This document shows positions 1 through 64,000 of a stretch of 64,000 bases of DNA, piece after piece. The notes beneath the pieces were generated by a model that saw nothing but the letters and a program-made list of their open reading frames with translations, did no database searches and was not told the origin of the DNA. Each line of letters opens with the position of its first letter. Position 1 is the first letter of the stretch. The DNA is taken from contig NZ_PDWR01000008.1 of assembly GCF_010211755.1 (NCBI RefSeq), positions 62,001 to 126,000 on the forward strand, in the 5' to 3' direction. The DNA is from Pseudoxanthomonas sangjuensis. Its GTDB lineage: Bacteria > Pseudomonadota > Gammaproteobacteria > Xanthomonadales > Xanthomonadaceae. Made by a program: the position numbers and the translations under genes.

Positions 1-35
1 TCGAAGGCTATCTGCTCCATCCCTTTTCCTCGCGA

Positions 36-383
36 TCACAACTCAGGCGTGTCCCGGCCGCAGTTATAGCAGCGCCGGAAATCGGGCAGTTGCTTGCCGT
101 AGTAGACCTTGCCGGGTCGAACGCCACCCAACGGGCCGCCACAGTACCGGCAGTCCGGCCCATGCCCGCCTTCCCACCGATACAGCCGCCAGCCGAACAC
201 GGCCAAGAACCCAGCCGAGGCGACTGCTCCCGCAAGCGCAATCCCCCGTGCCGGCGTGCCTAGTTGCCCGAAGTACGGCGAGGAATTCGCCAGGTGCGAC
301 ACCGCCGACGACAGCAGGACGCCGCCCATGAGGGCCAGCAGCGGCCATGCTAGGCCGCGCGCGAAGATCGACCACCACCGCAT
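36..383 (-). CDS. Small membrane protein with zinc-ribbon-like C terminus
   Basis: A 115-residue protein of unknown function. Two hydrophobic stretches (about residues 8-30 and 48-68) look like membrane helices. The C-terminal 40 residues carry two CxxC pairs (CRYC near 79 and CYNC near 105), the spacing of a small zinc ribbon. I start it at the ATG at 383 because GGAGA lies seven bases upstream; the reading frame stays open further 5' but has no comparable site. It lies at the window edge in a lower-GC accessory patch, next to a phage-like gene. No family is recognised; metal binding is inferred from the cysteines only. Confidence 0.5.
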   Translation of the reverse strand: MRWWSIFARGLAWPLLALMGGVLLSSAVSHLANSSPYFGQLGTPARGIALAGAVASAGFLAVFGWRLYRWEGGHGPDCRYCGGPLGGVRPGKVYYGKQLPDFRRCYNCGRDTPEL

Positions 384-563
384 ATCCGTTCTCCATGAAG
401 GTGACGCACGAAGGCTGGCAGCCGTCTGTCGCATGTGTTGAGACTGCACATGGCGATGGTATCGGTGCCGAGAGAGCCAATGGCTCGGAGATTTTCTCGA
501 CGCCGTGTAGGGAAAATCCTACGGAAGAAACTGGCACGCTATCCTGTTCCGACAGGGGGAGCT

Positions 564-1103
564 ATGGACTGGAAAGAAGGCATGACGTTTGGAGTGGCGC
601 TTCTAGGCGCAGTGCTCGGCGTGATCAATACTGTTTGGGCGCTTTATCGTGATCGCGTCCGTTTGCGCGTCCGTGCAGTATGGCTGAGCAGGGTATTTCA
701 GATCAGTGGAACCACGCAGCTCGCGGGGCAGACTTCTGAATTCGCTGGCGTTTTAGAACGAAGCCCTGATGGTCATTTTGGTGTTCGCGTTACCAATTTA
801 GGTTTTGTCGAGGTGACTATCGACAGCATGGGACTCACCTCCACCGGATTTTTCAAGAGACGGTTTGGGCGCCGTCTACAGCGCAGCCCAATTATTTCTG
901 ATGCGATGAATGCGGTCTCGCTGCCGTACAGACTAAAGCCGCGCGAAACAATTACTGTTTGGACGGCGCGAGATGAAGCAACGGTTGGTAAGGCGCTCGC
1001 CAAAGCAAAGCGTGTGTATGCATCCACATCCTGTGGTGTGGATGTGTTTGGTGCGAGTGGGCTTCTTCGAGCACTAGTTCTTCGGGAAAGGCAACGTGGG
1101 TAG
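564..1103 (+). CDS. Membrane-anchored hypothetical protein
   Basis: A 179-residue protein. Residues 8-27 form one strong hydrophobic helix followed by basic residues, so the rest probably faces the cytoplasm. The remainder has a beta-rich look, with a stretch resembling NLGFVEVTIDSMGL that suggests an Ig-like fold, but no named family is recognised. Start chosen at ATG 564 because GGGGGAGCT sits just upstream; an in-frame upstream extension is arginine-rich and unconvincing. Its base composition is visibly lower in GC than the core genes to the right. Its last 8 bases overlap the next gene, so the two are probably cotranscribed. Confidence 0.55.
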   Translation: MDWKEGMTFGVALLGAVLGVINTVWALYRDRVRLRVRAVWLSRVFQISGTTQLAGQTSEFAGVLERSPDGHFGVRVTNLGFVEVTIDSMGLTSTGFFKRRFGRRLQRSPIISDAMNAVSLPYRLKPRETITVWTARDEATVGKALAKAKRVYASTSCGVDVFGASGLLRALVLRERQRG

Positions 1104-1446
1104 TCCGCCAGAGAACTCCGGCAAGACGGCTTTGAAAGCAGCGCTTATCGCTGCTGAGGCTATATCCGGATGCACACGCCTTTGGATACTTCGCATCCTT
1201 GAGGCTAGTCCAGGTCGTTGCGGCAACGACGACTTAATGCACGTTGGACTGGCCTACGTTGGGTTGCCGCTTGCACAAGCTGATTTGCTTGGGCATCTAA
1301 ACTTCCTTGCTGACAAGGGATTGATTCGCCTGGACTACCGAGATGAGTTCAAAGTCTGGGTCATCGATCTGACGCGCACTGGGCGAGAAGTTGTTAGAGG
1401 CTTGGTGGAAGTGGAGGGGATCGAGCGGCCTCAAGGTGAGGATTAG
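1096..1446 (+). CDS. Winged-helix-like protein of the Mu-type phage family
   Basis: A 116-residue protein starting at GTG 1096, with a GGGAAAGG ribosome site just upstream, inside the end of the preceding gene. The pattern ILRILEA..., then LLGHLNFLADKGLIRL, then VWVIDLTRTGREVVRG, ending VEGIERP, matches my memory of small winged-helix proteins that sit beside the DUF3486 and terminase genes of Mu-like transposable phages. It would be a DNA-binding or structural accessory protein there. No other Mu genes are next to it, so this looks like an isolated remnant or a recruited gene. The assignment is by pattern recognition and is moderately sure. Confidence 0.5.
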   Translation: MGSPPENSGKTALKAALIAAEAISGCTRLWILRILEASPGRCGNDDLMHVGLAYVGLPLAQADLLGHLNFLADKGLIRLDYRDEFKVWVIDLTRTGREVVRGLVEVEGIERPQGED

Positions 1447-1469
1447 CGCGACCTACCATTCAAAAAGCG

Positions 1470-1493
1470 AAAACCCCGGCATGCCGGGGTTTT
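1470..1493. terminator. Perfect palindromic terminator
   Basis: A 24-base perfect palindrome (AAAACCCCGGCA and its complement) lies between two convergent genes. With A and T runs on its outer sides it can end transcription in both directions: from the small winged-helix gene on the plus strand and from the SDH protease gene on the minus strand. Confidence 0.85.
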
Positions 1494-1525
1494 GTTGTTA
1501 CTTCGCGTTAGCGGAAGTCGGAAAG

Positions 1526-2524
1526 CTAGTTCGGGAGGTGGGTTCGCGTGTTGGAGCCTTGCGTCCTTCTCTTGCGGCTTGAGCGTGCTCGTAAGCCGTT
1601 CTCACCTGCGTCTGAATCCCCTTGCTTTGGCTGCTGGGAGCCATTTGCCGATTCATTGCTTGGTTGAGAAGAGTTGTCATCTTGGGCTCCTGCTTGAGAT
1701 GGGGCGGGCGGTGGTATTACGGCACAAGCGATGTTCGATTGAGATGAAATGAGATGCCAGATCGAATCGCAGAAATGTTGTTCGGCTTCGGTTAGTGGGC
1801 CTACGCGCTCGAAAAGTTCCTTTGCTTCCTTTCTGTCAATGACAAAGTTGTGCGACGGATATTTGTGTATCAAGCGGTCAAGGGCGTTTTGTTTCAGGTT
1901 GCTGCCGTATTGATTAAGGCGGTTGCCGTACTCCTCGGCGATGCGTGTCAGCCTTTGCAATTCCCCGAAGCGGAGCGGGTCTAGCTGGCTAAACAAGGGC
2001 GACGCAATTGCGGCGCTGACTTGTGCGGCAAATTCCGCCGAGAGCTTCGTTGATAACCCGAGGTTGCGTGTTTCTTTCAGTACGAGGTGGAAGCTTTCTT
2101 TGATGTGTTCGGTCACGGCACCCATGGCTTCGGTAATGTCCAAGCCCGAGCTCCGCTCTTGCAGTTCCGACCCCTTGTAGACCTGAATGTCCAACGGACC
2201 AAGTTCACCGAAATCACCGATGCCGAGATCGTCTGCAACCATGGCGATCAGGGTTCCCGCACTTTTGCACCAATGCGGAATGGCAATCCGGAGGCTGCCT
2301 TTGCCCTTGTAATGGTGGCGCAGGCATCTACCGATCCTGAATGCGCCATCCGGGTCTCCTCCATACGTATTCAGGAAGATGGTGGCCTTGTCCTTCTTCT
2401 TGTTCCGCTCAATTTCAAGGCTGAGCGTACGGTGCAGGTCGCGGCTGATGGCGTGGCTGATGAAGAAATAGTCGCGTTCTCCATCCTCCTTGTACAGCTC
2501 GGCAACTGCGTCTTCGAAATTCAT
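1526..2524 (-). CDS. Clp-fold serine protease of the SDH (SppA-like) family
   Basis: A 332-residue protein resembling the serine dehydrogenase proteinase family (PF01972), relatives of ClpP and SppA. Seen in sequence: FLNTYGGDPDGAFRIG near residue 55, typical of the oxyanion strand and turn of this fold, then IPHWCKSAGTLIAMVADD near 85-100 holding the likely nucleophilic serine, then GELGPLDIQV. There is no signal peptide or membrane helix, so it is probably cytoplasmic. The last 70 residues are low-complexity (Gln, Ser, Asn) with a basic end. Start ATG 2524 has GGGGGAAG just upstream; an upstream in-frame ATG lacks a site. Substrate unknown. It stands alone in the accessory patch. Confidence 0.75.
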   Translation of the reverse strand: MNFEDAVAELYKEDGERDYFFISHAISRDLHRTLSLEIERNKKKDKATIFLNTYGGDPDGAFRIGRCLRHHYKGKGSLRIAIPHWCKSAGTLIAMVADDLGIGDFGELGPLDIQVYKGSELQERSSGLDITEAMGAVTEHIKESFHLVLKETRNLGLSTKLSAEFAAQVSAAIASPLFSQLDPLRFGELQRLTRIAEEYGNRLNQYGSNLKQNALDRLIHKYPSHNFVIDRKEAKELFERVGPLTEAEQHFCDSIWHLISSQSNIACAVIPPPAPSQAGAQDDNSSQPSNESANGSQQPKQGDSDAGENGLRARSSRKRRTQGSNTRTHLPN

Positions 2525-2548
2525 TGGCTTCCCCCAGTTAAGGAATCC

Positions 2549-2575
2549 TAACACCCAGCTTTTGCCGGGGTGTTA
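2549..2575. repeat. Hairpin upstream of the protease gene
   Basis: TAACACCC and GGGTGTTA form an 8-bp stem around an 11-base loop, in the upstream region of the SDH protease gene. There is no T run on either side, so a terminator is unlikely. An AT-rich stretch at about 2667-2706 follows, where composition shifts to the high GC of the core genes; it may hold the protease promoter or mark the edge of the accessory patch. Confidence 0.35.
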
Positions 2576-2747
2576 GCCCCCTTGGGCATGTAGGCCGGCA
2601 CGGCCCGGCATCGCAGGCGGCCTTGAGTGGGGGCATATTGGGGGGCAGAATCTCCGAGCGGTTAGCCAATAATCCATATAAATCAAACAGATATATTGAC
2701 TATTCGACGCCGACAAGCGCACCAGGCCCGCCGTGGGTCGTGCGCGT

Positions 2748-3179
2748 TCAGCGCGGATCGTTCGGCGCGCAAGTACCGACGCGATGCCGGTACACCAGGG
2801 TTCCGCCGAGCCAGCCGGCCGCGCACAACGCAGCGAAGCCGGCTGCACTCAGCCCCAGCGCCACGGCATCGGGCTCATGCCAGGCCATTCCCTGCATGCG
2901 CAGCAACAGGCTGGCGGCATAGCAACTCCACGCGGCCATCGCCGACAGCATGTGGCGGTTGGCTACCCGCTGCGCGGGGCTGTCCGCATCCAGTCTCGAC
3001 AATTCGAAGAAGCCGGCCAGCATCGCGGCCAGGGCGGCGACCGTGCCGATCGCCAGCACGGCGCCGGAGAAGCGCCATGCCGGCTCGCCCCACCACAGGC
3101 TGCCGAAGTCGGCGGCCGTCGCCAGCGACCAGCAGGCGACGGGGAAATGCACCAGCGCGGGATGCAGCGGATGCTTCAC
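2748..3179 (-). CDS. DUF2231 membrane protein
   Basis: A 143-residue protein with four hydrophobic segments. It opens with VKHPLHPALVHFPVA, the hallmark N terminus of the DUF2231 family (PF09990), whose members are predicted membrane, possibly redox or heme-related, proteins. Start is GTG 3179, whose bases overlap the stop codon of the upstream gene in a GTGA junction, so translation is probably coupled. It is the last gene of a three-gene unit after an ECF sigma factor and another small membrane protein. A role in the sigma factor's signalling is possible but not shown. Confidence 0.75.
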   Translation of the reverse strand: MKHPLHPALVHFPVACWSLATAADFGSLWWGEPAWRFSGAVLAIGTVAALAAMLAGFFELSRLDADSPAQRVANRHMLSAMAAWSCYAASLLLRMQGMAWHEPDAVALGLSAAGFAALCAAGWLGGTLVYRHRVGTCAPNDPR

Positions 3180-3520
3180 GACGCCAGCACGGCGCTCAAC
3201 AGGGTCAGGAAGCCGACCACCGCCACGCCGGCGTGGACGAACACCACCGCCTTCGGCGCGATGCTGCCGCGCAGGTGGACCGAGGCCAGGTAGAAGCCGC
3301 CCAGCGCGGCGATCGCTAGGATGGCCAGGGCCGCAACGGCGCGTGCGGGCGCCGCGCCCTGCAGCATGGCGACGACCAGCAGGCCCAGTCCGCTGGCGCC
3401 GAGCAGCGCGTGCAGCACCGACAGCGCCCACGGCGCAAGGCGCCCGCGAAGGACGCTCGAGGCCAGGACCAGCCCGCCCAGTGCGGCGATGGCGAAGACC
3501 AGCAATGCGATTTTCAACAT
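3176..3520 (-). CDS. Four-helix hypothetical membrane protein
   Basis: A 114-residue protein made almost entirely of hydrophobic helices arranged as two similar halves: IAALGGLVLASSVLRG... and IAALGGFYLASVHLRG... recur about 67 residues apart, so it looks like an internal duplication of a two-helix unit. No family name is recognised. Start ATG 3520 has GGGAG upstream and overlaps the end of the sigma factor gene by 7 bases. It overlaps the following DUF2231 gene by 4 bases. A membrane partner of the ECF sigma factor is a reasonable guess, because no classical anti-sigma factor is nearby. Confidence 0.65.
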   Translation of the reverse strand: MLKIALLVFAIAALGGLVLASSVLRGRLAPWALSVLHALLGASGLGLLVVAMLQGAAPARAVAALAILAIAALGGFYLASVHLRGSIAPKAVVFVHAGVAVVGFLTLLSAVLAS

Positions 3521-4248
3521 GGCGAACTCCCGTTGGGTGTGGATGTCTGGGGTCCCGGCGGCGGTGCGTCGAGTCGTTTCAGCACCTGCTCGGTCATGCG
3601 GTCGCAGCGGGTGCCGAGGAAGGGGAATGCCTCGGTGAGCGCCGACGCCAGGGTGTCGTGCAGCGCCGCGCGCAACAGGCGGCGCGCGCGGTGCAGGCGG
3701 GTCTTTACCGTTTCGGCGCGCAGGCCGAGGGTGGCAGCGGGCTCCTCGACCGTGCATTCCTCGATCTCGCGCAGCACGAACACGATGCGGAACGGTTCGG
3801 GCAGTTCGCCGATGGCGCGTTCGACCGCATGGCGCATCTGCTCGCGCGCGGCGGCGGCGGCCGGATCCTCGCTGCCGTAACGGGAGGGGAATGCGACGAC
3901 GCGGCCGTCGTCCTGCGCGGTGTCGATGCGGTCGACGTCCGTCGTGGGGCGGCGCCGGCGCAGGCGGCCGTGGGCTTCGTTGAGCACGATGCGGATCAGC
4001 CAGGTCGACAGCGAGGCGTCGCCGCGGAACGTGGCCAGTTTTTCGTAGGCGTGCACGTAGGCCTCCTGGACCACGTCCTCGGCTTCGGCATCGTCGCCGA
4101 CCACGCCGCGCGCGACCCGGAACAGGCGCTGGTTGCAGCGCCGCATGATGTGGCGGAAGGCCTGGCGGTCGCCGCGCAGCACCGCGGCCGCCAGGGCGTT
4201 GTCGTCCAGCGCGGCATAGTCGAGGGCCAGGGTGTCCTGCTGCGGCAT
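3514..4248 (-). CDS. ECF-type RNA polymerase sigma factor
   Basis: A 244-residue sigma-70 family factor of the extracytoplasmic function group. Region 2 is visible as AEDVVQEAYVHAYEKLATFRGDASLSTWLIRI (about 55-86) and region 4 as LPEPFRIVFVLREIEECTVEEPAATLGL... followed by VKTRLHRARRLLR. It is longer than the usual 170-200 residues because of an acidic linker and a C-terminal tail. Start ATG 4248 is set by AGGAGGAAACC directly upstream; the in-frame ATG 21 bases earlier is less likely. It heads an operon with two membrane proteins whose genes overlap its end. No anti-sigma factor with a recognisable zinc or ZAS domain is adjacent. Confidence 0.88.
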   Translation of the reverse strand: MPQQDTLALDYAALDDNALAAAVLRGDRQAFRHIMRRCNQRLFRVARGVVGDDAEAEDVVQEAYVHAYEKLATFRGDASLSTWLIRIVLNEAHGRLRRRRPTTDVDRIDTAQDDGRVVAFPSRYGSEDPAAAAAREQMRHAVERAIGELPEPFRIVFVLREIEECTVEEPAATLGLRAETVKTRLHRARRLLRAALHDTLASALTEAFPFLGTRCDRMTEQVLKRLDAPPPGPQTSTPNGSSPC

Positions 4249-4384
4249 GGTTTCCTCCTTCCTGCCCATGGGATGCGCGAGCGGGCGCCAGGTTCCCGGG
4301 TCGTGCGGGGCCGATCCGCGGGCCGTCGCCGTGCGACGTCCGCTCCGGCTAAACTGCCGGAATGTTTCCCTTGATACGAATGCG

Positions 4385-5308
4385 ATGAGCCGAAACTATC
4401 CTCCGGTTTCACTGATCGGTGTACCCACCGACATCGGCGCGGGCCACCGCGGCGCGCGGATGGGGCCGGACGCGCTGCGCATCGCCGGGCTCGGCGAGGC
4501 GCTGGCCGCGCGCGGCGTGCAGGTGCGCGACGCCGGCAACGTCGATGGCCCGGCGAATCCATGGCTGCCGCCCGACCACGGCTATCGCCACCTCGACGAG
4601 GTCGTCGCCTGGAACCGCGGCGTGCTGCAGGCGGTGGCGGCCGAGCTGCGCGCGGGCCGCCTGCCGATCATGATGGGCGGCGACCACTGCCTGGCGATGG
4701 GCTCGATCGGCGCGGTCGCGCGGCACTGCCGCGAACAGGGCAGGAAGCTGCGCGTGCTGTGGCTGGACGCGCATTCGGACTTCAACACCAGCGAAGTCAC
4801 GCCGTCGGGCAACATCCACGGCATGCCGGTGGCGTGCCTGTGCGGGCTCGGCCCGGACGCGCTGGTGAAGCTCGGCGGCGACGCGCCGGCGATGTCGCCG
4901 GCGGAAATCCGCCAGATCGGCATCCGTTCGGTCGACCCGGACGAGAAGCGCCTGATCAAGCAGTACGGCATCGACGTCTACGACATGCGCTACATCGACG
5001 AGAACGGCATGAAGCAGACCATGCTGGCCGCGCTCGACGGCGTCGACGCGGACACCCACCTGCACGTCAGCTTCGACGTCGACTTCCTCGATCCCGGCAT
5101 CGCGCCGGGCGTCGGCACCACGGTGCCGGGCGGGCCGAACTACCGCGAGGCGCAGCTGGTGATGGAGATGATCGCCGACAGCGGGCGCATGGGCTCGCTC
5201 GACATCGTCGAACTGAACCCGGTGCTGGACAACCACAACCAGACCGCGGAACTGGTGGTCGACCTGGTCGAAAGCCTGTTCGGCAAGTCGACCCTGATGC
5301 GCGACTAG
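4385..5308 (+). CDS. rocF: Arginase
   Basis: A 307-residue arginase/agmatinase family enzyme that hydrolyses L-arginine to ornithine and urea in the cytoplasm. All manganese ligand motifs are present: GGDHCLAMG (near residue 98), WLDAHSDFN (near 127) and SFDVDFLDP (near 229), and the NIHGMP substrate loop. Length and the NPVLD ending region fit arginase rather than agmatinase. A -10-like TAAACT lies about 30 bases upstream of ATG 4385. It is divergent from the sigma operon. It would feed ornithine to polyamine synthesis or arginine catabolism; speD is elsewhere in the window. Confidence 0.9.
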   Translation: MSRNYPPVSLIGVPTDIGAGHRGARMGPDALRIAGLGEALAARGVQVRDAGNVDGPANPWLPPDHGYRHLDEVVAWNRGVLQAVAAELRAGRLPIMMGGDHCLAMGSIGAVARHCREQGRKLRVLWLDAHSDFNTSEVTPSGNIHGMPVACLCGLGPDALVKLGGDAPAMSPAEIRQIGIRSVDPDEKRLIKQYGIDVYDMRYIDENGMKQTMLAALDGVDADTHLHVSFDVDFLDPGIAPGVGTTVPGGPNYREAQLVMEMIADSGRMGSLDIVELNPVLDNHNQTAELVVDLVESLFGKSTLMRD

Positions 5309-5466
5309 CGTACCGGGGCGTCCCCTGCGAAGGCGGGATCGGGAACGACGAATCGCGCGACATGCGCGCCTAAGCTGCGGCTGAATGCGGGGCCCCGCGT
5401 TCATTCGGGATAAACGCGACCCGGGACAGGGTGGCTGCGTGATCCACGCAACCGAGGAGGCATCCG

Positions 5467-5619
5467 ATGAAGCGTACGATCCTGTCCCTGCTGCTGGCGA
5501 TGTTCGCGACGGCGACGCTGGCGGGCTGCAATACCGTCGCCGGCGCCGGCAAGGACATGCAGAAGGCCGGCGAGAAGGTCCAGGACAAGGCCGAGGACTG
5601 CAAGGACCCGCCCTGCTGA
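5467..5619 (+). CDS. Entericidin-like lipoprotein (copy 1)
   Basis: A 50-residue lipoprotein of the entericidin A/B type. It has a short signal peptide and a lipobox ending in LAGC, then NTVAGAGKDMQKAGEKVQD, the amphipathic helix typical of the family. Entericidins are small envelope lipoproteins, in E. coli a bacteriolytic toxin/antidote pair induced in stationary phase. Unusually the mature protein ends with two more cysteines (DCKDPPC). GAGG precedes the ATG. A second copy follows 124 bases downstream, so the pair could act together, but which is toxin or antidote cannot be told. Confidence 0.85.
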   Translation: MKRTILSLLLAMFATATLAGCNTVAGAGKDMQKAGEKVQDKAEDCKDPPC

Positions 5620-5743
5620 GCCTGTCGCGCGGATGAATCCTGCGCGGAAGCGGACCGCCGCCACTTCATTTTCGCGCCGATCCGATGCAGGATTGCCGGC
5701 GAGGCGGACCCCCGGCCGCCACCCCATTACCGAGGAGAACGAG

Positions 5744-5878
5744 ATGAAACGCACCATCGCCCTGCTGTTGCTCGCCGCGCTGGCCATGGCCGGCCTGTCC
5801 GCCTGCAACACCGTCGAAGGATTCGGCAAGGACGTGCAGAAGGTCGGCGAAAAGATGGAAGGCGCCGCGAAGAAGTAA
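5744..5878 (+). CDS. Entericidin-like lipoprotein (copy 2)
   Basis: A 44-residue entericidin-like lipoprotein: MKRTIALLLLAALAMAG signal, lipobox LSAC, then NTVEGFGKDVQKVGEKMEG. It parallels copy 1 closely in the N-terminal 40 residues but lacks the cysteine-containing tail. GAGGAGAACGAG lies before the ATG, like that of copy 1, suggesting tandem duplication including the leader. A strong terminator follows within 30 bases, so the two genes probably form a transcription unit ending here. Confidence 0.85.
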   Translation: MKRTIALLLLAALAMAGLSACNTVEGFGKDVQKVGEKMEGAAKK

Positions 5879-5905
5879 GCGAAGTCCACGATCCTGGTTT
5901 CGCGG

Positions 5906-5933
5906 AAAAGGCCGGCCTGTCCGGCCTTTTCCT
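5906..5933 (+). terminator. Rho-independent terminator after entericidin pair
   Basis: AAAAGGCCGG and CCGGCCTTTT form a perfect 10-bp stem around CCTGT, followed by a short T run. It closes the entericidin-like transcription unit. Confidence 0.85.
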
Positions 5934-6078
5934 TGCATGGCGCATTCGTCCGTGGCGGCGCGCGCGGTCCGTCGCACGCGGTAATGCGATCCGCACATCC
6001 GGTTGATCGGATCGCAACGCCGCGCCTGCGATGCTGCGCGTGCGGCATCCACCGCCGCGCAGCAGAAAGAGGCAAGCC

Positions 6079-6288
6079 ATGCAGCAAGACATCATCGCCG
6101 GCAACTGGAAGCAGCTCGAAGGCAGGATCCGCGCGCAATGGAGCAACCTGACCGACGAGGACTGCAAGGTTGCGAAGGGCAGCGAGGAATACCTGACCCA
6201 CAAGCTGCAGGAGCGCTATGGTTGGGATCGCGACCGCGCGGAGAGCGAAGTGCGCCAGTTCGAGCGCATGCTCGACATGAAGCATTGA
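6079..6288 (+). CDS. CsbD family stress protein
   Basis: A 69-residue soluble protein of the CsbD/YjbJ family (PF05532). The characteristic opening is seen: [21 protein letters not shown], followed by the [14 protein letters not shown] segment. Family members are abundant general-stress proteins of unknown mechanism, in Bacillus under SigB. ATG 6079 follows GAAAGAGGCAAG. The gene is monocistronic between two terminator-like hairpins. In this window it sits beside entericidin-like genes, which are also stress-type envelope genes. Confidence 0.88.
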
Positions 6289-6313
6289 TCCGCCGGCGCC
6301 ATTCCGCGAACGA

Positions 6314-6339
6314 CGCAACGGGCCGCCAGGCCCGTTGCG
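6314..6339 (+). terminator. Strong hairpin after CsbD gene
   Basis: CGCAACGGGCC and GGCCCGTTGCG make an 11-bp perfect stem with a four-base loop, 26 bases after the CsbD stop codon. The T run is poor (GCGTTT), so termination is likely but not certain. Confidence 0.6.
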
Positions 6340-6373
6340 CGTTTCCGGCTGCGCGCATCGGCCAGTGCCGCGT

Positions 6374-7180
6374 TCAGTACCGGCGGGGCGGGTCCGGGAC
6401 GAAGGCGTTCGGGAACGCGCGCGGCGCGTCGTCGCGGCGGTCGCGCCAGCGCGGATGCGGGCGCGGCAGGATGCCGAGCGCGACCAGGCGACGGGCTTCG
6501 TCGTAGCGCAATTCGCTGACCTGGACGGGGCCGCGGGTGGCGCGGACGAAGCGCGTCTGCCCGATCGGCGACCATTCGCGTTCGCCGTGGCCGGTGCCGA
6601 TGCGCTGGCGCGTGGCGCCGTCGGCGGTCGCGGCCTCGGCCTGCGCGGCAGGCGCGGCGGCCTTCGATTCGGCGCGGCCGGGGGTGCCTTCGCGCGCGAC
6701 CGGAGGTGCCGGCGCCGGCAGGGGACGGTAGCGCGGGCGCGCTTCCTCGAACACGGCGATGCCGATCACGCCGACGTCGCGCGGGCGGCCGGTACGCGCG
6801 GCATAGCTGTCGCCGAGGTCGGTGAAGTAGAACCGGGCGACTTCGTCCAGCGACTTGCGCCAGCCGGAAATCTCCGCGCTCTCGTACGGGCCGAGCACGT
6901 AGCCGGCCTGCGACGGGTCGGCGCTCTGGCCGCTGACCGCGTTGACGCCGTCGACCGACAGCACCACCAGCACGCGCTCGCCGGTGGTATTGGTCAGGCG
7001 CACGCCGTAGCGGTGGCCTGGCTCGCCGGCGATCCAGCGGTCGCCGCGGTGCGGGTACGGGTCCAGCATGTGGCCGCTGTCGTGGTCGACCACCGACAGT
7101 TCGACCAGTTCGCGCGCCGACGCGGGTGCGCAGGCGGCGGCGAGCAGGGCGGCAGCGCCGAGCAGCATCTTGCGGATCAT
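6374..7180 (-). CDS. Exported hypothetical protein
   Basis: A 268-residue protein with an N-terminal signal sequence (MIRKMLLGAAALLAAACAPASA); the AAAC could also serve as a lipobox. The body contains two parts: residues 25-145 with a fold reminiscent of bacterial Ig-like domains (HRYGVRLTNTTGERVLVVLSVDGVNAVSG), then a proline/alanine-rich linker around 150-190, then a tail with repeated arginines ending PDPPRRY. The VRLTN...VLVVLSVDG pattern is common in Xanthomonadaceae secreted proteins of unknown role. Start ATG 7180 has a GAACCTCG region upstream. It is divergent from trpS. Function not known. Confidence 0.7.
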   Translation of the reverse strand: MIRKMLLGAAALLAAACAPASARELVELSVVDHDSGHMLDPYPHRGDRWIAGEPGHRYGVRLTNTTGERVLVVLSVDGVNAVSGQSADPSQAGYVLGPYESAEISGWRKSLDEVARFYFTDLGDSYAARTGRPRDVGVIGIAVFEEARPRYRPLPAPAPPVAREGTPGRAESKAAAPAAQAEAATADGATRQRIGTGHGEREWSPIGQTRFVRATRGPVQVSELRYDEARRLVALGILPRPHPRWRDRRDDAPRAFPNAFVPDPPRRY

Positions 7181-7310
7181 CGAGGTTCTCCGGTTCGGCC
7201 GACGGCGGCATGCCGTCGGATGCGATAGCGGGAACGTCCGGGCGCGGGGAACGGGGCTGGCCGGCGCAGCGGTTAAACTGTGTCCGTTCAGCACAAGCTA
7301 ATCCCCGCGC

Positions 7311-8621
7311 ATGACCACCCCGGCTTCCACCACCCGCGTCCTCACCGGCATCACCACCTCCGGCACCCCGCACCTGGGCAACTACGTCGGCGCGGTGCGT
7401 CCGGCGATCGTCGCCAGCCGCGATCCGGGCACCGAGAGCTTCTACTTCCTCGCCGACCTGCACAGCCTGATCAAGGCGCAGGACCCGGCGAAGACCCAGC
7501 GCAGCACGCTGGAGATCGCCGCGACCTGGCTCGCCGCCGGGCTCGATCCGTCGAAGGTGTGGTTCTACCGGCAGAGCGACGTGCCCGAGATCACCGAGCT
7601 GACCTGGTACCTGACCTGCGTCGCCGGCAAGGGCATCCTCAACCGCGCGCACGCCTACAAGGCGGCGGTCGACAAGAACCGCGCCGACGGCGAGGACGAC
7701 GATTTCGGCGTCACCGCGGGCCTGTTCATGTACCCGGTGCTGATGGCCGCGGACATCCTGATCTTCAACGCGCACAAGGTGCCGGTCGGCCGCGACCAGG
7801 TGCAGCACATCGAGATGGCGCGCGACTTCGGCCAGCGCTTCAACCACATCTACGGCCGCGAGTTCTTCACGCTGCCGGAGGCGTCGGTCGACGACAACGT
7901 GGCGACGCTGCCGGGCCTCGACGGCCGCAAGATGAGCAAGAGCTACGGCAACACGATCCCGCTGTTCGCGCCGCGCAACGAGCTGAGGAAGCTGATCGCC
8001 GGCATCGTCACCGATTCGCGCGCGCCGGGCGAGCCGAAGGACGCCGAAGGTTCGGCGCTGTTCCAGCTCTACCAGGCGTTCGCTTCGGCGGAGGAAACCG
8101 CGGCGTTCGCCGGCGACTTCGCCAGCGGCATCGGCTGGGGCGACGCCAAGCGGAAGCTGTTCGAGCGCATCGACGCCGAGGTCGCGCCGCTGCGCGAGAA
8201 GTACGAGGCGCTGGTGGCGAAGCCGGGCGACATCGAGGCGATCCTGCGCGACGGCGCAGCGCGGCTGCGCGAGAAGTACGCGAAGCCGTTCCTCGCCGAG
8301 CTGCGCGACGCGGTCGGCCTGCGCGACCTGTCGAAGCAGGCCGCGAGCGGGAAGAAGAAAGCCGCGGAAAAGACCGCGCTGCCGGCCTTCAAGCAGTACC
8401 GCGACAGCGACAACCGCTTCTACTTCAAGCTGCTCGACGCCGAGGGCAAGCTGCTGGTGCAGAGCGCCGGCTTCGATTCGCCGAAGGACGCCGGCAGGCT
8501 GATCGGCGTGCTGAAGCAGGTCGAGCGCGGCGATGCGCTGGAAACGCCGGGGATCGAGTTGCAGGTGCCGGTGGAAGAAGTGCTGGCGGCATTGCGGGCG
8601 TTGCGCGACGCGGAAACCTGA
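7311..8621 (+). CDS. trpS: Tryptophanyl-tRNA synthetase
   Basis: A 436-residue class I aminoacyl-tRNA synthetase that charges tRNA-Trp. The HIGH-type signature is TSGTPHLGNYVG (residues 17-28) and the KMSKS loop is GRKMSKSYGNT (near 205). Residues about 350-430 form an extra C-terminal module absent from short bacterial TrpS: after a Lys/Ala linker comes FKQYRDSDNRFYFKLLDAEGKLLVQSAGFDS, resembling the DUF1508/YegP fold; I believe similar extensions occur in related xanthomonads. A TAAACT box lies about 35 bases upstream of the ATG. It is a single-gene unit. Confidence 0.95.
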   Translation: MTTPASTTRVLTGITTSGTPHLGNYVGAVRPAIVASRDPGTESFYFLADLHSLIKAQDPAKTQRSTLEIAATWLAAGLDPSKVWFYRQSDVPEITELTWYLTCVAGKGILNRAHAYKAAVDKNRADGEDDDFGVTAGLFMYPVLMAADILIFNAHKVPVGRDQVQHIEMARDFGQRFNHIYGREFFTLPEASVDDNVATLPGLDGRKMSKSYGNTIPLFAPRNELRKLIAGIVTDSRAPGEPKDAEGSALFQLYQAFASAEETAAFAGDFASGIGWGDAKRKLFERIDAEVAPLREKYEALVAKPGDIEAILRDGAARLREKYAKPFLAELRDAVGLRDLSKQAASGKKKAAEKTALPAFKQYRDSDNRFYFKLLDAEGKLLVQSAGFDSPKDAGRLIGVLKQVERGDALETPGIELQVPVEEVLAALRALRDAET

Positions 8622-8805
8622 CCCGCAGGCCGTCTTTCCCGCAGCGCGGCGCAGGTCGCGAAGCCCTCCGTCCGGATCGCCCGCGACAAGATGCGTTCGC
8701 GGCTCGCGTCGCGCCTGCGGAAGGGGCGATCGCGGGGCCAAAGGCGCATCGACGGATGCGGTCCCGGTGCCTATCCTTGGGCGGACGCAAGACGAGGGCA
8801 GGGCA

Positions 8806-9756
8806 GTGGCCGACGTGCACGGCATCACCACCATCGACACCGGCTACGTCCGTCCGGGGCTGTGCGCGGCCTACCTGGTGGTCGAGAACGGCCGTGCCGC
8901 GCTGATCGACTGCGGCACCGCGACCTGCGCGCCGCGCGTGCTCGCCGCGCTGGAGGAGAATGGCGTCGCGCGCGAGGCGGTCGACTGGCTGCTGGTCACC
9001 CACGTCCACCTCGACCATGCCGGCGCCGCGGGGCCGCTGATGCGGGCGCTGCCGAACGCGAAACTGGTCGTGCATCCGCGCGGCGCGCGGCACATGATCG
9101 ATCCGGCCAAGCTGATCGCCGGCGCGACGGCGGTGTACGGCGAGGAAGTCTTCAACCGCGACCACGCCGGCATGCTGCCGGTGGCCGAGGAACGCGTCGT
9201 GGTCGCCGACGTCGTCGACAAGCGCGGGGGCCATGCGATCGATCTCGCCGGCCGCCCGCTGCTGTGCATCGACACGCCGGGGCATGCGCGGCACCACTAC
9301 AGCGTCTGGGACGAGCGCAGCCGCAGCTGGTTCACCGGCGACACCTTCGGCCTTTCCTACCGCGAATTCGACAGCCCCGCCGGCCCCTTCGTCCTGCCGA
9401 CCACCACGCCGGTGCAGTTCGACCCGGACGAACTGCACGCGTCGATCGACAAGCTGCTGGCCAGGCGCCCGGTTTCGATCCGCGTCACCCACTTCGGCCA
9501 GGTCTTCGACTGCGTGCGCCTGGCCGCCGACCTGCACGCGCAGATCGACGAGATGGTGCGGTTGGCGGAGCTCGCGGACGGTCACGACGACCGCCATGCG
9601 CGGCTGGTCTACGGCCTGGCCGACCTGTACCTGCGCCGCGCGCGCGAGCACGGCGTGGCCCAGGACAGCGCCGGCGTGCTGGAGCTGCTGGGCATGGACG
9701 TCGAACTCAACGCGCAGGGGCTGGAAGTCTGGCTCGACCGCCGGAAGCAGTCGTAA
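8806..9756 (+). CDS. Metallo-beta-lactamase fold hydrolase
   Basis: A 316-residue cytoplasmic hydrolase with the MBL metal motif THVHLDHAG (near residue 66), a GHARHHYSVW histidine segment (near 162) and WFTGDTFG carrying the bridging aspartate (near 178). The N terminus IDTGYVRPGLCAAYLVVENG and the size fit a glyoxalase II-like or lactonase-like subgroup, but the substrate is not readable. Start is GTG 8806; the frame is open upstream but that part is arginine-rich noncoding sequence. The preceding 184 bases after trpS show no other gene. Confidence 0.8.
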   Translation: MADVHGITTIDTGYVRPGLCAAYLVVENGRAALIDCGTATCAPRVLAALEENGVAREAVDWLLVTHVHLDHAGAAGPLMRALPNAKLVVHPRGARHMIDPAKLIAGATAVYGEEVFNRDHAGMLPVAEERVVVADVVDKRGGHAIDLAGRPLLCIDTPGHARHHYSVWDERSRSWFTGDTFGLSYREFDSPAGPFVLPTTTPVQFDPDELHASIDKLLARRPVSIRVTHFGQVFDCVRLAADLHAQIDEMVRLAELADGHDDRHARLVYGLADLYLRRAREHGVAQDSAGVLELLGMDVELNAQGLEVWLDRRKQS

Positions 9757-9767
9757 CCGGGTGGGAT

Positions 9768-10151
9768 TCAGTCCCAGACGGTCGGCGTCGCGCCGTTCTC
9801 CGGGTGCTTCATCTTCACCACGCAGAAGCGCTGGCCGCTGGGCGCTTCCATCACCCACCAGCGCTTGACGAAGCCGATGCGCCTGGCGCCGAGCCTCTCC
9901 AGCCGGTCGGCTTCGGCGTCGATGTCGTCGGCCTCGATGTCCAGGTGCACGCGCGAGGCGTGCGCGACCTTCTGCACTTCCACGTGCAGGCCGCCGGCCG
10001 CGTCCGCCAGTTCGGCGTAATGCGCTTCGCCATCGACGTAAGCGTCGCCGCGCGGCAGGCCCAGCGCCTTGCTCCAGAACTCCGCGGCGGGCTCGATGTC
10101 GTCGACCTGGCAGTCGATGATGAAACCGGCGAGGCGGCTGCGGTGGGCCAT
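9768..10151 (-). CDS. VOC (glyoxalase-like) family protein
   Basis: A 127-residue single-domain member of the vicinal oxygen chelate superfamily. The beta-alpha-beta pattern is seen: GFIIDCQVDDIEPAAEFWSKALGLP at the start, HLDIEADDIDAEADRLERLGA in the middle and WWVMEAPSGQRFCVVK at the end. It resembles the 'glyoxalase-like domain' group found in actinobacteria and xanthomonads, of unknown substrate. It is convergent with the MBL hydrolase gene, 11 bases apart. A hairpin repeat separates it from the dehydrogenase operon upstream. Confidence 0.75.
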   Translation of the reverse strand: MAHRSRLAGFIIDCQVDDIEPAAEFWSKALGLPRGDAYVDGEAHYAELADAAGGLHVEVQKVAHASRVHLDIEADDIDAEADRLERLGARRIGFVKRWWVMEAPSGQRFCVVKMKHPENGATPTVWD

Positions 10152-10164
10152 GGCGGACTCTGTT

Positions 10165-10230
10165 GTAGGAGCGGCGTAAGCCGCGACAGGTTTTCGGGCG
10201 ACTCGCGGTCGCGGCTCACGCCGCTCCTAC
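10165..10230. repeat. Xanthomonad REP-like inverted repeat
   Basis: Two arms of about 23 bases of the GTAGGAGCGGCGTRAGCCGCGA type face each other around a 20-base centre. The same element occurs at 29496-29565. The right arm forms the TAG stop codon of the E2 gene on the minus strand. Such palindromes are scattered in xanthomonad genomes. Confidence 0.85.
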
Positions 10231-11606
10231 AAGGGCAGGGCGAGGTCGTCGAGCATGGCGCGGAGGAAGCGCGCCGCTTCGCCGCCGGTGCAGGCGCGGT
10301 GGTCGAAGGTGACCGACAGCGGGATCACCTTGTGCGCCTTGAACCCGCCCTCGACCGGCGTTGCCTGCAGCCGCGCGCGGCCGGCGGCGACGATCGCCAC
10401 GCACGGCGGTACCACCACCGGCGTGGCGTAGCGGCCGGCGAACATGCCGAAGTTCGACAGCGAGATCGTGTAGCCGGTCAGTTCCGACGGCGCGATGCTG
10501 CGGTCCTCGACCTGCGCGCGCAGGCGGTTCACGCCTTCGCGGATGCCGCGCGCGTCGAGCAGGTCGGCATTGCGCAGCGCCGGCACGAACAGGCCGTCGT
10601 CGGTGTCGACGGCGACGCCGACGTCGACGTGCGGGTGCAGGGTGCGCACCAGCTTGTCGCCGTCGAACCAGGCGTTCAGCGCGGGCACCGCCTTGCAGGC
10701 GACGACGATCGCGCGGAGCAGGCGCACGGTCACGTCGTTGCCGGCCTGCCAGGCGTGGATGTCGGCATCGTCGTTGAGCGTGGTCGGCACGACCTTGGCG
10801 TGCGCGTCGGCCATCACCCGCGCCATGTTGCGGCGCACGCCCTTCAGCTGTTCCGGCTGGCCGCCGAGCGACACCGACGGCGGCTGCGTGCGCATCGGCT
10901 TGCCGGACGCGGACAGCGGCGTGCGTTGATCGGCGGTCCTTCCCGCACCTGCGGGGGAAGGCGCCCGAGCGGCGGATGCGGGCACGGCCGCCGCCGCCGC
11001 GGGGCGTGGCGCATTCGCCGGTGCGGCGCCGATCTTCGCCGAGCCGCTGGCCGCGGCCTGCTTGACGTCGGCCATCGTGACCGCGCCGTCGGCGCCGGTC
11101 GCGCGCACGCGCGACAGGTCGACGCCGAGCTTCTTCGCCATCGCGCGCACCGCCGGCATCGCCTTGATGCCGCCGACCGCGACCGCCTGTTCGGCGTGCA
11201 CGGCATTGGAGGTTTGCATCGCGCCGACCACGGTGCCGGCGTCGCCGTCGTCCGCGGGCGCTTCCTGCTTCGCGGCGGGCGCGGGCGTTTCCGCCTTCGC
11301 CGGCGCGTGTCCGCCGTGGTGGTGGCCGGTGTCCTGGCCCTCGGCGCGCTGCGGCAGCGACGGGTCGATCTCGAATTGCGCCAGCATCGTGCCGGTGACG
11401 ATCACGTCGCCGGCGGCGCCGGCCAGCTTCAGCACCTTGCCCGACACCGGCGACGGCACTTCGACCACCGCCTTCGCCGTCTCCATCGACACCAGCGGCT
11501 CGTCGAGGCGGATGGTGTCGCCTTCCCTGACGAACCATTCGACGATGGTCGCGTCGGGCAGGCCTTCGCCGAGGTCGGGGAGGAAAAAGGTCTTGCTGTC
11601 GCTCAT
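10227..11606 (-). CDS. bkdB: 2-oxoacid dehydrogenase E2 (dihydrolipoyl acyltransferase)
   Basis: A 459-residue E2 component. Domains in order: lipoyl domain (residues 1-80) with the attachment lysine in SMETAKAVVEV instead of the more common DKA; a long Ala/Pro linker; a peripheral subunit-binding domain AMPAVRAMAKKLGVDLSRVRATG (about 145-180); a second linker; and the catalytic acyltransferase domain ending VTFDHRACTGGEAARFL with the active-site histidine. It transfers acyl groups from E1 to CoA. Branched-chain specificity is inferred from the E1 partners. No lipoamide dehydrogenase (E3) gene is in the cluster. The stop codon lies inside a REP-like repeat. Confidence 0.88.
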   Translation of the reverse strand: MSDSKTFFLPDLGEGLPDATIVEWFVREGDTIRLDEPLVSMETAKAVVEVPSPVSGKVLKLAGAAGDVIVTGTMLAQFEIDPSLPQRAEGQDTGHHHGGHAPAKAETPAPAAKQEAPADDGDAGTVVGAMQTSNAVHAEQAVAVGGIKAMPAVRAMAKKLGVDLSRVRATGADGAVTMADVKQAAASGSAKIGAAPANAPRPAAAAAVPASAARAPSPAGAGRTADQRTPLSASGKPMRTQPPSVSLGGQPEQLKGVRRNMARVMADAHAKVVPTTLNDDADIHAWQAGNDVTVRLLRAIVVACKAVPALNAWFDGDKLVRTLHPHVDVGVAVDTDDGLFVPALRNADLLDARGIREGVNRLRAQVEDRSIAPSELTGYTISLSNFGMFAGRYATPVVVPPCVAIVAAGRARLQATPVEGGFKAHKVIPLSVTFDHRACTGGEAARFLRAMLDDLALPL

Positions 11607-11668
11607 GGCGTGGCGTCTCGCGTCGAATCGATGGAAAGGTTCTTGTCGTTTTGCGTGGCGGGCCGGAC

Positions 11669-12016
11669 TCAGCCGTCGTCCAGCATCTCCAGCGCGCGTC
11701 CCGGGATCCAGCCCTGCACGCCGAGCGCGTTCTCGGCCCACCACCAGCCGGCCAGTTCGCGGTGGAGCGTCACTACCTCGTCGGCTTCGGCGTCGAGCTC
11801 GCGCGCGTCGTAGTCCTCCAGCGCGACCGCGGCGCCGCCGTCGCGGTCGAACAGCGACGCCGGCACCCAGCCGCCGAGCCCGCCGGGGACCGTGGTCCAG
11901 ACGAACTCCGGCCAGTCCACGTCGCGCTCGCCCAGCAGCACCGCGTCGCCGCGCAGCACCTGGATCGGCGGGCGATCCGGCGCGCGATGCGAAACCACGA
12001 CGCGGGCGCGGCGCAT
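11669..12016 (-). CDS. SH3-like domain protein within the dehydrogenase operon
   Basis: A 115-residue protein with two SH3-like modules: RGDAVLLGERDVDWPEFVWTTVPGGLGGWVPASLF (about 22-56) and EADEVVTLHRELAGWWWAENALGVQGWIPGRALE (about 78-111). There is no signal peptide. It lies between the E2 and E1-beta genes on the same strand with gaps of 62 and 14 bases, so it is cotranscribed. I recall no known role for such a protein in oxoacid dehydrogenase complexes; it could be a passenger or an assembly factor. Confidence 0.7.
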   Translation of the reverse strand: MRRARVVVSHRAPDRPPIQVLRGDAVLLGERDVDWPEFVWTTVPGGLGGWVPASLFDRDGGAAVALEDYDARELDAEADEVVTLHRELAGWWWAENALGVQGWIPGRALEMLDDG

Positions 12017-12030
12017 GGCGGCGCGCTGCC

Positions 12031-13062
12031 TCAGCCTGCCGCCATCGCGCGCTTCGCCGCGGCGACGATGCGCTCGACGCTGGGCAGGTACTTCATCTCC
12101 AGGCGGAACAGCGGGATGTGCGTGTCGTAGCCGGTCACGCGTTCGACCGGCGCGACCAGGTCGTACATCGAATGCTCGGCCAGCCGCGCGGCGATCTCGG
12201 CGCCGAAGCCGGCGGTGCGCGGGGCTTCCTGCACGATCACGCAGCGCCCGGTGCGCGACACCGATTCGGCGATGGTGTCGAAGTCGAGCGGGCGCAGCGT
12301 GGCCACGTCGATGACCTCGGCGCTGATGCCCTGTTTCGCCAGCGCTTCGGCCGCTTCCAGCGTTTCCTTGACCTGCGCGCCCCAGGTCACCAGGGTCACG
12401 TCGGTGCCGTCGCGCAGCACGAAGCACACGTCCAGCGGCAACGCCTCGCCGTCGTCGGGCACCAGTTCCTTGTACTGGCGGTAGATGCGCTTGGGTTCGT
12501 AGAAGATCACCGGGTCGGGGTCGCGGATCGCCGCCAGCAGCAGGCCGTAGGCGCGCTGCGGCGACGACGGCAGCACCACGCGCAGGCCGGGCACGTTGGC
12601 GAAGACCGCCTCGTTCGCCTCGGAATGGTGTTCCGGCGCGCGGATGCCGCCGCCCCACGGCACGCGCAGTACCAGCGGGCAGTGCAGGCGGCCGCGGGTG
12701 CGGTAGCGCATGCGCGCGGCGTGGCAGACGATGTGGTCGACCATCGGGTAGACGAAGCCGTCGAACTGCGCCTCGGCCACCGGCTTCATGCCCTGCACGG
12801 CGAGGCCGACGCTGAGGCCGGCGATGGTGGTCTCGTCGAGCGGCGTGTCGAGCACGCGCGCCTGGCCGAAGCGCTGCTGCAGGCCGGCGGTGGCGCGGAA
12901 CACGCCGCCGTTGACGCCGACGTCCTCGCCGAGCACGACCACCGAATCGTCGTGGGCGATTTCCCACGCCAGCGCCTGGGTGATCGCCTCGATCAGGGTG
13001 ATCGGCGCGGCGGTTCCCGCTGCGGCTTCGCTGTTCACGGTCTTGGCGGCCTCCACGTTCAT
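12031..13062 (-). CDS. bkdA2: Branched-chain 2-oxoacid dehydrogenase E1 beta subunit
   Basis: A 343-residue transketolase-like subunit. Typical segments are LGEDVGVNGGVFRATAGLQQRFG (near 44), DTPLDETTIAGLSVGLA, MVDHIVCHAARMRYRT and PWGGGIRAPEHHSEANEAVFANVPGLRVVLPSSP. With the alpha subunit it decarboxylates branched 2-oxoacids from Leu, Ile and Val on thiamine diphosphate. ATG 13062 has GGAGGGCCGC upstream and overlaps the alpha stop codon in an ATGA junction, indicating coupled translation. The GIRAPEHHSEANEAVF and YEPKRIYR features favour BKD over pyruvate dehydrogenase, though annotation as pyruvate dehydrogenase is possible. Confidence 0.87.
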   Translation of the reverse strand: MNVEAAKTVNSEAAAGTAAPITLIEAITQALAWEIAHDDSVVVLGEDVGVNGGVFRATAGLQQRFGQARVLDTPLDETTIAGLSVGLAVQGMKPVAEAQFDGFVYPMVDHIVCHAARMRYRTRGRLHCPLVLRVPWGGGIRAPEHHSEANEAVFANVPGLRVVLPSSPQRAYGLLLAAIRDPDPVIFYEPKRIYRQYKELVPDDGEALPLDVCFVLRDGTDVTLVTWGAQVKETLEAAEALAKQGISAEVIDVATLRPLDFDTIAESVSRTGRCVIVQEAPRTAGFGAEIAARLAEHSMYDLVAPVERVTGYDTHIPLFRLEMKYLPSVERIVAAAKRAMAAG

Positions 13063-14135
13063 GCGCGGCCCTCCAGCGCGAGCGCGGCGGCGCGCTGCGC
13101 CAGCAGTTCCGGCGGCGGATCGGCGTACAAATAGTCGAACATCGCCTCGACCGGCTGCACCGGCGTGTTGAGGTAGGCGTTGACCTCCTCGTCGACGTGC
13201 GCGTTGCACTCGGCCGTCCAGGCGTTCTCTTCTTCCTCGCTCCACTGGCCCTGCGCGGCCAGCCACGCGCGCAGGCGCAGCAGCGGCTCGCGCTGCCACG
13301 CGGCCTTGACCTCGGCCTCGCCGCGGTAGCGGCGCGCGTCGTCGGCGGTGGTGTGGTCGGACAGGCGGTAGGTGACGAACTCGAGCACGCTGCCGCCTTC
13401 GCCGTTGCGCGCGCGTTCGGTGGCGATGCGCATCGCCTCGAGCACCGCGAGCAGGTCGTTGCCGTCGACCTGCAGGCAATGCAGGCCGCCGGCGAGGCCC
13501 TTCTGCGCCAGCGTCTGCGCGCCGGTCTGCGCGCTGCGCGGCACCGAGATCGCCCAGCCGTTGTTGATCACGCACATCACCAGCGGCAACTGGTAGGCGC
13601 CGGCGGAATTCAGCGCGGCGTAGAAGTCGGTCTTGGAGCTGCCGCCGTCGCCGCAGGCGCTGACCGCGACGCGCTTCTCGCCGCGCAGCTTGAACGCCAG
13701 CGCGGCGCCGGCCGCGTGCAGGCACTGGGTGGAGATCGGTACGCACCAGGCGAAGTCGTGGCGCGGGATTTCGTAGTCGTTGCCGCGCTCGTCGCCGCCC
13801 CAGTACAACAGCACGTCGCGCGGGCGCACGCCGCGCATGAACTGCGCGCCGTACTCGCGGTAGCTGGGCGCGAACACGTCTTCCGGCAGCATCGACGCGC
13901 CGATGCCGACGTGGGTCGCCTCGTGGCCCAGGCACGAGGCGTAGGTGCCGAGCTTGCCGGTGCGCTGCAGCGCGATCGCCTTGGTGTCGAAGGCGCGCAC
14001 GAACAGCATCCGCTTGAACAGTTCCTTGACCCGCGCCAGGTCGCGCGCGGCCGCGGGCAGGTCGTCGCGGAGCTGGCGACCGTCCACGTCGAGGTATTGC
14101 AGGTATTCGATCCGGAATTGCGCGGCCAGGGTCAT
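13059..14135 (-). CDS. bkdA1: Branched-chain 2-oxoacid dehydrogenase E1 alpha subunit
   Basis: A 358-residue thiamine diphosphate-binding E1 alpha subunit. The ThDP signature is visible as SACGDGGSSKTDFYAALNSAGAYQLPLVMCVINNGWAIS, with the GDG and NN motifs around 168-200. Phosphorylation-loop-like RLSDHTTADDARRYR occurs near 268, a hallmark of BKD E1 alpha. First gene of the operon. Start ATG 14135 (MTLAAQFRIEYLQYLD) is chosen because the upstream in-frame codons are cysteine-rich noncoding-like sequence. In xanthomonads such a complex provides isovaleryl-, isobutyryl- and methylbutyryl-CoA for branched fatty acids. Confidence 0.88.
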   Translation of the reverse strand: MTLAAQFRIEYLQYLDVDGRQLRDDLPAAARDLARVKELFKRMLFVRAFDTKAIALQRTGKLGTYASCLGHEATHVGIGASMLPEDVFAPSYREYGAQFMRGVRPRDVLLYWGGDERGNDYEIPRHDFAWCVPISTQCLHAAGAALAFKLRGEKRVAVSACGDGGSSKTDFYAALNSAGAYQLPLVMCVINNGWAISVPRSAQTGAQTLAQKGLAGGLHCLQVDGNDLLAVLEAMRIATERARNGEGGSVLEFVTYRLSDHTTADDARRYRGEAEVKAAWQREPLLRLRAWLAAQGQWSEEEENAWTAECNAHVDEEVNAYLNTPVQPVEAMFDYLYADPPPELLAQRAAALALEGRA

Positions 14136-14335
14136 TGCGTTCGCGTGCTCGTGGAGTTTTGTTTCAGATGATACCGATGCACATGTTAAAGAACCCGCAC
14201 GGGAAACCCGTCCTGCAATGCAGCAATACGCGGGGCAATGGAGCACGCAATCCATTGCGGCATCAACGACGTAAGCGGTTTCGCCGGCGCATCGCGCCCG
14301 TCGCGTCCGCGTCCCGGCCGCGCTTTCCGTTGCGC

Positions 14336-14363
14336 GAAAAAAAGACGCGGCCGAAGCCGCGTC
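14336..14363 (-). terminator. Rho-independent terminator of the nuclease gene
   Basis: Read on the minus strand, GACGCGGC-TTCG-GCCGCGTC forms an 8-bp stem with a stable UUCG loop followed by seven T residues. It lies 30 bases past the nuclease stop codon. Confidence 0.9.
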
Positions 14364-14392
14364 CTATGGTTGCATATCCGCGCGCGCCGTGC

Positions 14393-17300
14393 CTACGGCA
14401 CGCCGACGATGCGGTTGCGGTAGACGGCCTGGTTGTCGCCCGCGTCCGGATCCGGCGTCGCCGCGCCTGCGCTCGCCCGCAGGGTCAGCGACTCGGTGCT
14501 GTCGGGGCGCGCGGGAATGCGGATGGCGAAATCGAAGCCGACGCTGGCGCCGGCGACCAGCGCGTTCGCGGCGGCGCATTCGGCGACGAAGCCGTCGTCG
14601 TCGTCGTTCACCGCGCATTGCCAGCCGGCCGGCGCGGCGATGGCGACGTTCGCCGCGGGCGCGTCGCCGCGCAACGCGACCACCGCTTCGCGCGCGGCGT
14701 TCGGCCCGGCGTTGTCGAGGACCAGCGGGAAACGTTCGATGCGGCCGTAGTGCAGCTTCTTCGCCGGGCCGCCCAGGCGCACGGCCAGGTCGGCGCGGTC
14801 GACGACCCGGGTCGCGGTGCCGGCTTCGTCGTTGCCGGGGTTGCGGTCCAGCGACAACGTGCTGGCCGCGACCGCGAGTTCGGCCGCATCGCCGATCTGC
14901 GCGGCGGTCGCGGTGGCGGTGATCGTGAAGCCGGCGCTGGCGCCGTTGTCGAGCAGGCCGGCGACGCAGGCGATCGAGGTCATGCCGCCGGCGACCTGCG
15001 GCGCGTCGCAGCTCCAGCCGGCCGGCGCGGCGACGGCCATGTCGGGCAGTTCCGCGTCGATGGCGAAGCCGATGCCGGTCTGCTCGGCGCCTTCCGGGCC
15101 GAGGTTGGTCACGGTCGCGGCGTACGACAGCGTGCCGCCAGCCAGGACTTCGTCGTTCGCGGCGCTGGCGGTCACGGCCAGGTCGGCGAGCGGGCGCGGC
15201 GCGAAGTAGGCGATCACCGGATCGTGGTCGGCGGTGCGCTGCGCGGTGGTCGCGTCGCCGCGCGCGCTGTCGCTGAAGTCGGCGTTGATCCGCGCGTGGT
15301 CGATGCCGGCGCTGCGCGTGGTGACGATCAGCTCCTCGTTGACCAGCACGTGGTCGAGCGTCTGCGCGTTGCCGTCGAACACGTAGGAATAGCGTTCGGA
15401 CGGCGGCACCAGTTCGCCCAGGTTGACCAGGTCCGGGTCGACCAGGTCGGCGCCGTCGCCCGGCACCACCGTTTCCGCATCGGGCGCCGGCGTGCCGCCG
15501 GTCGTGCCCATCACGTCGGTCAGGCCGTCGTTGAAGGCGAAGGCGTTGAAGTCGCCGAGCACGACCAGGCGCGTCGCCGGATCGCCGGCCTGGCGCGACT
15601 GCAGGTAGTTGGCGAGGAACTCGGCCTGCGCCTGGCGCTTCCTGCGCACGCGGTCGGCGGCGGCGGTGTCTTCCTCGGCGGAGATCAGCGAGCGCTGGTG
15701 CACGCCGACCACGACGACCGGGAAGCTGCGGCCGTCGGCGTAGTGCACCACCGCGTCCAGCGCCAGCGGCGGACGGTCGTTGAGCAGGGCCGGCGTGCCG
15801 TCCGGCTGCATCCACATCGCGTCCTTGCCGACCTGCGTCACCGCCAGCACCTCGACGCGCGGCGCGGCGCCGGCGTCGGCGGTCTTCACCAGGAAGCCGA
15901 CGTCGATGCCGCCGACATCGTTGCCTTCTTCCAGGTAGGCGGCGTACTGCGGGTTCGGTTGTCCGGCGGCGACCGCGTCGCTGTTGATGCGGTCGGCCAG
16001 CGCCTGCAGCACGGCGAGGTTCTCGATCTCGATGCCGACCAGCACGTCCGGCGCGTGCAGGTAGTCGCGCACCGCCAGCGAAGCCTTCTGCAGGCGCGTC
16101 TGGTAGGCGGCGAAGCTGGCGACGCTGTCGTCGACCGCCGGATCGTTGACGTTGTCGTAGAAACGCTCGAGGTTGGCGGCGGCGACGGTGAATTCGTCGG
16201 CCGACGCTTCGCGCGCGGCGCGCGGGCCGGGCGCCGGGGTCACCGTGATGTCGACCTGCGGGTCGCGCATCACCGTGTAGCGGCGGAAGCCGTAGTCGAG
16301 CGGTCCGGTCAGGCCTTCGATGACGCTGCCGGCCGGCAGGTCGAGCAGGTAGGCCGGGCCGCCGAGGCCGTCGCTGTCGATGGTGAGGATTTCCGGGTTG
16401 CCGTCCCAGCGCGGGATCGGCTGCGCGCCGGCGCCGCCGGGAATCGGGTCGGGCAGTTGCAGGCCGGGTTCGCGGAACGGCCGCGGTACGCCGGTGACCA
16501 CGGCGTAGATGATGCCGTTGGCGCTGCCGGTGGCGTTGTACGGCGTGGCATTGCCTTCGGTCGCGGCGACCGTGGTCAGGCTGGCCACGCTGACGCGCAT
16601 GCCTTCCAGGTGTTCGAGCTGGCCGAAGCCGCCGTCCGGGCGGGTCAGGTCGGCGGTGACCGGCACCGGCACGGGCAGGGCGTGGCCGGTCGACAGCAGG
16701 GTCACGGTCGGGTTGCCGGAGATCTCGGTCAGCGGCAGCTGGTACGGATCGGCGGCGGGGACGTATTCGTCGACCACGCCGGAAACGCGCACCAGGTTGC
16801 CCACCGCGGCCGCGGCCGGCGGCGCGCTGCCGGTGAACACGTACACGCCTTCCGAGGTGGCCGGATCGGCGTCGGCCTCGCTGTCCGGGGCCTGCAGGAA
16901 GAAGCCGTTGCCCTTGCGCCCGGTGACGATGCCGGTGGTGTACACCAGCGCGCCATCGAGCGGCGAGGTCGCGCCGTTGCCCTGGATGTCGTGGATCGCG
17001 CTCAGGGTGACGTCGTCGTTGACGATCGTGGCCTGCGCCCGGGTGTCGCCGAGGGCGAGGCCGTTGGCATCGCTGAAGTCGACGAAGAAGGTTTCGTTGG
17101 CTTCGGTGACCGCATCGTCGATGAGCGCGATGCTGACGGTGGTGGCATCCGTGCCCGCGGCGAACGTGGCCGTACCGCTGGCGGCGACGTAGTCGCTGCC
17201 TGCCTGCGCGCTGCCGTCGGCGGTCGAATAGGCGACGCTGGCGCCTTCGGCGCCGGCCGGCGCGCTCAACCGCAGGGTGAACACCGCGTTGCCGGCGGCT

Positions 17301-17995
17301 TCATCGATGGCGATGTCGGCGATGGTCAATGCCGGCAGGCCGCCGCCACCGCAGACATGCGCGGGCGAAGCGCTGTTGCGCGGCGCCGGCGCCGCGGCGG
17401 AGAAGTCGGCGGCGTTGTTGTCGGTGTCGGTGCAGCCGCCGTCGGCGCGGAAGGCCGCCAGCGTGTTGGACAGGGTCGGCGCGGGTGCGCCGTCGTAGAA
17501 ATTCGCGTCGCCGAAACCGACCAGGTCGGCAATCAGCGCCAGTTGCTCCGCGCTGCAGGCGGTGCTGCCGCCGTTGCAGCCCAGGCCGCTGGTGGAATTG
17601 ACCAGCGCGACCTTGCCGGCGCTGCCGGACATGTTGATCGTGCCGCTGGCGTCGGTGGCGGGCAACGCCGAGCCGTTGCTGCCGCCGGCCAGGCCGAGCA
17701 GGAAATACTGGCCCGGCTGCAGGGTCGCGTTCGGCAGCACCACGATCAGGTTGCTGGCCGAGCCGAAATTGCCGGTGCCGGTGGCGCTGGCGTACTGCAC
17801 CGACTTGCCGGCCAGCGATTCCGGCGTGGCGCCGCGGTTGAACAGTTCGACGTAGTCGTTGGTGTACGGCGCGCCGCTGTTGCCGCCACCGCCGTAGACC
17901 TGGCTGATGACCACCTGCGCCTGCGCGGAAGCGGCAAGGCACAGGGCGAAAACAGACAGCGCAATGGCCGCGCAGCGGCCCCTGGACAGTTCCAT
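14393..17995 (-). CDS. Secreted ExeM/NucH-type multidomain endonuclease
   Basis: A 1200-residue exported protein. Order: signal peptide ending ASAQAQ (about 1-27); lamin-tail-like domain (VVISQVYGGGGNSG...YVELFNRG, about 28-140); Calx-beta-like domain (about 230-330, VAYSTADGSAQAGSDYVAASG); an OB-like segment (about 340-480); an endonuclease/exonuclease/phosphatase domain (about 600-930) with AAANLERFYDN, VGIEIEN, VLGDFNAFAFND and TADHDPVIAYF active-site motifs; then two DUF11 repeats to the end. Extracellular DNase of the ExeM/NucH family is inferred, for nutrient release or biofilm dispersal. ATG 17995 has AAGGGAG five bases upstream, favoured over GTG 18001. No sorting signal is seen at the C terminus. 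Confidence 0.87.
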   Translation of the reverse strand: MELSRGRCAAIALSVFALCLAASAQAQVVISQVYGGGGNSGAPYTNDYVELFNRGATPESLAGKSVQYASATGTGNFGSASNLIVVLPNATLQPGQYFLLGLAGGSNGSALPATDASGTINMSGSAGKVALVNSTSGLGCNGGSTACSAEQLALIADLVGFGDANFYDGAPAPTLSNTLAAFRADGGCTDTDNNAADFSAAAPAPRNSASPAHVCGGGGLPALTIADIAIDEAAGNAVFTLRLSAPAGAEGASVAYSTADGSAQAGSDYVAASGTATFAAGTDATTVSIALIDDAVTEANETFFVDFSDANGLALGDTRAQATIVNDDVTLSAIHDIQGNGATSPLDGALVYTTGIVTGRKGNGFFLQAPDSEADADPATSEGVYVFTGSAPPAAAAVGNLVRVSGVVDEYVPAADPYQLPLTEISGNPTVTLLSTGHALPVPVPVTADLTRPDGGFGQLEHLEGMRVSVASLTTVAATEGNATPYNATGSANGIIYAVVTGVPRPFREPGLQLPDPIPGGAGAQPIPRWDGNPEILTIDSDGLGGPAYLLDLPAGSVIEGLTGPLDYGFRRYTVMRDPQVDITVTPAPGPRAAREASADEFTVAAANLERFYDNVNDPAVDDSVASFAAYQTRLQKASLAVRDYLHAPDVLVGIEIENLAVLQALADRINSDAVAAGQPNPQYAAYLEEGNDVGGIDVGFLVKTADAGAAPRVEVLAVTQVGKDAMWMQPDGTPALLNDRPPLALDAVVHYADGRSFPVVVVGVHQRSLISAEEDTAAADRVRRKRQAQAEFLANYLQSRQAGDPATRLVVLGDFNAFAFNDGLTDVMGTTGGTPAPDAETVVPGDGADLVDPDLVNLGELVPPSERYSYVFDGNAQTLDHVLVNEELIVTTRSAGIDHARINADFSDSARGDATTAQRTADHDPVIAYFAPRPLADLAVTASAANDEVLAGGTLSYAATVTNLGPEGAEQTGIGFAIDAELPDMAVAAPAGWSCDAPQVAGGMTSIACVAGLLDNGASAGFTITATATAAQIGDAAELAVAASTLSLDRNPGNDEAGTATRVVDRADLAVRLGGPAKKLHYGRIERFPLVLDNAGPNAAREAVVALRGDAPAANVAIAAPAGWQCAVNDDDDGFVAECAAANALVAGASVGFDFAIRIPARPDSTESLTLRASAGAATPDPDAGDNQAVYRNRIVGVP

Positions 17996-18202
17996 GGACA
18001 CTCCCTTGAAGAACGTGCGTTATCGGACCCGACCGGCCCGCTGCGCCCCTGATCGCGACGGGTGTCGCAGAATATAGCCAAACAAAGATTCCGCCGCGCG
18101 GGTTGCATCCGCATGACAAGGGCGCCGGCACGGCGATCGGTTACCCTGTGCGCTTGGCCGGGCAACGGCTTACGACATGTTCCTTGAGTAGATAAAGAGC
18201 CG

Positions 18203-19066
18203 ATGTCCGTAGAAAAGAACCAGCGCCAGCTCGAAGCCGGCATCCACACCGACCTGGGCGGCCGCCTGACCTATGGCGGCTACCTGCGGCTGGACAAGCT
18301 GCTCGACGCGCAGCAGCCGTTGTCCGATCCGCCGCACCACGACGAGATGCTGTTCATCGTCCAGCACCAGGTGTCGGAGCTGTGGTTGAAGCTGCTGATC
18401 CACGAACTGGGCGCGGCGATCCGCCACCTGCAGCGCAGCGAGGTCTGGCAGACGCAGAAGGTGCTGGCGCGCAGCAAGCAGGTGCTGCGCCAGCTGACCG
18501 AGCAATGGTCGGTGCTGGAAACGCTGACGCCCTCGGAATACATGGAATTCCGCGACGTGCTGGGCCCGTCGTCGGGCTTCCAGTCGCTGCAATACCGCAG
18601 CATCGAATTCCTGCTCGGCAACAAGAATGCGGCGATGCTGAAGGTGTTCCACCACGATCCGGCGGGACAGGCCGCGCTGGAGCAGGTGTTGCGCGCGCCA
18701 GGCTTGTACGACGAATTCCTGCGCTATCTCGCCCGTTTCGGCCATGCGATCCCGGAAATCCACCTCGAACGCGACTGGTCGCAGCCGCACGTGTCCGACC
18801 CGGCGCTGCTGCCGGTGTTCGAGCGCGTCTACGAGGACACCAACCGCTACTGGCGCGAGTACGCGTTGTGCGAGGACCTGGTCGACCTGGAATCGCAGTT
18901 CCAGCTGTGGCGCTTCCGGCACATGCGCACGGTGCAGCGCATCATCGGCTTCAAGCGCGGTACTGGCGGTTCCAGCGGCGTCGGCTTCCTGAAGCAGGCG
19001 CTGGAACTGACCTTCTTCCCTGAGTTGTTCGAAGTGCGCACGACCATCGGCACGCGGCCGGGCTGA
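18203..19066 (+). CDS. kynA: Tryptophan 2,3-dioxygenase
   Basis: A 287-residue heme dioxygenase that opens the indole ring of tryptophan to N-formylkynurenine, first step of the kynurenine route. Recognised by [39 protein letters not shown] (residues about 41-62, containing the catalytic His and substrate residues), [13 protein letters not shown] and [15 protein letters not shown] near the C terminus. Full length for the bacterial family. It is divergent from the nuclease gene and followed by a terminator-like hairpin, so it is expressed alone; no kynU or kynB is beside it. Confidence 0.95.
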
Positions 19067-19068
19067 AC

Positions 19069-19102
19069 ATTTCCCCTTTCCCATTGAAGGAAAAGGGGAA
19101 AT
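19069..19102. repeat. Imperfect hairpin repeat after kynA
   Basis: ATTTCCCCTTTCC and GGAAAAGGGGAAAT pair around a short loop, starting two bases after the kynA stop codon. It resembles a dispersed xanthomonad intergenic repeat and probably also ends kynA transcription. Confidence 0.6.
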
Positions 19103-19201
19103 TCACGTGAATTTGACGCCGGCGGCGACGTTCGGCGATTCTGCCGCGTCCCGTTCCCACGGCGGGCTTCCATTCCTGAACGACTTTGAGGGGGAAACCG
19201 C

Positions 19202-20698
19202 ATGAGCGGTACCGCAGCTTCCGCGCCGGGCGCAATCCCGGAATTCAAGCAAACGATGGGTCATCCGCGTCCGTTGTGGATGCTGTTCATGACCGAGTTC
19301 TGGGAACGCTTCGCGTTCTATGGCATCCGCTGGGCGCTGACGCTGTACATCGTGCAGGCGTTCTACGCCGGGTCCGGCGAGGGCGAAGCGCCCGCCAGCC
19401 GCGTGTACGGCGCGTACCTTGCGCTGGTCTACGCCGCGGCGATCATCGGCGGCTACATCGCCGACCGCGTCATCGGCTACCAGCGCTCGATCCTGCTGGG
19501 CGCGGTGGTGATGTCCGCCGGCCTGTTCATGATCGCCTACCCGGACCAGACCGTGTTCCATGTCGGCCTGGCGACGGTGATCGCGGGCAACGGCCTGTTC
19601 AAGCCGAACATCTCGGCGATGGTCGGCCAGCTCTACGCGCCGACGGACCAGCGCCGGGATTCCGGCTTCACCCTGTTCTACATGGGCATCAACGCCGGTG
19701 CGTTCATCGCCCCGATCCTGACCGGCTGGTTCTCCGACAAGGTGTTCGGCACCGACGCGATGCCGGCCTACAAGGTGGTGTTCATCGCCTCGGGCATCGG
19801 CATGCTGCTGAGCCTGGTGTGGTTCTGGTTCGGCCGCCGCCAGCTCGGTACGATCGGCCGCCCGCTCGCCGGCGCCGAGAACAAGTCGCGCGTGCTGTGG
19901 GTGCTGCTGTTCGTGCTGGCCTCGGTGCCGGTGTACTACTTCCTGCTTGCCATCGACGCGGCGACGCTGCAGTGGATCCTCAGCGCGATGTTCCTGGTGC
20001 TGTGCGGCATGATCCTGGTCGAGGGCTTCCGCGAGGGCCCGGTCGCGCGCGACCGCGCGATCGCGATGCTGATCATCTTCGTGTTCAACGTGCTGTTCTG
20101 GTGCTTCTTCGAGCAGGCCGGCAGCTCGTTCAACTTCCTCGCCGACAAGATCGTGAACCGCGATTTCGGCGGCTGGATCTTCCCGGTGGGCTGGTTCCAG
20201 TCGGTGAACTCGCTGGCGATCATCACTGTCGCGCCGGTGCTGGCGTGGCTGTGGATGCGGATGGGCAAGGCCAACCCGTCGATCCCGCGCAAGTTCGGCC
20301 TGGGCCTGATCTTCAACGGCCTGGCGTTCCTGCTGCTGATGTTCGCGCTGTCGAGCCTGGTGAGCGCCGCGGGCCTGATCCCGTTCTGGACGCTGTTCAT
20401 GGTCTACGTGATCCAGTCGGTGGGCGAGCTGTGCCTGTCGCCGATCGGCCTGTCGATGACCACCAAGCTCGCGCCGGTGAAGCTGGTCGGCTTCGCGATG
20501 GGCGGCTGGTTCCTGTCGACGGGCATCGGCAACAACCTGTCGGGCATCTTCGCCAGCCACGTCAGCGGCGAGACCGGCATGACCGTCGCCTCGGCGCACG
20601 CGGGCTACACGCAGGGCTTCTGGATCCTGCTGGGCGGCGGCGTGATCCTGTTCCTGATCGCACCGCTGATCCAGAAGCTGATGCATGGCGTGAAGTAA
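19202..20698 (+). CDS. POT family proton-dependent peptide transporter
   Basis: A 498-residue inner membrane protein of the PTR2/POT branch of the major facilitator superfamily, importing di- and tripeptides with protons. The family signatures are seen: TEFWERFAFYGIRWALTLYI (about 27-48, with the ExxERFxYYG motif) and FYMGINAGAFIAPILTGW (about 159-176). Further hydrophobic segments give the usual 12-14 helices. It is slightly longer than E. coli DtpA. ATG 19202 has GAGGGGGAAACC upstream. It is followed by a strong bidirectional terminator. Confidence 0.92.
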   Translation: MSGTAASAPGAIPEFKQTMGHPRPLWMLFMTEFWERFAFYGIRWALTLYIVQAFYAGSGEGEAPASRVYGAYLALVYAAAIIGGYIADRVIGYQRSILLGAVVMSAGLFMIAYPDQTVFHVGLATVIAGNGLFKPNISAMVGQLYAPTDQRRDSGFTLFYMGINAGAFIAPILTGWFSDKVFGTDAMPAYKVVFIASGIGMLLSLVWFWFGRRQLGTIGRPLAGAENKSRVLWVLLFVLASVPVYYFLLAIDAATLQWILSAMFLVLCGMILVEGFREGPVARDRAIAMLIIFVFNVLFWCFFEQAGSSFNFLADKIVNRDFGGWIFPVGWFQSVNSLAIITVAPVLAWLWMRMGKANPSIPRKFGLGLIFNGLAFLLLMFALSSLVSAAGLIPFWTLFMVYVIQSVGELCLSPIGLSMTTKLAPVKLVGFAMGGWFLSTGIGNNLSGIFASHVSGETGMTVASAHAGYTQGFWILLGGGVILFLIAPLIQKLMHGVK

Positions 20699-20717
20699 GC
20701 GCCCATGCCCGTCGTGA

Positions 20718-20747
20718 AGAAAAACCCCGCTCCGGCGGGGTTTTTCT
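20718..20747. terminator. Bidirectional terminator
   Basis: AAAAACCCCGC and GCGGGGTTTTT form an 11-bp stem with a TCCG loop, with A and T runs on either side. It lies between the convergent peptide transporter gene and the VOC gene and can serve both. Confidence 0.9.
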
Positions 20748-20756
20748 TGCGCGCGC

Positions 20757-21137
20757 TCAGGCCGCCGGCTTGCCGCAATACGCTTCGAGCCGGTAGCCGT
20801 CGGGGTCGATCGCGAAGGCCGCGTAGTAGTCCGGATCGTAGTCGGCGCGCAGGCCCGGCGCGCCGTTGTCGCGGCCGCCCATGGCCAATGCCGCCGCGTG
20901 GAACGCGTCCACGCTGGCGCGGGTCGGCGCGGCGAAGCAGAAATGCAGGCCCGATTCGGCATCGGCCGGCACGGGGCGCGCGCTGCGGTTGAGCCACAAC
21001 ACGACGTTGTCGCGGCCGTAGCCGAGCGAGTCGTCGCCTTCGCTGAGGCAGGCATAGCCGAGCGGTGCCAGCGCGGCGTCGTAGAAGGCCTTGGCCGCGT
21101 GCAGGTCGCGCACGCCGATGGAAACATGGTCGAGCAT
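20757..21137 (-). CDS. VOC (glyoxalase/bleomycin resistance-like) protein
   Basis: A 126-residue single-domain VOC protein opening MLDHVSIGVRDLHAAKAFYDAALAPLGY, with HFCFAAPTRASVDAFHAAALAMGG in the middle and AFAIDPDGYRLEAYCGKP at the end. The H near residue 4, H near 73 and E near 120 are in the positions of metal ligands of the fold. Substrate unknown. It is divergent from an AraC-type regulator with 125 bases between them, so it is a likely target of that regulator. Confidence 0.78.
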   Translation of the reverse strand: MLDHVSIGVRDLHAAKAFYDAALAPLGYACLSEGDDSLGYGRDNVVLWLNRSARPVPADAESGLHFCFAAPTRASVDAFHAAALAMGGRDNGAPGLRADYDPDYYAAFAIDPDGYRLEAYCGKPAA

Positions 21138-21262
21138 GGTTTTTTCTCCTGGGTCGTCGGGCCGGGCGGACTCGCGCGCGTCGAACGCGATCCGACTGGC
21201 GGTACGGCTTTGTAGGCGTCCGGCAGCGGCGCGGCTTGGGAAAAGTTGCTAACTTGCCGGGC

Positions 21263-22111
21263 ATGGCCATGCTCGTGCGCAAACTCGCTTCCGCCGACGG
21301 CTGGCGCGTCCAGGACGTCGTCTGCGACGCCGGGCCGCGCGACCGGCCGTTCGAGGAACGGCACGCGGGTTTCAGCATCGCGATCGTCAGCGCAGGCTCG
21401 TTCCAGTACCGCTGCAGCGCCGGCCGCGCGCTGCTGGCTCCCGGCGCGTTGCTGCTGGGCAATCCCGGGCATTGCTTCGAATGCGGCCACGAACACGCGG
21501 CCGGCGACCGTTGCCTGTCGTTCCAGTACGCGCCGGCGCTGTTCGAACGGATCGTGGCCGCGGTGCCGGGCGCGCGCCGCGCCGCATTGGCGGTGGCCAG
21601 CCTGCCGCCGCTGGCGGAGTTGCAGCCGTTGCTGGCCGAAGCGGAGGCCGCGCGCGACGATGCCGACGCGCCGGCGCTCGAGGAAGCGGCGTTGTGCCTG
21701 GCCGATGCCGTGGTCGCGACGCTGGCGGACGCGCGGCCGGCGATGCGCGGTCCCAGCGCGCGCGACGAGCGCCGCGTGACCCGCGCGTTGCGCCGGATCG
21801 AGGCGATGGCGGGCGAAGCACTGTCGCTGGCCGGACTGGCCGACGAAGCGGCGATGAGCCGCTACCACTTCCTGCGCGTGTTCCGCCAGGTCGTGGGCCT
21901 GAGCCCGCACCAGTTCGTGTTGCGCCTGCGCCTGCATCGCGCGGCGTTGCGCCTGCGCGCTTCCGCCGAACCGGTCGCGACGATCGCCGGCGAATGCGGC
22001 TTCAACGACCTGTCGACCTTCAATCGCCGTTTCCGCCGGGTCATGGGCGCGAGCCCGGGCGACTACCGCGCGCGCCGGCCGCACGCCGCGCGTCGCGCCG
22101 CACCGGCCTAG
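21263..22111 (+). CDS. AraC family transcriptional regulator
   Basis: A 282-residue regulator. The N-terminal half is a cupin-like sensor (GFSIAIVSAGSFQYRCSAGRALLAPGALLLGNPGHCFECGHEH, about 36-80) with His and Cys residues that may bind a metal or ligand. The C-terminal 100 residues are a double helix-turn-helix: LAGLADEAAMSRYHFLRVFRQVVGLSPHQFVLRLRLHRAALRLR and VATIAGECGFNDLSTFNRRFRRVMGASPGDYR. Start ATG 21263; ATG 21269 is equally possible. Divergent from the VOC gene, which it may control. It ends 12 bases before the convergent MarR gene. Confidence 0.88.
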   Translation: MAMLVRKLASADGWRVQDVVCDAGPRDRPFEERHAGFSIAIVSAGSFQYRCSAGRALLAPGALLLGNPGHCFECGHEHAAGDRCLSFQYAPALFERIVAAVPGARRAALAVASLPPLAELQPLLAEAEAARDDADAPALEEAALCLADAVVATLADARPAMRGPSARDERRVTRALRRIEAMAGEALSLAGLADEAAMSRYHFLRVFRQVVGLSPHQFVLRLRLHRAALRLRASAEPVATIAGECGFNDLSTFNRRFRRVMGASPGDYRARRPHAARRAAPA

Positions 22112-22123
22112 GCGGGGCGGGCG

Positions 22124-22597
22124 TCAGCCCTCGATCCGCTTCACGCCGTCGCCGGCCAGCTTGTCCAGCAGCTTGTCCAGCACGGCGCGTTCCTCGGGGG
22201 TGAACGACTCGAACAGGCGCTGGTGGTATTCCATCACCATCGGCGCGACTTCGTCGTGTACGCGCACGCCTTCGGTCGACAGCGCCAGCACCGAGCGGCG
22301 GCGGTCGTCGTCGTGGATCTCGCGCTGGATCAGGCCGCGTTCCAGCAGCCGCGCCACCGCCCGGCTGACCGCCACCTTGTCCATCGCGGTACGTGCCGAG
22401 ACCTCGCCGGCCGACAGCCCGGGGAAGCGGCCCAGCACCGCCATGACCCGCCACTCGGTGATCGCCAGGCCGAAGCGGCGGTGGTATTCGCGCGAAATCG
22501 CCCCGCTGATGCGGTTGGACAGCACGCTCAGGCGGTAGGAGAACAGCCGGTCGAGATCGAAATCGGACTGGACGGGCGGGTGGGCAGGCTGGTTCAT
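22124..22597 (-). CDS. MarR family regulator, probably of the homogentisate pathway
   Basis: A 157-residue winged-helix repressor. Seen: YRLSVLSNRISGAISREYHRRFGLAITEWRVMAVLGRFPGLSAGEVSARTAMDKVAVSRAVARLLERGLIQREIHDDDRRRSVLALS, the complete MarR DNA-binding core with the wing (DDDRRRS). It is transcribed divergently from hppD across 113 bases that contain a 14-bp perfect palindrome. By family precedent it would repress aromatic catabolism genes and respond to a pathway intermediate; that ligand is not shown here. Confidence 0.85.
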   Translation of the reverse strand: MNQPAHPPVQSDFDLDRLFSYRLSVLSNRISGAISREYHRRFGLAITEWRVMAVLGRFPGLSAGEVSARTAMDKVAVSRAVARLLERGLIQREIHDDDRRRSVLALSTEGVRVHDEVAPMVMEYHQRLFESFTPEERAVLDKLLDKLAGDGVKRIEG

Positions 22598-22619
22598 GTT
22601 GCGCTGCTACTTGTGGTTG

Positions 22620-22633
22620 GTTTCAGCTGAAAC
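22620..22633. promoter_or_regulatory. Candidate MarR operator
   Basis: GTTTCAGCTGAAAC is a perfect 14-bp palindrome located 22 bases upstream of the MarR start codon and 77 bases before hppD, next to the AT-rich ACTATAAAGG. It is a good candidate operator for both divergent genes. A partial match (10 of 13 bases) occurs upstream of fahA. Confidence 0.6.
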
Positions 22634-22710
22634 TATAAAGGAGGGTACGAAATCCATTCGCCGGGCCCGCCCTCGGGGCGGACCGTCCGCGATATTGCAG
22701 GAGAAACCCC

Positions 22711-23808
22711 ATGAGCGCATATCCCCCGCAGGGCATGCAAGCCGTCACCTTCGACAACCCGATGGGCATCGACGGCTTCGAGTTCGTCGAATACGCCGCC
22801 CCGGCCGGACAGGGCGCCGCGCTGCACGACTACTTCCGCAAGCTCGGCTTCGTCCCGGTCGCCCGCCACCGCACGCGCCCGATCACCAACTACCGGCAGG
22901 GCGACTGCACCTTCCTGGTCAACGAGGACCCCGACAGCTTCGCCGCGCGCTTCGCCGCCAAGCATGGCCCGTCCGCCTGCGGCTTCGCGATCCGCATCAA
23001 CAAGCTGGCCGAATGGGCGCGCGTGCAGGCCCTGAAGAACGGGGCGGAGGCCTTCGACGCTGCCGACGAACTGACCAAGGCGGTCGCGGCCCCGGTGATC
23101 AAGGGCATCGGCGACTGCATGCTGTACCTGGTCGACCGCTACGACGACAAGGGCACCATCCACGACCCGGACTGGGAATGGCTGCCGGGCGCGGAGATGA
23201 TGCCCAAGGGCTACGGCCTGACCTTCATCGATCACCTTACCCACAACCTGTACCACGGCAACATGGCCAAGTGGGCGGATTACTACGAGCGGCTGTTCAA
23301 CTTCCGCGAGATCCGCTACTTCGACATCAAGGGCGCCAAGACCGGGCTGCTGTCGAAGGCGATGACCGCGCCGGACGGCATGGTGCGCATCCCGCTGAAC
23401 GAGTCGTCCGACCCGAAGTCGCAGATCAACGAGTACCTCGACGCCTACCACGGCGAGGGCATCCAGCACATCGCCTGCTTCACCGACGACATCTACGACA
23501 CGGTCGAGAAGATGCGTGCGGCCGGGGTCGAGTTCCTCGACACCCCGGACACCTACTTCGAGGTGATCGACCAGCGCATCCCCGAGCACGGCGAGGATGT
23601 GGAGCGGCTGAAGAAGAACCGCATCCTGATCGACGCCGACCCGGAGACGAAGAAGCGCAAGCTGCTGCAGATCTTCACCCAGAACGCGGTCGGGCCGATC
23701 TTCTTCGAGATCATCCAGCGCAAGGGCAACGAAGGCTTCGGCGAAGGCAACTTCCAGGCGCTGTTCGAGAGCATCGAGCGCGACCAGATGCGCCGCGGCG
23801 TGCTGTAA
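22711..23808 (+). CDS. hppD: 4-hydroxyphenylpyruvate dioxygenase
   Basis: A 365-residue iron(II) dioxygenase converting 4-hydroxyphenylpyruvate to homogentisate in tyrosine catabolism. The metal ligands are in TFIDHLTHNLYHG (about 171-183), EGIQHIACFTDDIY (about 251-264) and the C-terminal PIFFEIIQRKGNEGFGEGNF (about 330-350). Length and the GFGEGNF closing helix gate match the family. First gene of the hppD-hmgA unit; a DUF559 gene between hairpin repeats now separates it from hmgA. Likely controlled by the divergent MarR regulator. Homogentisate can also lead to pyomelanin. Confidence 0.95.
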   Translation: MSAYPPQGMQAVTFDNPMGIDGFEFVEYAAPAGQGAALHDYFRKLGFVPVARHRTRPITNYRQGDCTFLVNEDPDSFAARFAAKHGPSACGFAIRINKLAEWARVQALKNGAEAFDAADELTKAVAAPVIKGIGDCMLYLVDRYDDKGTIHDPDWEWLPGAEMMPKGYGLTFIDHLTHNLYHGNMAKWADYYERLFNFREIRYFDIKGAKTGLLSKAMTAPDGMVRIPLNESSDPKSQINEYLDAYHGEGIQHIACFTDDIYDTVEKMRAAGVEFLDTPDTYFEVIDQRIPEHGEDVERLKKNRILIDADPETKKRKLLQIFTQNAVGPIFFEIIQRKGNEGFGEGNFQALFESIERDQMRRGVL

Positions 23809-23816
23809 GTGTCGAA

Positions 23817-23852
23817 GCCCTTCTCCCTCCGGGAGAAGGGTTGGGATGAGGG
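23817..23852. repeat. Left hairpin repeat flanking DUF559 gene
   Basis: A 36-base element: a 10-bp hairpin (CCCTTCTCCC with GGGAGAAGGG) followed by TTGGGATGAGGG. Its inverted partner at 24218-24253 matches at 31 of 36 positions. Two of the five differences (T5 with A21 here, C5 with G21 there) pair with each other in the stem, so the hairpin is conserved. Confidence 0.85.
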
Positions 23853-23861
23853 TACGGCGAA

Positions 23862-24284
23862 GTGACGATAGTCAAACCACCGTTGCCGAGCGGTACGCTC
23901 GAAAACTCCCGTCGATTGCGCAGGGAGTCGACCGATGCCGAGCACAAACTGTGGCAGCACCTGCGCGGAGGACGACTCGCTGGCCTGAAATTCCGCCGCC
24001 AGCATCCGGTACCGCCGTACATCGCCGATTTCTGCTGCGTCGAGAAGAAACTGATAGTCGAGCTGGACGGGTCGCAGCACACGCTGGAAACGGACGCGGC
24101 GAGAACCCGGTACCTGGAGACGCAAGGGTGGTGCGTCCAGCGTTTCTGGGATCATGATGTCCTGCTGCAGACAGAAGCGGTGGTAGACGCGATCTGGAAC
24201 TTGGCCGGGAAACCGGACCCTCACCCCAACCCCTCTCCCGACGGGAGAGGGGCTCAAAGGCACGATGCTCATGAGTACGACTGA
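23862..24284 (+). CDS. DUF559 (Vsr-like) endonuclease family protein
   Basis: A 140-residue protein of the DUF559 family (PF04480), related to very short patch repair and PD-(D/E)xK nucleases. Core motifs: [24 protein letters not shown], then [21 protein letters not shown] with the expected Asp, Glu-x-Asp and Gln-His active-site residues, then [17 protein letters not shown]. Start is GTG 23862. The last 25 residues ([11 protein letters not shown] and beyond) are encoded by the right-hand hairpin repeat, and the end overlaps hmgA by 20 bases. The function in cells is unknown. The gene with its two inverted repeats fills the hppD-hmgA gap exactly, like a small inserted unit. Confidence 0.82.
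24218..24253. repeat. Right hairpin repeat flanking DUF559 gene
   Basis: Inverted partner of the repeat at 23817-23852: CCCTCACCCCAAC followed by a hairpin of CCCTCTCCCG and CGGGAGAGGG. It is translated as the C terminus of the DUF559 protein and ends 12 bases before hmgA, close to the hmgA ribosome binding site. Confidence 0.85.
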
Positions 24285-25575
24285 AAACCGCTACATGACC
24301 GGCTTCGGCAACGAGTTCGCGACCGAGGCCGTCGCCGGCGCGCTGCCGGTCGGGCGCAATTCGCCGCAGAAGGCCGCGCACGGCCTGTACGCCGAACAGT
24401 TGTCCGGCACCGCGTTCACCGCGCCGCGCGGGCAGAACCGGCGCAGCTGGCTGTACCGGATCCGCCCGGCGGCGATGCACGGCGCGTTCGAGCCGTTCGA
24501 ACAGGACAAGTTCCACAACGATTTCGGCGACGGTCCGGTGCCGCCGGACCAGTTGCGCTGGAGCCCGCTGCCGATCCCGGAAACGCCGACCGACTTCGTC
24601 AACGGCCTGTATGCCGTCGCCGGCAACGGCGGCGCGGCGGCGCAGACCGGCGTCGGCATCCACCTGTACGCGGCGAACAAGTCGATGCAGGGCCGCTACT
24701 TCTACGACGCCGATGCGGAACTGCTGATCGTCCCGCAGCAGGGCCGGTTGCGCATCGCCACCGAACTGGGCGTGGTCGACGTCGAGCCGCAGCAGATCGT
24801 GGTGGTCCCGCGCGGCGTGCGCTTCCGCGTCGACCTGCCGGATGGCCCGTCGCGCGGCTACGTCTGCGAGAACTTCGGCGCGCTGCTGCGCCTGCCCGAC
24901 CTCGGCCCGATCGGCGCGAACGGCCTGGCCAACCCGCGCGATTTCGAAACGCCGGTGGCCGCGTACGAAGACGCCGAAGGCGAGTTCGAGCTCGTCGCCA
25001 AGTTCCAGGGCCGGCTGTGGCGCGCCAGCATCGACCACTCGCCGCTCGACGTGGTCGCCTGGCACGGCAACTACGCGCCGTACCGCTACGACCTGCGCCG
25101 CTTCAATGCGATCGGTTCGATCAGCTACGACCATCCGGATCCGTCGATCTTCACCGTGCTGACCTCGCCCAGCGACACGCACGGCACCGCCAACCTGGAC
25201 TTCGCGATCTTCCCGCCGCGCTGGCTGGTGGCGCAGGACACGTTCCGCCCGCCGTGGTTCCATCGCAACATCGCCAGCGAGTTCATGGGCCTGGTCCATG
25301 GCGTGTACGACGCCAAGGCCGAGGGCTTCGCGCCCGGCGGCGCGTCGCTGCACAACTGCATGATCGGGCACGGACCGGACGCCGCCACCTTCGAGAAGGC
25401 GAGCAACGCCGACCTGTCGAAGCCCGACGTGATCGCCGACACGATGGCCTTCATGTTCGAAACGCGCGCGGCGATCCGGCCGACCCGGCAGGCGCTGGAT
25501 GCGCCGCATCGCCAGCGCGACTACCAGGATTGCTGGGCCGGCCTGGAGAAGCACTTCCGCTCGCCCGGAGCGTAG
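24265..25575 (+). CDS. hmgA: Homogentisate 1,2-dioxygenase
   Basis: A 436-residue iron dioxygenase cleaving homogentisate to maleylacetoacetate. Recognised by [19 protein letters not shown] at the start, [52 protein letters not shown] (about 312-341, with iron-binding His and Glu) and [12 protein letters not shown]. Full length. ATG 24265 has AAAGG four bases upstream; ATG 24271 is the alternative and matches the usual MSTTENRY start. The ribosome site lies directly after the right hairpin repeat of the DUF559 unit, which may affect expression. Confidence 0.95.
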
Positions 25576-25669
25576 CGGCGGCGCCGCGGAGTCGAAGGGC
25601 CGCCGCGCATTTCTCGCGGCGTCGACACCGGCCGTGCATACTCGCCGCCGATCCACCGGGAGACCGAAC

Positions 25670-26269
25670 ATGCGCCAGGCACCGATCGTCGCGCTCGCGT
25701 TGCTGTTCGCCGCCTGCAAGGCGCCGCCAGCGTCCGGACCGGCCGCGGCGACGCCCGCGCCCGAGCCCGAGCCGGCAGCGGCACCGGGCGGTTCGCTGCG
25801 CGTCGACCTGCCGGCCGCAGGCACGATCGGCTTCGAAGGCTTCGGCCCGGCGGAGTTCGGTGCGAGCGCCGAGGAAGTACGCATGGCCTGGGGCGGCGAC
25901 CTCGGCGACGCCGCGCCGTCCGAGCCGGGCGGCTGCCATTACCTGATCCCCGCCACGCAGGCGAAACAGGGTTACAAGATCGCCTTCATGATCGAGGGCG
26001 GCAAGTTCGTGCGCATCGACGTCGCTTCCGGGCAGATCGCCGCGCCCGGTGGGGGCAGGATCGGCATGAGCGCGGCCGAACTGCAGCGGCTGTACGGCAA
26101 TGCGCTGAGTCCGATGCCGCACAAGTACGTCGAGGGCGGGCACTACCTGTCGGTTGCCGGCGATGCGGCGCCGGGCAGGCTGGTGTTCGAAACCGACGCG
26201 AACGGCAAGGTCACCGAATGGCGCGTCGGCGTGCCGCCGCAGGTCGACTACATCGAAGGCTGTTCCTGA
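25670..26269 (+). CDS. Hypothetical lipoprotein
   Basis: A 199-residue lipoprotein: signal MRQAPIVALALLF, lipobox FAAC at residues 13-16, then an Ala/Pro/Glu-rich spacer (to about 45). The folded part contains GFGPAEFGASAEEVRMAWGGDLG and GGRIGMSAAELQRLYGNALSP, two similar segments that look like a repeated domain as in periplasmic proteins with SmpA/OmlA-type motifs. It ends VPPQVDYIEGCS. Two conserved cysteines (around CHYL and the C-terminal GCS) could form a disulfide. CCGGGAGA precedes ATG 25670. Function unknown. Confidence 0.72.
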   Translation: MRQAPIVALALLFAACKAPPASGPAAATPAPEPEPAAAPGGSLRVDLPAAGTIGFEGFGPAEFGASAEEVRMAWGGDLGDAAPSEPGGCHYLIPATQAKQGYKIAFMIEGGKFVRIDVASGQIAAPGGGRIGMSAAELQRLYGNALSPMPHKYVEGGHYLSVAGDAAPGRLVFETDANGKVTEWRVGVPPQVDYIEGCS

Positions 26270-26405
26270 GCCTGCGCCGCCCGGGCGGCGGCGGCCTCCG
26301 ATGCCGGCGTCGTTCCTCCGCCAACCTTCGCGGCTGGTTTGCTGCGGCTGGCCGGCGGCGCGCGAACGTGGCTAGAATCCGCCGGGACGCTAGGGAGGGA
26401 CGGAC

Positions 26406-27362
26406 ATGCTGGAAGCCTGGGGATTCTTCGTACTCGGACTGGTACTGCTGGCGCTGGGCGGCGACAGCATCGTCAAGGGCGCGTCCGGACTGGCGCAGAA
26501 GCTGGGGGCGTCGCCATTCGTCGCCGGCCTGCTGCTGATCGCCTTCGGCACCTCGCTGCCGGAACTGTTCGTCAATGCCTACGCGATCGCGAAGGGCCAG
26601 CCGGAGCTGGCGCTGGGCAACGCGGTGGGCAGCAACATCGCCAACTTCGGCCTGAGCCTGGGCCTGGCCGCCGTCGCCGCGCCGCTGCTGGTGCGCATGC
26701 GCCTGCTGTCGCCGCTGCTGGTGCTGCTGGTGATGGCGACGCTGGCGCTGATCGTGTTCGGCCTGGACGGCGCGGTGGGCCGCATCGAGGGCGTCGCGCT
26801 GCTGCTGGCCTTCGTCGCACTGCTGGCCTTCCTGCTGGCGCGCGGCGGCGGCGAAACCGCCGAGGTGCGCCAGCAGGTCGCCGATTACGCATCCACCCGC
26901 GTCGTATTGTGGATGAACCTGCTGCGCTTCGCCGTCGCCGCGGCCCTGCTGTTCTACGGGGCGAAGTTCGTGGTCGGCGCCGCGACGGACATCGGCGCCG
27001 GCCTGCACTGGTCGCCGCTGCTGGTCGGCCTGCTGCCGGTGGCGATCGGCACCGCGCTGCCGGAAGCCGCCGCCGCGATCGCCGCTGCGCGCAAAGGCTC
27101 GGGCGACATGGTGCTGGGACACGTGATCGGCTCCAGCCTGTTCAACCTGCTGGTGATCGTCGGCGGCATGGCCGCGGCGCACGGTCCGCTAGCGCTGCCG
27201 GCGTCGTTCGTCAGGCTGGAACTGCCGGCGGCGATGGTGCTGGCGCTGATGCTGTACCCGATGCTGCGCGGCGACCTCAGGATCAAGCGCTGGGAAGGCG
27301 CGGTGCTGTCCGTCGCGTTCCTGGCGTGGATCGCGTTCGAGCTGGCCACGATCCGCGGCTGA
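26406..27362 (+). CDS. Sodium/calcium antiporter (CaCA family)
   Basis: A 318-residue inner membrane exchanger of the YrbG type. Both alpha repeats are present: IAFGTSLPELFVNAYAIAKGQPELALGNAVGSNIANFGL (about 40-80) and LPVAIGTALPEAAAAIAAARKGSGDMVLGHVIGSSLFNL (about 213-251), with the acidic ion-binding residues. About ten hydrophobic helices. A TAGAAT -10 box lies about 30 bases upstream and AGGGAGG precedes the ATG. It is 58 bases from nhaA on the same strand, but nhaA has its own TATAAT, so the two are probably separate units. Confidence 0.9.
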   Translation: MLEAWGFFVLGLVLLALGGDSIVKGASGLAQKLGASPFVAGLLLIAFGTSLPELFVNAYAIAKGQPELALGNAVGSNIANFGLSLGLAAVAAPLLVRMRLLSPLLVLLVMATLALIVFGLDGAVGRIEGVALLLAFVALLAFLLARGGGETAEVRQQVADYASTRVVLWMNLLRFAVAAALLFYGAKFVVGAATDIGAGLHWSPLLVGLLPVAIGTALPEAAAAIAAARKGSGDMVLGHVIGSSLFNLLVIVGGMAAAHGPLALPASFVRLELPAAMVLALMLYPMLRGDLRIKRWEGAVLSVAFLAWIAFELATIRG

Positions 27363-27408
27363 GCGGCGGCCGCCGCGGAGGCGGGAATGCCGGGGGAGGG
27401 CGCGACCC

Positions 27409-27414
27409 TATAAT
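27409..27414 (+). promoter_or_regulatory. -10 box of nhaA, implying a leaderless mRNA
   Basis: A perfect TATAAT ends six bases before the nhaA ATG (27421). Transcription would start at or next to the start codon, giving a leaderless transcript. No convincing -35 box is seen, as is common in this group. Confidence 0.5.
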
Positions 27415-27420
27415 CGCCCG

Positions 27421-28650
27421 ATGAGCCGCATCCGCCCCGTCAACCGCGCGCTGCAACTGCTGCGCGAATTCTTCCGCCTGCAGGCCGCCGGCGGCATCGT
27501 GCTGATGCTCGCCGCGGCGCTGGCGCTGCTGCTGGCCAACTCCCGCTGGCACGACGCCTACGAGGCCTTCCGCCATTTCCCGCTCGGCTTCAGCGTCGGC
27601 GGCTTCGCGATGGTCGAATCCGCCGAATGGTGGATCAACGACGCGCTGATGGCGGTGTTCTTCCTGCTGGTGGCGCTGGAGATCAAGCGCGAGGCGCTGA
27701 GCGGGCAACTGTCGCGCTTCGACCAGATGCTGCTGCCGGTGCTGTGCGCGGCCGGCGGCGTCGCGGTGCCGGCGTTGCTGTTCACGGCGATCAACCACGG
27801 CGACGCGGTCGCGATGCGCGGCTGGGCCGTGCCCACCGCCACCGACATCGCCTTCGCCCTCGGCGTGCTCGCGCTGCTCGGCCCGCGCGTGCCGCTGGGG
27901 ATGAAGCTGCTGCTGTCGACGATCGCGGTCGTCGACGACCTGATCGCGATCCTGATCATCGCGGTCTTCTACTCGCACGACCTCGCCATGCACTGGCTGG
28001 CCTGGGCCGGCGCCAGCGTGGGCCTGATGCTGCTGCTGAACTGGCGCGGCGTCGCCAGCCTGGCGGTCTACCTGATCCTCGGTGCGGCGACGTGGTACTT
28101 CGTGCTGAAGTCGGGCGTGCACGCGACGCTGGCCGGCGTGGTCACCGGCCTGATGTTCCCGCTGCGCAACCGCAACGGCGGCGAAGCCGCATCGCCGTCG
28201 GAGAATTCCCCGCTGGAGCAGCTGGAACACGCGCTGCACCCGTGGGTCGCCTACGCGATCCTGCCGCTGTTCGCCTTCGCCAACGCCGGCCTGTCGCTGC
28301 GGGGAATGCAGGCCGGCGATGCGCTGGCGCCGCTGCCGCTGGGCGTGGCGCTGGGCCTGCTGCTCGGTAAGCCGGTCGGCATCGTCGGCACCGCCTTGCT
28401 GACCCGCGCGTCAGGTATCGCCCGTTTGCCCGACGGCATGGACCTCAAGGCGCTGCTCGGCCTCGGCGTGCTGTGCGGCATCGGCTTCACGATGAGCCTG
28501 TTCGTCGCCAACCTGGCCTATGGCGCGAGCCATCCGCAACTCGGCGAAGCCGCGGTGCTGGGCATCCTCGGCGGCTCGACGGTCTCGGCCGCGCTCGGCT
28601 GGCTGTGGCTGCGGCTGGTGCTGAAACCGACCACGACCGCAAATGGCTGA
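27421..28650 (+). CDS. nhaA: Na+/H+ antiporter NhaA
   Basis: A 409-residue inner membrane antiporter for sodium and pH homeostasis. Typical parts: RLQAAGGIVLMLAAALALLLANS, MAVFFLLVALEIKRE, AVPTATDIAFALGVLALLGPRVP-type helix IV, STIAVVDDLIAILIIAVFY with the two essential neighbouring aspartates (about 178-196), and GLGVLCGIGFTMSLFVANLAY near the end. Length normal. Its mRNA is probably leaderless (see the -10 box). It overlaps the following oxidoreductase gene by 8 bases. Confidence 0.95.
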   Translation: MSRIRPVNRALQLLREFFRLQAAGGIVLMLAAALALLLANSRWHDAYEAFRHFPLGFSVGGFAMVESAEWWINDALMAVFFLLVALEIKREALSGQLSRFDQMLLPVLCAAGGVAVPALLFTAINHGDAVAMRGWAVPTATDIAFALGVLALLGPRVPLGMKLLLSTIAVVDDLIAILIIAVFYSHDLAMHWLAWAGASVGLMLLLNWRGVASLAVYLILGAATWYFVLKSGVHATLAGVVTGLMFPLRNRNGGEAASPSENSPLEQLEHALHPWVAYAILPLFAFANAGLSLRGMQAGDALAPLPLGVALGLLLGKPVGIVGTALLTRASGIARLPDGMDLKALLGLGVLCGIGFTMSLFVANLAYGASHPQLGEAAVLGILGGSTVSAALGWLWLRLVLKPTTTANG

Positions 28651-29500
28651 GGCGCTGGTCTTCGGCGGCAGCGGCCAGATCGGCGTGCCGGTGCGGGCGC
28701 GGTTGCATGCGCAAGGCTGGCACGTGCATGCGTTGTCGCGACAGGCGCACGAAGACAACGACGGGACGACCTGGCTGCGCGGCGATTTCGCGGACATGCC
28801 GCCATTGCCGCCGCGGGTCGACGCGATTTTCAGCCTCGGGCCGCTGGACCGCTTCGCGGCGTGGTTCGCGGCGTCGCGGATCGATGCGCCGCGCGTGGTC
28901 GCGTTCGGTTCGACCAGCCTCGAAACCAAGCGCGATTCGCGGGATCCATGCGAACGCGACCTCGTCCGCCGGCTGGGCGACGCCGAAAGATCGCTGTTCG
29001 AAGCGGCCGCGGCGCGTGGTGCGCATGCGACGCTGCTGCGGCCGACGCTGGTCTACGGCGCGGGCGGCGACCGCACGCTGACCCGGATCGCGCGGCTGGC
29101 GGGCAGGGCCGGTTTCTTCGTGCTGCCGCGCGGCGCGAACGGCCTGCGCCAGCCGGTGCACGTCGACGACCTGGCCGATGCCGCGCTGGCGGTGCTCGAC
29201 CGGCCCGCGACGTTCGGCCGCGGCTACGCGCTGCCGGGCGGCGAGGCGCTGGCCTACCGCGAGATGGTCGCGCGCACGCTGGCGGCGCTCGATCCGCCGC
29301 CGAGATTGCGGGAAGTGCCGGCGCCGCTGTTCGCGCTGGCGCTGTCGGCGGCGCGCAGGCTCGGCAAGCTGCAGGAACTCGGCGACGCGGCGGTGGCGCG
29401 GATGCGCGAGGACCTGGTGTTCGATGCGGAACCGGCGCGCCGCGACTTCGGCTACGCGCCGCGCGCGTTCGCGCCGGCCCGGGAAATGTTCGGTCTGTAG
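28643..29500 (+). CDS. NAD-dependent epimerase/dehydratase-like protein
   Basis: A 285-residue Rossmann-fold protein of the extended SDR type. The dinucleotide motif FGGSGQIGVPV is at residues 7-17. TLLRPTLVYGAGGDRTLTRIARLAGRAGFFVLPRGANGLRQPVHVDDLADAALAVL (about 130-190) is typical of atypical SDR proteins, where the usual YxxxK is replaced; here no clear YxxxK is seen, so enzymatic activity is uncertain. It overlaps nhaA by 8 bases. Its TAG stop codon is formed by the REP-like repeat that follows. Confidence 0.78.
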   Translation: MAEALVFGGSGQIGVPVRARLHAQGWHVHALSRQAHEDNDGTTWLRGDFADMPPLPPRVDAIFSLGPLDRFAAWFAASRIDAPRVVAFGSTSLETKRDSRDPCERDLVRRLGDAERSLFEAAAARGAHATLLRPTLVYGAGGDRTLTRIARLAGRAGFFVLPRGANGLRQPVHVDDLADAALAVLDRPATFGRGYALPGGEALAYREMVARTLAALDPPPRLREVPAPLFALALSAARRLGKLQELGDAAVARMREDLVFDAEPARRDFGYAPRAFAPAREMFGL

Positions 29501-29565
29501 GAGCGGCGTGAGCCGCGATGCTTTCCCGATAGCGGATACGGGTCGCGGCTCACGCCGCTCCTGCA
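29496..29565. repeat. Xanthomonad REP-like inverted repeat (second copy)
   Basis: Arms TGTAGGAGCGGCGTGAGCCGCGA and its complement (22 of 23 matching) face each other over 24 bases. Same family as 10165-10230. It supplies the TAG stop codon of the upstream oxidoreductase and separates it from the convergent Mpo1 gene. Confidence 0.88.
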
Positions 29566-29568
29566 CGA

Positions 29569-30054
29569 TCAGTACTTCCAGCCCATCTTGCGGTAGAACT
29601 TGGCCAGCACCCAGATCGGGCCGATCAGCAGGTAGGTCAGGTCGGTGAAGAAGCTGGGCTTGCGGCCCTCGAACAGCTTGCTGTGGCCGACGAACTGGCC
29701 GATCCACGCCGCCACGAACACCGCGATGGCCGCCCACAGCAGCGTGCCCGTGCCGTACGCCATCGCGACCAGCCGGCAGATGCAGGCCATGGTGAAGAAC
29801 ACCACCAGCATGCCGAAGCCGATCGGGCGCGACAGCCGGTAGTAGTACATCCACGCGGCGAACATCGCCAGCGCCGCCCACACGCCCGGCTTGAACCAGC
29901 TGCCCAGCACCGGGATGCACCACAACAGCGCGATCACCGACCACAGGATCGCCGGCACGCAGACCGTGTGGATCAGCTGATTGGTCGGGTTGCGGTGGTC
30001 GTTGGAGTAGTTGGCGAAGAAGCGGTCGATGGGGCGTCCGGCGGTCGCGTTCAT
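29569..30054 (-). CDS. Mpo1-like (DUF962) membrane protein
   Basis: A 161-residue protein with four hydrophobic helices. RPIDRFFANYSNDHRNPTNQLIHTVCVPAILWSVIALLW at the start and WIGQFVGHSKLFEGRKPSFFTDLTYLLIGPIWVLAKFYRKMG at the end are the conserved regions of the DUF962/YGL010w family. The yeast member Mpo1 is an iron dioxygenase acting on 2-hydroxy fatty acids, with histidines in the positions seen here (DHRNP, HT, GHSKLFEG). Activity in bacteria is inferred. GGGAGGGA lies immediately before the ATG. Monocistronic. Confidence 0.85.
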   Translation of the reverse strand: MNATAGRPIDRFFANYSNDHRNPTNQLIHTVCVPAILWSVIALLWCIPVLGSWFKPGVWAALAMFAAWMYYYRLSRPIGFGMLVVFFTMACICRLVAMAYGTGTLLWAAIAVFVAAWIGQFVGHSKLFEGRKPSFFTDLTYLLIGPIWVLAKFYRKMGWKY

Positions 30055-30210
30055 TCCCTCCCTCCCGGGGATTCACTGGCGTCGAGGATAACGCAGCCAC
30101 CGCAGCGCGGCATTTTGCGCCGCGGTGCGGACCCCTGCCCCTGCTGGCGAAAGCGAACGGGCGTTCGCGCGGCGGACAACGGAAGGATCCGCGCGGGGCG
30201 ACGGAAACGG

Positions 30211-30250
30211 AACCCCCCCCGGTTCCCCTTTTGCGAAGGGAGGGGGAGAA
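30211..30250. repeat. C-run and hairpin repeat downstream of purC
   Basis: Eight consecutive C residues are followed by a small hairpin (CCCTT-TTGCG-AAGGG) and a G-rich run. It lies just after purC on the minus strand and resembles another dispersed xanthomonad intergenic repeat. The homopolymer may vary in length. Confidence 0.5.
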
Positions 30251-30257
30251 GCGCCGT

Positions 30258-31184
30258 TCAGTCGATGCCGATGCCCGCCAGCTTCTGCAGCGCTTCGGCG
30301 TATTTGGCGCGGGTGCGGGCGATGACCTCCGCCGGCAGTTTCGGGCCGGGCGCGGTCTTGTTCCAGTCCAGCGTCTCCAGGTAGTCGCGCACGAACTGCT
30401 TGTCGTAGCTTGGCGGGCTGGTGCCGACTTCGTATTGCTCCGCCGGCCAGTAGCGCGACGAGTCCGGGGTCAGCATCTCGTCCATCACGTACAGGCGGCC
30501 GTCGGCGTCGGTGCCGAACTCGAACTTGGTGTCGGCCAGCAGGATGCCGCGCTGGGCCGCGTACTCGGCGGCGAACTGGTAGATGCGCAGGGTCGCGTCG
30601 CGGACCTTTTCGGCCAGTTCGGCGCCGATGGTGCGGACCATCGTGTCGAAGTCGATGTTCTCGTCGTGGTCGCCGACCGCGGCCTTGGTCGACGGGGTGA
30701 AGATCGGCTCCGGCAGCTGTTCGGCCTGGCGCAGGCCCTGCGGCAGTTCGATGCCGCTGACCTTGCCGGTGCGCTGGTAGTCCTTCCAGCCGCTGCCGAT
30801 CAGGTAGCCGCGGGCGATCGCCTCCACCGGCACCGGCTTGAGCTTCTTCGTCACCACCGCGCGCTTGGCGTACAGCGCCGCGTCGACGCCTTGCGGCAGC
30901 ACGCTGGCGACGTCGATGCCGGTCAGGTGGTTGGGCAGCAGGTGGGCGGTCCTGGCGAACCAGAAATTCGAGATCTGGCACAGCATCTCGCCCTTGCCGG
31001 GGATCGGGTCGGGCAGGACCACGTCGAATGCGGAAAGGCGGTCGGTGGCGACCATCAGCAGGTAGTCCCCCGGCGGCGCGTCGGCGGGCAGGCGTTCGCG
31101 CGGCAGGTCGAACACGTCGCGCACCTTGCCGCGATGGCGCAGGGTCAGGCCGGGCAGGTCGGATTCGAGCAACGTCGTGGACAC
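30258..31184 (-). CDS. purC: SAICAR synthase (phosphoribosylaminoimidazole-succinocarboxamide synthase)
   Basis: A 308-residue ATP-dependent ligase of purine biosynthesis, joining aspartate to CAIR. Recognised by [12 protein letters not shown] (about 17-28), [52 protein letters not shown] and [32 protein letters not shown] (about 214-244). It is the long form of PurC. Start GTG 31184, with AGGAG upstream. It is divergent from the DnaJ-like gene across 168 bases. Confidence 0.95.
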
Positions 31185-31352
31185 GGGTACTCCTGGACTG
31201 CGATGACTGCTGTCCACGGGGCCCGTGCGGGCGGCGGGAGACTCATCGAGCGGCCCGTGAAGGCGGCCCGCGGGACAGCGGGCCGCGTAGTGTACGACTG
31301 CGCGGGCGCCCTGTGCCGTAGAATTGCGGCGAATTTTCGGCGAGAGCGGCGG

Positions 31353-31679
31353 ATGACGCGCTGGTACGGCAAATTGCTGGGTTTCGTGGCCGGCTGGCTG
31401 CTGCTGCGGCACCCGCTGGGCGGGCTGATCGGGCTGCTGCTCGGCCATGCCTTCGACAGCGACTGGTTCAAGCTGTCGAAGGACAACCCGTACCGCGCCT
31501 TCGACCTGACCAGCGACGCCACCGACGCCGAAATCGACCAGGCCTACCGCCGGCTGATTTCGCAGTACCACCCGGACCGGCTGGCCGGCGCGGCGCCGGA
31601 ACTGCGCGCCCGGGCCGAGGCGAAATCGCGCGAACTCAACGCTGCCTACGACCGGATCAAGAAGCTGCGCCGGCGCTGA
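31353..31679 (+). CDS. Membrane-anchored DnaJ-domain protein
   Basis: A 108-residue protein. Residues 8-31 form a hydrophobic segment with glycines ([22 protein letters not shown]) as in DjlA. Residues 46-105 are a J domain with the HPD motif ([11 protein letters not shown]) and closing helix [15 protein letters not shown]. Unlike DjlA it lacks the central TerB-like region, so it is a minimal membrane J protein that would recruit DnaK to the inner membrane. Start ATG 31353. It precedes rpe by 24 bases on the same strand and may be cotranscribed with it. Confidence 0.85.
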
Positions 31680-31703
31680 GCTGCCACGAACCGAAGGAAT
31701 CCC

Positions 31704-32393
31704 ATGTCCGACTGCATCATTGCCCCGTCCATCCTCTCCGCGGACTTCGCCCGGCTCGGCGAGGAAGTCGACAACGTGCTGAAGGCCGGCGCCGACTGGG
31801 TGCACTTCGACGTGATGGACAACCACTACGTGCCGAACCTGACCATCGGCCCGATGGTTTGCGCGGCGCTGCGCAAGCACGGCGTGACCGCGCCGATCGA
31901 CGTGCACCTGATGGTGCAGCCGGTGGACCGCATCGTGCCGGACTTCGCCGAGGCCGGCGCCAGCGTGATCAGCTTCCACCCCGAGGCCAGTTCGCACGTC
32001 CACCGCACCATCCAGCTGATCAAGTCGCACGGCTGCCGGGCCGGGCTGGTGCTGAACCCGGCCACGCCGGTCGACGTGCTGGACTGGGTGCTGGAAGACC
32101 TCGACCTGGTGCTGCTGATGTCGGTCAACCCCGGCTTCGGCGGCCAGGCCTTCATCCCGTCGGCGCTGGACAAGCTGCGCGCGGTGCGGAAGAAGATCGA
32201 CGCCACCGGCAAGGACATCCGCCTGGAGATCGACGGCGGCGTGAAGGCCGACAACATCCGCAAGATCGCCGCGGCCGGCGCCGACACCTTCGTCGCCGGC
32301 TCGGCGATCTTCAATGCCCCCGGCTCCAATGTGGAAGGCTATGCGGCGGTGATCGCGAAGATGCGCGCGGAAGTGGCGGCGGCCTGCGGATAA
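31704..32393 (+). CDS. rpe: Ribulose-phosphate 3-epimerase
   Basis: A 229-residue TIM-barrel enzyme interconverting ribulose 5-phosphate and xylulose 5-phosphate. Signatures: [18 protein letters not shown] (5-22), [17 protein letters not shown] (about 35-51), [24 protein letters not shown] and [12 protein letters not shown]. All metal and catalytic residues (the two His, two Asp) are in place. GAAGGAATCCC precedes the ATG. In many gammaproteobacteria rpe lies just before trpE-type genes, as here. Confidence 0.95.
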
Positions 32394-32553
32394 GTTGCAA
32401 ACGAAAGGAAGGGGGCTGCCGCCATCGCCCGCAATGCCGCAGGCCGATCCCGCCCGCGCGCGCCGTCCCTGCCATGGCCTTCCACGCTGCGCCGCCCCGG
32501 AGGGTTCCGCAGTCGCGGGCATGGCCCGCTCCCGCACAAGGCCGCCGGATCGG

Positions 32554-32677
32554 TTAAAGTGGGGCCCCGTGATCCCGCAGACGCTCTCCCGCGATCTTCC
32601 TTCCGCTCGCCGGTCCTGGCGATGGTGGCCCGTTGCCGTCGTCTGCCACGCCCCCGCATCCCGGAAGGAAAGCCATC
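32554..32677 (+). promoter_or_regulatory. trpE leader region with Trp-codon cluster
   Basis: A possible -10 box (TTAAAG, 32554-32559) is followed by a leader in which one frame, open from GTG 32569, reads ...SWRWWPV at 32614-32631: three Trp codons in four. A cluster of Trp codons before trpE suggests a leader-peptide or upstream-frame control. However, that frame has no stop before trpE (it ends at 32715, inside trpE), and no T-run terminator is seen, so classical attenuation is not supported. The remaining 160 bases after rpe show nothing else clear. Confidence 0.35.
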
Positions 32678-34156
32678 TTGATCACGCAGGAACAGTTCCA
32701 GCGCCACGCCGCTGAAGGCACGTACAACCGCATCCCCGTCGTCCGCGAGGTGCTGTCCGACCTGGACACGCCGCTGTCGGTCTACCTGAAGCTGGCCGAC
32801 GCGCCGCACACCTACCTGTTCGAATCGGTCGAGGGCGGCGAGCGCTTCGGCCGCTATTCGATCATCGGCCTGCCGGCGCGCCGGGTCGCCACCTTCCGCG
32901 GCCACGCGCTGGAAATCCGCGACCGCGGCCGGCTGGTCGAAAGCCGCGAGGTCGCCGATCCCTTCGCCGAAGTCGAGGCGCTGCGCGCCGCGCACGTGGT
33001 GCCGGAACTGGAAGGGCTGCCCGGCTTCAGCGGCGGCCTGGTCGGCTGGTTCGGCTTTGAGTGCATCGAATACATCGAACGGAAACTCGCCGCAGACCCG
33101 AACCCCGACCAGCTCGGCACGCCCGACATCCTGCTGATGCTGTCGGAAGAGCTGGCGGTGTTCGACAACCTCAAGGGCCGCCTGTACCTGGTCGTGCACG
33201 CCGATCCGCGCGAGGCGGACGCGTGGGACAGGGCGCAGGCGCGGCTCGACGCGCTGGTCGCCAAGCTGCGCGCGCCGGGCGCCGGCTATCCCGCGCCGAT
33301 CGCGCGCGACGTGCTCGACGAAAGCCACTTCGTCTCCGGCTTCACCCGCGAGGGCTTCATCGCCGCGGTGGAGAAGTCGAAGGAATACATCCGCGCCGGC
33401 GACGTGTTCCAGGTGGTGCTGAGCCAGCGCCTGAGCGTGCCGTTCGCCGCGCGCCCGGTCGACGTGTACCGCGCGTTGCGCGCGCTGAATCCGTCGCCGT
33501 ACATGTATTTCCTCGACGCCGGCGACATGCAGGTGGTCGGTTCGTCGCCGGAGATCCTGGTGCGCCTGCAGGGCGGCGAGGTGACGGTGCGCCCGATCGC
33601 CGGCACCCGTCCGCGCGGCAGGACGCATGAAGAGGATCTGGCGCTGGAAGCCGAACTGCTGGCCGATCCGAAGGAGCGCGCCGAGCACCTGATGCTGATC
33701 GACCTGGGCCGCAACGACGTGGGCCGGGTGTCGGAGGCGGGCAGCGTGCGGGTCGGCGAAAGCTTCGTGATCGAGCGCTACAGCCACGTGATGCACATCG
33801 TCAGCGAGGTGACCGGGAAACTGCTTCCCGGCCTGAGCTACGCCGACGTGCTGCGCGCGACCTTCCCGGCCGGCACGGTCAGCGGCGCACCGAAGATCCG
33901 CGCGCTGGAAGTGATCCGCGAGCTGGAGCCGATCAAGCGCAACGTCTACGCCGGCAGCATCGGCTACATCGGCTGGCACGGCGACGCCGACACCGCCATC
34001 GCGATCCGCACCGCGGTGATCAAGGACGGCAAGCTGCACGTGCAGGCCGGCGCCGGCATCGTCTACGACTCCGACCCGGAGAAGGAGTGGGACGAGACGA
34101 TGAACAAGGGCAGGGCGCTGTTCCGCGCGGTGGCCGAAGCGGCGAAGGGGTTGTGA
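32678..34156 (+). CDS. trpE: Anthranilate synthase component I
   Basis: A 492-residue chorismate-binding enzyme making anthranilate with TrpG. The feedback-site region [17 protein letters not shown]-like ([19 protein letters not shown], about 50-67) and catalytic parts [56 protein letters not shown] and [16 protein letters not shown] are all present. Start is TTG 32678 with AAGGA 8 bases upstream; the frame upstream lacks a homologous N terminus. In the expected order trpG should follow, but a lower-GC SIMPL gene is interposed. Confidence 0.95.
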
Positions 34157-34185
34157 TGAAAACTCTAACCGAAAGGGGAACTTCC

Positions 34186-34917
34186 ATGAAAAGTAGGATT
34201 GCAGTCGCAGCAGGTCTGCTTGCGATTATTGGTTCCTTGCAGGCCCAGGCGCCGGCTGATCGGCCGTTTATCGCCGTGCATGGCGAAGCAAAGATGGACG
34301 TGGTGCCGGATATTTTCCCGGTTGAATTGACGCTGAAAGAAACCAGCACGGACGCTGCGGCTACGCAGCAGAAAATTGAGTCCCTGGCCAGGGATATCCT
34401 TGCCGTTACCGAAAAAATGAAAGTCAAAGACGATGATGTCACGATTTCCAACTTGGAGATTTCCCCGGAATACAAATGGGACGACGACGCAGACAAACAG
34501 GTATTTCAGGGCAATACCTATGAGCGGGAAATCAAGGTCAGATTCCATTCGTTGGCGAAGTTGAATGAGTTCATTTCGGCCTTGCCAAAATCGAACGCCT
34601 TGCGAATCCAGACGGCCAAGTTCGAGACGTCGCGTGCAGATGAGCTTCGTCGCGAATTGCTGGATAGCGCGATTGCTAATGCAAGGAAGACGGCGGAGGT
34701 AATGGCGACTGGCGTCGGTCGAAAGTTGGGTGCAGTGCAGAACATCTCGAATCAGGGCCTGAATCTCCAGTACTCACAGAGTCTGGAGTCAGTCGTGGTG
34801 ACCGGTGCCCGCGCAACGGATTTGTATGCTCCAGCGCCCCCGCCGCCGCCGGCTGTTCTGCGCGAGGGCAAGATCACGCTCGACCAAGACGTGTACATCG
34901 TCTACGAACTGAATTGA
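34186..34917 (+). CDS. SIMPL (DUF541) domain exported protein
   Basis: A 243-residue protein with a signal peptide ([22 protein letters not shown]) and one SIMPL/DUF541 domain: [42 protein letters not shown] and [30 protein letters not shown]. It resembles periplasmic YggE, which protects against oxidative stress in E. coli. Base composition is visibly near 50 percent GC, unlike trpE and trpG on either side, so it probably arrived by transfer. ATG 34186 has GAAAGGGGA upstream; an in-frame ATG at 34156 overlaps the trpE stop codon. Confidence 0.88.
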
Positions 34918-34925
34918 GCAAAATC

Positions 34926-35510
34926 ATGCTGTTGATGATCGACAACTACGACAGCTTCACCTACAACCTCGTCCAGTACCTGCAGGCGCTGGGCGCGGAG
35001 GTGCGAGTGGAGCGCAACGACGCGCTGACGGTGGAGCAGATCGAGAAGCTCGCGCCCGAGCGCATCGTCGTCTCGCCCGGCCCGTGCACGCCGAACGAAG
35101 CGGGCGTCTCGCTGCAGGTGATCGAAAGCCTCGGCCGCACCACGCCGATCCTCGGTGTCTGCCTCGGCCACCAGAGCATCGGCCAGGCCTACGGCGGCAA
35201 GGTGATCCGCGCCGGCCGCATCATGCACGGCAAGACCTCGCACATCCGCCACCAAGGCAAGGGCGTGTTCGCCGGTTTGCCCGACGGCTACGAGGCGACC
35301 CGCTACCACTCGCTGGTGGTCGAGAAATCCTCGCTGCCCGATGCGCTCGAAGTCACCGCATGGACCGAGAACGACGACGGCAGCTTCGAGGAGATCATGG
35401 GCCTGCGCCACCGCGAATTCCCGGTCGAAGGCGTGCAGTTCCACCCCGAATCGATCCTCACCGAGCACGGCCACGCCCTGCTGAAGAACTTCCTGGAGCG
35501 CACATCGTGA
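34926..35510 (+). CDS. trpG: Anthranilate synthase component II (glutamine amidotransferase)
   Basis: A 194-residue class I amidotransferase supplying ammonia to TrpE. The catalytic triad is seen: Cys in [12 protein letters not shown] (about 75-86), His and Glu in [16 protein letters not shown] (about 167-182). Oxyanion loop [13 protein letters not shown]. Start ATG 34926 is a choice; TTG 34914 (overlapping the SIMPL stop codon) and ATG 34935 are alternatives and none has a strong ribosome site, perhaps because the gene was once coupled to trpE. The C terminus overlaps the lysE-type gene by one base. Confidence 0.93.
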
Positions 35511-36154
35511 TGATCGAACCCGCGCAATTGCTGGTGTTCATGCTTGCCGGCTGGCTGCTCAACCTCACGCCCGGCCCCGACGTGCTGTACATCGTGAGCC
35601 AGTCGCTGCGGTCCGGGCGCAGGGCCGGTGCGATCGCCGTCGCCGGCATCAGCGTCGGCTGCCTGGTGCACGTGGCGGTGGCGGCGCTGGGCCTGGGGGC
35701 GCTGCTGGCGACCTCGGCCGCGCTGTTCAACGTCGTCAAATGGGCGGGCGCGCTGTACCTGCTGTGGGTCGGCCTGCGTCTGCTGCGATCGCCGTCGCCG
35801 CCCGCGGCGGTGGAAGCGCCGGTGCGCGAGGCCGCTGCCGGCTCGTTGCGGCAGGTCTTCGCGGGCGGCTTCCTGACCAACGTGCTGAACCCCAAGGTCG
35901 CGTTGTTCTTCCTCGCCTTCGTGCCGCAGTTCATCGCGCCGTCGGCCCACGACAAGACGCTGGCCTTTGCCTTCCTGGGCGTGGTGTTCATCGTCAATTC
36001 GCTGCCGGTCAACTTCGGCTACGTCCTGCTCGCCGGCTGGACGCGACGCAGCCGGGTGGTCGCGCGGGGCATGCATTGGCTGGATCGCATGGCGGGCGTG
36101 CTGTTCATCGGTTTCAGCGCACGGCTGGCCCTGGCGGCGAGGCCGGGCGCATGA
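35510..36154 (+). CDS. LysE/RhtB family amino acid exporter
   Basis: A 214-residue inner membrane protein with about six helices. Conserved family parts: FMLAGWLLNLTPGPDVLYIVSQSLRSGRRAG (about 9-39, with the NLTPGPD motif), GISVGCLVHVAVAALGLGALL and FLTNVLNPKVALFFLAFVPQF (about 122-142). It exports amino acids or related compounds; substrate not readable. Its ATG overlaps the trpG stop codon (TGATG), and it overlaps the next gene by 4 bases, so it is translated within the trp operon. Confidence 0.88.
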   Translation: MIEPAQLLVFMLAGWLLNLTPGPDVLYIVSQSLRSGRRAGAIAVAGISVGCLVHVAVAALGLGALLATSAALFNVVKWAGALYLLWVGLRLLRSPSPPAAVEAPVREAAAGSLRQVFAGGFLTNVLNPKVALFFLAFVPQFIAPSAHDKTLAFAFLGVVFIVNSLPVNFGYVLLAGWTRRSRVVARGMHWLDRMAGVLFIGFSARLALAARPGA

Positions 36155-36690
36155 GCAAGGCTGGCAACGCGGGCATCGAGATGGCTGCGAACGAAAAACT
36201 CTTCGTCGTGATGCTCGGCGGCACCCACCCGAAGGCCCGGGTCGAGCTGCACGACGTCGCCTTCGCCATCGGCGACACGCTCGAATCGACCTACCCGCAG
36301 CTGCGCGCGCAATGGTTCGGCGAACCGCGCGGCGCGCACGTCGATTCGTGGATGGAAGTCGACGGCGTCGACGGCTGGCAGGTGCGTTTCTCCGATGCGC
36401 CGCCACCGGCCGGTTCGCCGAAACTGTTCTTCGTCAATCTCGGCGGCTACGAGAAGGGCGTGTTCGGCGAAGCGCACGCCTACCTGCTGGTGGTCGCCGG
36501 CGACGCGGCCGATGCCAAGGCGAAGGGCAAGGCGCGGGCGGACGCCGGCTGGATGCTGCCGCACAAGGACGCCCTGTACGGGGTGGACGACTGCATCCCG
36601 GTCGAGGTGGCCGGCGGTCGCCACGTGACGCTGGTCGAAGGCCCCCACGCCGGCATTGCGTACCATAGCGACTACCTGGTGATTTCCTGA
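36151..36690 (+). CDS. DUF1543 family protein
   Basis: A 179-residue cytoplasmic protein. [40 protein letters not shown] (about 18-57), [26 protein letters not shown] (about 90-116) and [14 protein letters not shown] are typical of DUF1543, a family of two related halves with no known function. Its start overlaps the exporter stop codon in an ATGA junction. It lies 20 bases before trpD, so it is part of the trp transcription unit. Confidence 0.82.
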
Positions 36691-36710
36691 TACCCGAAGG
36701 CGCGGCATCC

Positions 36711-37751
36711 ATGTCGATTTCCCCACAAGAAGCCCTGCAGCGGACCATCGAGCATCGCGAGATCTTCCGCGACGAGATGATCGACCTGATGCGCCAGATC
36801 ATGCGCGGCGACGTCTCGCCGACGATGACCGCGGCGATCCTGACCGGGCTGCGGGTCAAGAAGGAGACCGTCGGCGAAATCGCCGGCGCGGCGACGGTGA
36901 TGCGCGAGTTCTCGCGCGCGGTCGACGTTGCGGATCGCACGCATCTCGTCGACATCGTCGGCACCGGCGGCGACGGCTCGCACACCTTCAACATCTCGAC
37001 CTGCTCGATCTTCGTCGTGGCCGCCGCCGGCGCGCGCGTGGCCAAGCACGGCAACCGCAGCGTGTCGTCGAAGTCGGGCAGCGCCGACGCGCTGGAGGCG
37101 CTGGGCGCGAACATCGAGCTGCAGCCGGAGCAGGTCGCGCGCTCGATCGCGCGCACCGGCATCGGCTTCATGTTCGCGCCGATCCACCATCCGGCGATGA
37201 AGGCGGTGGCGCCGGTGCGGCGCGAGATGGGCGTGCGCACCATCTTCAACATCCTCGGCCCGCTGACCAACCCGGCCGGCGCGCCGGGCATCCTGATGGG
37301 CGTGTTCCACCCCGACCTGGTCGGCATCCAGGCGCGCGTGCTGCGCGAACTCGGCGCCGAGCGCGCGCTGGTGGTGTGGGGCCGCGACAACATGGACGAA
37401 CTCTCGCTCGGCGCGGGAACGCTCGTCGGCGAATTGCGCGACGGCAAGGTCAGCGAATACGAGCTGCACCCCGAGGATTTCGGCATCGCGATGTCGCACA
37501 GCCGCAACCTGCGCGTGGCCGGCCCGGCCGAGTCGAAGGCGATGCTGCTGAAGGTGCTGGACAACCATCCGGGCCCGGCGCGCGACATCGTGCTGCTCAA
37601 CGCCGGCGCGGCGTTGTACGTGTCCGGCGTCGCCGACGATATCGCCCACGGCATCCAGCTCGCGCGCGCGGCGATCGCTTCCGGCGCCGCGCTGGCGAAG
37701 CTGCAGGAATTCGTCGCCGCCACGCAGGCCCTGGCGAAGGAGGCTGCGTGA
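36711..37751 (+). CDS. trpD: Anthranilate phosphoribosyltransferase
   Basis: A 346-residue enzyme transferring phosphoribose from PRPP to anthranilate. Landmarks: [53 protein letters not shown] (about 80-132, PRPP- and substrate-binding loops), [39 protein letters not shown] (about 154-192). Full length. It overlaps the following monooxygenase-type gene by one base. Confidence 0.95.
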
Positions 37752-38116
37752 TGTCCGGCAACGGTTTCGCGGAATTGCCGCAGCCGCCGTACTACGCGGT
37801 GATCTTCTCGTCGCGGCGCAACGGCCGCGACGAGGAAGGCTACGCCGCGGCGGCACGGCGGATGGTCGAGCTGGTGGCGACGCAGCCGGGGTTCCTCGGC
37901 GTCGAGTCGGCGCGTGGCGGCGACGGCTTCGGCATCACCGTCGCCTATTTCGACAGCGAGGACGCGATCCGCGGCTGGAAGGCGAACGCCGAGCACGCGG
38001 CCGCGCGCGAACGGGGACGGCGCGACTGGTACGAACACTTCGAGTTGCGCGTGGCGAAGGTCGAGCGCGCCTATGGCTGGGATGCCGAGCGGAGAGCGCA
38101 GAGGAGCGAGGAGTGA
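37751..38116 (+). CDS. Antibiotic biosynthesis monooxygenase-like (ABM) protein
   Basis: A 121-residue protein of the dimeric alpha-beta barrel type. YYAVIFSSRRNGRDEEGYAAAARRMVELVATQPGFLGVESARGGDGFGITVAYFDSEDAIRGWKANAEHAAARERGRRDWYEHFELRVAKVERAY covers the ABM domain, with the DxxWKxxxEHxxAxxxGR pattern of the family. Function unknown; members can be quinone or heme monooxygenases or just stabilising proteins. The last few residues (AQRSEE) fall in a simple repeat. It lies between trpD and trpC and starts on the trpD stop codon (TGATG). Confidence 0.82.
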   Translation: MSGNGFAELPQPPYYAVIFSSRRNGRDEEGYAAAARRMVELVATQPGFLGVESARGGDGFGITVAYFDSEDAIRGWKANAEHAAARERGRRDWYEHFELRVAKVERAYGWDAERRAQRSEE

Positions 38117-38181
38117 GTAGAAAACCGGATTGCCGCTGGCTGCTCCTCACTCCTCACTCCTCACTCCTCTTCACTCTCTAC
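38095..38181. repeat. Simple GAGGAGTGAG / CTCACTCCTC hairpin repeat
   Basis: GAGGAGCGAGGAGTGAG near 38101-38117 faces about four tandem CTCACTC-type units at 38143-38176. The two sides can pair to a long stem in the trpD-trpC region. The left arm encodes the end of the ABM protein. The tandem units could vary in number. Confidence 0.7.
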
Positions 38182-38187
38182 TGATCC

Positions 38188-38982
38188 ATGAGCGACATCC
38201 TCAACACCATTCTGGCGCGCAAGGCCGGGGAAGTCGCCGAGCGCCGCGGCCGCGTCCCGCTCGACGAACTGAAGGCGCGCGTGCGCGACGCCTCGCCGGT
38301 GCGCGGTTTCGCCGATTCGCTGCATGCGGCGATCGCCCACGGCGACCCGGCGGTGATCGCCGAGGTCAAGAAGGCCAGCCCGTCGAAGGGCGTGATCCGC
38401 CCGGACTTCCATCCGGCCGAGATCGCGGTCAGCTACGAGTTCGGCGGCGCCTCGTGCCTGTCGGTGCTGACCGACGTCGATTTCTTCCAGGGGAGCGACG
38501 CCTACCTGCAGCAGGCGCGCGAGGCGTGCACGCTGCCGGTGCTGCGCAAGGACTTCACGGTCGATCCGTACCAGGTGTACGAGGCGCGCGCGCTGGGCGC
38601 CGACTGCATCCTGCTGATCGTCGCCGCGCTCGACGACTTCCAGCTGGCCGAGCTGTCGGACCTGGCGATGCAGCTGGGCATGGACGTGCTGGTCGAGGTG
38701 CACGACATCGACGAGCTGGAGCGCGCGCTGCAGGTGCCGGCGCCGCTGCTGGGCATCAACAACCGCAACCTGCGCACCTTCGAGGTCTCGCTCGACGTGA
38801 CCTTGTCGATGAAGGACGCGGTGCCGAAGGATCGCCTGCTGGTCACCGAGAGCGGCATCCTCGCCCCGGCCGACGTGGCGACGATGCGCGGCGCCGGCGT
38901 GCACGCGTTCCTGGTCGGCGAGACCTTCATGCGCGCCGAGGAGCCGGGCGAGGCGCTGCGTACGCTATTCTTCGACGCATGA
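38188..38982 (+). CDS. trpC: Indole-3-glycerol phosphate synthase
   Basis: A 264-residue TIM-barrel enzyme closing the indole ring in Trp synthesis. Signatures: [43 protein letters not shown] (about 51-93), [50 protein letters not shown] and [12 protein letters not shown]. Catalytic Lys, Glu and Asn residues are in place. It is a monofunctional TrpC, not fused to TrpF. Its stop codon overlaps the following HAD gene in an ATGA junction. Confidence 0.95.
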
Positions 38983-39689
38983 GCGACAGGTACCCCGAAC
39001 CGCGCGCGAACGCGGCGCTGGTCGTCTTCGACTTCGATCACACCCTCTACGACGGCGATTCCGGCAGCCACCTGTTCGCGTGGCTGATCAGGCGCAACCC
39101 GCTGCGCGTGCTCGCCGCGCTGCTGGCCACGCCGCTGCTGGGCCCGATGGTGGCGTGGTTGCCGACGCGCCGCCATGGCATTTCCGGCTACGTGTGGATC
39201 GGCACCTTCGGCCTGCGCCGCGCGCGCGAGTTCGACGCATGGATCGACCGCTACGTGCGCGGGCACGAAGCGGGCATCCGCGCGCGGCTGCTGCCGCAGG
39301 CGCTGGAAGTGTTCGCGCGGCACCGCCGCGACGGCGACCGCGTGGTGGTCGCCACCGGCGCGCCGCCGGAGCTGGCGCGGGCGATCCTCGCCTTCGTCGC
39401 CCACCAGGACGTGCCGGTGATCGGCACCGAGGTCGGGCCGCGCCTCGGCGCGATGATGGCGCTGCGCCACTGCCACAGCGAGGAGAAGATGCGCATGCTG
39501 CGCGAGCGCGGCTACGGCGGGATCGACGTGGCGTATTCGGGTTCCAGCGCCGACCTGCCGCTGCTGAAGGCGGCGAAGTCGCCGGTGGTGGTGAATCCGA
39601 AGGCGAAGAACGTGGCGATGTTCCGCCGCGCGCTGCCGGAAGGGACGCCGATCCTCAACTGGGGCTGCAAGGATCGCGGCGGGTCGTAG
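38979..39689 (+). CDS. HAD-IB family phosphatase
   Basis: A 236-residue phosphatase of the haloacid dehalogenase superfamily, SerB-like class IB. Motif [16 protein letters not shown] (about 14-28), motif [12 protein letters not shown] (about 123), the lysine in HSEEKMRML and motif [26 protein letters not shown] are seen. A hydrophobic segment ([20 protein letters not shown]) suits the cap of the YfhB/PgpC-like group that acts on phosphoglycerol lipids. Cotranscribed with trpC, though no link to Trp synthesis is evident. Confidence 0.85.
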
Positions 39690-39719
39690 GGGCAGGGCGC
39701 GCCGCGCCCCGGCCGGGCG

Positions 39720-40097
39720 TCAACCGCGCTCGACGACCTTCAGGTCGCGGATGAAATCCCGCCACCCGTACTCCGCGAAGTCGCGGAACTCGCCGGCGTC
39801 GTAGAAGCGCCCGAAGCAGTTCTGGCAGCTTTCGAACCAGATGTGCGGCTGGATCGGGTCGACCATGCGGATCAGTTGCCGCTCGCCGTCGCAGGACGGG
39901 CACGGCAGGCCGCGGTCGACCTTGTTGCATTCCTCGCCCCTGGCCGCGTCGCCGGTGTCGATCGCCTCGGCGCGGTCCTTCAGCAACTCGAACGCGCGCA
40001 TGCCGAACCACATCCCGCGGCAGTTCGTGCAGCGATGCGCGTCGGCCTCGGGCAGTGCCAGCCTCTCCATCGGGTGATGGCACTTGGGGCATTCCAT
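39720..40097 (-). CDS. Zinc-ribbon (zf-TFIIB type) protein
   Basis: A 125-residue protein with two zinc ribbons. The first is [39 protein letters not shown], the zf-TFIIB pattern (PF13453) with the CxxC...CxxCxGxWF signature; the second is [41 protein letters not shown]. Function unknown. Start ATG 40097, chosen because the protein then begins at the ribbon. It is downstream of clp on the same strand, 22 bases away, and probably cotranscribed. Confidence 0.8.
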
Positions 40098-40119
40098 GGC
40101 GGGACCGGCCTTGCGGGGA

Positions 40120-40806
40120 TCAGCGGGTGCCGTACAGCACCACGGTCTTGCCGCGGGCGTGCAGGGCGCCATCGGCCTGCAGCTTCTTGAGCACGCGGCC
40201 GGCCATCTCGCGCGAGCAGCCGACCAGGCGCGCCAGTTCCTGCCGCGACACGCGCAGCTGGGTGCCCTGCGGATGGCTCATCGCCTCCGGCTCCTTGGCC
40301 AGGTCGAACAGGGTGCGGACGATGCGGTCGGTGACGTCGAGGAAGGCCAGGCGGCTGGCCTTGCGGCTGGTGTCCAGCAGGCGCCGCGACAACTGCGCGC
40401 CGATCGCGTACAGCAGCCTCGGCGCGTCGGCGGCCAGCGGGCCGGAGAACAGCTGCTGGATGCGCTCGTAGCCGACTTCGGCCAGCTCGCACTGGGTGCG
40501 CGTGCGCAGGATCACTTCGCGCTTGTCGGATTCGATGAACAGGCCCATCTCGCCGACGAACTGCCCCGGGCCGAAATAGCCCAGCACCAGCTCGCGGTCG
40601 TCGGCTTCCTCGGTGATGATGCTGACCGAGCCGCTGACCACGTAGTACAGGGTGCCGGCCGGATCGCCGGGGCGGAACACGTCCGCACGCGCCGGATAGC
40701 GCCTGCGGTGGCTGTGGGCAAGGAAGCGGTCGATTGTGCTGCGATCAGGAGACAAGGGACTCACGGTAGGGCGCAGGGGCGTGAACGGGGGAATACTCGT
40801 GCTCAT
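40120..40806 (-). CDS. clp: Clp, CRP-family global regulator
   Basis: A 228-residue CRP/FNR family regulator. The body [43 protein letters not shown] (about 25-67), [39 protein letters not shown] and the helix-turn-helix [28 protein letters not shown] (about 185-212) match the Xanthomonas Clp protein, which controls virulence and exoenzyme genes and is antagonised by cyclic di-GMP instead of activated by cAMP. The last 40 residues appear almost identical to what I recall of X. campestris Clp; only the N-terminal 20 residues differ. A 25-base palindrome lies just upstream. Confidence 0.93.
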
Positions 40807-40834
40807 AAACGACGCTTTTCCGTTGTGTCGGCCA

Positions 40835-40859
40835 AAGCTTGGCGAGTTAAGCCAAGCTT
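40835..40859. promoter_or_regulatory. Perfect 9-bp inverted repeat upstream of clp
   Basis: AAGCTTGGC and GCCAAGCTT flank a 7-base GAGTTAA, 29 bases before the clp start codon. It could be an operator or an RNA hairpin in the clp leader. It does not fit the TGTGA-N6-TCACA type CRP/Clp site. Confidence 0.45.
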
Positions 40860-41020
40860 AATCTTATTCCGCATGCCACGGCAAACCGGGCTCCGGAGGC
40901 AGTCCGAACCGCCCCGCACGCCGGATCTGCCGGTCGGCGGCGGCTGGCCGACATACCGCTGCAGGCGCATTTGCCGCATAATCGCGCCCCTCTTCCGACG
41001 CCCCCAGAGGGACTACCGCC

Positions 41021-41815
41021 GTGGTCAAGCCACTGCCGCGCCTGCGCCTGCAGGGATTCAACAACCTGACCAAAGCGCTCAGCTTCAACATCTACGACGT
41101 CAGCTACGCCCAGTCCGAGGCCGAACGCCGGCGCTACATCGAGTACATCGACGAGGAATACAACGCCGACCGGCTGACCCAGATCCTGACCGACGTGGCG
41201 GAGATCATCGGCGCCAACATCCTCAACATCGCCCGCCAGGACTACGACCCGCAGGGCGCGTCGGTGACCATCCTGATCTCCGAGGAGCCGGTGATCGACA
41301 AGAAGCAGGCCGGCAGGGAGATCATCTCCGACGCCGTGGTGGCGCACATGGACAAGAGCCACATCACCGTGCACACCTATCCGGAGACCCATCCGGACAA
41401 CGGCATCGCGACCTTCCGCGCCGACATCGACGTGGCCACCTGCGGGGTGATTTCGCCGCTGAAGGCGTTGAACTACCTGATCGAGAGCTTCGAGTCCGAC
41501 ATCGTGATCATGGACTACCGCGTGCGCGGCTTCACCCGCGACATCAAGGGCAAGAAGCACTACATCGACCACAAGATCAACTCGATCCAGGACTACCTGG
41601 CCAAGAACATCCGCACCCGCTACGAGATGCTCGACGTCAACGTGTACCAGGAGAACCTGTTCCACACCAAGATGCACCTGAAGGAATTCGACCTGGACAC
41701 CTATCTGTTCGAGGAGAAGGCCAAGAACCTGTCGTTCAAGGAGCGGATGAAGATCGAGGCGCGGCTGAAGCGCGAGATCGAGGAGCTGTACCACGGCCGC
41801 AACCTGGTCGACTGA
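41021..41815 (+). CDS. speD: S-adenosylmethionine decarboxylase (proenzyme, E. coli type)
   Basis: A 264-residue proenzyme giving decarboxylated SAM for spermidine synthesis. The self-cleavage site is in [15 protein letters not shown] (serine about residue 113), leading to the pyruvoyl cofactor; the [33 protein letters not shown] and [15 protein letters not shown] segments match the long enterobacterial class. Start GTG 41021. A CATAAT box lies about 40 bases upstream. Divergent from clp across 214 bases. Confidence 0.93.
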
Positions 41816-41832
41816 GGCGACAGCGCACGCGC

Positions 41833-41838
41833 TATAAT
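41833..41838 (+). promoter_or_regulatory. -10 box of the SMR transporter gene
   Basis: A perfect TATAAT. Transcription from about seven bases downstream would include the riboswitch candidate at 41851 in full. Confidence 0.55.
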
Positions 41839-41850
41839 CCGCGCGAGATT

Positions 41851-41880
41851 GCGGGACGACCCGCACGCGCCACGGCGCGC
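41851..41880 (+). ncRNA. Candidate guanidine-II (mini-ykkC) riboswitch
   Basis: Hairpin 1 is GCGGG-ACGA-CCCGC, a perfect 5-bp stem with the ACGR tetraloop that defines guanidine-II riboswitches. Hairpin 2, two bases on, is GCGCC-ACGG-CGCGC: it shows an ACGG loop if a C-C closing mismatch is accepted, or a CACG loop in a perfect 5-bp stem. So the second half is imperfect. The context, a SugE/Gdx-like gene directly downstream, is exactly that expected for this class. Ligand binding is inferred. Confidence 0.5.
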
Positions 41881-41891
41881 ATCCACGACCG

Positions 41892-41927
41892 ACGGCGGTC
41901 CGGCGAACCCGGGCCGCCGTTTTCGTT
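41892..41927 (+). terminator. Terminator-like hairpin between riboswitch and SMR gene
   Basis: ACGGCGGTCCGG pairs with CCGGGCCGCCGT (12 bp, one G-T wobble) around CGAAC and is followed by TTTCGTT. Placed between the riboswitch candidate and the gene, it could give transcriptional control; alternatively it ends speD transcripts. Confidence 0.65.
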
Positions 41928-41955
41928 CCGGGCCATCGATGGCATGGAGACGGAC

Positions 41956-42279
41956 ATGGCGTGGTTTTATCTGTTGCTGGCGGGCCTGTTCGCGGTCGGG
42001 TTCGCGATCGGCCTGAAGCAGGCCGAGGGCTTCACCCGCCTGTGGCCCAGCGTGGCGGCGCTGCTGGCGGCCGCGATCAGCCTGTGGCTGCTGACCCTGG
42101 CGCTGAAGACGCTGCCGGTGGGCACCGCCTACGCGGTATGGACGGGGATCGGTGCGGCCGGCGTGGCGATCGTCGGCATCGCGCTGTTCGCCGAAAGCGC
42201 CGCGCCGTTGCGCCTGCTGTGCATCGGCCTGATCGTGGCGGGCGCGATCGGCCTGCAGCTGCTGGCGCCGCGGGCCTGA
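41956..42279 (+). CDS. SMR family transporter (SugE/Gdx-like) lacking the essential glutamate
   Basis: A 107-residue four-helix protein of the small multidrug resistance family, closest to SugE/Gdx guanidinium exporters: [24 protein letters not shown] (9-32), [33 protein letters not shown] (about 50-82). In SugE/EmrE proteins helix 1 has an indispensable glutamate (AGLLEVVWAVGLK in E. coli); here codon 13 is GCG, Ala, and the following Trp is Phe. The rest, including [11 protein letters not shown], is intact. It is preceded by a riboswitch candidate. So either it is inactive, works as a partner subunit, or has a changed mechanism. Confidence 0.85.
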
Positions 42280-42293
42280 ATCGGCGCGCCGCG

Positions 42294-42938
42294 CTACAGC
42301 CGGTAGGCGACCGCCTTCATGAACTTCGACGCCGCGGCCATCAGCGCCGGGATCGGTTGCGGCAGCGCCCGGGCGCCGGCGTGCTCGGCGTAGTCGGCGT
42401 GGCGGGCCTCGTCGGCCTTCATCACCTTGAGGATCTCGCGGCTGCGCAGGTCGGCCTCGGGCAGGGTTTCGAGGTGTTCGTCCAGGTGCGCCTCGACCTG
42501 GCGTTCGGTTTCGACCACGAAGCCCAGGTTCCAGCCGTCGCCGCGCAGGCCGGCCAGCGCGCCCAGTGCGTAGCTGCCGGCGTACCATAGCGGGTTGAAC
42601 AGGCTGGGGCGGCTGCCCAGTTCGTCCAGCCGGTCGGCGCACCAGGCCAGGTGGTCGGTTTCCTCCTGCGCCGCCTCCAGCAGGTGCCCGCGGGTCTCCG
42701 CTTCGCGGGCGACCGCGGCCTGGCCGAAGTACAGGCCCTGGGCGCAGACCTCGCCGACGTGGTTGATCCGCATCAGCCCGGCGGCATGGCGGCGCTCGGC
42801 GGCGTCCAGTTCGACGTCCGGGGTCGACCCGGCCGGGCTGGGCCGGTGCGCGGCGGGCCGGCCGAACACGGTGTCCAGCGCGCGCTGCGCTTCGACCAGC
42901 AGCTGGTCCAGCGGGGTGAACTGGCGGACATGGGCCAT
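42294..42938 (-). CDS. coq7: 2-polyprenyl-3-methyl-6-methoxy-benzoquinol hydroxylase
   Basis: A 214-residue di-iron hydroxylase for the penultimate ubiquinone step. The ferritin-like ligand motifs are [52 protein letters not shown] and [16 protein letters not shown], giving the E...ExxH twice. Start ATG 42938 with GGAG nine bases upstream. The C terminus is 14 bases from the convergent SMR gene end. Confidence 0.93.
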
Positions 42939-43146
42939 CGGGACGGTCTCCGGCGGGGGCGGGTCCATTTTCGCGCCGCGGCCCGGTGCTGGTCACCCGG
43001 GGCCTAGTGGCTTGCGCGAAGTCGGCGCGGCGGGTATCATCCCGCTTCTTTTTCGCCGCACCACATCGCGTGGCAAAGTTCCGCCGGGCGTCCCGCCTGC
43101 CGGAATCCGCCCGACCGGGTACCCCCAAGAGAATCCAGAGTTCGCC

Positions 43147-43575
43147 ATGACCACTTTCACCGCAAAGTCCGAGACCGTCCAGCGCGACTGGTATCTCGTC
43201 GACGCCACCGGCAAGACGCTGGGCCGCCTGAGCACCGAGCTCGCGCGTCGCCTGCGCGGCAAGCACAAGCCCGTCTACACCCCGCACGTCGATACCGGCG
43301 ACTACCTGGTCGTCATCAACGCCGAGAAGATCGCCGTCACCGGCAACAAGCTGGCCGACAAGCAGTACCACCGCTTCACCGGCTACATCGGCAACCTGAA
43401 GACCGAGACCCTGGCCCAGGCGCTGGAGCGCCATCCGGAGCGCGTCATCGAGATCGCGGTCAAGGGCATGCTGCCGAAGGGCCCGCTGGGCCGCGCGATG
43501 TACCGCAAGCTCAAGGTCTACAAGGGTGCCGAGCACCCGCACGCCGCCCAGCAGCCGCAAGTCCTGGATATCTAA
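43147..43575 (+). CDS. rplM: 50S ribosomal protein L13
   Basis: A 142-residue ribosomal protein. [54 protein letters not shown] and [31 protein letters not shown] are diagnostic. It forms the usual rplM-rpsI pair, three bases before rpsI. A GTATCAT -10-like box lies about 110 bases upstream, leaving a long leader in which L13 autoregulation could occur, as known in E. coli. Confidence 0.97.
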
Positions 43576-43578
43576 GTC

Positions 43579-43971
43579 ATGGCCATCACCCAAAACTACG
43601 GCACCGGCCGTCGCAAGTCCTCCACCGCCCGCGTGTTCCTGCGCAAGGGCACCGGCAAGATCACCGTCAACGACCGTCCGCTGGACGAGTTCTTCGGCCG
43701 CGAGACCGCGCGCATGATCGTGCGCCAGCCGCTGGAGCTGACCAACAACACCGAGAACTTCGACATCGTCGTCACCGCCAGCGGCGGCGGCACCACCGGC
43801 CAGGCCGGTGCGATCCGCCTGGGCATCGCCCGCGCGCTGGTCGAGTATGACGAGAGCCTGAAGACCGAACTGCGCAAGGCCGGGTTCATGACCCGCGACG
43901 CGCGCGAGGTCGAGCGCAAGAAGGTCGGCCTGCACAAGGCACGCCGCGCCACCCAGTTCTCGAAGCGTTAA
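43579..43971 (+). CDS. rpsI: 30S ribosomal protein S9
   Basis: A 130-residue ribosomal protein recognised by [48 protein letters not shown] and the conserved basic tail [24 protein letters not shown] that reaches the P site. Cotranscribed with rplM. Confidence 0.97.
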
Positions 43972-43979
43972 TGGTTTGC

Positions 43980-44010
43980 TTGCGCCGGGGCTTCGCTTCG
44001 GCGCTACAAT
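43980..44010 (+). promoter_or_regulatory. Promoter of tRNA-Gln
   Basis: TTGCGC (43980) and TACAAT (44005) are 19 bases apart and lie 9 bases before the mature tRNA, a plausible sigma-70 promoter. Confidence 0.4.
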
Positions 44011-44019
44011 CCGCTGCAT

Positions 44020-44094
44020 AGCCCCGTCGCCAAGCGGTAAGGCACCTGACTCTGACTCAGGCATTCGGTGGTTCGAATCCATCCGGGGCTGCCA
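44020..44094 (+). tRNA. tRNA-Gln (anticodon CTG)
   Basis: A complete cloverleaf: acceptor AGCCCCG with CGGGGCT, D arm GCCAAGCGGTAAGGC, anticodon stem CCTGA/TCAGG with loop CTCTGAC, T arm with GGTTCGAATCC and an encoded 3' CCA. The anticodon CTG reads CAG. D- and T-arm sequences match bacterial tRNA-Gln. Confidence 0.95.
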
Positions 44095-44106
44095 AATCCG
44101 AAGACC

Positions 44107-44132
44107 CGAAGACCCGCCCCGGCGGGTCTTCG
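44107..44132 (+). terminator. Terminator after tRNA-Gln
   Basis: CGAAGACCCGCC and GGCGGGTCTTCG make a 12-bp perfect stem 12 bases after the tRNA. The following GCGTTTCC is a weak T tail. Confidence 0.7.
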
Positions 44133-44177
44133 CGTTTCCGGGGGGGCATGTCCGGGGCAGGGCCCGTACCGTGGGCG

Positions 44178-44183
44178 TAGAAT
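44178..44183 (+). promoter_or_regulatory. -10 box of the 2OG-Fe dioxygenase gene
   Basis: TAGAAT ends seven bases before ATG 44191, so the mRNA would be leaderless. This is the same arrangement as for nhaA. Confidence 0.45.
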
Positions 44184-44190
44184 CCGCGCC

Positions 44191-44934
44191 ATGAGCCCGC
44201 AGCACGCCGCGTCCGACACCGTCGCCCAATCGATCCTGCGCGACGTCCGTACGCGTGGCTATGCGGTGGTGCCGCCGTCCGGCCTCGCTGCGCTGTGCGG
44301 CGGCGTCCCCGGCGATTTCGAGATCCTGCGGCCGGGCTGGGAGCGCCTGCCGCCCGACGACTACCTCAAGGACGGCGGCCGCTACCGCCGCCGCCGCCAT
44401 TCCTGCTTCGTCGTCGACGGCGAAGGAATCGTGCAGGCCCCGCACCGCGCGCACTGGCAATCGCTGGACTACAACGCCCTGCACGGCGGCATGCACCGCT
44501 GGTTCGAGCCGATCGCGCCGGCCGCCATCGCGCAGCCGGTCTGGCCGCGGCTGCTGCTCGCGCTCGGCGGGCTGTGCTCGGCGATGAAAGGCGCGCAGCC
44601 GTGGTACGTGGAGGCGCACCAGTTCCGCATCGATACCGGCGACGGCATCGGCCGGCCGACGCCGGAAGGCGCGCATCGCGACGGCGTCGATTTCGTCGCG
44701 GTGATCCTGGTCGGCCGCGAAGGCATCAAGGGCGGCGAAACCCGGGTATTCGAAGCCGACGGCCCCAACGGCCAGCGCTTCACCCTGGCCGAGCCCTGGT
44801 CGCTGCTGTTGCTCGACGACCAGCGGGTGATCCACGAGTCCACGCCGATCCAGCCGCTCGACCCGGCCATCGGCGGACACCGCGACACGCTGGTGCTGAC
44901 CTACCGGGCGAAGGCTTTCCAGGGCGAAGATTGA
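44191..44934 (+). CDS. 2-oxoglutarate/Fe dioxygenase family protein
   Basis: A 247-residue protein of the 2OG-Fe dioxygenase family (PF10014), which includes free amino acid hydroxylases such as isoleucine 4-hydroxylase. The HxD metal motif is in EGAHRDGVDFVAVILVGREGIKGGETRVFEADG (about 157-189) and the distal His and Arg lie in DDQRVIHESTPIQPL and GHRDTLVLTYR. RRRRHSCFVVDGEG and VEAHQFRI are also typical. Substrate unknown. No ribosome site is apparent, in line with a leaderless transcript. Confidence 0.82.
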   Translation: MSPQHAASDTVAQSILRDVRTRGYAVVPPSGLAALCGGVPGDFEILRPGWERLPPDDYLKDGGRYRRRRHSCFVVDGEGIVQAPHRAHWQSLDYNALHGGMHRWFEPIAPAAIAQPVWPRLLLALGGLCSAMKGAQPWYVEAHQFRIDTGDGIGRPTPEGAHRDGVDFVAVILVGREGIKGGETRVFEADGPNGQRFTLAEPWSLLLLDDQRVIHESTPIQPLDPAIGGHRDTLVLTYRAKAFQGED

Positions 44935-44950
44935 CCCTTCGCCGCCGGCA

Positions 44951-44968
44951 TTTCATTACAATTGAAAC
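44951..44968. promoter_or_regulatory. Candidate MarR-type operator upstream of fahA
   Basis: TTTCATTACAATTGAAAC holds TTTCA and TGAAA half sites. Its last 13 bases match 10 of 13 of the palindrome upstream of hppD. It lies 29 bases before the fahA start. A shared regulator is inferred. Confidence 0.45.
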
Positions 44969-44996
44969 GAATTCGACAACACGCCTCGGAGGCGCG

Positions 44997-45980
44997 ATGA
45001 AGCTGGGTTCGTTGAAGGAAGGCGGCCGCGACGGCACGCTGGTGGTGGTTTCGCGCGACCTGGGCCGCGCGGTGCGTGCGGTCGGCATCGCGCCGACCCT
45101 GCAGCGCGCGCTGGAGGAATGGGAAACCGCGGCGCCGAAGCTCGCGGCCCTGTCCCAAGCGCTGGACGACGGCGAGGCCGACGGCGAGTTCGCGCTCGAC
45201 ATGCACGCGCTGGCCGCACCGCTGCCGCGCGCCTACGAATTCGTCGACGGCAGCGCCTACCTGCCGCACGTCGAGCGCGTGCGCCAGGCGCGCGGCGCCG
45301 AGGTGCCGGCAAGCTTCTACGTCGACCCGCTGATGTACCAGGCCACCAGCGCCGGTTTCCATGGCCCGCGCGATCCGGTTCGGGTCGCCAGCGAGGACTA
45401 CGGCATCGACCTCGAGGCCGAAATCGTCGTCGTTACCGGTGACGTGCCGATGGCGGCGACGCCGCTGGAAGCCGCCGCGCACATCAAGCTGGTCGGCCTG
45501 GTCAACGACGTCAGCCTGCGCAACCTGATTCCCGCCGAGCTGGCCAAGGGCTTCGGCTTCCTGCAGTCGAAGCCGCGCTCGGCGCTGTCGCCGGTGTTCG
45601 TCACCCCCGACGAACTGGGCGACGCGTGGCGCGGCAACAAGCTGCACCTGCCGCTGCTGACCCACGTCAACGGCGAGTGGTTCGGCGCGCCGGAAGCCGG
45701 CGTCGACATGCAGTTCGATTTCGCCCAGCTGGTCGCGCACGCGGCGAAGACGCGGCCGCTGTCGGCCGGCACCATCGTCGGTTCCGGCACCATCGCCAAC
45801 CAGGACACGGCGAAGGGCGCGTCGTGCTTCGCCGAGAAGCGCACGGTCGAGACGCTGGAGCACGGCAAGCCGATCACGCCGTTCCTGAAGTTCGGCGACA
45901 CGGTGCGGATCGAGATGCTGGATCGCGACGGCCGTTCGATCTTCGGCGCGATCGAGCAGCGGATCGAGCCATTGGCGTAA
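44997..45980 (+). CDS. fahA: Fumarylacetoacetate hydrolase family protein
   Basis: A 327-residue hydrolase for the last step of homogentisate catabolism, cleaving fumarylacetoacetate to fumarate and acetoacetate. VERVRQARGAEVPASFYVDPLMYQATSAGFHGPRDPV, ASEDYGIDLEAEIVVVTGDVP (metal-binding Glu and Asp, about 131-151) and VGSGTIANQDTAKGASCFAEKR are seen; the last matches the bacterial long FAH-like group. GGAGGCGCG precedes ATG 44997. It is followed 16 bases later by maiA, making a two-gene operon. Confidence 0.9.
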   Translation: MKLGSLKEGGRDGTLVVVSRDLGRAVRAVGIAPTLQRALEEWETAAPKLAALSQALDDGEADGEFALDMHALAAPLPRAYEFVDGSAYLPHVERVRQARGAEVPASFYVDPLMYQATSAGFHGPRDPVRVASEDYGIDLEAEIVVVTGDVPMAATPLEAAAHIKLVGLVNDVSLRNLIPAELAKGFGFLQSKPRSALSPVFVTPDELGDAWRGNKLHLPLLTHVNGEWFGAPEAGVDMQFDFAQLVAHAAKTRPLSAGTIVGSGTIANQDTAKGASCFAEKRTVETLEHGKPITPFLKFGDTVRIEMLDRDGRSIFGAIEQRIEPLA

Positions 45981-45996
45981 TCCGGAGGGCAGGGCC

Positions 45997-46662
45997 ATGC
46001 ACGAACCGCTGCGGTTGTATTCGTACTGGCGTTCCAGCGCCGCCTGGCGGGTGCGCATCGGCCTGCACCTGAAGGGCCTGGCCTACGAAACCGTGCCGGT
46101 GCACCTGCTGCGCGACGGCGGGCAGCAGCACGCACCCGACTACGCGGCGCGGAATCCGCAGCAGCTGGTGCCGGTCCTGCTGCACGGCGAGCGCACGCTC
46201 CGGCAGTCGCTGGCGATCCTCGAATACCTGGAGGAAATCCACCCGGAACCGGCGCTGCTGCCGGCCGAGGCGCGCGACCGCGCGCACGTGCGCGGGCTGG
46301 CGCAGCTGGTCGCCTGCGACATCCATCCGCTCAACAACCTGCGCGTGTTGCAGTACCTCGAGCGCGAATGGAACGTGCCGCAGCCGGCGCGCGACGAATG
46401 GGTCAGGCACTGGATCGCCGGGGGGCTGGCCGCAATGGAGAAATTGCTGGCCGGGGACCTCGCCACCGGCAGCTTCTGCCACGGCGAGGCGCCGGGGCTG
46501 GCGGATTGCTGCCTGGTGCCGCAGCTCTACAACGCGCGCCGGTTCGGCGTGGACCTGGCGCCGTACCCGACGATCCGGCGGATCGAAGCCGCGTGCCTCG
46601 GCTTGCCGGCATTCGACGCGACGAGGCCGGAGAACCAGCCGGACGCGCCGGCGGCCGCGTAG
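45997..46662 (+). CDS. maiA: Maleylacetoacetate isomerase (zeta-class GST)
   Basis: A 221-residue glutathione-dependent isomerase of the zeta class. The signature LYSYWRSSAAWRVRIGLHLKGLAYE (7-31) carries the catalytic SSAAWRVRI, followed by NPQQLVPVL, QSLAILEYLEE and CDIHPLNNLRVLQYL. It converts maleylacetoacetate, the HmgA product, to fumarylacetoacetate for FahA. The gene order fahA-maiA completes the pathway begun by hppD-hmgA. Confidence 0.93.
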   Translation: MHEPLRLYSYWRSSAAWRVRIGLHLKGLAYETVPVHLLRDGGQQHAPDYAARNPQQLVPVLLHGERTLRQSLAILEYLEEIHPEPALLPAEARDRAHVRGLAQLVACDIHPLNNLRVLQYLEREWNVPQPARDEWVRHWIAGGLAAMEKLLAGDLATGSFCHGEAPGLADCCLVPQLYNARRFGVDLAPYPTIRRIEAACLGLPAFDATRPENQPDAPAAA

Positions 46663-46728
46663 CGGCGGCGCAAGCGCGAACATTTTCGGTGAATTCCGGC
46701 AGCGGCCTGCGCCGCGCCTGCCGGGGCC

Positions 46729-47868
46729 TCAGCCGAACCCTTGCGTGATCCGCGGGCTGGCCGCGCCGGTGTCGTAGACGTCGGCGTACGGGTCGTGCTC
46801 GCCCTTGCTGCCTTCGGACAGGCGGAACTTCAGCGCCAGGCCGTCGCGGGAATCGGCGGCGCGCAGCGCCTCCTCCATCTCGATGCGACCTTCCTTGACC
46901 ATGCGGAACAGGCACTGGTCGAAGGTTTCCATGCCTTCTTCCAGCGATTCCTCCATGGCCTGCTTCATCTCGTGCACCTGGCCGCGGCGCAGCAGGTCGC
47001 GGATCATCGGCGTGTTGATCAACACCTCGGCCGCCGGCAGGCGCCGGCCGTCGACGCCGCGCACCAGGCGCTGCGAAATCACCGCGCGCAGGTTCAGCGA
47101 CAGGTTCATCAGCACGTTCTTGTGCGCCTGCTCGGGGAAGAAGTTGAGGATGCGCTCGATGGTCTGGTCGGCGTTGTTCGAGTGCAGCGTGGCCAGGCAC
47201 AGGTGGCCGGTCTCGGCGAAGGCGATCGCCGCCTCCATCGTGGTCGCGTCGAGGATCTCGCCGATCAGGATCACGTCCGGCGCCTCGCGCATCGCGTTCT
47301 TCAGCGCGTTGTGGAAGGCGTGGGTGTCCAGGCCGACCTCGCGCTGGTTGACGATCGACTGCTTGTGCTTGTGCAGGAACTCGATCGGGTCCTCGATGGT
47401 GAGGATGTGGCCGGTGCTGGTGCTGTTGCGGTAGTCGATCATCGACGCCAGCGAGGTCGACTTGCCGGAGCCGGTGGAGCCGACCACCAGCACCAGCCCG
47501 CGCGGGGTCATGATGATGTCCTTCAGCACCTGCGGCAGGTTCAACTCCTCGATGGTCGGGATCACGCTCTTGATCGCGCGAATCACCATGCCGACCTCGC
47601 CGCGCTGCTTGAACACGTTGATGCGGAAGCGGCCGGCGTCGCTCAGCGCCACCGCCATGTTCAATTCCAGGTCGCGCTCGAACTGCGGCACCTGGCCTTC
47701 GTCCATCAGCGAATAGGCGATCTTCTTGACCATGCCCGGCGGCAGGCCGGTGCTGCCCAGCGGATAGAGCTTCCCCTCGATCTTGATGTAGACCGGCGCC
47801 CCGGTGGTCAGGAACATGTCCGAGGCGTTTTTTTCAGTCATCAGCTTCAGGAAATAGCCGATGTCCAT
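46729..47868 (-). CDS. pilU: Type IV pilus retraction ATPase PilU
   Basis: A 379-residue secretion ATPase of the PilT/PilU subfamily that powers pilus retraction for twitching. Walker A GSTGSGKST (about 130-138), Walker B DVILIGEILD, and the His box ATLHSNNADQT are present. The sequence GEILDATTMEAAIAFAETGHLCLATLHSNNADQTIERILNFFPE is typical of PilU rather than PilT. Length fits. The usual neighbour pilT is not in the window next to it. Confidence 0.93.
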   Translation of the reverse strand: MDIGYFLKLMTEKNASDMFLTTGAPVYIKIEGKLYPLGSTGLPPGMVKKIAYSLMDEGQVPQFERDLELNMAVALSDAGRFRINVFKQRGEVGMVIRAIKSVIPTIEELNLPQVLKDIIMTPRGLVLVVGSTGSGKSTSLASMIDYRNSTSTGHILTIEDPIEFLHKHKQSIVNQREVGLDTHAFHNALKNAMREAPDVILIGEILDATTMEAAIAFAETGHLCLATLHSNNADQTIERILNFFPEQAHKNVLMNLSLNLRAVISQRLVRGVDGRRLPAAEVLINTPMIRDLLRRGQVHEMKQAMEESLEEGMETFDQCLFRMVKEGRIEMEEALRAADSRDGLALKFRLSEGSKGEHDPYADVYDTGAASPRITQGFG

Positions 47869-47965
47869 GCGTGATCATCCCCCAACTGTGGCCCCGTACA
47901 TTGCAACCGCGGCGCCGGCTTCCGACAATGGCCCCGCGCTACCCCAGTCGCCACGGAAACCCTGA

Positions 47966-48370
47966 ATGAACCGTAGCTTCGCACATTTTCCCGAGTTCCT
48001 GCATGCGGTAGTGGCCGCAACCCTGTTCGCCGTCACACTCGCGGCGCCGGTCCGGGCCCAGGTGGTCACGGCCGTGCCGGAGCTGCAGGCGGCCCAGCAG
48101 GCGGTCGGCCGCGCCGACCGGGCCGACGCCGACCAGTACGCGCCCGACCTGATCGCGGCCGCGCGGCAGACGCTGAGCCAGGCCCAGGCCGCCGCCATGG
48201 GCGATCGCCGGCAGCGCAAGCTGGTGCCGCAGCTGGCGCAGCGCGCCGCCGTCGAGGCCGACCTGGCGCGCGCGCGCAGCGAGGAAGCGGCGACCAGTGC
48301 GCGGCTGCAACAGCGCCGCGGCGAGGTCGCCGAGCTCAAGCGCAAGCTCGGCATGGAGGAAACGCAATGA
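47966..48370 (+). CDS. DUF4398 exported protein
   Basis: A 134-residue protein with a signal peptide (residues 1-32, ending PVRAQ). The mature part is a helical DUF4398-type segment: ELQAAQQAVGRADRADADQYAPDLIAAARQTLSQAQAAA, then a coiled-coil-like tail rich in Arg, Glu and Leu. Such proteins sit with OmpA-like lipoproteins in the envelope. Its stop overlaps the start of the OmpA-like gene (ATGA), so the two form a coupled pair. Confidence 0.78.
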   Translation: MNRSFAHFPEFLHAVVAATLFAVTLAAPVRAQVVTAVPELQAAQQAVGRADRADADQYAPDLIAAARQTLSQAQAAAMGDRRQRKLVPQLAQRAAVEADLARARSEEAATSARLQQRRGEVAELKRKLGMEETQ

Positions 48371-49239
48371 GCCGCACCCTCGTCTTCGCCGCGTTGGCGG
48401 CAATCGCCTTCGCCGCGGCCGCCGCGGAAAACCCGGACGTGGCGCGCCTGAGCCAGCGCCTCGCCGCGCTGCGGGCCGATCCGCAGCTCGGCGGACTGGC
48501 GCCGTACGAGCGCATCCAGGCGCAACAGGCCGTCGATGCCTTCGCCAGGGCCAAGCGCAAGCAGCGCGAGGAATTCCTGTACCTGGCGGAAAAGCGCGTG
48601 GAAATCGCCGAGACGGCGGCGCGCACGGCGGAGGCCAAGCGCGAGCTCGACGAACTCGACGACGTGCGTCGCGACCTGATGGTCGAGGCCAGCCGCCAGG
48701 AAGCCGCGCGTGTGCGCGCCGAGAACGAACGCCTGCGCATCCAGGCGCAGATCCAGGCCGAGGAAGCCGAACGCCTGCGCCTGGCCGCCGAAGCCGAGGC
48801 GCAGGCCCGGCTCGAGGCCGAAGACACCCTGACCGCGGTCGCCGGCCAGCAGGCGGCAAGACTGTCGGCGGCGCAGCGCAAGGAGGCGCAGCTGGCGCGC
48901 GAGGAGGCCGAACTGGTTTCCGGCGCGAAGCTGCCTTCGTCGAAGTTCGAGCAACGCGGCGAAGTGTTCACCCTGGCCGGCAGCGTGTTCGAATCGGGCT
49001 CGGCCAGCCTGTCGGCTTCGGGCAAGGACACGGCGGGCGCGATCGCGGCCTACCTGGCCGCACGACCGAAGACCCGCGCGCGCATCGACGGTTACGGCGA
49101 CGGCGGCCTGGGCCAGCGCCGCGCCGATGCGCTGCGCGACGCGCTGGTCGCCGCCGGCGTCGGCCGTTCGCGGCTGCAGGCCGGCGGCAAGGGCAAGGCG
49201 ACCCAGGCGCGCGCCGCCGAGGTGGTGGTTTCGCCCTGA
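48367..49239 (+). CDS. OmpA family protein with long coiled coil
   Basis: A 290-residue periplasmic protein. Signal peptide (1-20), then about 150 residues of continuous alpha helix rich in Glu, Ala, Arg (about 50-195, likely coiled coil), then a C-terminal OmpA-like domain (about 200-288): GEVFTLAGSVFESGSASLSASGKDTAGAIAAYLAARPKTRARIDGYGDGGLGQRRADALRDALVAAGV. The peptidoglycan-binding Asn/Asp and Arg of typical OmpA domains are only partly kept (GQRRADALRDAL). A structural envelope role together with the DUF4398 partner is likely. Confidence 0.8.
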   Translation: MSRTLVFAALAAIAFAAAAAENPDVARLSQRLAALRADPQLGGLAPYERIQAQQAVDAFARAKRKQREEFLYLAEKRVEIAETAARTAEAKRELDELDDVRRDLMVEASRQEAARVRAENERLRIQAQIQAEEAERLRLAAEAEAQARLEAEDTLTAVAGQQAARLSAAQRKEAQLAREEAELVSGAKLPSSKFEQRGEVFTLAGSVFESGSASLSASGKDTAGAIAAYLAARPKTRARIDGYGDGGLGQRRADALRDALVAAGVGRSRLQAGGKGKATQARAAEVVVSP

Positions 49240-49257
49240 TTCGCGCACGATAAAATC

Positions 49258-49354
49258 CAGGAAAATCAGTATCTTGCACGAATATCGTTGGCTTCCCGGC
49301 GGTTCCGTTAAGTCCGCCTAACGGATGCGCTCCGCAGGAAAATCAATTACTTGC
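49258..49354. repeat. Imperfect direct repeat pair
   Basis: CAGGAAAATCAGTATCTTGC at 49258-49277 and CAGGAAAATCAATTACTTGC at 49335-49354 differ at three positions and are 77 bases apart. Confidence 0.7.
49304..49325. repeat. Inverted repeat in the intergenic region
   Basis: TCCGTTA and TAACGGA form a 7-bp stem around AGTCCGCC, between the two direct repeats. Confidence 0.55.
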
Positions 49355-49440
49355 GAAGGGTCTTGCCTGCCCGGATTTGCCGGAGTAGCGTCTGATTCCC
49401 AAGCGGCTCATGTCGCTTGGCTCAGTGGAGAATCGGGCCG

Positions 49441-49560
49441 ATGAAGCAGACGCCGCCGCCTTGGGAGAACACGCCGGATGACCAGGTCCGTGCGGTCGCT
49501 CCCGGCAAGCAGGCCAGCGAGCGTCGCCAGAAGCCCCTTCTCCGTAGTTCCCCCCGTTAG
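49441..49560 (+). CDS. Possible 39-residue small protein
   Basis: An open frame beginning MKQTPPPWENTPDDQVR and ending with an Arg/Lys-rich tail (ASERRQKPLLRSSPR). A GGAG lies ten bases before the ATG. It is soluble, proline-rich and without recognised family. It directly precedes a hairpin that could be its terminator. Equally, the region may be an untranslated RNA. Low confidence. Confidence 0.25.
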   Translation: MKQTPPPWENTPDDQVRAVAPGKQASERRQKPLLRSSPR

Positions 49561-49588
49561 CGCCCCGTGCCCCCAGGCCGGGGCGTTT
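49561..49588 (+). terminator. Hairpin with C-rich loop and T tail
   Basis: CGCCCCG and CGGGGCG pair around TGCCCCCAGGC, followed by TTTGCATTT. It is a plausible terminator 22 bases before the DUF465 gene. Confidence 0.55.
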
Positions 49589-49610
49589 GCATTTCCGAAG
49601 GAGGTTCGCA

Positions 49611-49829
49611 ATGTTCGAAGGGCAACCACAGTCCGCCATCGACGCCTTGATCAAGGCCGACCCGGAATTCAAGCAGCTCTACCAGCGACACCGGGAGCTG
49701 GACAAGAAGGTCACCGACGCCGAACTCGGCGTGCTGCCCATCGACGACAACACCCTGGGACAGATGAAGCGCGAGAAGCTCCACGCCAAGGAGCGCTTGC
49801 TGCGCATCTACGACGCCAAGCCGCATTGA
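49611..49829 (+). CDS. DUF465 (YdcH family) protein
   Basis: A 72-residue helical protein: ALIKADPEFKQLYQRHRELDKKVTDAELGVLPIDDNTLGQMKREKLHAKERLLRI is the complete DUF465/YdcH domain, a short antiparallel helical hairpin similar to SlyX. Function unknown in the family. AAGGAGG lies six bases before the ATG, an unusually strong ribosome site, so it is probably well expressed. Confidence 0.88.
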   Translation: MFEGQPQSAIDALIKADPEFKQLYQRHRELDKKVTDAELGVLPIDDNTLGQMKREKLHAKERLLRIYDAKPH

Positions 49830-49856
49830 ACCAGGCGGCAGGTCCGGTTCCATCGT

Positions 49857-49898
49857 CGCGGGCGGCGGCGGCTTCCTCGTCCGTCGCCGCCGCCCGCG
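49857..49898. repeat. 14-bp perfect GC hairpin
   Basis: CGCGGGCGGCGGCG and its complement CGCCGCCGCCCGCG flank a 14-base loop just after the DUF465 gene. It has no T tail of its own but is followed by a terminator. Confidence 0.65.
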
Positions 49899-49910
49899 TC
49901 ACTCCTCAAG

Positions 49911-49930
49911 GCCCGCGCAAGCGGGCTTTT
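49911..49930 (+). terminator. Rho-independent terminator
   Basis: GCCCGC-GCAA-GCGGGC with TTTT follows the DUF465 gene and precedes the cbs promoter (GATAAT at 49966). Confidence 0.85.
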
Positions 49931-50001
49931 CGTTACCCGGCTGTCGGCCCGTCGCGGTGCGGTGCGATAATCGGGGGCCATCCACGACGCAGTGCCAGCG
50001 C

Positions 50002-51372
50002 ATGACGATCCACGCTTCCGTCCTCGAATTGATCGGCGACACCCCCATCGTCAAGGCGCAGCGCCTCGACACCGGCGTGTGTGAGCTGTACCTGAAGCTG
50101 GAAAGCGCCAACCCCGGCGGTTCGATCAAGGACCGCATCGGCCTGTCGATGATCGAGGCGGCCGAGAAGCGCGGCGACATCGGGCCGGGCGCTACCCTGG
50201 TCGAGGGCACCGCCGGCAACACCGGCATCGGCCTGGCGCTGGTCGCGCAGCAGAAGGGCTACAAGCTCATCCTCGTCGTCCCCGACAAGATGAGCCGCGA
50301 GAAGATCTTCAACCTCAAGGCGATGGGCGCCGAGGTGGTGCTGACCCGTTCCGACGTGGCCAAGGGCCATCCCGAGTACTACCAGGACCTGGCCGCCAGC
50401 ATCGCCGCGAAGACGCCCGGCGCGTACTTCATCAACCAGTTCGGCAATCCCGACAACCCGGCCGCGCACGAATTCGGCACCGGCCCGGAAATCCTGCGGC
50501 AGATGGACGGCAGGCTGGACGCCGTCGTGTTCGGCTGCGGCAGCTCCGGCACCATGACCGGCCTGTCGCGCGCGTTCGCGAAGCTGTCGCCGCAGACCGA
50601 GCTGGTGCTGGCCGACCCGGTCGGCTCGATCCTCGCCCAGTACATCAACGAGGGCACGCTCAGCGAAAAGTCCGGCACCTGGCTGGTCGAAGGCATCGGC
50701 GAGGACTTCCTGCCGACGATCTCCGACTTCACGCGGGTGAAGAAGGCCTATTCGATCAGCGACGCGGAAAGTTTCCGCACTGCGCGCGAACTGCTGGCCA
50801 AGGAGGGCGTGCTGGGCGGCTCGTCCACCGGCACCCTGCTGGCCGCGGCGCTGAAGTACTGCCGCGAGCAGACGACCCCGAAGCGCGTGGTCGTGCTGGT
50901 GCCGGACACCGGCAACAAGTACCTGTCGAAGATGTACAACGACTACTGGATGCTCGACAACGGCTTCATCGAACGCGAGAAGTACGGCGACCTGCGCGAC
51001 CTGATCCTGCGCCCGTACAACCAGCGCGACACCGTGGTGGTCGGTCCCAACGACCTGCTGACCACCGCCTACCAGCGCATGAAGCTGTACGACGTGTCGC
51101 AGTTGCCGGTGATGGAAGGCGACCGGCTGGTCGGCATCGTCGACGAAAGCGACGTGCTGCTGCACGTGTACGGCGACGAAGCGCGCTTCCGCGACCCGGT
51201 TTCCACCGCGATGGTCAGCAAGCTGGACCGCCTGGACGTGAAATCGCCGATCGAGGCGTTGCTGCCGGTCTTCGACCGCGGCCAGGTCGCCATCGTCATG
51301 GACGGCGACGCGTTCCTCGGCCTGATCACCCGAATCGACTTGCTCAATTATTTGCGACGGCGCGTGCAGTAA
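50002..51372 (+). CDS. cbs: Cystathionine beta-synthase
   Basis: A 456-residue PLP enzyme condensing homocysteine and serine (or O-acetylserine) to cystathionine. PLP lysine in ESANPGGSIKDRIGLSMIEAAE (about 34-55), phosphate loop GTAGNTGIGLALVA, and GCGSSGTMTGLSRA. Residues about 340-456 form two CBS-domain repeats (QRDTVVVGPNDLLTTAYQRMKLYDVSQLPVMEGDRLVGIVDESDVL and the next), which can bind adenosyl ligands. Start ATG 50002. It pairs with the downstream gamma-lyase/synthase gene, 56 bases on. Confidence 0.93.
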   Translation: MTIHASVLELIGDTPIVKAQRLDTGVCELYLKLESANPGGSIKDRIGLSMIEAAEKRGDIGPGATLVEGTAGNTGIGLALVAQQKGYKLILVVPDKMSREKIFNLKAMGAEVVLTRSDVAKGHPEYYQDLAASIAAKTPGAYFINQFGNPDNPAAHEFGTGPEILRQMDGRLDAVVFGCGSSGTMTGLSRAFAKLSPQTELVLADPVGSILAQYINEGTLSEKSGTWLVEGIGEDFLPTISDFTRVKKAYSISDAESFRTARELLAKEGVLGGSSTGTLLAAALKYCREQTTPKRVVVLVPDTGNKYLSKMYNDYWMLDNGFIEREKYGDLRDLILRPYNQRDTVVVGPNDLLTTAYQRMKLYDVSQLPVMEGDRLVGIVDESDVLLHVYGDEARFRDPVSTAMVSKLDRLDVKSPIEALLPVFDRGQVAIVMDGDAFLGLITRIDLLNYLRRRVQ

Positions 51373-51428
51373 GCGCGAAAACCCATTCAGCAAGCGCTGA
51401 TAAAATCGAAAGCCGGTTTGGAGCACAT

Positions 51429-52613
51429 ATGACGGAAACATTCAAAGACGCCAAGGCAGGCGCCGCCCAATGGGCGCAAGGCACCCTCGCGATCCATGGC
51501 GGGCAGTCGCACGACCCCAGTACCGGCGCGGTGATGCCGCCGATCTACGCGACCAGCACCTATGCCCAGTCCAGCCCCGGCGTGCACCAGGGCTTCGAGT
51601 ATTCGCGCACGCAAAATCCCACGCGCTTTGCCTACGAGCGTTGCGTGGCTGCACTGGAAGGCGGCAGCCGTGGCTTCGCGTTCGCCTCGGGCATGGCCGC
51701 GACCTCGACCGTGCTGGAACTGCTGGACAGCGGCGACCATGTGGTCGCGATGGACGACATCTACGGCGGCAGCTATCGCCTGTTCGAGCGCGTGCGCAAG
51801 CGCAGCGCCGGGCTGGATTTCGGCTTCGTCGACCTGACCGACCTCGACGCGTTCGAGGCCGCGATCACCGCGAAGACGAAGCTGGTCTGGATCGAAACCC
51901 CGACCAACCCGATGTTGAAGGTCGTCGACATCGCCGCGGTTGCGGACGTTGCGCGCAAGCATGGCCTGCTGGTCGTGGTCGACAACACCTTCGCCTCGCC
52001 GATCCTGCAGCAGCCGCTGAAGCTCGGCGCGCACATCGTCGTGCACTCGGCCACCAAGTACCTCAACGGCCACTCCGACATGGTCGGCGGCGTCGCCGTG
52101 GTCGGCGACGACGCGGAGCTGACCGACAGGTTGGCCTTCCTGCAGAACTCCGTCGGCGCGGTGCAGGGGCCGTTCGACAGCTTCCTCGCCCTGCGCGGGC
52201 TGAAGACCCTGCACCTGCGGATGAAGGCGCATTGCGACAACGCGCTGGCGCTGGCGCAGTGGCTGGAAGCCCATCCGGCGGTCGAGAACGTCATCTACCC
52301 GGGCCTGGCATCGCACCCGCAGCACGCACTGGCCTCGCGGCAGATGCAGGGCTACGGCGGCATCATCTCGATCGAACTCAGGGGCGGCGCCGAAGCGGCA
52401 AAACGATTCTGCGAAAGCACCCGCCTGTTCACCCTCGCGGAATCGCTGGGCGGCGTCGAAAGCCTGGTCAACCTGCCGGCGCTGATGACGCATGCGTCGA
52501 TTCCGCCGGAACGCCGTGCGCGGTTGGGGATCAGCGATGGGCTGGTGAGGCTGAGTGTTGGGGTGGAGGTGGAGGGTGATTTGAGGGTCGACTTGGAGCG
52601 CGTGCTGTCGTGA
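51429..52613 (+). CDS. metB: Cystathionine gamma-lyase / gamma-synthase family enzyme
   Basis: A 394-residue PLP enzyme of the Cys/Met metabolism family. Motifs: THAIHGGQ-like TLAIHGGQSHDPSTGAVMPPIYATSTYAQ, FEYSRTQNPTRFAYERCVAALEGG (about 48-71), VWIETPTNPMLKVVDIAAVA and the PLP lysine in HIVVHSATKYLNGHSDMVGG (about 199-218). Together with Cbs it probably runs reverse transsulfuration to cysteine, as gamma-lyase. In Xanthomonas the homologue marks the left border of the LPS locus, and here too the next genes are Wzm and Wzt. Its stop codon overlaps the Wzm start. Confidence 0.92.
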   Translation: MTETFKDAKAGAAQWAQGTLAIHGGQSHDPSTGAVMPPIYATSTYAQSSPGVHQGFEYSRTQNPTRFAYERCVAALEGGSRGFAFASGMAATSTVLELLDSGDHVVAMDDIYGGSYRLFERVRKRSAGLDFGFVDLTDLDAFEAAITAKTKLVWIETPTNPMLKVVDIAAVADVARKHGLLVVVDNTFASPILQQPLKLGAHIVVHSATKYLNGHSDMVGGVAVVGDDAELTDRLAFLQNSVGAVQGPFDSFLALRGLKTLHLRMKAHCDNALALAQWLEAHPAVENVIYPGLASHPQHALASRQMQGYGGIISIELRGGAEAAKRFCESTRLFTLAESLGGVESLVNLPALMTHASIPPERRARLGISDGLVRLSVGVEVEGDLRVDLERVLS

Positions 52614-53449
52614 TCTCGAATCGAGAAATGCTGGAGGTCGGCGCCGGTTCGGGGGACCGAATAGGCGCGTTCTGGTCCGACTTGCGGCGCAGCCTGCGCA
52701 ATCCGGAATTCTGGGCTATGTCCAGCTGGATGGACATCTTGGTACGTGCCCGGCGTTCGCGCCTGGGAGCAATCTGGTTGCTGATGCCGTCGGCGATCTA
52801 CGTGTTCGGCATGGGTTCGATCTTTGCCGGCATGCAGGGAAAAAGTCTTGACGCGTTTGCGGCGCATGTTGCACTGGGCGTGATGGTGTTCAGAGGGTTG
52901 ATGTCCACTGTGATCGGCAGCGCTGGCATCTACGCCGCCAGTGCCTCGTTCATTCTGGATGGCCGGACTCGGCTGACAGATTACGTGTTGCAAGCTCTCG
53001 GCAAGTCATTCTTCGACTTCCTGATGTGCATTCCGGTTGCCTGCATTGCCCTGGTGCTGTTCGGCCACGTGGAATGGTTGGGGATCCTTGTGGCGCCATT
53101 AGCCCTGCTGGTCATTTATTTCAATGCGCTGTGGATCAGTGTGGTCCTGTCGCTGGCAGGTGCGCGCTTCCCTGACCTGGGGCAGCTTCTCAGCAATGTT
53201 TCGGTATTCATGTTCTTGTTAACCCCGATCCTGTGGCATCCCGAAGACATGCCCGCCGACAGCTTCCGGGGACAACTCATGCGAGCGAATCCGTTCTACC
53301 ATTATGTAGAGCTGTTCCGGGCCCCGATCCTCGGTGATCCCATCGAGCCGGCGACTTGCTGGTTCATGGGCGTGTCGACGTTGGTAGGCTTATTATTTGC
53401 CGCGTTTCTCTACCGGCGGTACGCGCGCTGGGTTCCGCTGTGGATATGA
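52610..53449 (+). CDS. wzm: O-antigen ABC transporter permease Wzm
   Basis: A 279-residue ABC-2 type permease with six hydrophobic segments from about residue 45. FWAMSSWMDILVRARRSRLGAIWLLMPSAIYVFGMG is the amphipathic entry helix and first membrane span typical of polysaccharide exporters; LTPILWHPEDMPADSFRGQLMRANPFYHYVELFRAPILG (about 204-242) is the conserved C-terminal periplasmic stretch. With Wzt it exports lipid-linked O polysaccharide. Start GTG 52610 overlaps the metB stop codon; ATG 52628 is an alternative. Base composition falls from here on. Confidence 0.9.
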   Translation: MISNREMLEVGAGSGDRIGAFWSDLRRSLRNPEFWAMSSWMDILVRARRSRLGAIWLLMPSAIYVFGMGSIFAGMQGKSLDAFAAHVALGVMVFRGLMSTVIGSAGIYAASASFILDGRTRLTDYVLQALGKSFFDFLMCIPVACIALVLFGHVEWLGILVAPLALLVIYFNALWISVVLSLAGARFPDLGQLLSNVSVFMFLLTPILWHPEDMPADSFRGQLMRANPFYHYVELFRAPILGDPIEPATCWFMGVSTLVGLLFAAFLYRRYARWVPLWI

Positions 53450-53453
53450 CGGT

Positions 53454-54626
53454 ATGAGTGCGCATATTCGCGTGGACAAGTTGAGTTTGGACGTGCCGAT
53501 GTATCTCCAAGGAGAAAGGGAGATAGCCGGCTGGGCCAGTCTATTCCTTGGGGCCGTCCTGGATCCGCCCAAGCGCAGGATAGCTCGGTTGCTCGACAAC
53601 CTTTCCTTCAACGTGGAGGAGGGCGACCGACTGGCCATTCTCGGGCGCAACGGCGCCGGCAAGAGCACATTGCTGCGCGTGCTGAATGGAGTTTATCAGC
53701 CCACCCAGGGCAGGCTGGAGGTGCAGGGCAGTTGTCAGGCGCTATTGAACATGTCACTTGGGTTCAATGGCGAAGCGACGGTACACGAGAACATCATCTT
53801 GCGTGGCGTAGCGATGGGCCTGGCCTCGGGCTTCCTCAAGAGCCAAGTTGCGCAAATCCTCGAATTCGCGGGATTGCAACGAAAGGCGCACCATCGGTTG
53901 AGGACGCTGTCCGCGGGGCAGAAGATGCGCCTCGGGTTTGCCATTTCCACGTCGGTACAGCACGACATCATGCTGATGGACGAGTGGGTCGGGGCCGGCG
54001 ACGCTGAATTCATGGAGAAAGCGAAGGTGCGCATGCAGAATCGGGTGGATGGAAGCAAGATCGTTGTTCTGGCCAGCCATAGCGTCGGTTTGTTGCGCGC
54101 GATTTGTAACAAGGGCATTCTGCTTGAGCAAGGTAGGTTGCTTTACGCAGGCGGCATCACCGATGCGCTAAAGGCCTACCACGATTTGTTGGCGGCCTTA
54201 CGCAAGGATCCGGAATATCGGGCTCCGGATCCTGAAATTCATTTGGCGGGCATCGTGTATGGTGCTGTCGAAGAAGTGTATTTCGACCGCGGGCAGCTCT
54301 GGCTTCGTGGATGGAGCGCTTGCACGGATGGGACCATCCCGCCCGGCTTGGTCGTGCAGGCGCACGGGCTACGCCATGCCGCCATCGAGCTGCAGCGCTA
54401 CCATCGCCCAGATGTGGTGCGGCATCTGGGCTTGAACGATGCGGCGTGCGGGTTCAGGGCAAGCTTCAACATCGATACGGTGGCAGTCCTGGGCGGGCAG
54501 GTTCAGGATTTCCAAGTATATGCAGGGCAGTCGCCGGAATCGGCATCCGTTCCGTTGCGTATTGCCGGTGGAGTCATGGAGCAGTTGGCTGGTGCCTCGG
54601 TATCTGTTGCTCCAACTAGGTCATAG
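53454..54626 (+). CDS. wzt: O-antigen ABC transporter ATPase Wzt with extra C-terminal domain
   Basis: A 390-residue ABC ATPase. Walker A GRNGAGKST (about 68-76), Q-loop region, signature LSAGQKMRLGFA (about 155) and Walker B IMLMDEW. The ATPase ends near 245. Residues about 264-378 are not the usual Wzt glycan-binding beta sandwich but a domain with LWLRGWSACTDG...PDVVRHLGLNDAACGFRASF, closely similar to parts of the methyltransferase and the large glycosyltransferase of this cluster. It is likely to decide which glycan or partner is recognised. Five bases separate it from the methyltransferase gene. Confidence 0.9.
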   Translation: MSAHIRVDKLSLDVPMYLQGEREIAGWASLFLGAVLDPPKRRIARLLDNLSFNVEEGDRLAILGRNGAGKSTLLRVLNGVYQPTQGRLEVQGSCQALLNMSLGFNGEATVHENIILRGVAMGLASGFLKSQVAQILEFAGLQRKAHHRLRTLSAGQKMRLGFAISTSVQHDIMLMDEWVGAGDAEFMEKAKVRMQNRVDGSKIVVLASHSVGLLRAICNKGILLEQGRLLYAGGITDALKAYHDLLAALRKDPEYRAPDPEIHLAGIVYGAVEEVYFDRGQLWLRGWSACTDGTIPPGLVVQAHGLRHAAIELQRYHRPDVVRHLGLNDAACGFRASFNIDTVAVLGGQVQDFQVYAGQSPESASVPLRIAGGVMEQLAGASVSVAPTRS

Positions 54627-54631
54627 ATCGC

Positions 54632-56035
54632 ATGGCACAATATCAATCCTTCCCCGATGCAGCGGGCGATTCGCGCACCCTCGAGAAGCTTAAGGCACTG
54701 AACCTGCCTCCGCTGAATGGGCGTACCTTCCTGGACGTCGGCTGCAACGAGGGCTTCTTCTGCGGTTACGCGCACTTCGATGGCGCTTCGCGTTCGGTGG
54801 GGCTGGATCGGTCCAGGGGCTTCATAGCGCGTGCGCGCTGCCGCTTTCCGCAATGCGAGTTTGCCGAGCGCAGCTGGGACCAGCTGCCGGACGGGCCATT
54901 CGATGTCATTCTGTTGGCGTCGGCGCTGCACTACGCCGATGACCAGCCCGCTCTCGTCCGCGCACTCATGTCGCGGCTGTCGCCGGACGGTCTGCTAGTG
55001 CTGGAAATGGGCATTATCTCGTCGCCCGAGGCCAAGTGGGTCAAGGTGAAACGCGGTATCGACGAGCGCTTCTTCCCCAGCATGCCGATGGTGAAGGAGC
55101 TGTTGCGGGGATACGCCTGGAAGTGGATCGGTCCGAGCATTGCGCAGGATGGAGACCCGGTGCCGCGGCACGTCATCCATGTCGCCCGCCAGCGGCCCAC
55201 GGCCTACCTGCTGATGCAGCCTCCCGCCTATGGCAAAACTACGATAGCGGAAGGCCTGTTTCGCCGTGCAGACATTCCGGTAGTGTCTGGAGACGACGTG
55301 ATCCAGCGAGTGGTGAAGGGTATGCGGGCCGCGCCGGAAGAATTGCGGGCTCTGCTGGAAGCAGACTATTCCCCATTCCGGCTCGACGAGACGATCCGCA
55401 AGGTATTCGCCGCAGGCAAGGGACGGAGCCTGGTGCAACTGTGGATAGAGGAGGCCGGTCCAGCCGATTTTGCAGTGGACGCGTACGTCCCGAGTGAATG
55501 GCACGATCTGGTGCGTAGCGGTCTGACCGATGCAGGTTACATGCCCGTGTCGCTGTACTGGGAGCGCGCGGGTACGAGCATGCAATCTGCGGAAGCGATA
55601 ACGGAGCGGGCGGATGCCTACTATGCATCGCTGGCAGATAGCGCTTCGCAGGGATTTGACGGGATGCCTTCCACCTATTCGGGTGGCGCCCGGGGCTTCG
55701 TCGACGAGGTGGATATGGCAGCCGACCGGCTACGTGTGCGTGGCTGGGCCGTGGATGAGGACGGCAAGGTACCCCGCTACCTGTCGGTACGGATCAACGG
55801 GCAGACGCGGATGGTGGATGTGTTCGAGCACCTGTTGCGGCACGACGTCCAGAAGCACCTGGGCTTGGACCATGCCTTGTGCGGCTATTCCTTCACCATT
55901 CCCCTGGATCCGGCGGCGAGCGTCGGCGGATTGGGAGCCATTGAAGTGCGTGCCGGCAACGACACGGAACGCATGGGGCCGGCGCTGCCGATTGCGGGGT
56001 CCCTGGCGAAGAGGCTTGCCGGTGGACGGCGTTAG
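54632..56035 (+). CDS. Methyltransferase / P-loop kinase-like / GWA-domain fusion protein
   Basis: A 467-residue protein with three parts. Residues 1-190: SAM-dependent methyltransferase (FLDVGCNEGFFCGYAHFDGASRSVGLDRS, DVILLASALHYADD). Residues about 195-320: YLLMQPPAYGKTTIAEGLFRRADIPVVSGDDVIQRVV, a P-loop kinase-like segment with GKTT though the first Walker glycine is missing. Residues about 351-455: GFVDEVDMAADRLRVRGWAVDEDGKVPR...RHDVQKHLGLDHALCGYSFTI, the same domain as in Wzt and the large glycosyltransferase. A capping role, methyl or phosphate-methyl on the O-antigen end as in other ABC-dependent systems, is a reasonable inference. Confidence 0.82.
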   Translation: MAQYQSFPDAAGDSRTLEKLKALNLPPLNGRTFLDVGCNEGFFCGYAHFDGASRSVGLDRSRGFIARARCRFPQCEFAERSWDQLPDGPFDVILLASALHYADDQPALVRALMSRLSPDGLLVLEMGIISSPEAKWVKVKRGIDERFFPSMPMVKELLRGYAWKWIGPSIAQDGDPVPRHVIHVARQRPTAYLLMQPPAYGKTTIAEGLFRRADIPVVSGDDVIQRVVKGMRAAPEELRALLEADYSPFRLDETIRKVFAAGKGRSLVQLWIEEAGPADFAVDAYVPSEWHDLVRSGLTDAGYMPVSLYWERAGTSMQSAEAITERADAYYASLADSASQGFDGMPSTYSGGARGFVDEVDMAADRLRVRGWAVDEDGKVPRYLSVRINGQTRMVDVFEHLLRHDVQKHLGLDHALCGYSFTIPLDPAASVGGLGAIEVRAGNDTERMGPALPIAGSLAKRLAGGRR

Positions 56036-56135
56036 GTCGGGTGATGGAAGACATGACGATGATGCAGATGGCTGTTTGCAAAGGCATGCCACCGTGCTTG
56101 CCAGCCCTCGTGCCTGACCATGTGGAGGAGGGGCA

Positions 56136-57929
56136 ATGCAATTGATTGTGCTGGGTATGCATCGCTCCGGGACCTCGGTCCTGGCAAGGGCGCTGAACTT
56201 GATGGGTGCGTATTTCGGGCCCGAAGGCATCAGCACCGGCGCCAATCCGGAGAATCCAAAGGGCTTTTGGGAGCGGCGTGACGTCAGGGCGTTGAACGAC
56301 TCGGTCCTCCATGGCGCGAACTGCGATTGGAACCGAGTCCTGAAGTTCGACCCGATAGCGCTTCCGGCGGCGCAGGTGGCCGATTTCGACAAGCGTGCCT
56401 CCAGCCTGATCCTGGAAATGGACGCCCACCGTCCCTGGCTGTTGAAGGAGCCCCGGCTATGTTTACTGTTGCCGCTATGGCGCCGTTGGCTGGAGGCGCC
56501 GGTCTGCATTCACATCTTCCGTAATCCGGTGGAAGTTGCTTCCAGCTTGCGTGTGCGTAACGAAATTCCAATCGACGCGGGTCTTGTCCTCTGGGATCGG
56601 TACGTTCGTTCTGCGATGGCGGCGTCTGATGGATTGCCTCAAGTAGTGGTGTCGCACCGGCGGCTGATGCAGGAGCCGGTTGCCGCGGTATCGCAACTAT
56701 TTCGCGATCTGACCAAGCTCGGCGTGCTCGGCTTGCGGGAGCCGAGCGGACACGAGGTCAATGCATTTGTGCAGGAAGATCTGTATCGCGAGCGGGAATC
56801 GCGCGAGGACCTGCAGAGATATGCAGACGCACCACAACTGGCGTTGTTCAAGGCGCTTGAAACAGGCCGTACGCCTCCGGTCAGGCTTATGGAGCAGTCA
56901 GTGGACATCGAGCCGCTTGCACGCTATGAAGCGGGGCTGCCTCCATTGAGTCTGTCCGGCAGGGATGCCAAGAAGCCGCAGGACGCAGAAGCTGCGGCAT
57001 TGCGTGGGCAATTGGCGTTGCGAGAGCAGGAAATCAGGTTTGTCCGGGAGATGTCCAGCAAGTTCGAGGCGGATATTAGGCGGCGTGATGAACTGCTCGG
57101 CAACATGGAGCGCGACCAGCGGAAGGCGCAGGAAACCATCGCGAAGCTGCGAGCAGATCTCGCGCAACGTGAGGACCGTGTTGCTATGCTGGAAGCATTG
57201 CAGGCTAAGCAGGCCCGGGAAGCAGAAACCGCGGTCACAGCCCTGCGCGAGCTCCGCGCCGAGCACGTAAAGCAAAATCTAGAGCTTGAGGCCGCGAAAC
57301 GTGAAGCCGACGACGCCACCTCGCAGCTAGAGCAGATGAAGTTGGCGCGAATCAGTGCGGAGCGCGTGGCAGACCTGCGCTTGCGTGACCTCTCGCGGAT
57401 GACGCGCATGCTGATGCAGCAGGACAACCAGTTGGCGCTGCTGAAGCGCGAAATCGAAGGCCTGGCCGACAGGGTGAAGATTGCGCGGAAGGCGCAGGGC
57501 GCGGCTGCGAGTCAGGCGGCGGATGCTGAGAAGTCGCGCCAGGCTGCAGAAACACAGGCAGCCAAACTGCAACACCAGCTCGACGCTGTCTTGCACAGCG
57601 CCACTTGGCGGATGGGGGCGCCTATCCGTGCGATGATGCGCTTTTTCAGGCGTCGACGAGGTGGCGCGCAGATCGGTGATGTCAAGCTGGTGCGTCAGTC
57701 GGAGTGGTTCGATGCTGACTGGTATTTGCGTCGCTATCCCGATGTTGCACAGAACGGAGTGGATCCGGCCGAGCACTACCTCGGCTTCGGTGGCAAGGAG
57801 GGGCGTAATCCAGGCCCGAAGTTCAACACTGCGCGCTATCTGGATATCAACCGGGATGTCGCCGAATCAGGAATGAACGCGCTGGTGCACTACCTGAGGT
57901 ACGGCAGGAATGAGGGGCGGCAATGCTAG
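56136..57929 (+). CDS. Sulfotransferase-like / coiled-coil / surface-GT repeat protein
   Basis: A 597-residue protein. Residues 1-260 are a PAPS-dependent sulfotransferase-like domain: LIVLGMHRSGTSVLARALNLMGAYFG (3-28, 5'-phosphosulfate loop) and CIHIFRNPVEVASSLRVRN (3'-phosphate-binding). Residues about 285-490 are a long coiled coil rich in Glu, Arg and Gln. Residues about 521-597 carry two copies of a WYL-type motif (SEWFDADWYLRRYPDVAQNG...PAEHYLGFGGKEGRNPGP and ARYLDINRDVAESGMNALVHYLRYGRNEGR). The same repeat starts the next gene. GGAGGAGGGGC precedes the ATG. It is probably part of the glycan assembly machinery. Confidence 0.8.
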   Translation: MQLIVLGMHRSGTSVLARALNLMGAYFGPEGISTGANPENPKGFWERRDVRALNDSVLHGANCDWNRVLKFDPIALPAAQVADFDKRASSLILEMDAHRPWLLKEPRLCLLLPLWRRWLEAPVCIHIFRNPVEVASSLRVRNEIPIDAGLVLWDRYVRSAMAASDGLPQVVVSHRRLMQEPVAAVSQLFRDLTKLGVLGLREPSGHEVNAFVQEDLYRERESREDLQRYADAPQLALFKALETGRTPPVRLMEQSVDIEPLARYEAGLPPLSLSGRDAKKPQDAEAAALRGQLALREQEIRFVREMSSKFEADIRRRDELLGNMERDQRKAQETIAKLRADLAQREDRVAMLEALQAKQAREAETAVTALRELRAEHVKQNLELEAAKREADDATSQLEQMKLARISAERVADLRLRDLSRMTRMLMQQDNQLALLKREIEGLADRVKIARKAQGAAASQAADAEKSRQAAETQAAKLQHQLDAVLHSATWRMGAPIRAMMRFFRRRRGGAQIGDVKLVRQSEWFDADWYLRRYPDVAQNGVDPAEHYLGFGGKEGRNPGPKFNTARYLDINRDVAESGMNALVHYLRYGRNEGRQC

Positions 57930-57945
57930 AACTAAAGGCTGCAAG

Positions 57946-60900
57946 ATGAGCATAGACACCATGGCCGAGGACATTCGCTTGGTGCGCAACTCTGGGTTGT
58001 TTGACGCCAAGTGGTACTTGCAGGCATATCCAGACGTGATGCTGGCGGGGCTGGACCCTGTCGAGCATTACCTGCGTTATGGCGCCAATTTGGAGCGTAA
58101 TCCGGGGCCCGGATTCGACACCGCGCGTTATCTGCGCGAGAACCCTGAGCTATTTCGGTCCGGGGTCAATCCGTTGGTGCACTTCCTGCGCCGCCCCAGC
58201 TCACATCGTGGCTCACACGCTAAACCTCCGGAAGATGCCGCGCAACAACAAAGGGGTCTGCGCGGTTACTTGGACCGACTGGACGAGAAGGGCTTCGCCG
58301 GCTGGGCCGTGGACGAAGAGCATCCGGGCGAGCCGGTCGAACTGAGCGTATTCGCCGATGGCGAGCACCTGGTGGATCTGGTGACTATGGAGGGGCGCCC
58401 GGATCTGTCCCGACTGGGGTTGAGCGGTGCGCGCGCAGGCTTCGCACACACTTGGGCATCGTACGTGTTCCCGACGGGTACTGAAATCGACGTGCGCTTC
58501 AAGCGATCGGGGTGGTCGCTGGCCAAAAGTCCTCGTGTGATCGTGCACGGGCCGATACCAAACCTTGGAGAGCGTTCGCTCACGTTCGAAACGTATGTGG
58601 AAGGGCGACAGGCTCCGGTATCGGTCATCGTCCCCATCTTTAATGCCTACGAAGCGGTCTCGGAATGCCTGGCGTCGCTTTATCGCCACACGCCGCAGTA
58701 CGCGGAAATCCTCCTGATTGATGATTGCAGCACCGATCCCAGAATCGCTGATCTTATCGAGGAATACGCATCGCGGCCGCGAACCCAGGCGACTGTCAAC
58801 GAGGTGAATCTCGGCTACACGCGCACGATCAATAAGGGCATCGGAATGGCGTCCGGGCGCGATGTCGTCCTGCTCAATAGCGATACGCTGGTTACCGCAC
58901 GCTGGCTTGATGCACTGCGTTATTGCGCCTATGCAAGGCCGCGCGTCGCTACGGTGACGGCGCTGTCAAACAACGCTGGCGCATTTTCCGCTCCCGTTTT
59001 CGGTATGCATAACCCGTGTCCTCCGCATCTAGGCAATGATGGGTTCGCCCGTGTGGCGACCGGCGCTACTGCTGGGAAGCTGCTGGAAGTGCCTACCGGC
59101 AACGGTTTCTGCATGTACATCCGTCGCGCTGCGCTCGATACGCTCGGCGGATTTGACGAGGCGCGTTTCCCGCGTGGTTATGGCGAAGAGAACGATTTCT
59201 GCATGCGAGCCCTGCGTCGGGGCTGGAGGAACATCGTTTCTGACAAAGCATACGTTCTGCACAAACGCTCACAGAGCTTCCAGGGCGAGAAGGAATCGCT
59301 TATCAAGGCCGGCGCGGAGCAACTGGAGGTGTTGTATCCCGAGTATCGGCTGCTGACCGCGCGGTTCCGTGACATAGAGTTCACTCGCATGCGCAAGCGG
59401 ATTGGCGCTGCGCTGGCAAGCGGAACGCCCAATACGCTTCCGCGGATATTGTTCGTCATTTCGACCCAGACAGGAGGGACACCACAGACCAACCTCGATC
59501 TCATGCGCGCAGTGTCGGATCAGTACCATGGCTGGCTGCTGCGGTGTGAGTCGCGCGTGATCACGCTATCGGAGTTGGTCGACGGCGTGCTGGTCGTACG
59601 CGAAACGCATTCGCTGGAGCGTGTAGTAGATCCGGTCACGCACCGCTCGGACGGATACGATCAGATCGTTGCGGACATCCTCTATCGGTATTCGATCGAG
59701 TTGCTGCACATCAGGCACATTGCCTGGCACAGCCTCAATCTGCCAGCGATTGCCAAGTCGCAGAACATCCCTGTCGTGTATTCCTTCCACGACTTCTATT
59801 CGATCTGTCCCTCGCTGAATCTGCTCGACGGCGACCTGAAGTACTGTGGTGGTCGCTGCACCCCTGGCGAGGGCGATTGCCAGAACTCGCTGTGGCCCGA
59901 GACCAGCATGCCGCGCCTGAAGCATCGCTACGTCAAGCGCTGGCAGGAAATGTTCAGGGAGTTCCTAGGCCACTGCGACAGTTTCATTACCACCGCGCCT
60001 TCCGCTGCGCGGACGATCGAGGCGGCGTATCCCCAACTGGAAGGCCGCATCATGGTCATTCCCCATGGCCGGGATTTCGAGGCCTTCGGTGACTACGCCC
60101 GGTTCTCGCCAAACGAGGGTCGCATCCGTATTCTCATTCCCGGAAACATCGGGCCATCCAAGGGTAGCGAACTCCTCCGCGAGATGGCCGAGCTCGACAC
60201 GGCCGGCAAGTACGAATTCCATTTCCTGGGCTCTACGTTGGGCACGCTCAAGGGCGTGGGTGTGCATCACGGCCCCTACGAGCGCGGCAACTTCCATAGC
60301 ATGGTGCGAAAGATCGCTCCTGCATTCGGGGTGGTCTTCTCAATATGGCCCGAAACCTACTGCCATACGCTCACCGAGATGTGGTCGTGCGGCATTCCCG
60401 TGCTGGGCATGGACATCGGCGCGGTCGGCGACCGGATCCGCGCCAGTGGCGCGGGCTGGCTGTTGAGCCACGAGGTCTCACCTAAGGAGGCGCTGCAACG
60501 TCTGGATGAAGTCGTGGCCGATGCCGCCGGATACGCGCAGCGCCTTGCGTCAGTTAAGACATGGCAGGCAAGTGAGGCGCATTGGAACGATACTGCGACG
60601 ATGGCGTTCCAGTACCGCCGGATATACGGGCGCCTGCTCAACCGTGGCGAGCGCGAGCCCATGCGTCTGGGTATGCTGTATCGGCAGAAGCCCTACGTTC
60701 CGGCGACCGCATACATCCGCGTGCTCAAGCCCTGGGTCAGCGCCCTAGGCGAAACTGCCGACGCGCGCGCAGTGGATGCGCGCTGGTTGTTGGCAGGCGG
60801 TGTCGACCACATCGACGCACTGCTGATCCAGCGCAACTCGGTCCCCGCTGACCTAGTGCCTCGACTGGTGGCTTGCCTGCGAGAGCGTCGGATGCCGTAT

Positions 60901-61746
60901 ATCTACGAGATCGACGACCCATTGTGGGACTTGCCGGAAGATCATCCGGACCATAAGTACTATGCCGAACAGGCACAGTCGATTGTCATGCTGATCGAGA
61001 ATGCATCGCTGGTGACGACGTCAATGCAGACGCTGGCTGAGCGCTTGTCGGTGTTGAATCCGCGTACGGAGATCGTCCCCAACTCACTTGATCAGAGCCT
61101 GTGGAACGCGCCGCTCTCCGAGGGCCGTATCGCCGAGATCTTGGCAGAGCACTCATTGGACCATGATCGACCGCGCATCCTCTACATGGGCACTTCGTCG
61201 CACCGCGGAGACCTGCAGATGGTCCTGCCGGCGATCAATGCTGTGCTGGGCGTGCGCCCGGAAGTGGAGTTCATCCAGATTGGCGGTGGCGAACCGCTAC
61301 CCTGCGCACGCCTTATCGAGGTACCTGAATCCTGCTCCACCTATCCCGAGTTCGTCACATGGTTCCGTGCTATCTGCTCGGCAGCCACGCTCGCACTGGC
61401 ACCGTTGCGCGACAGCGAGTTCAACACGATGAAATCCGACATCAAGGCGCTGGACTATGCCTTGGCTGGCGTACCGGCGGTCTTCAGTGCGGTCGGTCCC
61501 TACCAGATCGCCATCGTGCACGGCCAGACGGGCCTACTGGCGAAGAACGAAACCTCAAGCTGGATTCGCAACATTTCGCTGCTGCTCGATGACGCAAAGC
61601 TGCGCGATAGGCTGCGTGCCCAGGCACTCGCATGGGCGCAGGAGCGGGGTGGCCAGACCGAGGGCCGGCTCCAACGGATCGCCGCCGAGGCGTTCGGCTG
61701 GAAGGTCAGGGGTGATGGCGGCAACACAGAGGGCCTGGTCCCATGA
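57946..61746 (+). CDS. Giant multidomain glycosyltransferase
   Basis: A 1266-residue cytoplasmic enzyme. Order: WYL-type repeats (12-85, FDAKWYLQAYPDVMLAG...), GWA domain (103-200, GYLDRLDEKGFAGWAVDEEHPGEPVEL...), GT2 domain (about 220-480, VSVIVPIFNAYEAVSECLASLYRH, LLIDDCSTD, LLNSDTLV), first GT4-like domain (about 500-895, RILFVISTQTGGTPQTN..., WPETYCHTLTEMWSCGIPVLGMD), second GT4-like domain (about 905-1250, YIYEIDDPLWDLPEDHP, YMGTSSHRGDLQMVLPA). It may add two or three sugars of the repeat unit. Start ATG 57946 has AAGG upstream. It ends in an ATGA overlap with wbqC. Confidence 0.87.
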   Translation: MSIDTMAEDIRLVRNSGLFDAKWYLQAYPDVMLAGLDPVEHYLRYGANLERNPGPGFDTARYLRENPELFRSGVNPLVHFLRRPSSHRGSHAKPPEDAAQQQRGLRGYLDRLDEKGFAGWAVDEEHPGEPVELSVFADGEHLVDLVTMEGRPDLSRLGLSGARAGFAHTWASYVFPTGTEIDVRFKRSGWSLAKSPRVIVHGPIPNLGERSLTFETYVEGRQAPVSVIVPIFNAYEAVSECLASLYRHTPQYAEILLIDDCSTDPRIADLIEEYASRPRTQATVNEVNLGYTRTINKGIGMASGRDVVLLNSDTLVTARWLDALRYCAYARPRVATVTALSNNAGAFSAPVFGMHNPCPPHLGNDGFARVATGATAGKLLEVPTGNGFCMYIRRAALDTLGGFDEARFPRGYGEENDFCMRALRRGWRNIVSDKAYVLHKRSQSFQGEKESLIKAGAEQLEVLYPEYRLLTARFRDIEFTRMRKRIGAALASGTPNTLPRILFVISTQTGGTPQTNLDLMRAVSDQYHGWLLRCESRVITLSELVDGVLVVRETHSLERVVDPVTHRSDGYDQIVADILYRYSIELLHIRHIAWHSLNLPAIAKSQNIPVVYSFHDFYSICPSLNLLDGDLKYCGGRCTPGEGDCQNSLWPETSMPRLKHRYVKRWQEMFREFLGHCDSFITTAPSAARTIEAAYPQLEGRIMVIPHGRDFEAFGDYARFSPNEGRIRILIPGNIGPSKGSELLREMAELDTAGKYEFHFLGSTLGTLKGVGVHHGPYERGNFHSMVRKIAPAFGVVFSIWPETYCHTLTEMWSCGIPVLGMDIGAVGDRIRASGAGWLLSHEVSPKEALQRLDEVVADAAGYAQRLASVKTWQASEAHWNDTATMAFQYRRIYGRLLNRGEREPMRLGMLYRQKPYVPATAYIRVLKPWVSALGETADARAVDARWLLAGGVDHIDALLIQRNSVPADLVPRLVACLRERRMPYIYEIDDPLWDLPEDHPDHKYYAEQAQSIVMLIENASLVTTSMQTLAERLSVLNPRTEIVPNSLDQSLWNAPLSEGRIAEILAEHSLDHDRPRILYMGTSSHRGDLQMVLPAINAVLGVRPEVEFIQIGGGEPLPCARLIEVPESCSTYPEFVTWFRAICSAATLALAPLRDSEFNTMKSDIKALDYALAGVPAVFSAVGPYQIAIVHGQTGLLAKNETSSWIRNISLLLDDAKLRDRLRAQALAWAQERGGQTEGRLQRIAAEAFGWKVRGDGGNTEGLVP

Positions 61747-62447
61747 AGCGCGTTGCCGTTCTGCAGTCCAACTACCTGCCATGGAAGGGCTACTTCGACA
61801 TCATCGCGGCGGTCGATGAATTCATCGTCTACGACTGCGTCCAGTACACCAAGAACGATTGGCGCAATCGTAACCAGATCAAGACGGCCCAGGGCAAGGC
61901 GTGGTTGACGGTGCCGGTCAGGCAGCACAGTCTCGAGCAGACCATCGAACAGACCGAGGTAGCCGATGCCAGCTGCTTCAGAAAGCACTGGACCAGCTTC
62001 CGCCAGAGTTACGCGCGCGCACCGCATCTCGACTACTGCCGCGAACGGCTTGAGCCGATTTTCCTCGAGCTCGGCGGCTGTAGGCTGCTTAGTCAGGTCA
62101 ACCTGCGCACGATCAAGGCCATCTGCGACATGCTCGGCATTGGTACCATCATCCGCGATGCGCGCGAATACGACTTGGTCGGCGATCGCAACGAGCGGCT
62201 GGTGAACCTCTGCCGGCAGGCTGGCGCCTCGACCTACCTTTCGGGAGCCGCTGCCCGTGCGTACCTCGACGAAACGCTTTTTTCCAGCGAGGGCATCGCG
62301 GTGGAATGGATGCGCTACGACGGTTATCCGGAATACGCGCAGCCGCATCCGCCATTCGACCACCATGTGAGCGTCCTGGACCTGCTGGCCGTTACCGGTC
62401 CCAAGGCCCCACGTTTCATGTTGCACGTAGAAGGGGGCGGGTTATGA
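61743..62447 (+). CDS. WbqC family protein
   Basis: A 234-residue protein with VAVLQSNYLPWKGYFDIIAAVDEFIVYDCVQYTKNDWRNRNQIKTAQGKAWLTVPVR (4-59), the defining start of the WbqC-like family (PF08889). Members are found in O-antigen and capsule clusters, some with acyl- or amino-transfer roles to sugar residues, but the reaction is not settled. Overlaps the glycosyltransferase before it and the GT2 after it by four bases each, so it is translated within one operon. Confidence 0.85.
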   Translation: MKRVAVLQSNYLPWKGYFDIIAAVDEFIVYDCVQYTKNDWRNRNQIKTAQGKAWLTVPVRQHSLEQTIEQTEVADASCFRKHWTSFRQSYARAPHLDYCRERLEPIFLELGGCRLLSQVNLRTIKAICDMLGIGTIIRDAREYDLVGDRNERLVNLCRQAGASTYLSGAAARAYLDETLFSSEGIAVEWMRYDGYPEYAQPHPPFDHHVSVLDLLAVTGPKAPRFMLHVEGGGL

Positions 62448-63376
62448 CGCGTTCGATCAGCGTGGTGGTCCCCGTGTACCGCAGTGGCCCCATCTTGCCA
62501 GTGCTGTATGAACGGTTAAGTACGGTGCTGTCGGCGTTGACCGACGTGTGGGAGGTCATTCTGGTGGATGATGCGAGCAACGACGGCACCTTCGACAGCG
62601 TGCTCGAGTTGCACCGTCGCGATTCGCGGGTGAAGGCGATCCGCTTCGCGCGCAACATGGGTCAGCATTATGCGACCCTGCATGGACTGCGCCGGTGCAT
62701 GGGCGAATACGTACTGACGCTGGACGACGACCTGCAGAATCCTCCAGAGGAGATTCCGCGGTTCCTTACCAGGGTCGACGAAGGTTACGACTTGGTGATT
62801 GGCAGGATCGAGGGAAGCAAGCAACATTCACTTCTGCGCAACCTGGCTAGTGGCGCAGTGCAGTGGCTGATTGCACGGATTCTGGGTAAGCCGCGGTCGC
62901 TGGCGTTGTCCAGCTATCGCTGCATGAGCCGGCGCGCTGCCCGGAGCATTTCTACGTACTCCGGTGCGCAGGTCTACCTGCCCGCACTAATGCTAGGCGC
63001 AGTACCGACGGATCGCATCTGCAACATCGATGTCCCCCACCATCCGCGCATGGACGGGCACAGCCAGTACACGCTGCGCAAACTGCTGAAGCTCTCCTCC
63101 TACCTGGTGATCAACCATTCCTCGATTCCGCTGCGTTTCGTGACCGCATGGGGCACCTTTCTCTGCGTTGCCAGCCTCGTGTATGCGGCCTACGTGGTCG
63201 TGGATGTGTTGCTGAACGGCTCGGCGGTCACCGGTTGGCCGACCCTCGCCGTGTTGGTGTCTTTCATGTCTGGCAATGTCCTGATGTGCATGGGTATCCT
63301 TGGTGAGTACATAGGCCGGCTTGTGAGTGAAAGCGCGCGTTCCGGGCAGTCGCCTGTGTTCGAGGAACATCTGTGA
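62444..63376 (+). CDS. GT2 polyprenyl-phosphate glycosyltransferase (DPM1/ArnC-like)
   Basis: A 310-residue membrane-attached glycosyltransferase. ISVVVPVYRSGPILPVLYERLSTVL, VILVDDASNDGTF, YVLTLDDDLQNPPEEIPRFL (DDD metal-binding motif) and VPHHPRMDGHSQYTLRKLLKLSSY cover the catalytic domain; two hydrophobic helices follow (about 228-250 and 264-292), with GILGEYIGRLVSESARSGQSPVF at the end. It would load a sugar onto undecaprenyl phosphate for later modification of the glycan. It begins in an ATGA overlap with wbqC and ends at a TGATG junction with the next gene. Confidence 0.9.
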   Translation: MTRSISVVVPVYRSGPILPVLYERLSTVLSALTDVWEVILVDDASNDGTFDSVLELHRRDSRVKAIRFARNMGQHYATLHGLRRCMGEYVLTLDDDLQNPPEEIPRFLTRVDEGYDLVIGRIEGSKQHSLLRNLASGAVQWLIARILGKPRSLALSSYRCMSRRAARSISTYSGAQVYLPALMLGAVPTDRICNIDVPHHPRMDGHSQYTLRKLLKLSSYLVINHSSIPLRFVTAWGTFLCVASLVYAAYVVVDVLLNGSAVTGWPTLAVLVSFMSGNVLMCMGILGEYIGRLVSESARSGQSPVFEEHL

Positions 63377-64000
63377 TGCAACAGTTATTCGTGACGGGCA
63401 TGTTGCGGTCAGGGACATCCCTGCTGCAAACGCTACTAACCAATCATCCGGACCTGTTCGTCGCCTACCAGCCGTTCCACCAGCTGTACGTCGACGCCAA
63501 GCAGATGTTCCTGGACGAACAGGGCTGGCAGCGGCTGCTGCCGCTGGGCGACGGCATGGACGCCGCCAGCGACGAACCCGCCCGCTTCGCGGACTGGCTG
63601 GCTTCGCGGACCTTCCGCGGCGACGAAGTCGAATACCTGGCCGCGCGGGCGACGACCGGCAAGGGCGGCAGCGCGACGGACCTGCCGCACGGGTCGCTTC
63701 CGGATACGGCGACCTTCCTGGCGCTGCGCGAAGCCCTGCACGCGCGCCTTGCGGCGCAGTTCGGCAAGGCCGGCGCCGCCCTTGTCGGCTCCAAGGAGGT
63801 GCTGTGCGAGGAGTACCTCCCGGCGCTGGCTGCTGCCGGCGTGCGCTGCCTGCTGATCGTGCGCGATCCACGCGCCGTGGTCGCCTCGGCCAACCACGGC
63901 CGCTACCGCGAACTCGTCGGCGACCGCTATCCGCTGCTGATGCTGGTGCGGCTCTGGCGCAAGAGCGCGCAGGCATGGCTGGCCATGGCCGATCGCCCCG
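63376..64000 (+). CDS. Sulfotransferase family protein (runs off the window)
   Basis: The first 208 residues of a P-loop sulfotransferase-like protein. It begins MQQLFVTGMLRSGTSLLQTLLTNHPDLFVAYQPFHQ, the 5'-phosphosulfate-binding loop, and has CLLIVRDPRAVVASANHGRYRELVG, the 3'-phosphate motif, near residue 157. It differs from the fusion protein upstream in lacking a coiled coil so far. The base composition returns to high GC within this gene from about 63450. ATG 63376 overlaps the GT2 stop codon. The 3' end lies outside the window. Confidence 0.8.
   Translation, partial: MQQLFVTGMLRSGTSLLQTLLTNHPDLFVAYQPFHQLYVDAKQMFLDEQGWQRLLPLGDGMDAASDEPARFADWLASRTFRGDEVEYLAARATTGKGGSATDLPHGSLPDTATFLALREALHARLAAQFGKAGAALVGSKEVLCEEYLPALAAAGVRCLLIVRDPRAVVASANHGRYRELVGDRYPLLMLVRLWRKSAQAWLAMADRP

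Follow-up and report, generated by a model that had tools for sequence, protein, structure and literature searches.

Three otherwise unrelated proteins encoded in the LPS cluster of Pseudoxanthomonas sangjuensis carry one copy each of the same domain, which is about 95-120 residues long and shows the pattern GW ... R-x-D-V ... GF; in the exporter ATPase Wzt, this domain is found in place of Wzt_C. We give about an even chance to our best explanation taken as a whole, glycan roles included, in which the three segments would belong to a single, as yet undescribed family of Ig-like beta sandwiches, acting much like a carbohydrate-binding module as the chain-binding part of a chain terminator and, in Wzt, as a substitute for the usual cap-reading domain.

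The domain and its three parent genes

The cluster lies in a stretch of 64,000 nt (assembly GCF_010211755.1, contig NZ_PDWR01000008.1, forward-strand positions 62,001-126,000), here called the window, and its coordinates are positions within this stretch, position 1 being the first letter. All of the genes described are on the + strand. A Wzm-like ABC-2 permease of the exporter (52610..53449; Pfam ABC2_membrane, E 4e-11) is followed by the Wzt-like ATPase of the exporter, a protein of 390 aa (53454..54626; Pfam ABC_tran, E 6.6e-23) whose C terminus is formed by domain copy 1 (aa 260-380, 54231..54593; located by blastp, profile and model). The next protein, of 467 aa (54632..56035; Pfam and an alignment of 13 sequences), is a fusion of a methyltransferase (MT), a P-loop kinase-like middle (aa 186-320, 55187..55591; AAA_33 and PDB profile matches) and, at the C terminus, domain copy 2 (aa 346-464, 55667..56023; blastp and profile). 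It is followed by a sulfotransferase (56136..57929; Sulfotransfer_3, E 3e-6) whose long middle part looks like a coiled coil and whose C terminus carries a 'YPDV...EGR' repeat; this protein has SMC-type matches at aa 284-488 and a run of 119 residues without any P, G, W or C, and a search for a domain copy in it found none. The giant glycosyltransferase (GT) of 1278 aa (57910..61746) combines GT2 and GT4-type parts (Pfam Glycos_transf_2, E 2e-16; Glyco_trans_1_4, E 1.9e-13; Glyco_transf_4, E 1.7e-10) and carries near its N terminus domain copy 3, which belongs to a diverged GT-type subfamily (aa 112-209, 58243..58536; blastp, profiles and model). The first-pass annotation, made from the window alone, had placed the domain at these same three sites.

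Homology of the three copies

The same annotation had proposed that one domain is shared by three otherwise unrelated enzymes, and blastp, shuffle tests and profiles agree with this. Residues 265-380 of Wzt match residues 350-464 of the fusion (blastp E 2.8e-14, 34% over 116 aa), with a score of 158 that none of 2000 shuffles reached, the best of them scoring 56. The fusion in turn matches aa 116-181 of the giant GT (blastp E 3e-4, 36% over 72 aa) with a score of 75, again reached by 0 of 2000 shuffles (top shuffle 48). A direct comparison of Wzt with the GT gives merely a 17-aa match (blastp E 0.61) and a score of 42, which 16 of 2000 shuffles reached; because this pairwise similarity is weak, the GT copy, described from the start as the more diverged one, is tied in by way of the MT copy and by profiles. 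A profile built only from Wzt and MT copies matches the GT copy with an i-Evalue of 1.2e-5 in a single-protein search, and a GT-type profile from which Wzt and MT copies were excluded matches the MT copy of the window with an E of 4.6e-7 in a search of the whole genome. Profile-profile comparison, a check that the first-pass annotation had suggested, joins the GT copy to the Wzt/MT type with a probability of 97.7% and an E of 1.5e-12 (one comparison).

When applied to the genome, the three-row profile finds exactly the three known copies at E <= 0.01; in a separate search a fourth place reached E 0.29. None of the Pfam and NCBIfam models searched over the copies covers them, and our search for a described family found none, in keeping with the earlier remark that the domain has no described name. 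A possible relative in the PDB is the amidase 8c4d (E 0.037; 0.72 for its best stretch alone). Each alignment shows little or no variation in the GW pair, the R-x-D and the GF region; alignment A3 comprises 36 of the 43 listed domain references, the other seven, which are weaker, being L029-L034 and the second L025 frame.

Predicted fold

Confident models predict Ig-like beta sandwiches for the Wzt copy (pLDDT 89.3, pTM 0.81) and the GT copy (pLDDT 89.8, pTM 0.79). Structure prediction was the other check proposed at the outset, and the two copies modelled share the order of strands and helix. Among solved folds, the Wzt copy comes nearest to the N-terminal domains of the teichoic-acid polymerases TarK and TarL from S. 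aureus (Foldseek E 1.9e-4, prob 1.00), at 13-17% identity and with a TM-score below 0.5. The VIA Z of this comparison is 7.6 (rmsd 5.1, 93 aligned), and the next-nearest fold, that of the teichoic-acid glycosyltransferase RmlT, gives a Z of 5.4 (rmsd 5.5, 112 aligned); values of Z < 8 may reflect mere arrangement, and Ig-like sandwiches are a common fold. In TarL and TarK, too, the N-terminal domain is an accessory part of an enzyme that elongates a lipid-linked polymer. TarL/TarK were not recovered among the listed fold matches of the GT copy, and no Wzt_C structure is present among the matches listed for the fold search, an absence that carries no weight as evidence.

The Wzt copy in place of Wzt_C

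Wzt proteins often end in a glycan-binding beta sandwich that selects the exported polymer. Copy 1 lies C-terminal to the Wzt ATPase, the usual position of Wzt_C, and it resembles the Wzt_C of E. coli O9a and Aquifex aeolicus in its place behind the ATPase, its similar size and its predicted beta sandwich; unlike Wzt_C, it has copies on other enzymes of the same cluster. The Wzt of the window matches the NCBIfam Wzt/RfbE model with an E of 1.9e-53 and 181 bits, below the cut-off of 400, and Wzt_C (PF14524) has no match in it at E <= 1 and none across the genome at E <= 0.001. The parallel with the glycan-selecting sandwich, which the first-pass annotation had drawn, holds for the broad class of the predicted fold and for the position in Wzt but not for profile kinship: comparison of the domain with Wzt_C found none at the sequence level (probability 0.7%). 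As described in PMC9445017, Wzt_C has a jelly-roll fold in which C-terminal strands are exchanged, and the methylated cap is recognised by the Wzt CBD; export is reported there to be restored when Wzt_C is provided by itself in trans.

In Xanthomonadaceae genomes, the domain on Wzt and Wzt_C alternate. PF14524 is matched in 0 of the 16 genomes with Wzt and MT copies, whereas 176 of the 231 other genomes of the family have a match (Fisher p 6e-10, relatedness of the genomes ignored). This absence suggests that the domain does the job of Wzt_C, and its seat at the usual chain-end-reading position suggests that the finishing enzyme and the exporter may recognise the chain end by related domains. 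Three residues, R307 (54372), C332 (54447) and R369 (54558), are kept in the MT-kinase-associated Wzt copies, in 17, 18 and 17 of 18 copies, respectively, the eighteenth having a lysine in place of R369 (the Wzt copy of L186 is omitted from this residue table).

Twelve Xanthomonadaceae genomes have the domain behind Wzt and no match to the MT-kinase genome-wide (the wzt frame is broken in one of them); therefore, the ligand is not always a product of the MT-kinase. Two loci that lack the MT gene but fall within the MT-bearing Wzt clade give a split answer as to whether the Wzt domain is free to change once that gene is gone: in L184 all three signature residues are unchanged, whereas L174 has lost the equivalents of C332 and R369 and has the longest domain branch and also the longest ATPase branch.

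The glycosyltransferase-type subfamily

The GT copy represents a separate, more widely spread subfamily and is optional. Elsewhere, 33 parent frames of GT-type copies were found, including many duplicates that arise where loci overlap, and the 20 scanned with Pfam comprise 8 GT2, 2 sulfotransferase, 1 methyltransferase and 1 radical SAM frames and 8 without a match at 1e-5. Some giant GTs carry two or three copies in tandem. The GT-type domain is also present on proteins of 248-285 aa that, judged by eye from sequence, look membrane-anchored, and on one that looks secreted.

Such a variety of parents, from radical SAM to envelope-type proteins, together with the tandem copies, is what could be expected if the domain were a general-purpose Ig-like stabiliser that polysaccharide enzymes and other envelope proteins had acquired repeatedly, with no common ligand. 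We consider such a spacer role unlikely, since the near-invariance of the GW pair, the R-x-D and the GF region, the retention of the three Wzt residues and the absence of Wzt_C from MT-bearing genomes all speak against it.

The methyltransferase-kinase fusion and known chain terminators

The N-terminal part of the fusion matches Pfam Methyltransf_11 (E 2.5e-11, aa 34-124), and the motif FLD.GCNEG is kept in 13 of 13 aligned fusion sequences, that of the window included. The middle part matches AAA_33 at aa 197-263 only weakly (E 0.0014, below its cut-off); AAA_33 is found at E <= 0.01 in 8 of 14 fusion sequences, and PDB profile matches of this part include adenylate kinase 9 (5.5e-7) and zeta toxin (5.3e-5). 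A crude test detected no coiled coil in the fusion, where the longest run in which P, G, W and C are all missing is 26 residues. By analogy with known systems, the fusion resembles methyl-phosphate chain terminators and is probably a chain-end capping enzyme. The closest likeness, compared by description in the relevant parts of PMC11231755, is to the Klebsiella pneumoniae O7 terminator ORF6, which consists of a methyltransferase, a kinase, an Ig-like CBM and a coiled coil: in both proteins an N-terminal methyltransferase is followed by a kinase, putative in the fusion, and then by an Ig-like domain. The ORF6 kinase is AmiN-like, whereas that of the fusion is P-loop-like by weak profile matches, and a coiled coil, described as a mark of terminators, is not seen in the fusion; the protein of the next gene has one.

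The fusion also shares its methyltransferase and its putative kinase with WbdD of E. coli O9a, which prepares the chain end for export. According to PMC3482155, WbdD combines a eukaryotic-type kinase with a coiled coil, and wbdD mutants make chains that fail to be exported. WxcB is likewise comparable through its reported similarity to WbdD (PMC4878081, in part); in that report, a wxcB mutant of Xanthomonas campestris lacks O-antigen on its LPS and retains some rhamnose, and no effect of this kind was seen in X. euvesicatoria. WbdD is absent among the 8 PDB sequences matched by the fusion profile at E <= 1e-6, and no locus titled Xanthomonas is among the 56 MT-kinase relatives. The domain accompanies the MT-kinase across a broad range of these relatives: it is present in 24 of the 56 at E < 1e-15; 11 further relatives have a diverged tail, whose group profile joins the GT type with 96.4% and the Wzt/MT type with 87.3%.

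It is very unlikely, in our judgement, that the sulfotransferase with its coiled coil is the true terminator, with Wzt reading its perhaps sulfated product and the MT-kinase acting on another substrate. A relative of it directly follows Wzt in both L174 and L184, and terminators of this pathway are reported to bear a coiled-coil ruler (PMC11231755, in part); however, a relative that comprises the sulfotransferase part occurs in only 7 of the 18 MT-kinase loci of the family (L036, L037, L048, L049, L050, L053 and L077; the 18 are 17 named loci plus L077), and the stretches scanned reach at most 10 kb downstream, so further relatives may lie beyond.

Relationship between the Wzt and methyltransferase copies

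The first-pass annotation suggested that the domain ties export, modification and synthesis together, and on this point the data do not bear it out. The Wzt copy is encoded by the next gene upstream in 16 of the 17 named Xanthomonadaceae MT-kinase loci (about 12 kb away in the seventeenth), and this adjacency and the presence of several copies within one cluster favour a docking function, in which the copies would bind one another or some shared partner, joining exporter, capping enzyme and polymerase at the membrane without contacting glycan; parts of PMC3482155 also describe recruitment of the polymerase by the non-catalytic end of E. coli O9a WbdD. Nevertheless, Wzt and MT copies are no more alike within one locus (26.1% identity) than across loci (26.4%; permutation p 0.66, 17 loci), and their divergences are almost uncorrelated (r 0.12), which leaves a co-evolving docking pair unsupported. 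In six genomes outside Xanthomonadaceae, the Wzt/MT profile matches solely the fusion, and 4 of these 6 have Wzt_C; the 12 genomes with a Wzt domain and no MT-kinase and the optional GT copy likewise speak against a tie. Under docking, moreover, Wzt of the 16 MT-bearing family genomes that lack Wzt_C would be without a cap reader. We therefore regard docking as improbable and glycan recognition as the more likely role of the domain. The conserved residues of the Wzt and MT copies are partly different (ten MT-less Wzt copies were excluded from this column comparison and L184 was kept), and together with the missing within-locus likeness this indicates that the two copies need not bind the same thing.

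In a tree with the GT type as outgroup and the Wzt copy of L186 omitted, 28 of the 29 labelled Wzt copies cluster together (91/95), nested within a grade of MT copies. The fork that decides for a capture of the Wzt domain from MT copies has low support (82/68), and the AU test rejects neither a single clade of all MT copies (p 0.13) nor a single clade of all Wzt copies (p 0.25). It is possible, though we lean against it, that in Xanthomonadaceae the chain-end-binding domain of an MT-P-loop-kinase terminator was copied to Wzt and ousted Wzt_C, so that the writer and the reader of the cap use paralogous domains.

Proposed role and implications

What we infer beyond the relationships described above is glycan binding, the capping chemistry and cap reading by Wzt. 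The family would be an accessory, similar to carbohydrate-binding modules, on surface-polysaccharide enzymes. The fusion would place a cap, methyl phosphate if the analogy with known terminators holds, on the non-reducing end of the lipid-linked O-polysaccharide, its own copy gripping the growing chain end for capping; the Wzt copy, replacing Wzt_C, would read the capped end, and finished chains alone would be exported; the GT copy would hold the chain for the polymerase.

To our knowledge, Wzt_C is the one domain family by which ABC exporters are known to read a finished chain end. As judged from sequence comparisons, the domain on Wzt is probably a non-homologous replacement of Wzt_C with relatives on glycosyltransferases and on the putative capping enzyme. 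Should it prove to bind glycan, it would be a second, independent solution to cap reading, and domain capture from a terminator would be a route by which such a solution could arise; the unnamed module would then also help in annotating those large polysaccharide enzymes that at present have no assignment at their ends.

One domain in three proteins of the cluster

The segments of Wzt, the methyltransferase fusion and the giant glycosyltransferase, which the first-pass annotation had described as copies of a single accessory module, are one domain according to pairwise matches and profile comparisons. Pairwise, the Wzt segment matches that of the fusion (the MT copy) at E 2.8e-14, and the latter matches the glycosyltransferase (GT) copy at E 3e-4; the direct comparison of Wzt with the GT copy is not outstanding (E 0.61, equalled by 16 of 2000 shuffles). 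The membership of this third copy is settled because profile comparisons join the two subfamilies, GT type and Wzt/MT type: a 20-sequence GT-type alignment matches a 38-sequence Wzt/MT alignment, free of any GT copy, with a probability of 97.7%, and a search with the GT-type profile recovers the MT copy of the window (E 4.6e-7). The structure prediction that the annotation proposed gave the same order of strands and helices in AlphaFold models of two copies, Wzt (pLDDT 89.3, pTM 0.81) and GT (pLDDT 89.8, pTM 0.79): two long strands come first, then two or three shorter strands and a short helix that covers the R-x-D-V motif, and after it more strands; a second short helix and a final helix are additionally present in the Wzt model.

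The earlier statement that the domain has no described name also held in the model libraries searched. Among the 42 sequences of the Wzt/MT type, each Pfam or NCBIfam model matches at most one (best E 0.0037 and 0.042, respectively); each Pfam or PHROGs model matches at most one of the 20 sequences of the GT type (best E 0.031 and 0.017), and no paper in the limited collection searched names the domain. In Foldseek, TarK/TarL (N-terminal domains, E 1.9e-4) are the nearest matches of the Wzt copy, followed by RmlT; the GT copy gives general Ig/Fn3/CBM-like matches only, all weaker than E 0.001.

Gene order and the methyltransferase fusion

In cluster order, wzm (52610-53449) is followed by wzt (53454-54626), and then by the fusion (54632-56035), a sulfotransferase protein (56136-57929) and the giant glycosyltransferase (57910-61746); beyond these lie a WbqC-like gene, a GT2 and another sulfotransferase. 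A PLP-dependent gene with a CBS domain and a Cys/Met-metabolism gene lie ahead of the cluster. Within the fusion, the SAM methyltransferase occupies aa 34-124 and the P-loop kinase-like part aa ~186-320, with the domain after them. AAA_33 matches the middle part in 8 of 14 sequences, and in the PDB this part matches many P-loop proteins, adenylate kinase 9 and zeta toxin among them. From its sequence, the fusion looks like a methyltransferase-kinase chain terminator with a different kinase type, a function that we infer. A resemblance to WbdD has been noted for wxcB of X. campestris, a mutant of which is described as lacking O-antigen, with polar effects possible (PMC4878081). One fusion (L185:8285-9670) retains the kinase-like part and the domain, and the MT profile fails to recognise its methyltransferase part; it would perhaps make a phosphate-only cap.

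The sulfotransferase protein has a long coiled-coil-like middle, and relatives of it stand directly 3' of Wzt (L174:8340-10343, L184:10361-12958) at the two loci within the MT-bearing Wzt clade from which the MT gene is absent. A second accessory repeat of ~70-80 aa, 'FDxxWYLxxYPDVxxxGxDPxxHYLxxGxxEGRxP', occurs at its C terminus (57678-57926) and at the N terminus of the giant glycosyltransferase (about 57973-58203). This repeat has no Pfam match and was found by BLAST in 32 of the 56 MT-kinase loci; by eye, the C-terminal stretch of Desulfovibrio MT-kinases is similar to it.

Distribution of the domain

With a three-row profile (E <= 0.01, weak matches counted), the domain is matched in 39 of the 247 Xanthomonadaceae genomes. 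The Wzt/MT profile (E <= 0.001) matches 6/369 genomes of the class and 7/398 of the phylum, and the GT type is found in 19/299 phylum genomes, the own genome being counted in all three. Scanning genome contigs with the fusion yielded 56 loci; 24 carry the domain on it at E < 1e-15, and 11 more (L058, L060-L064, L066-L070) have a diverged tail that profile comparison, run on the 11 as a group, joins to the domain. The Desulfovibrio relatives of the fusion (L074-L076) end in a different repeat.

GT-type copies are optional among MT-bearing loci, with full matches in the window, L038, L047, L049 and L053, and on a different contig of the L048 genome. In the wider set of GT-type copies, 20 scanned parent frames comprise eight GT2, two sulfotransferases, one methyltransferase, one radical SAM protein and eight without a Pfam match at 1e-5. 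Judged by eye, some of these eight appear membrane-anchored and one secreted. By eye, four proteins of 248-285 aa (L144, L145, L147, L148) look anchored in the membrane; each has a single GT-type copy, a middle part that seems helical and a hydrophobic stretch at the C terminus. In alphaproteobacterial records, giant proteins adjoining MT relatives hold about three tandem domain copies each (L078:4884-8051, L079:5530-8910, L080:616-3390).

Divergence of the Wzt and MT copies

Wzt and MT copies are as different within a locus (26.1% identity) as between loci (26.4%; p 0.66, 17 loci including the window); they are two old paralogues with no sign of exchange. Their conserved residues partly differ: R307, C332 and R369 in 19 Wzt copies (window numbering, L184 included), and the glutamine after R-x-D-V and the histidine before GF in 26 MT copies. 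Among the 30 Wzt copies compared, the 18 accompanied by MT-kinase have R307 in 17, C332 in all and R369 in 17, the other having K, whereas C332 occurs in 1 of the 12 without it, a contrast that amounts to few independent events because 10 of these 12 form one clade. Of the two MT-less loci within the MT-bearing Wzt clade, L174 fits a residue change upon its absence and L184 does not. In a tree rooted on the GT type, one group within a grade of MT copies takes in 28 of the 29 labelled Wzt copies, the pattern expected if the domain was captured from the terminator; support is low, and tests did not reject alternative trees.

Relation to Wzt_C and possible role

The domain-bearing Wzt adjoins the fusion in 16 of 17 named Xanthomonadaceae loci and lies ~12 kb from it in the other (L039). 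Wzt_C (PF14524, E <= 0.001), the usual C-terminal carbohydrate-binding domain of Wzt, is matched in none of the 16 family genomes with both Wzt and MT copies in the three-row profile search (G000, G011, G012, G028, G054, G063, G065, G070, G093, G109, G119, G133, G158, G162, G201, G230), versus 176 of the 231 other family genomes (Fisher p 6e-10, which overstates independence because the genomes are related). Twelve genomes have the domain behind Wzt and no MT-kinase match, and nine of them additionally match Wzt_C. Outside the family, the sole match to the Wzt/MT profile in six genomes (L045, L052, L054, L055, L056, L065) is on the fusion, and four of the six have Wzt_C; so do all four genomes searched out of the 11 with a diverged fusion tail. 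At L176:4810-5445, the domain of a Wzt lies in a reading frame that does not hold the ATPase part, the wzt gene being broken or frameshifted.

Chain capping by WbdD and cap reading by Wzt_C are established (PMC3482155, PMC9445017), and the Klebsiella O7 terminator is reported to bear an Ig-like CBM, the authors of that study knowing of no other in 2024 (PMC11231755). The simplest reading of our analysis is that the domain would do the putative work of a CBM on the fusion and would have replaced Wzt_C on the exporter.
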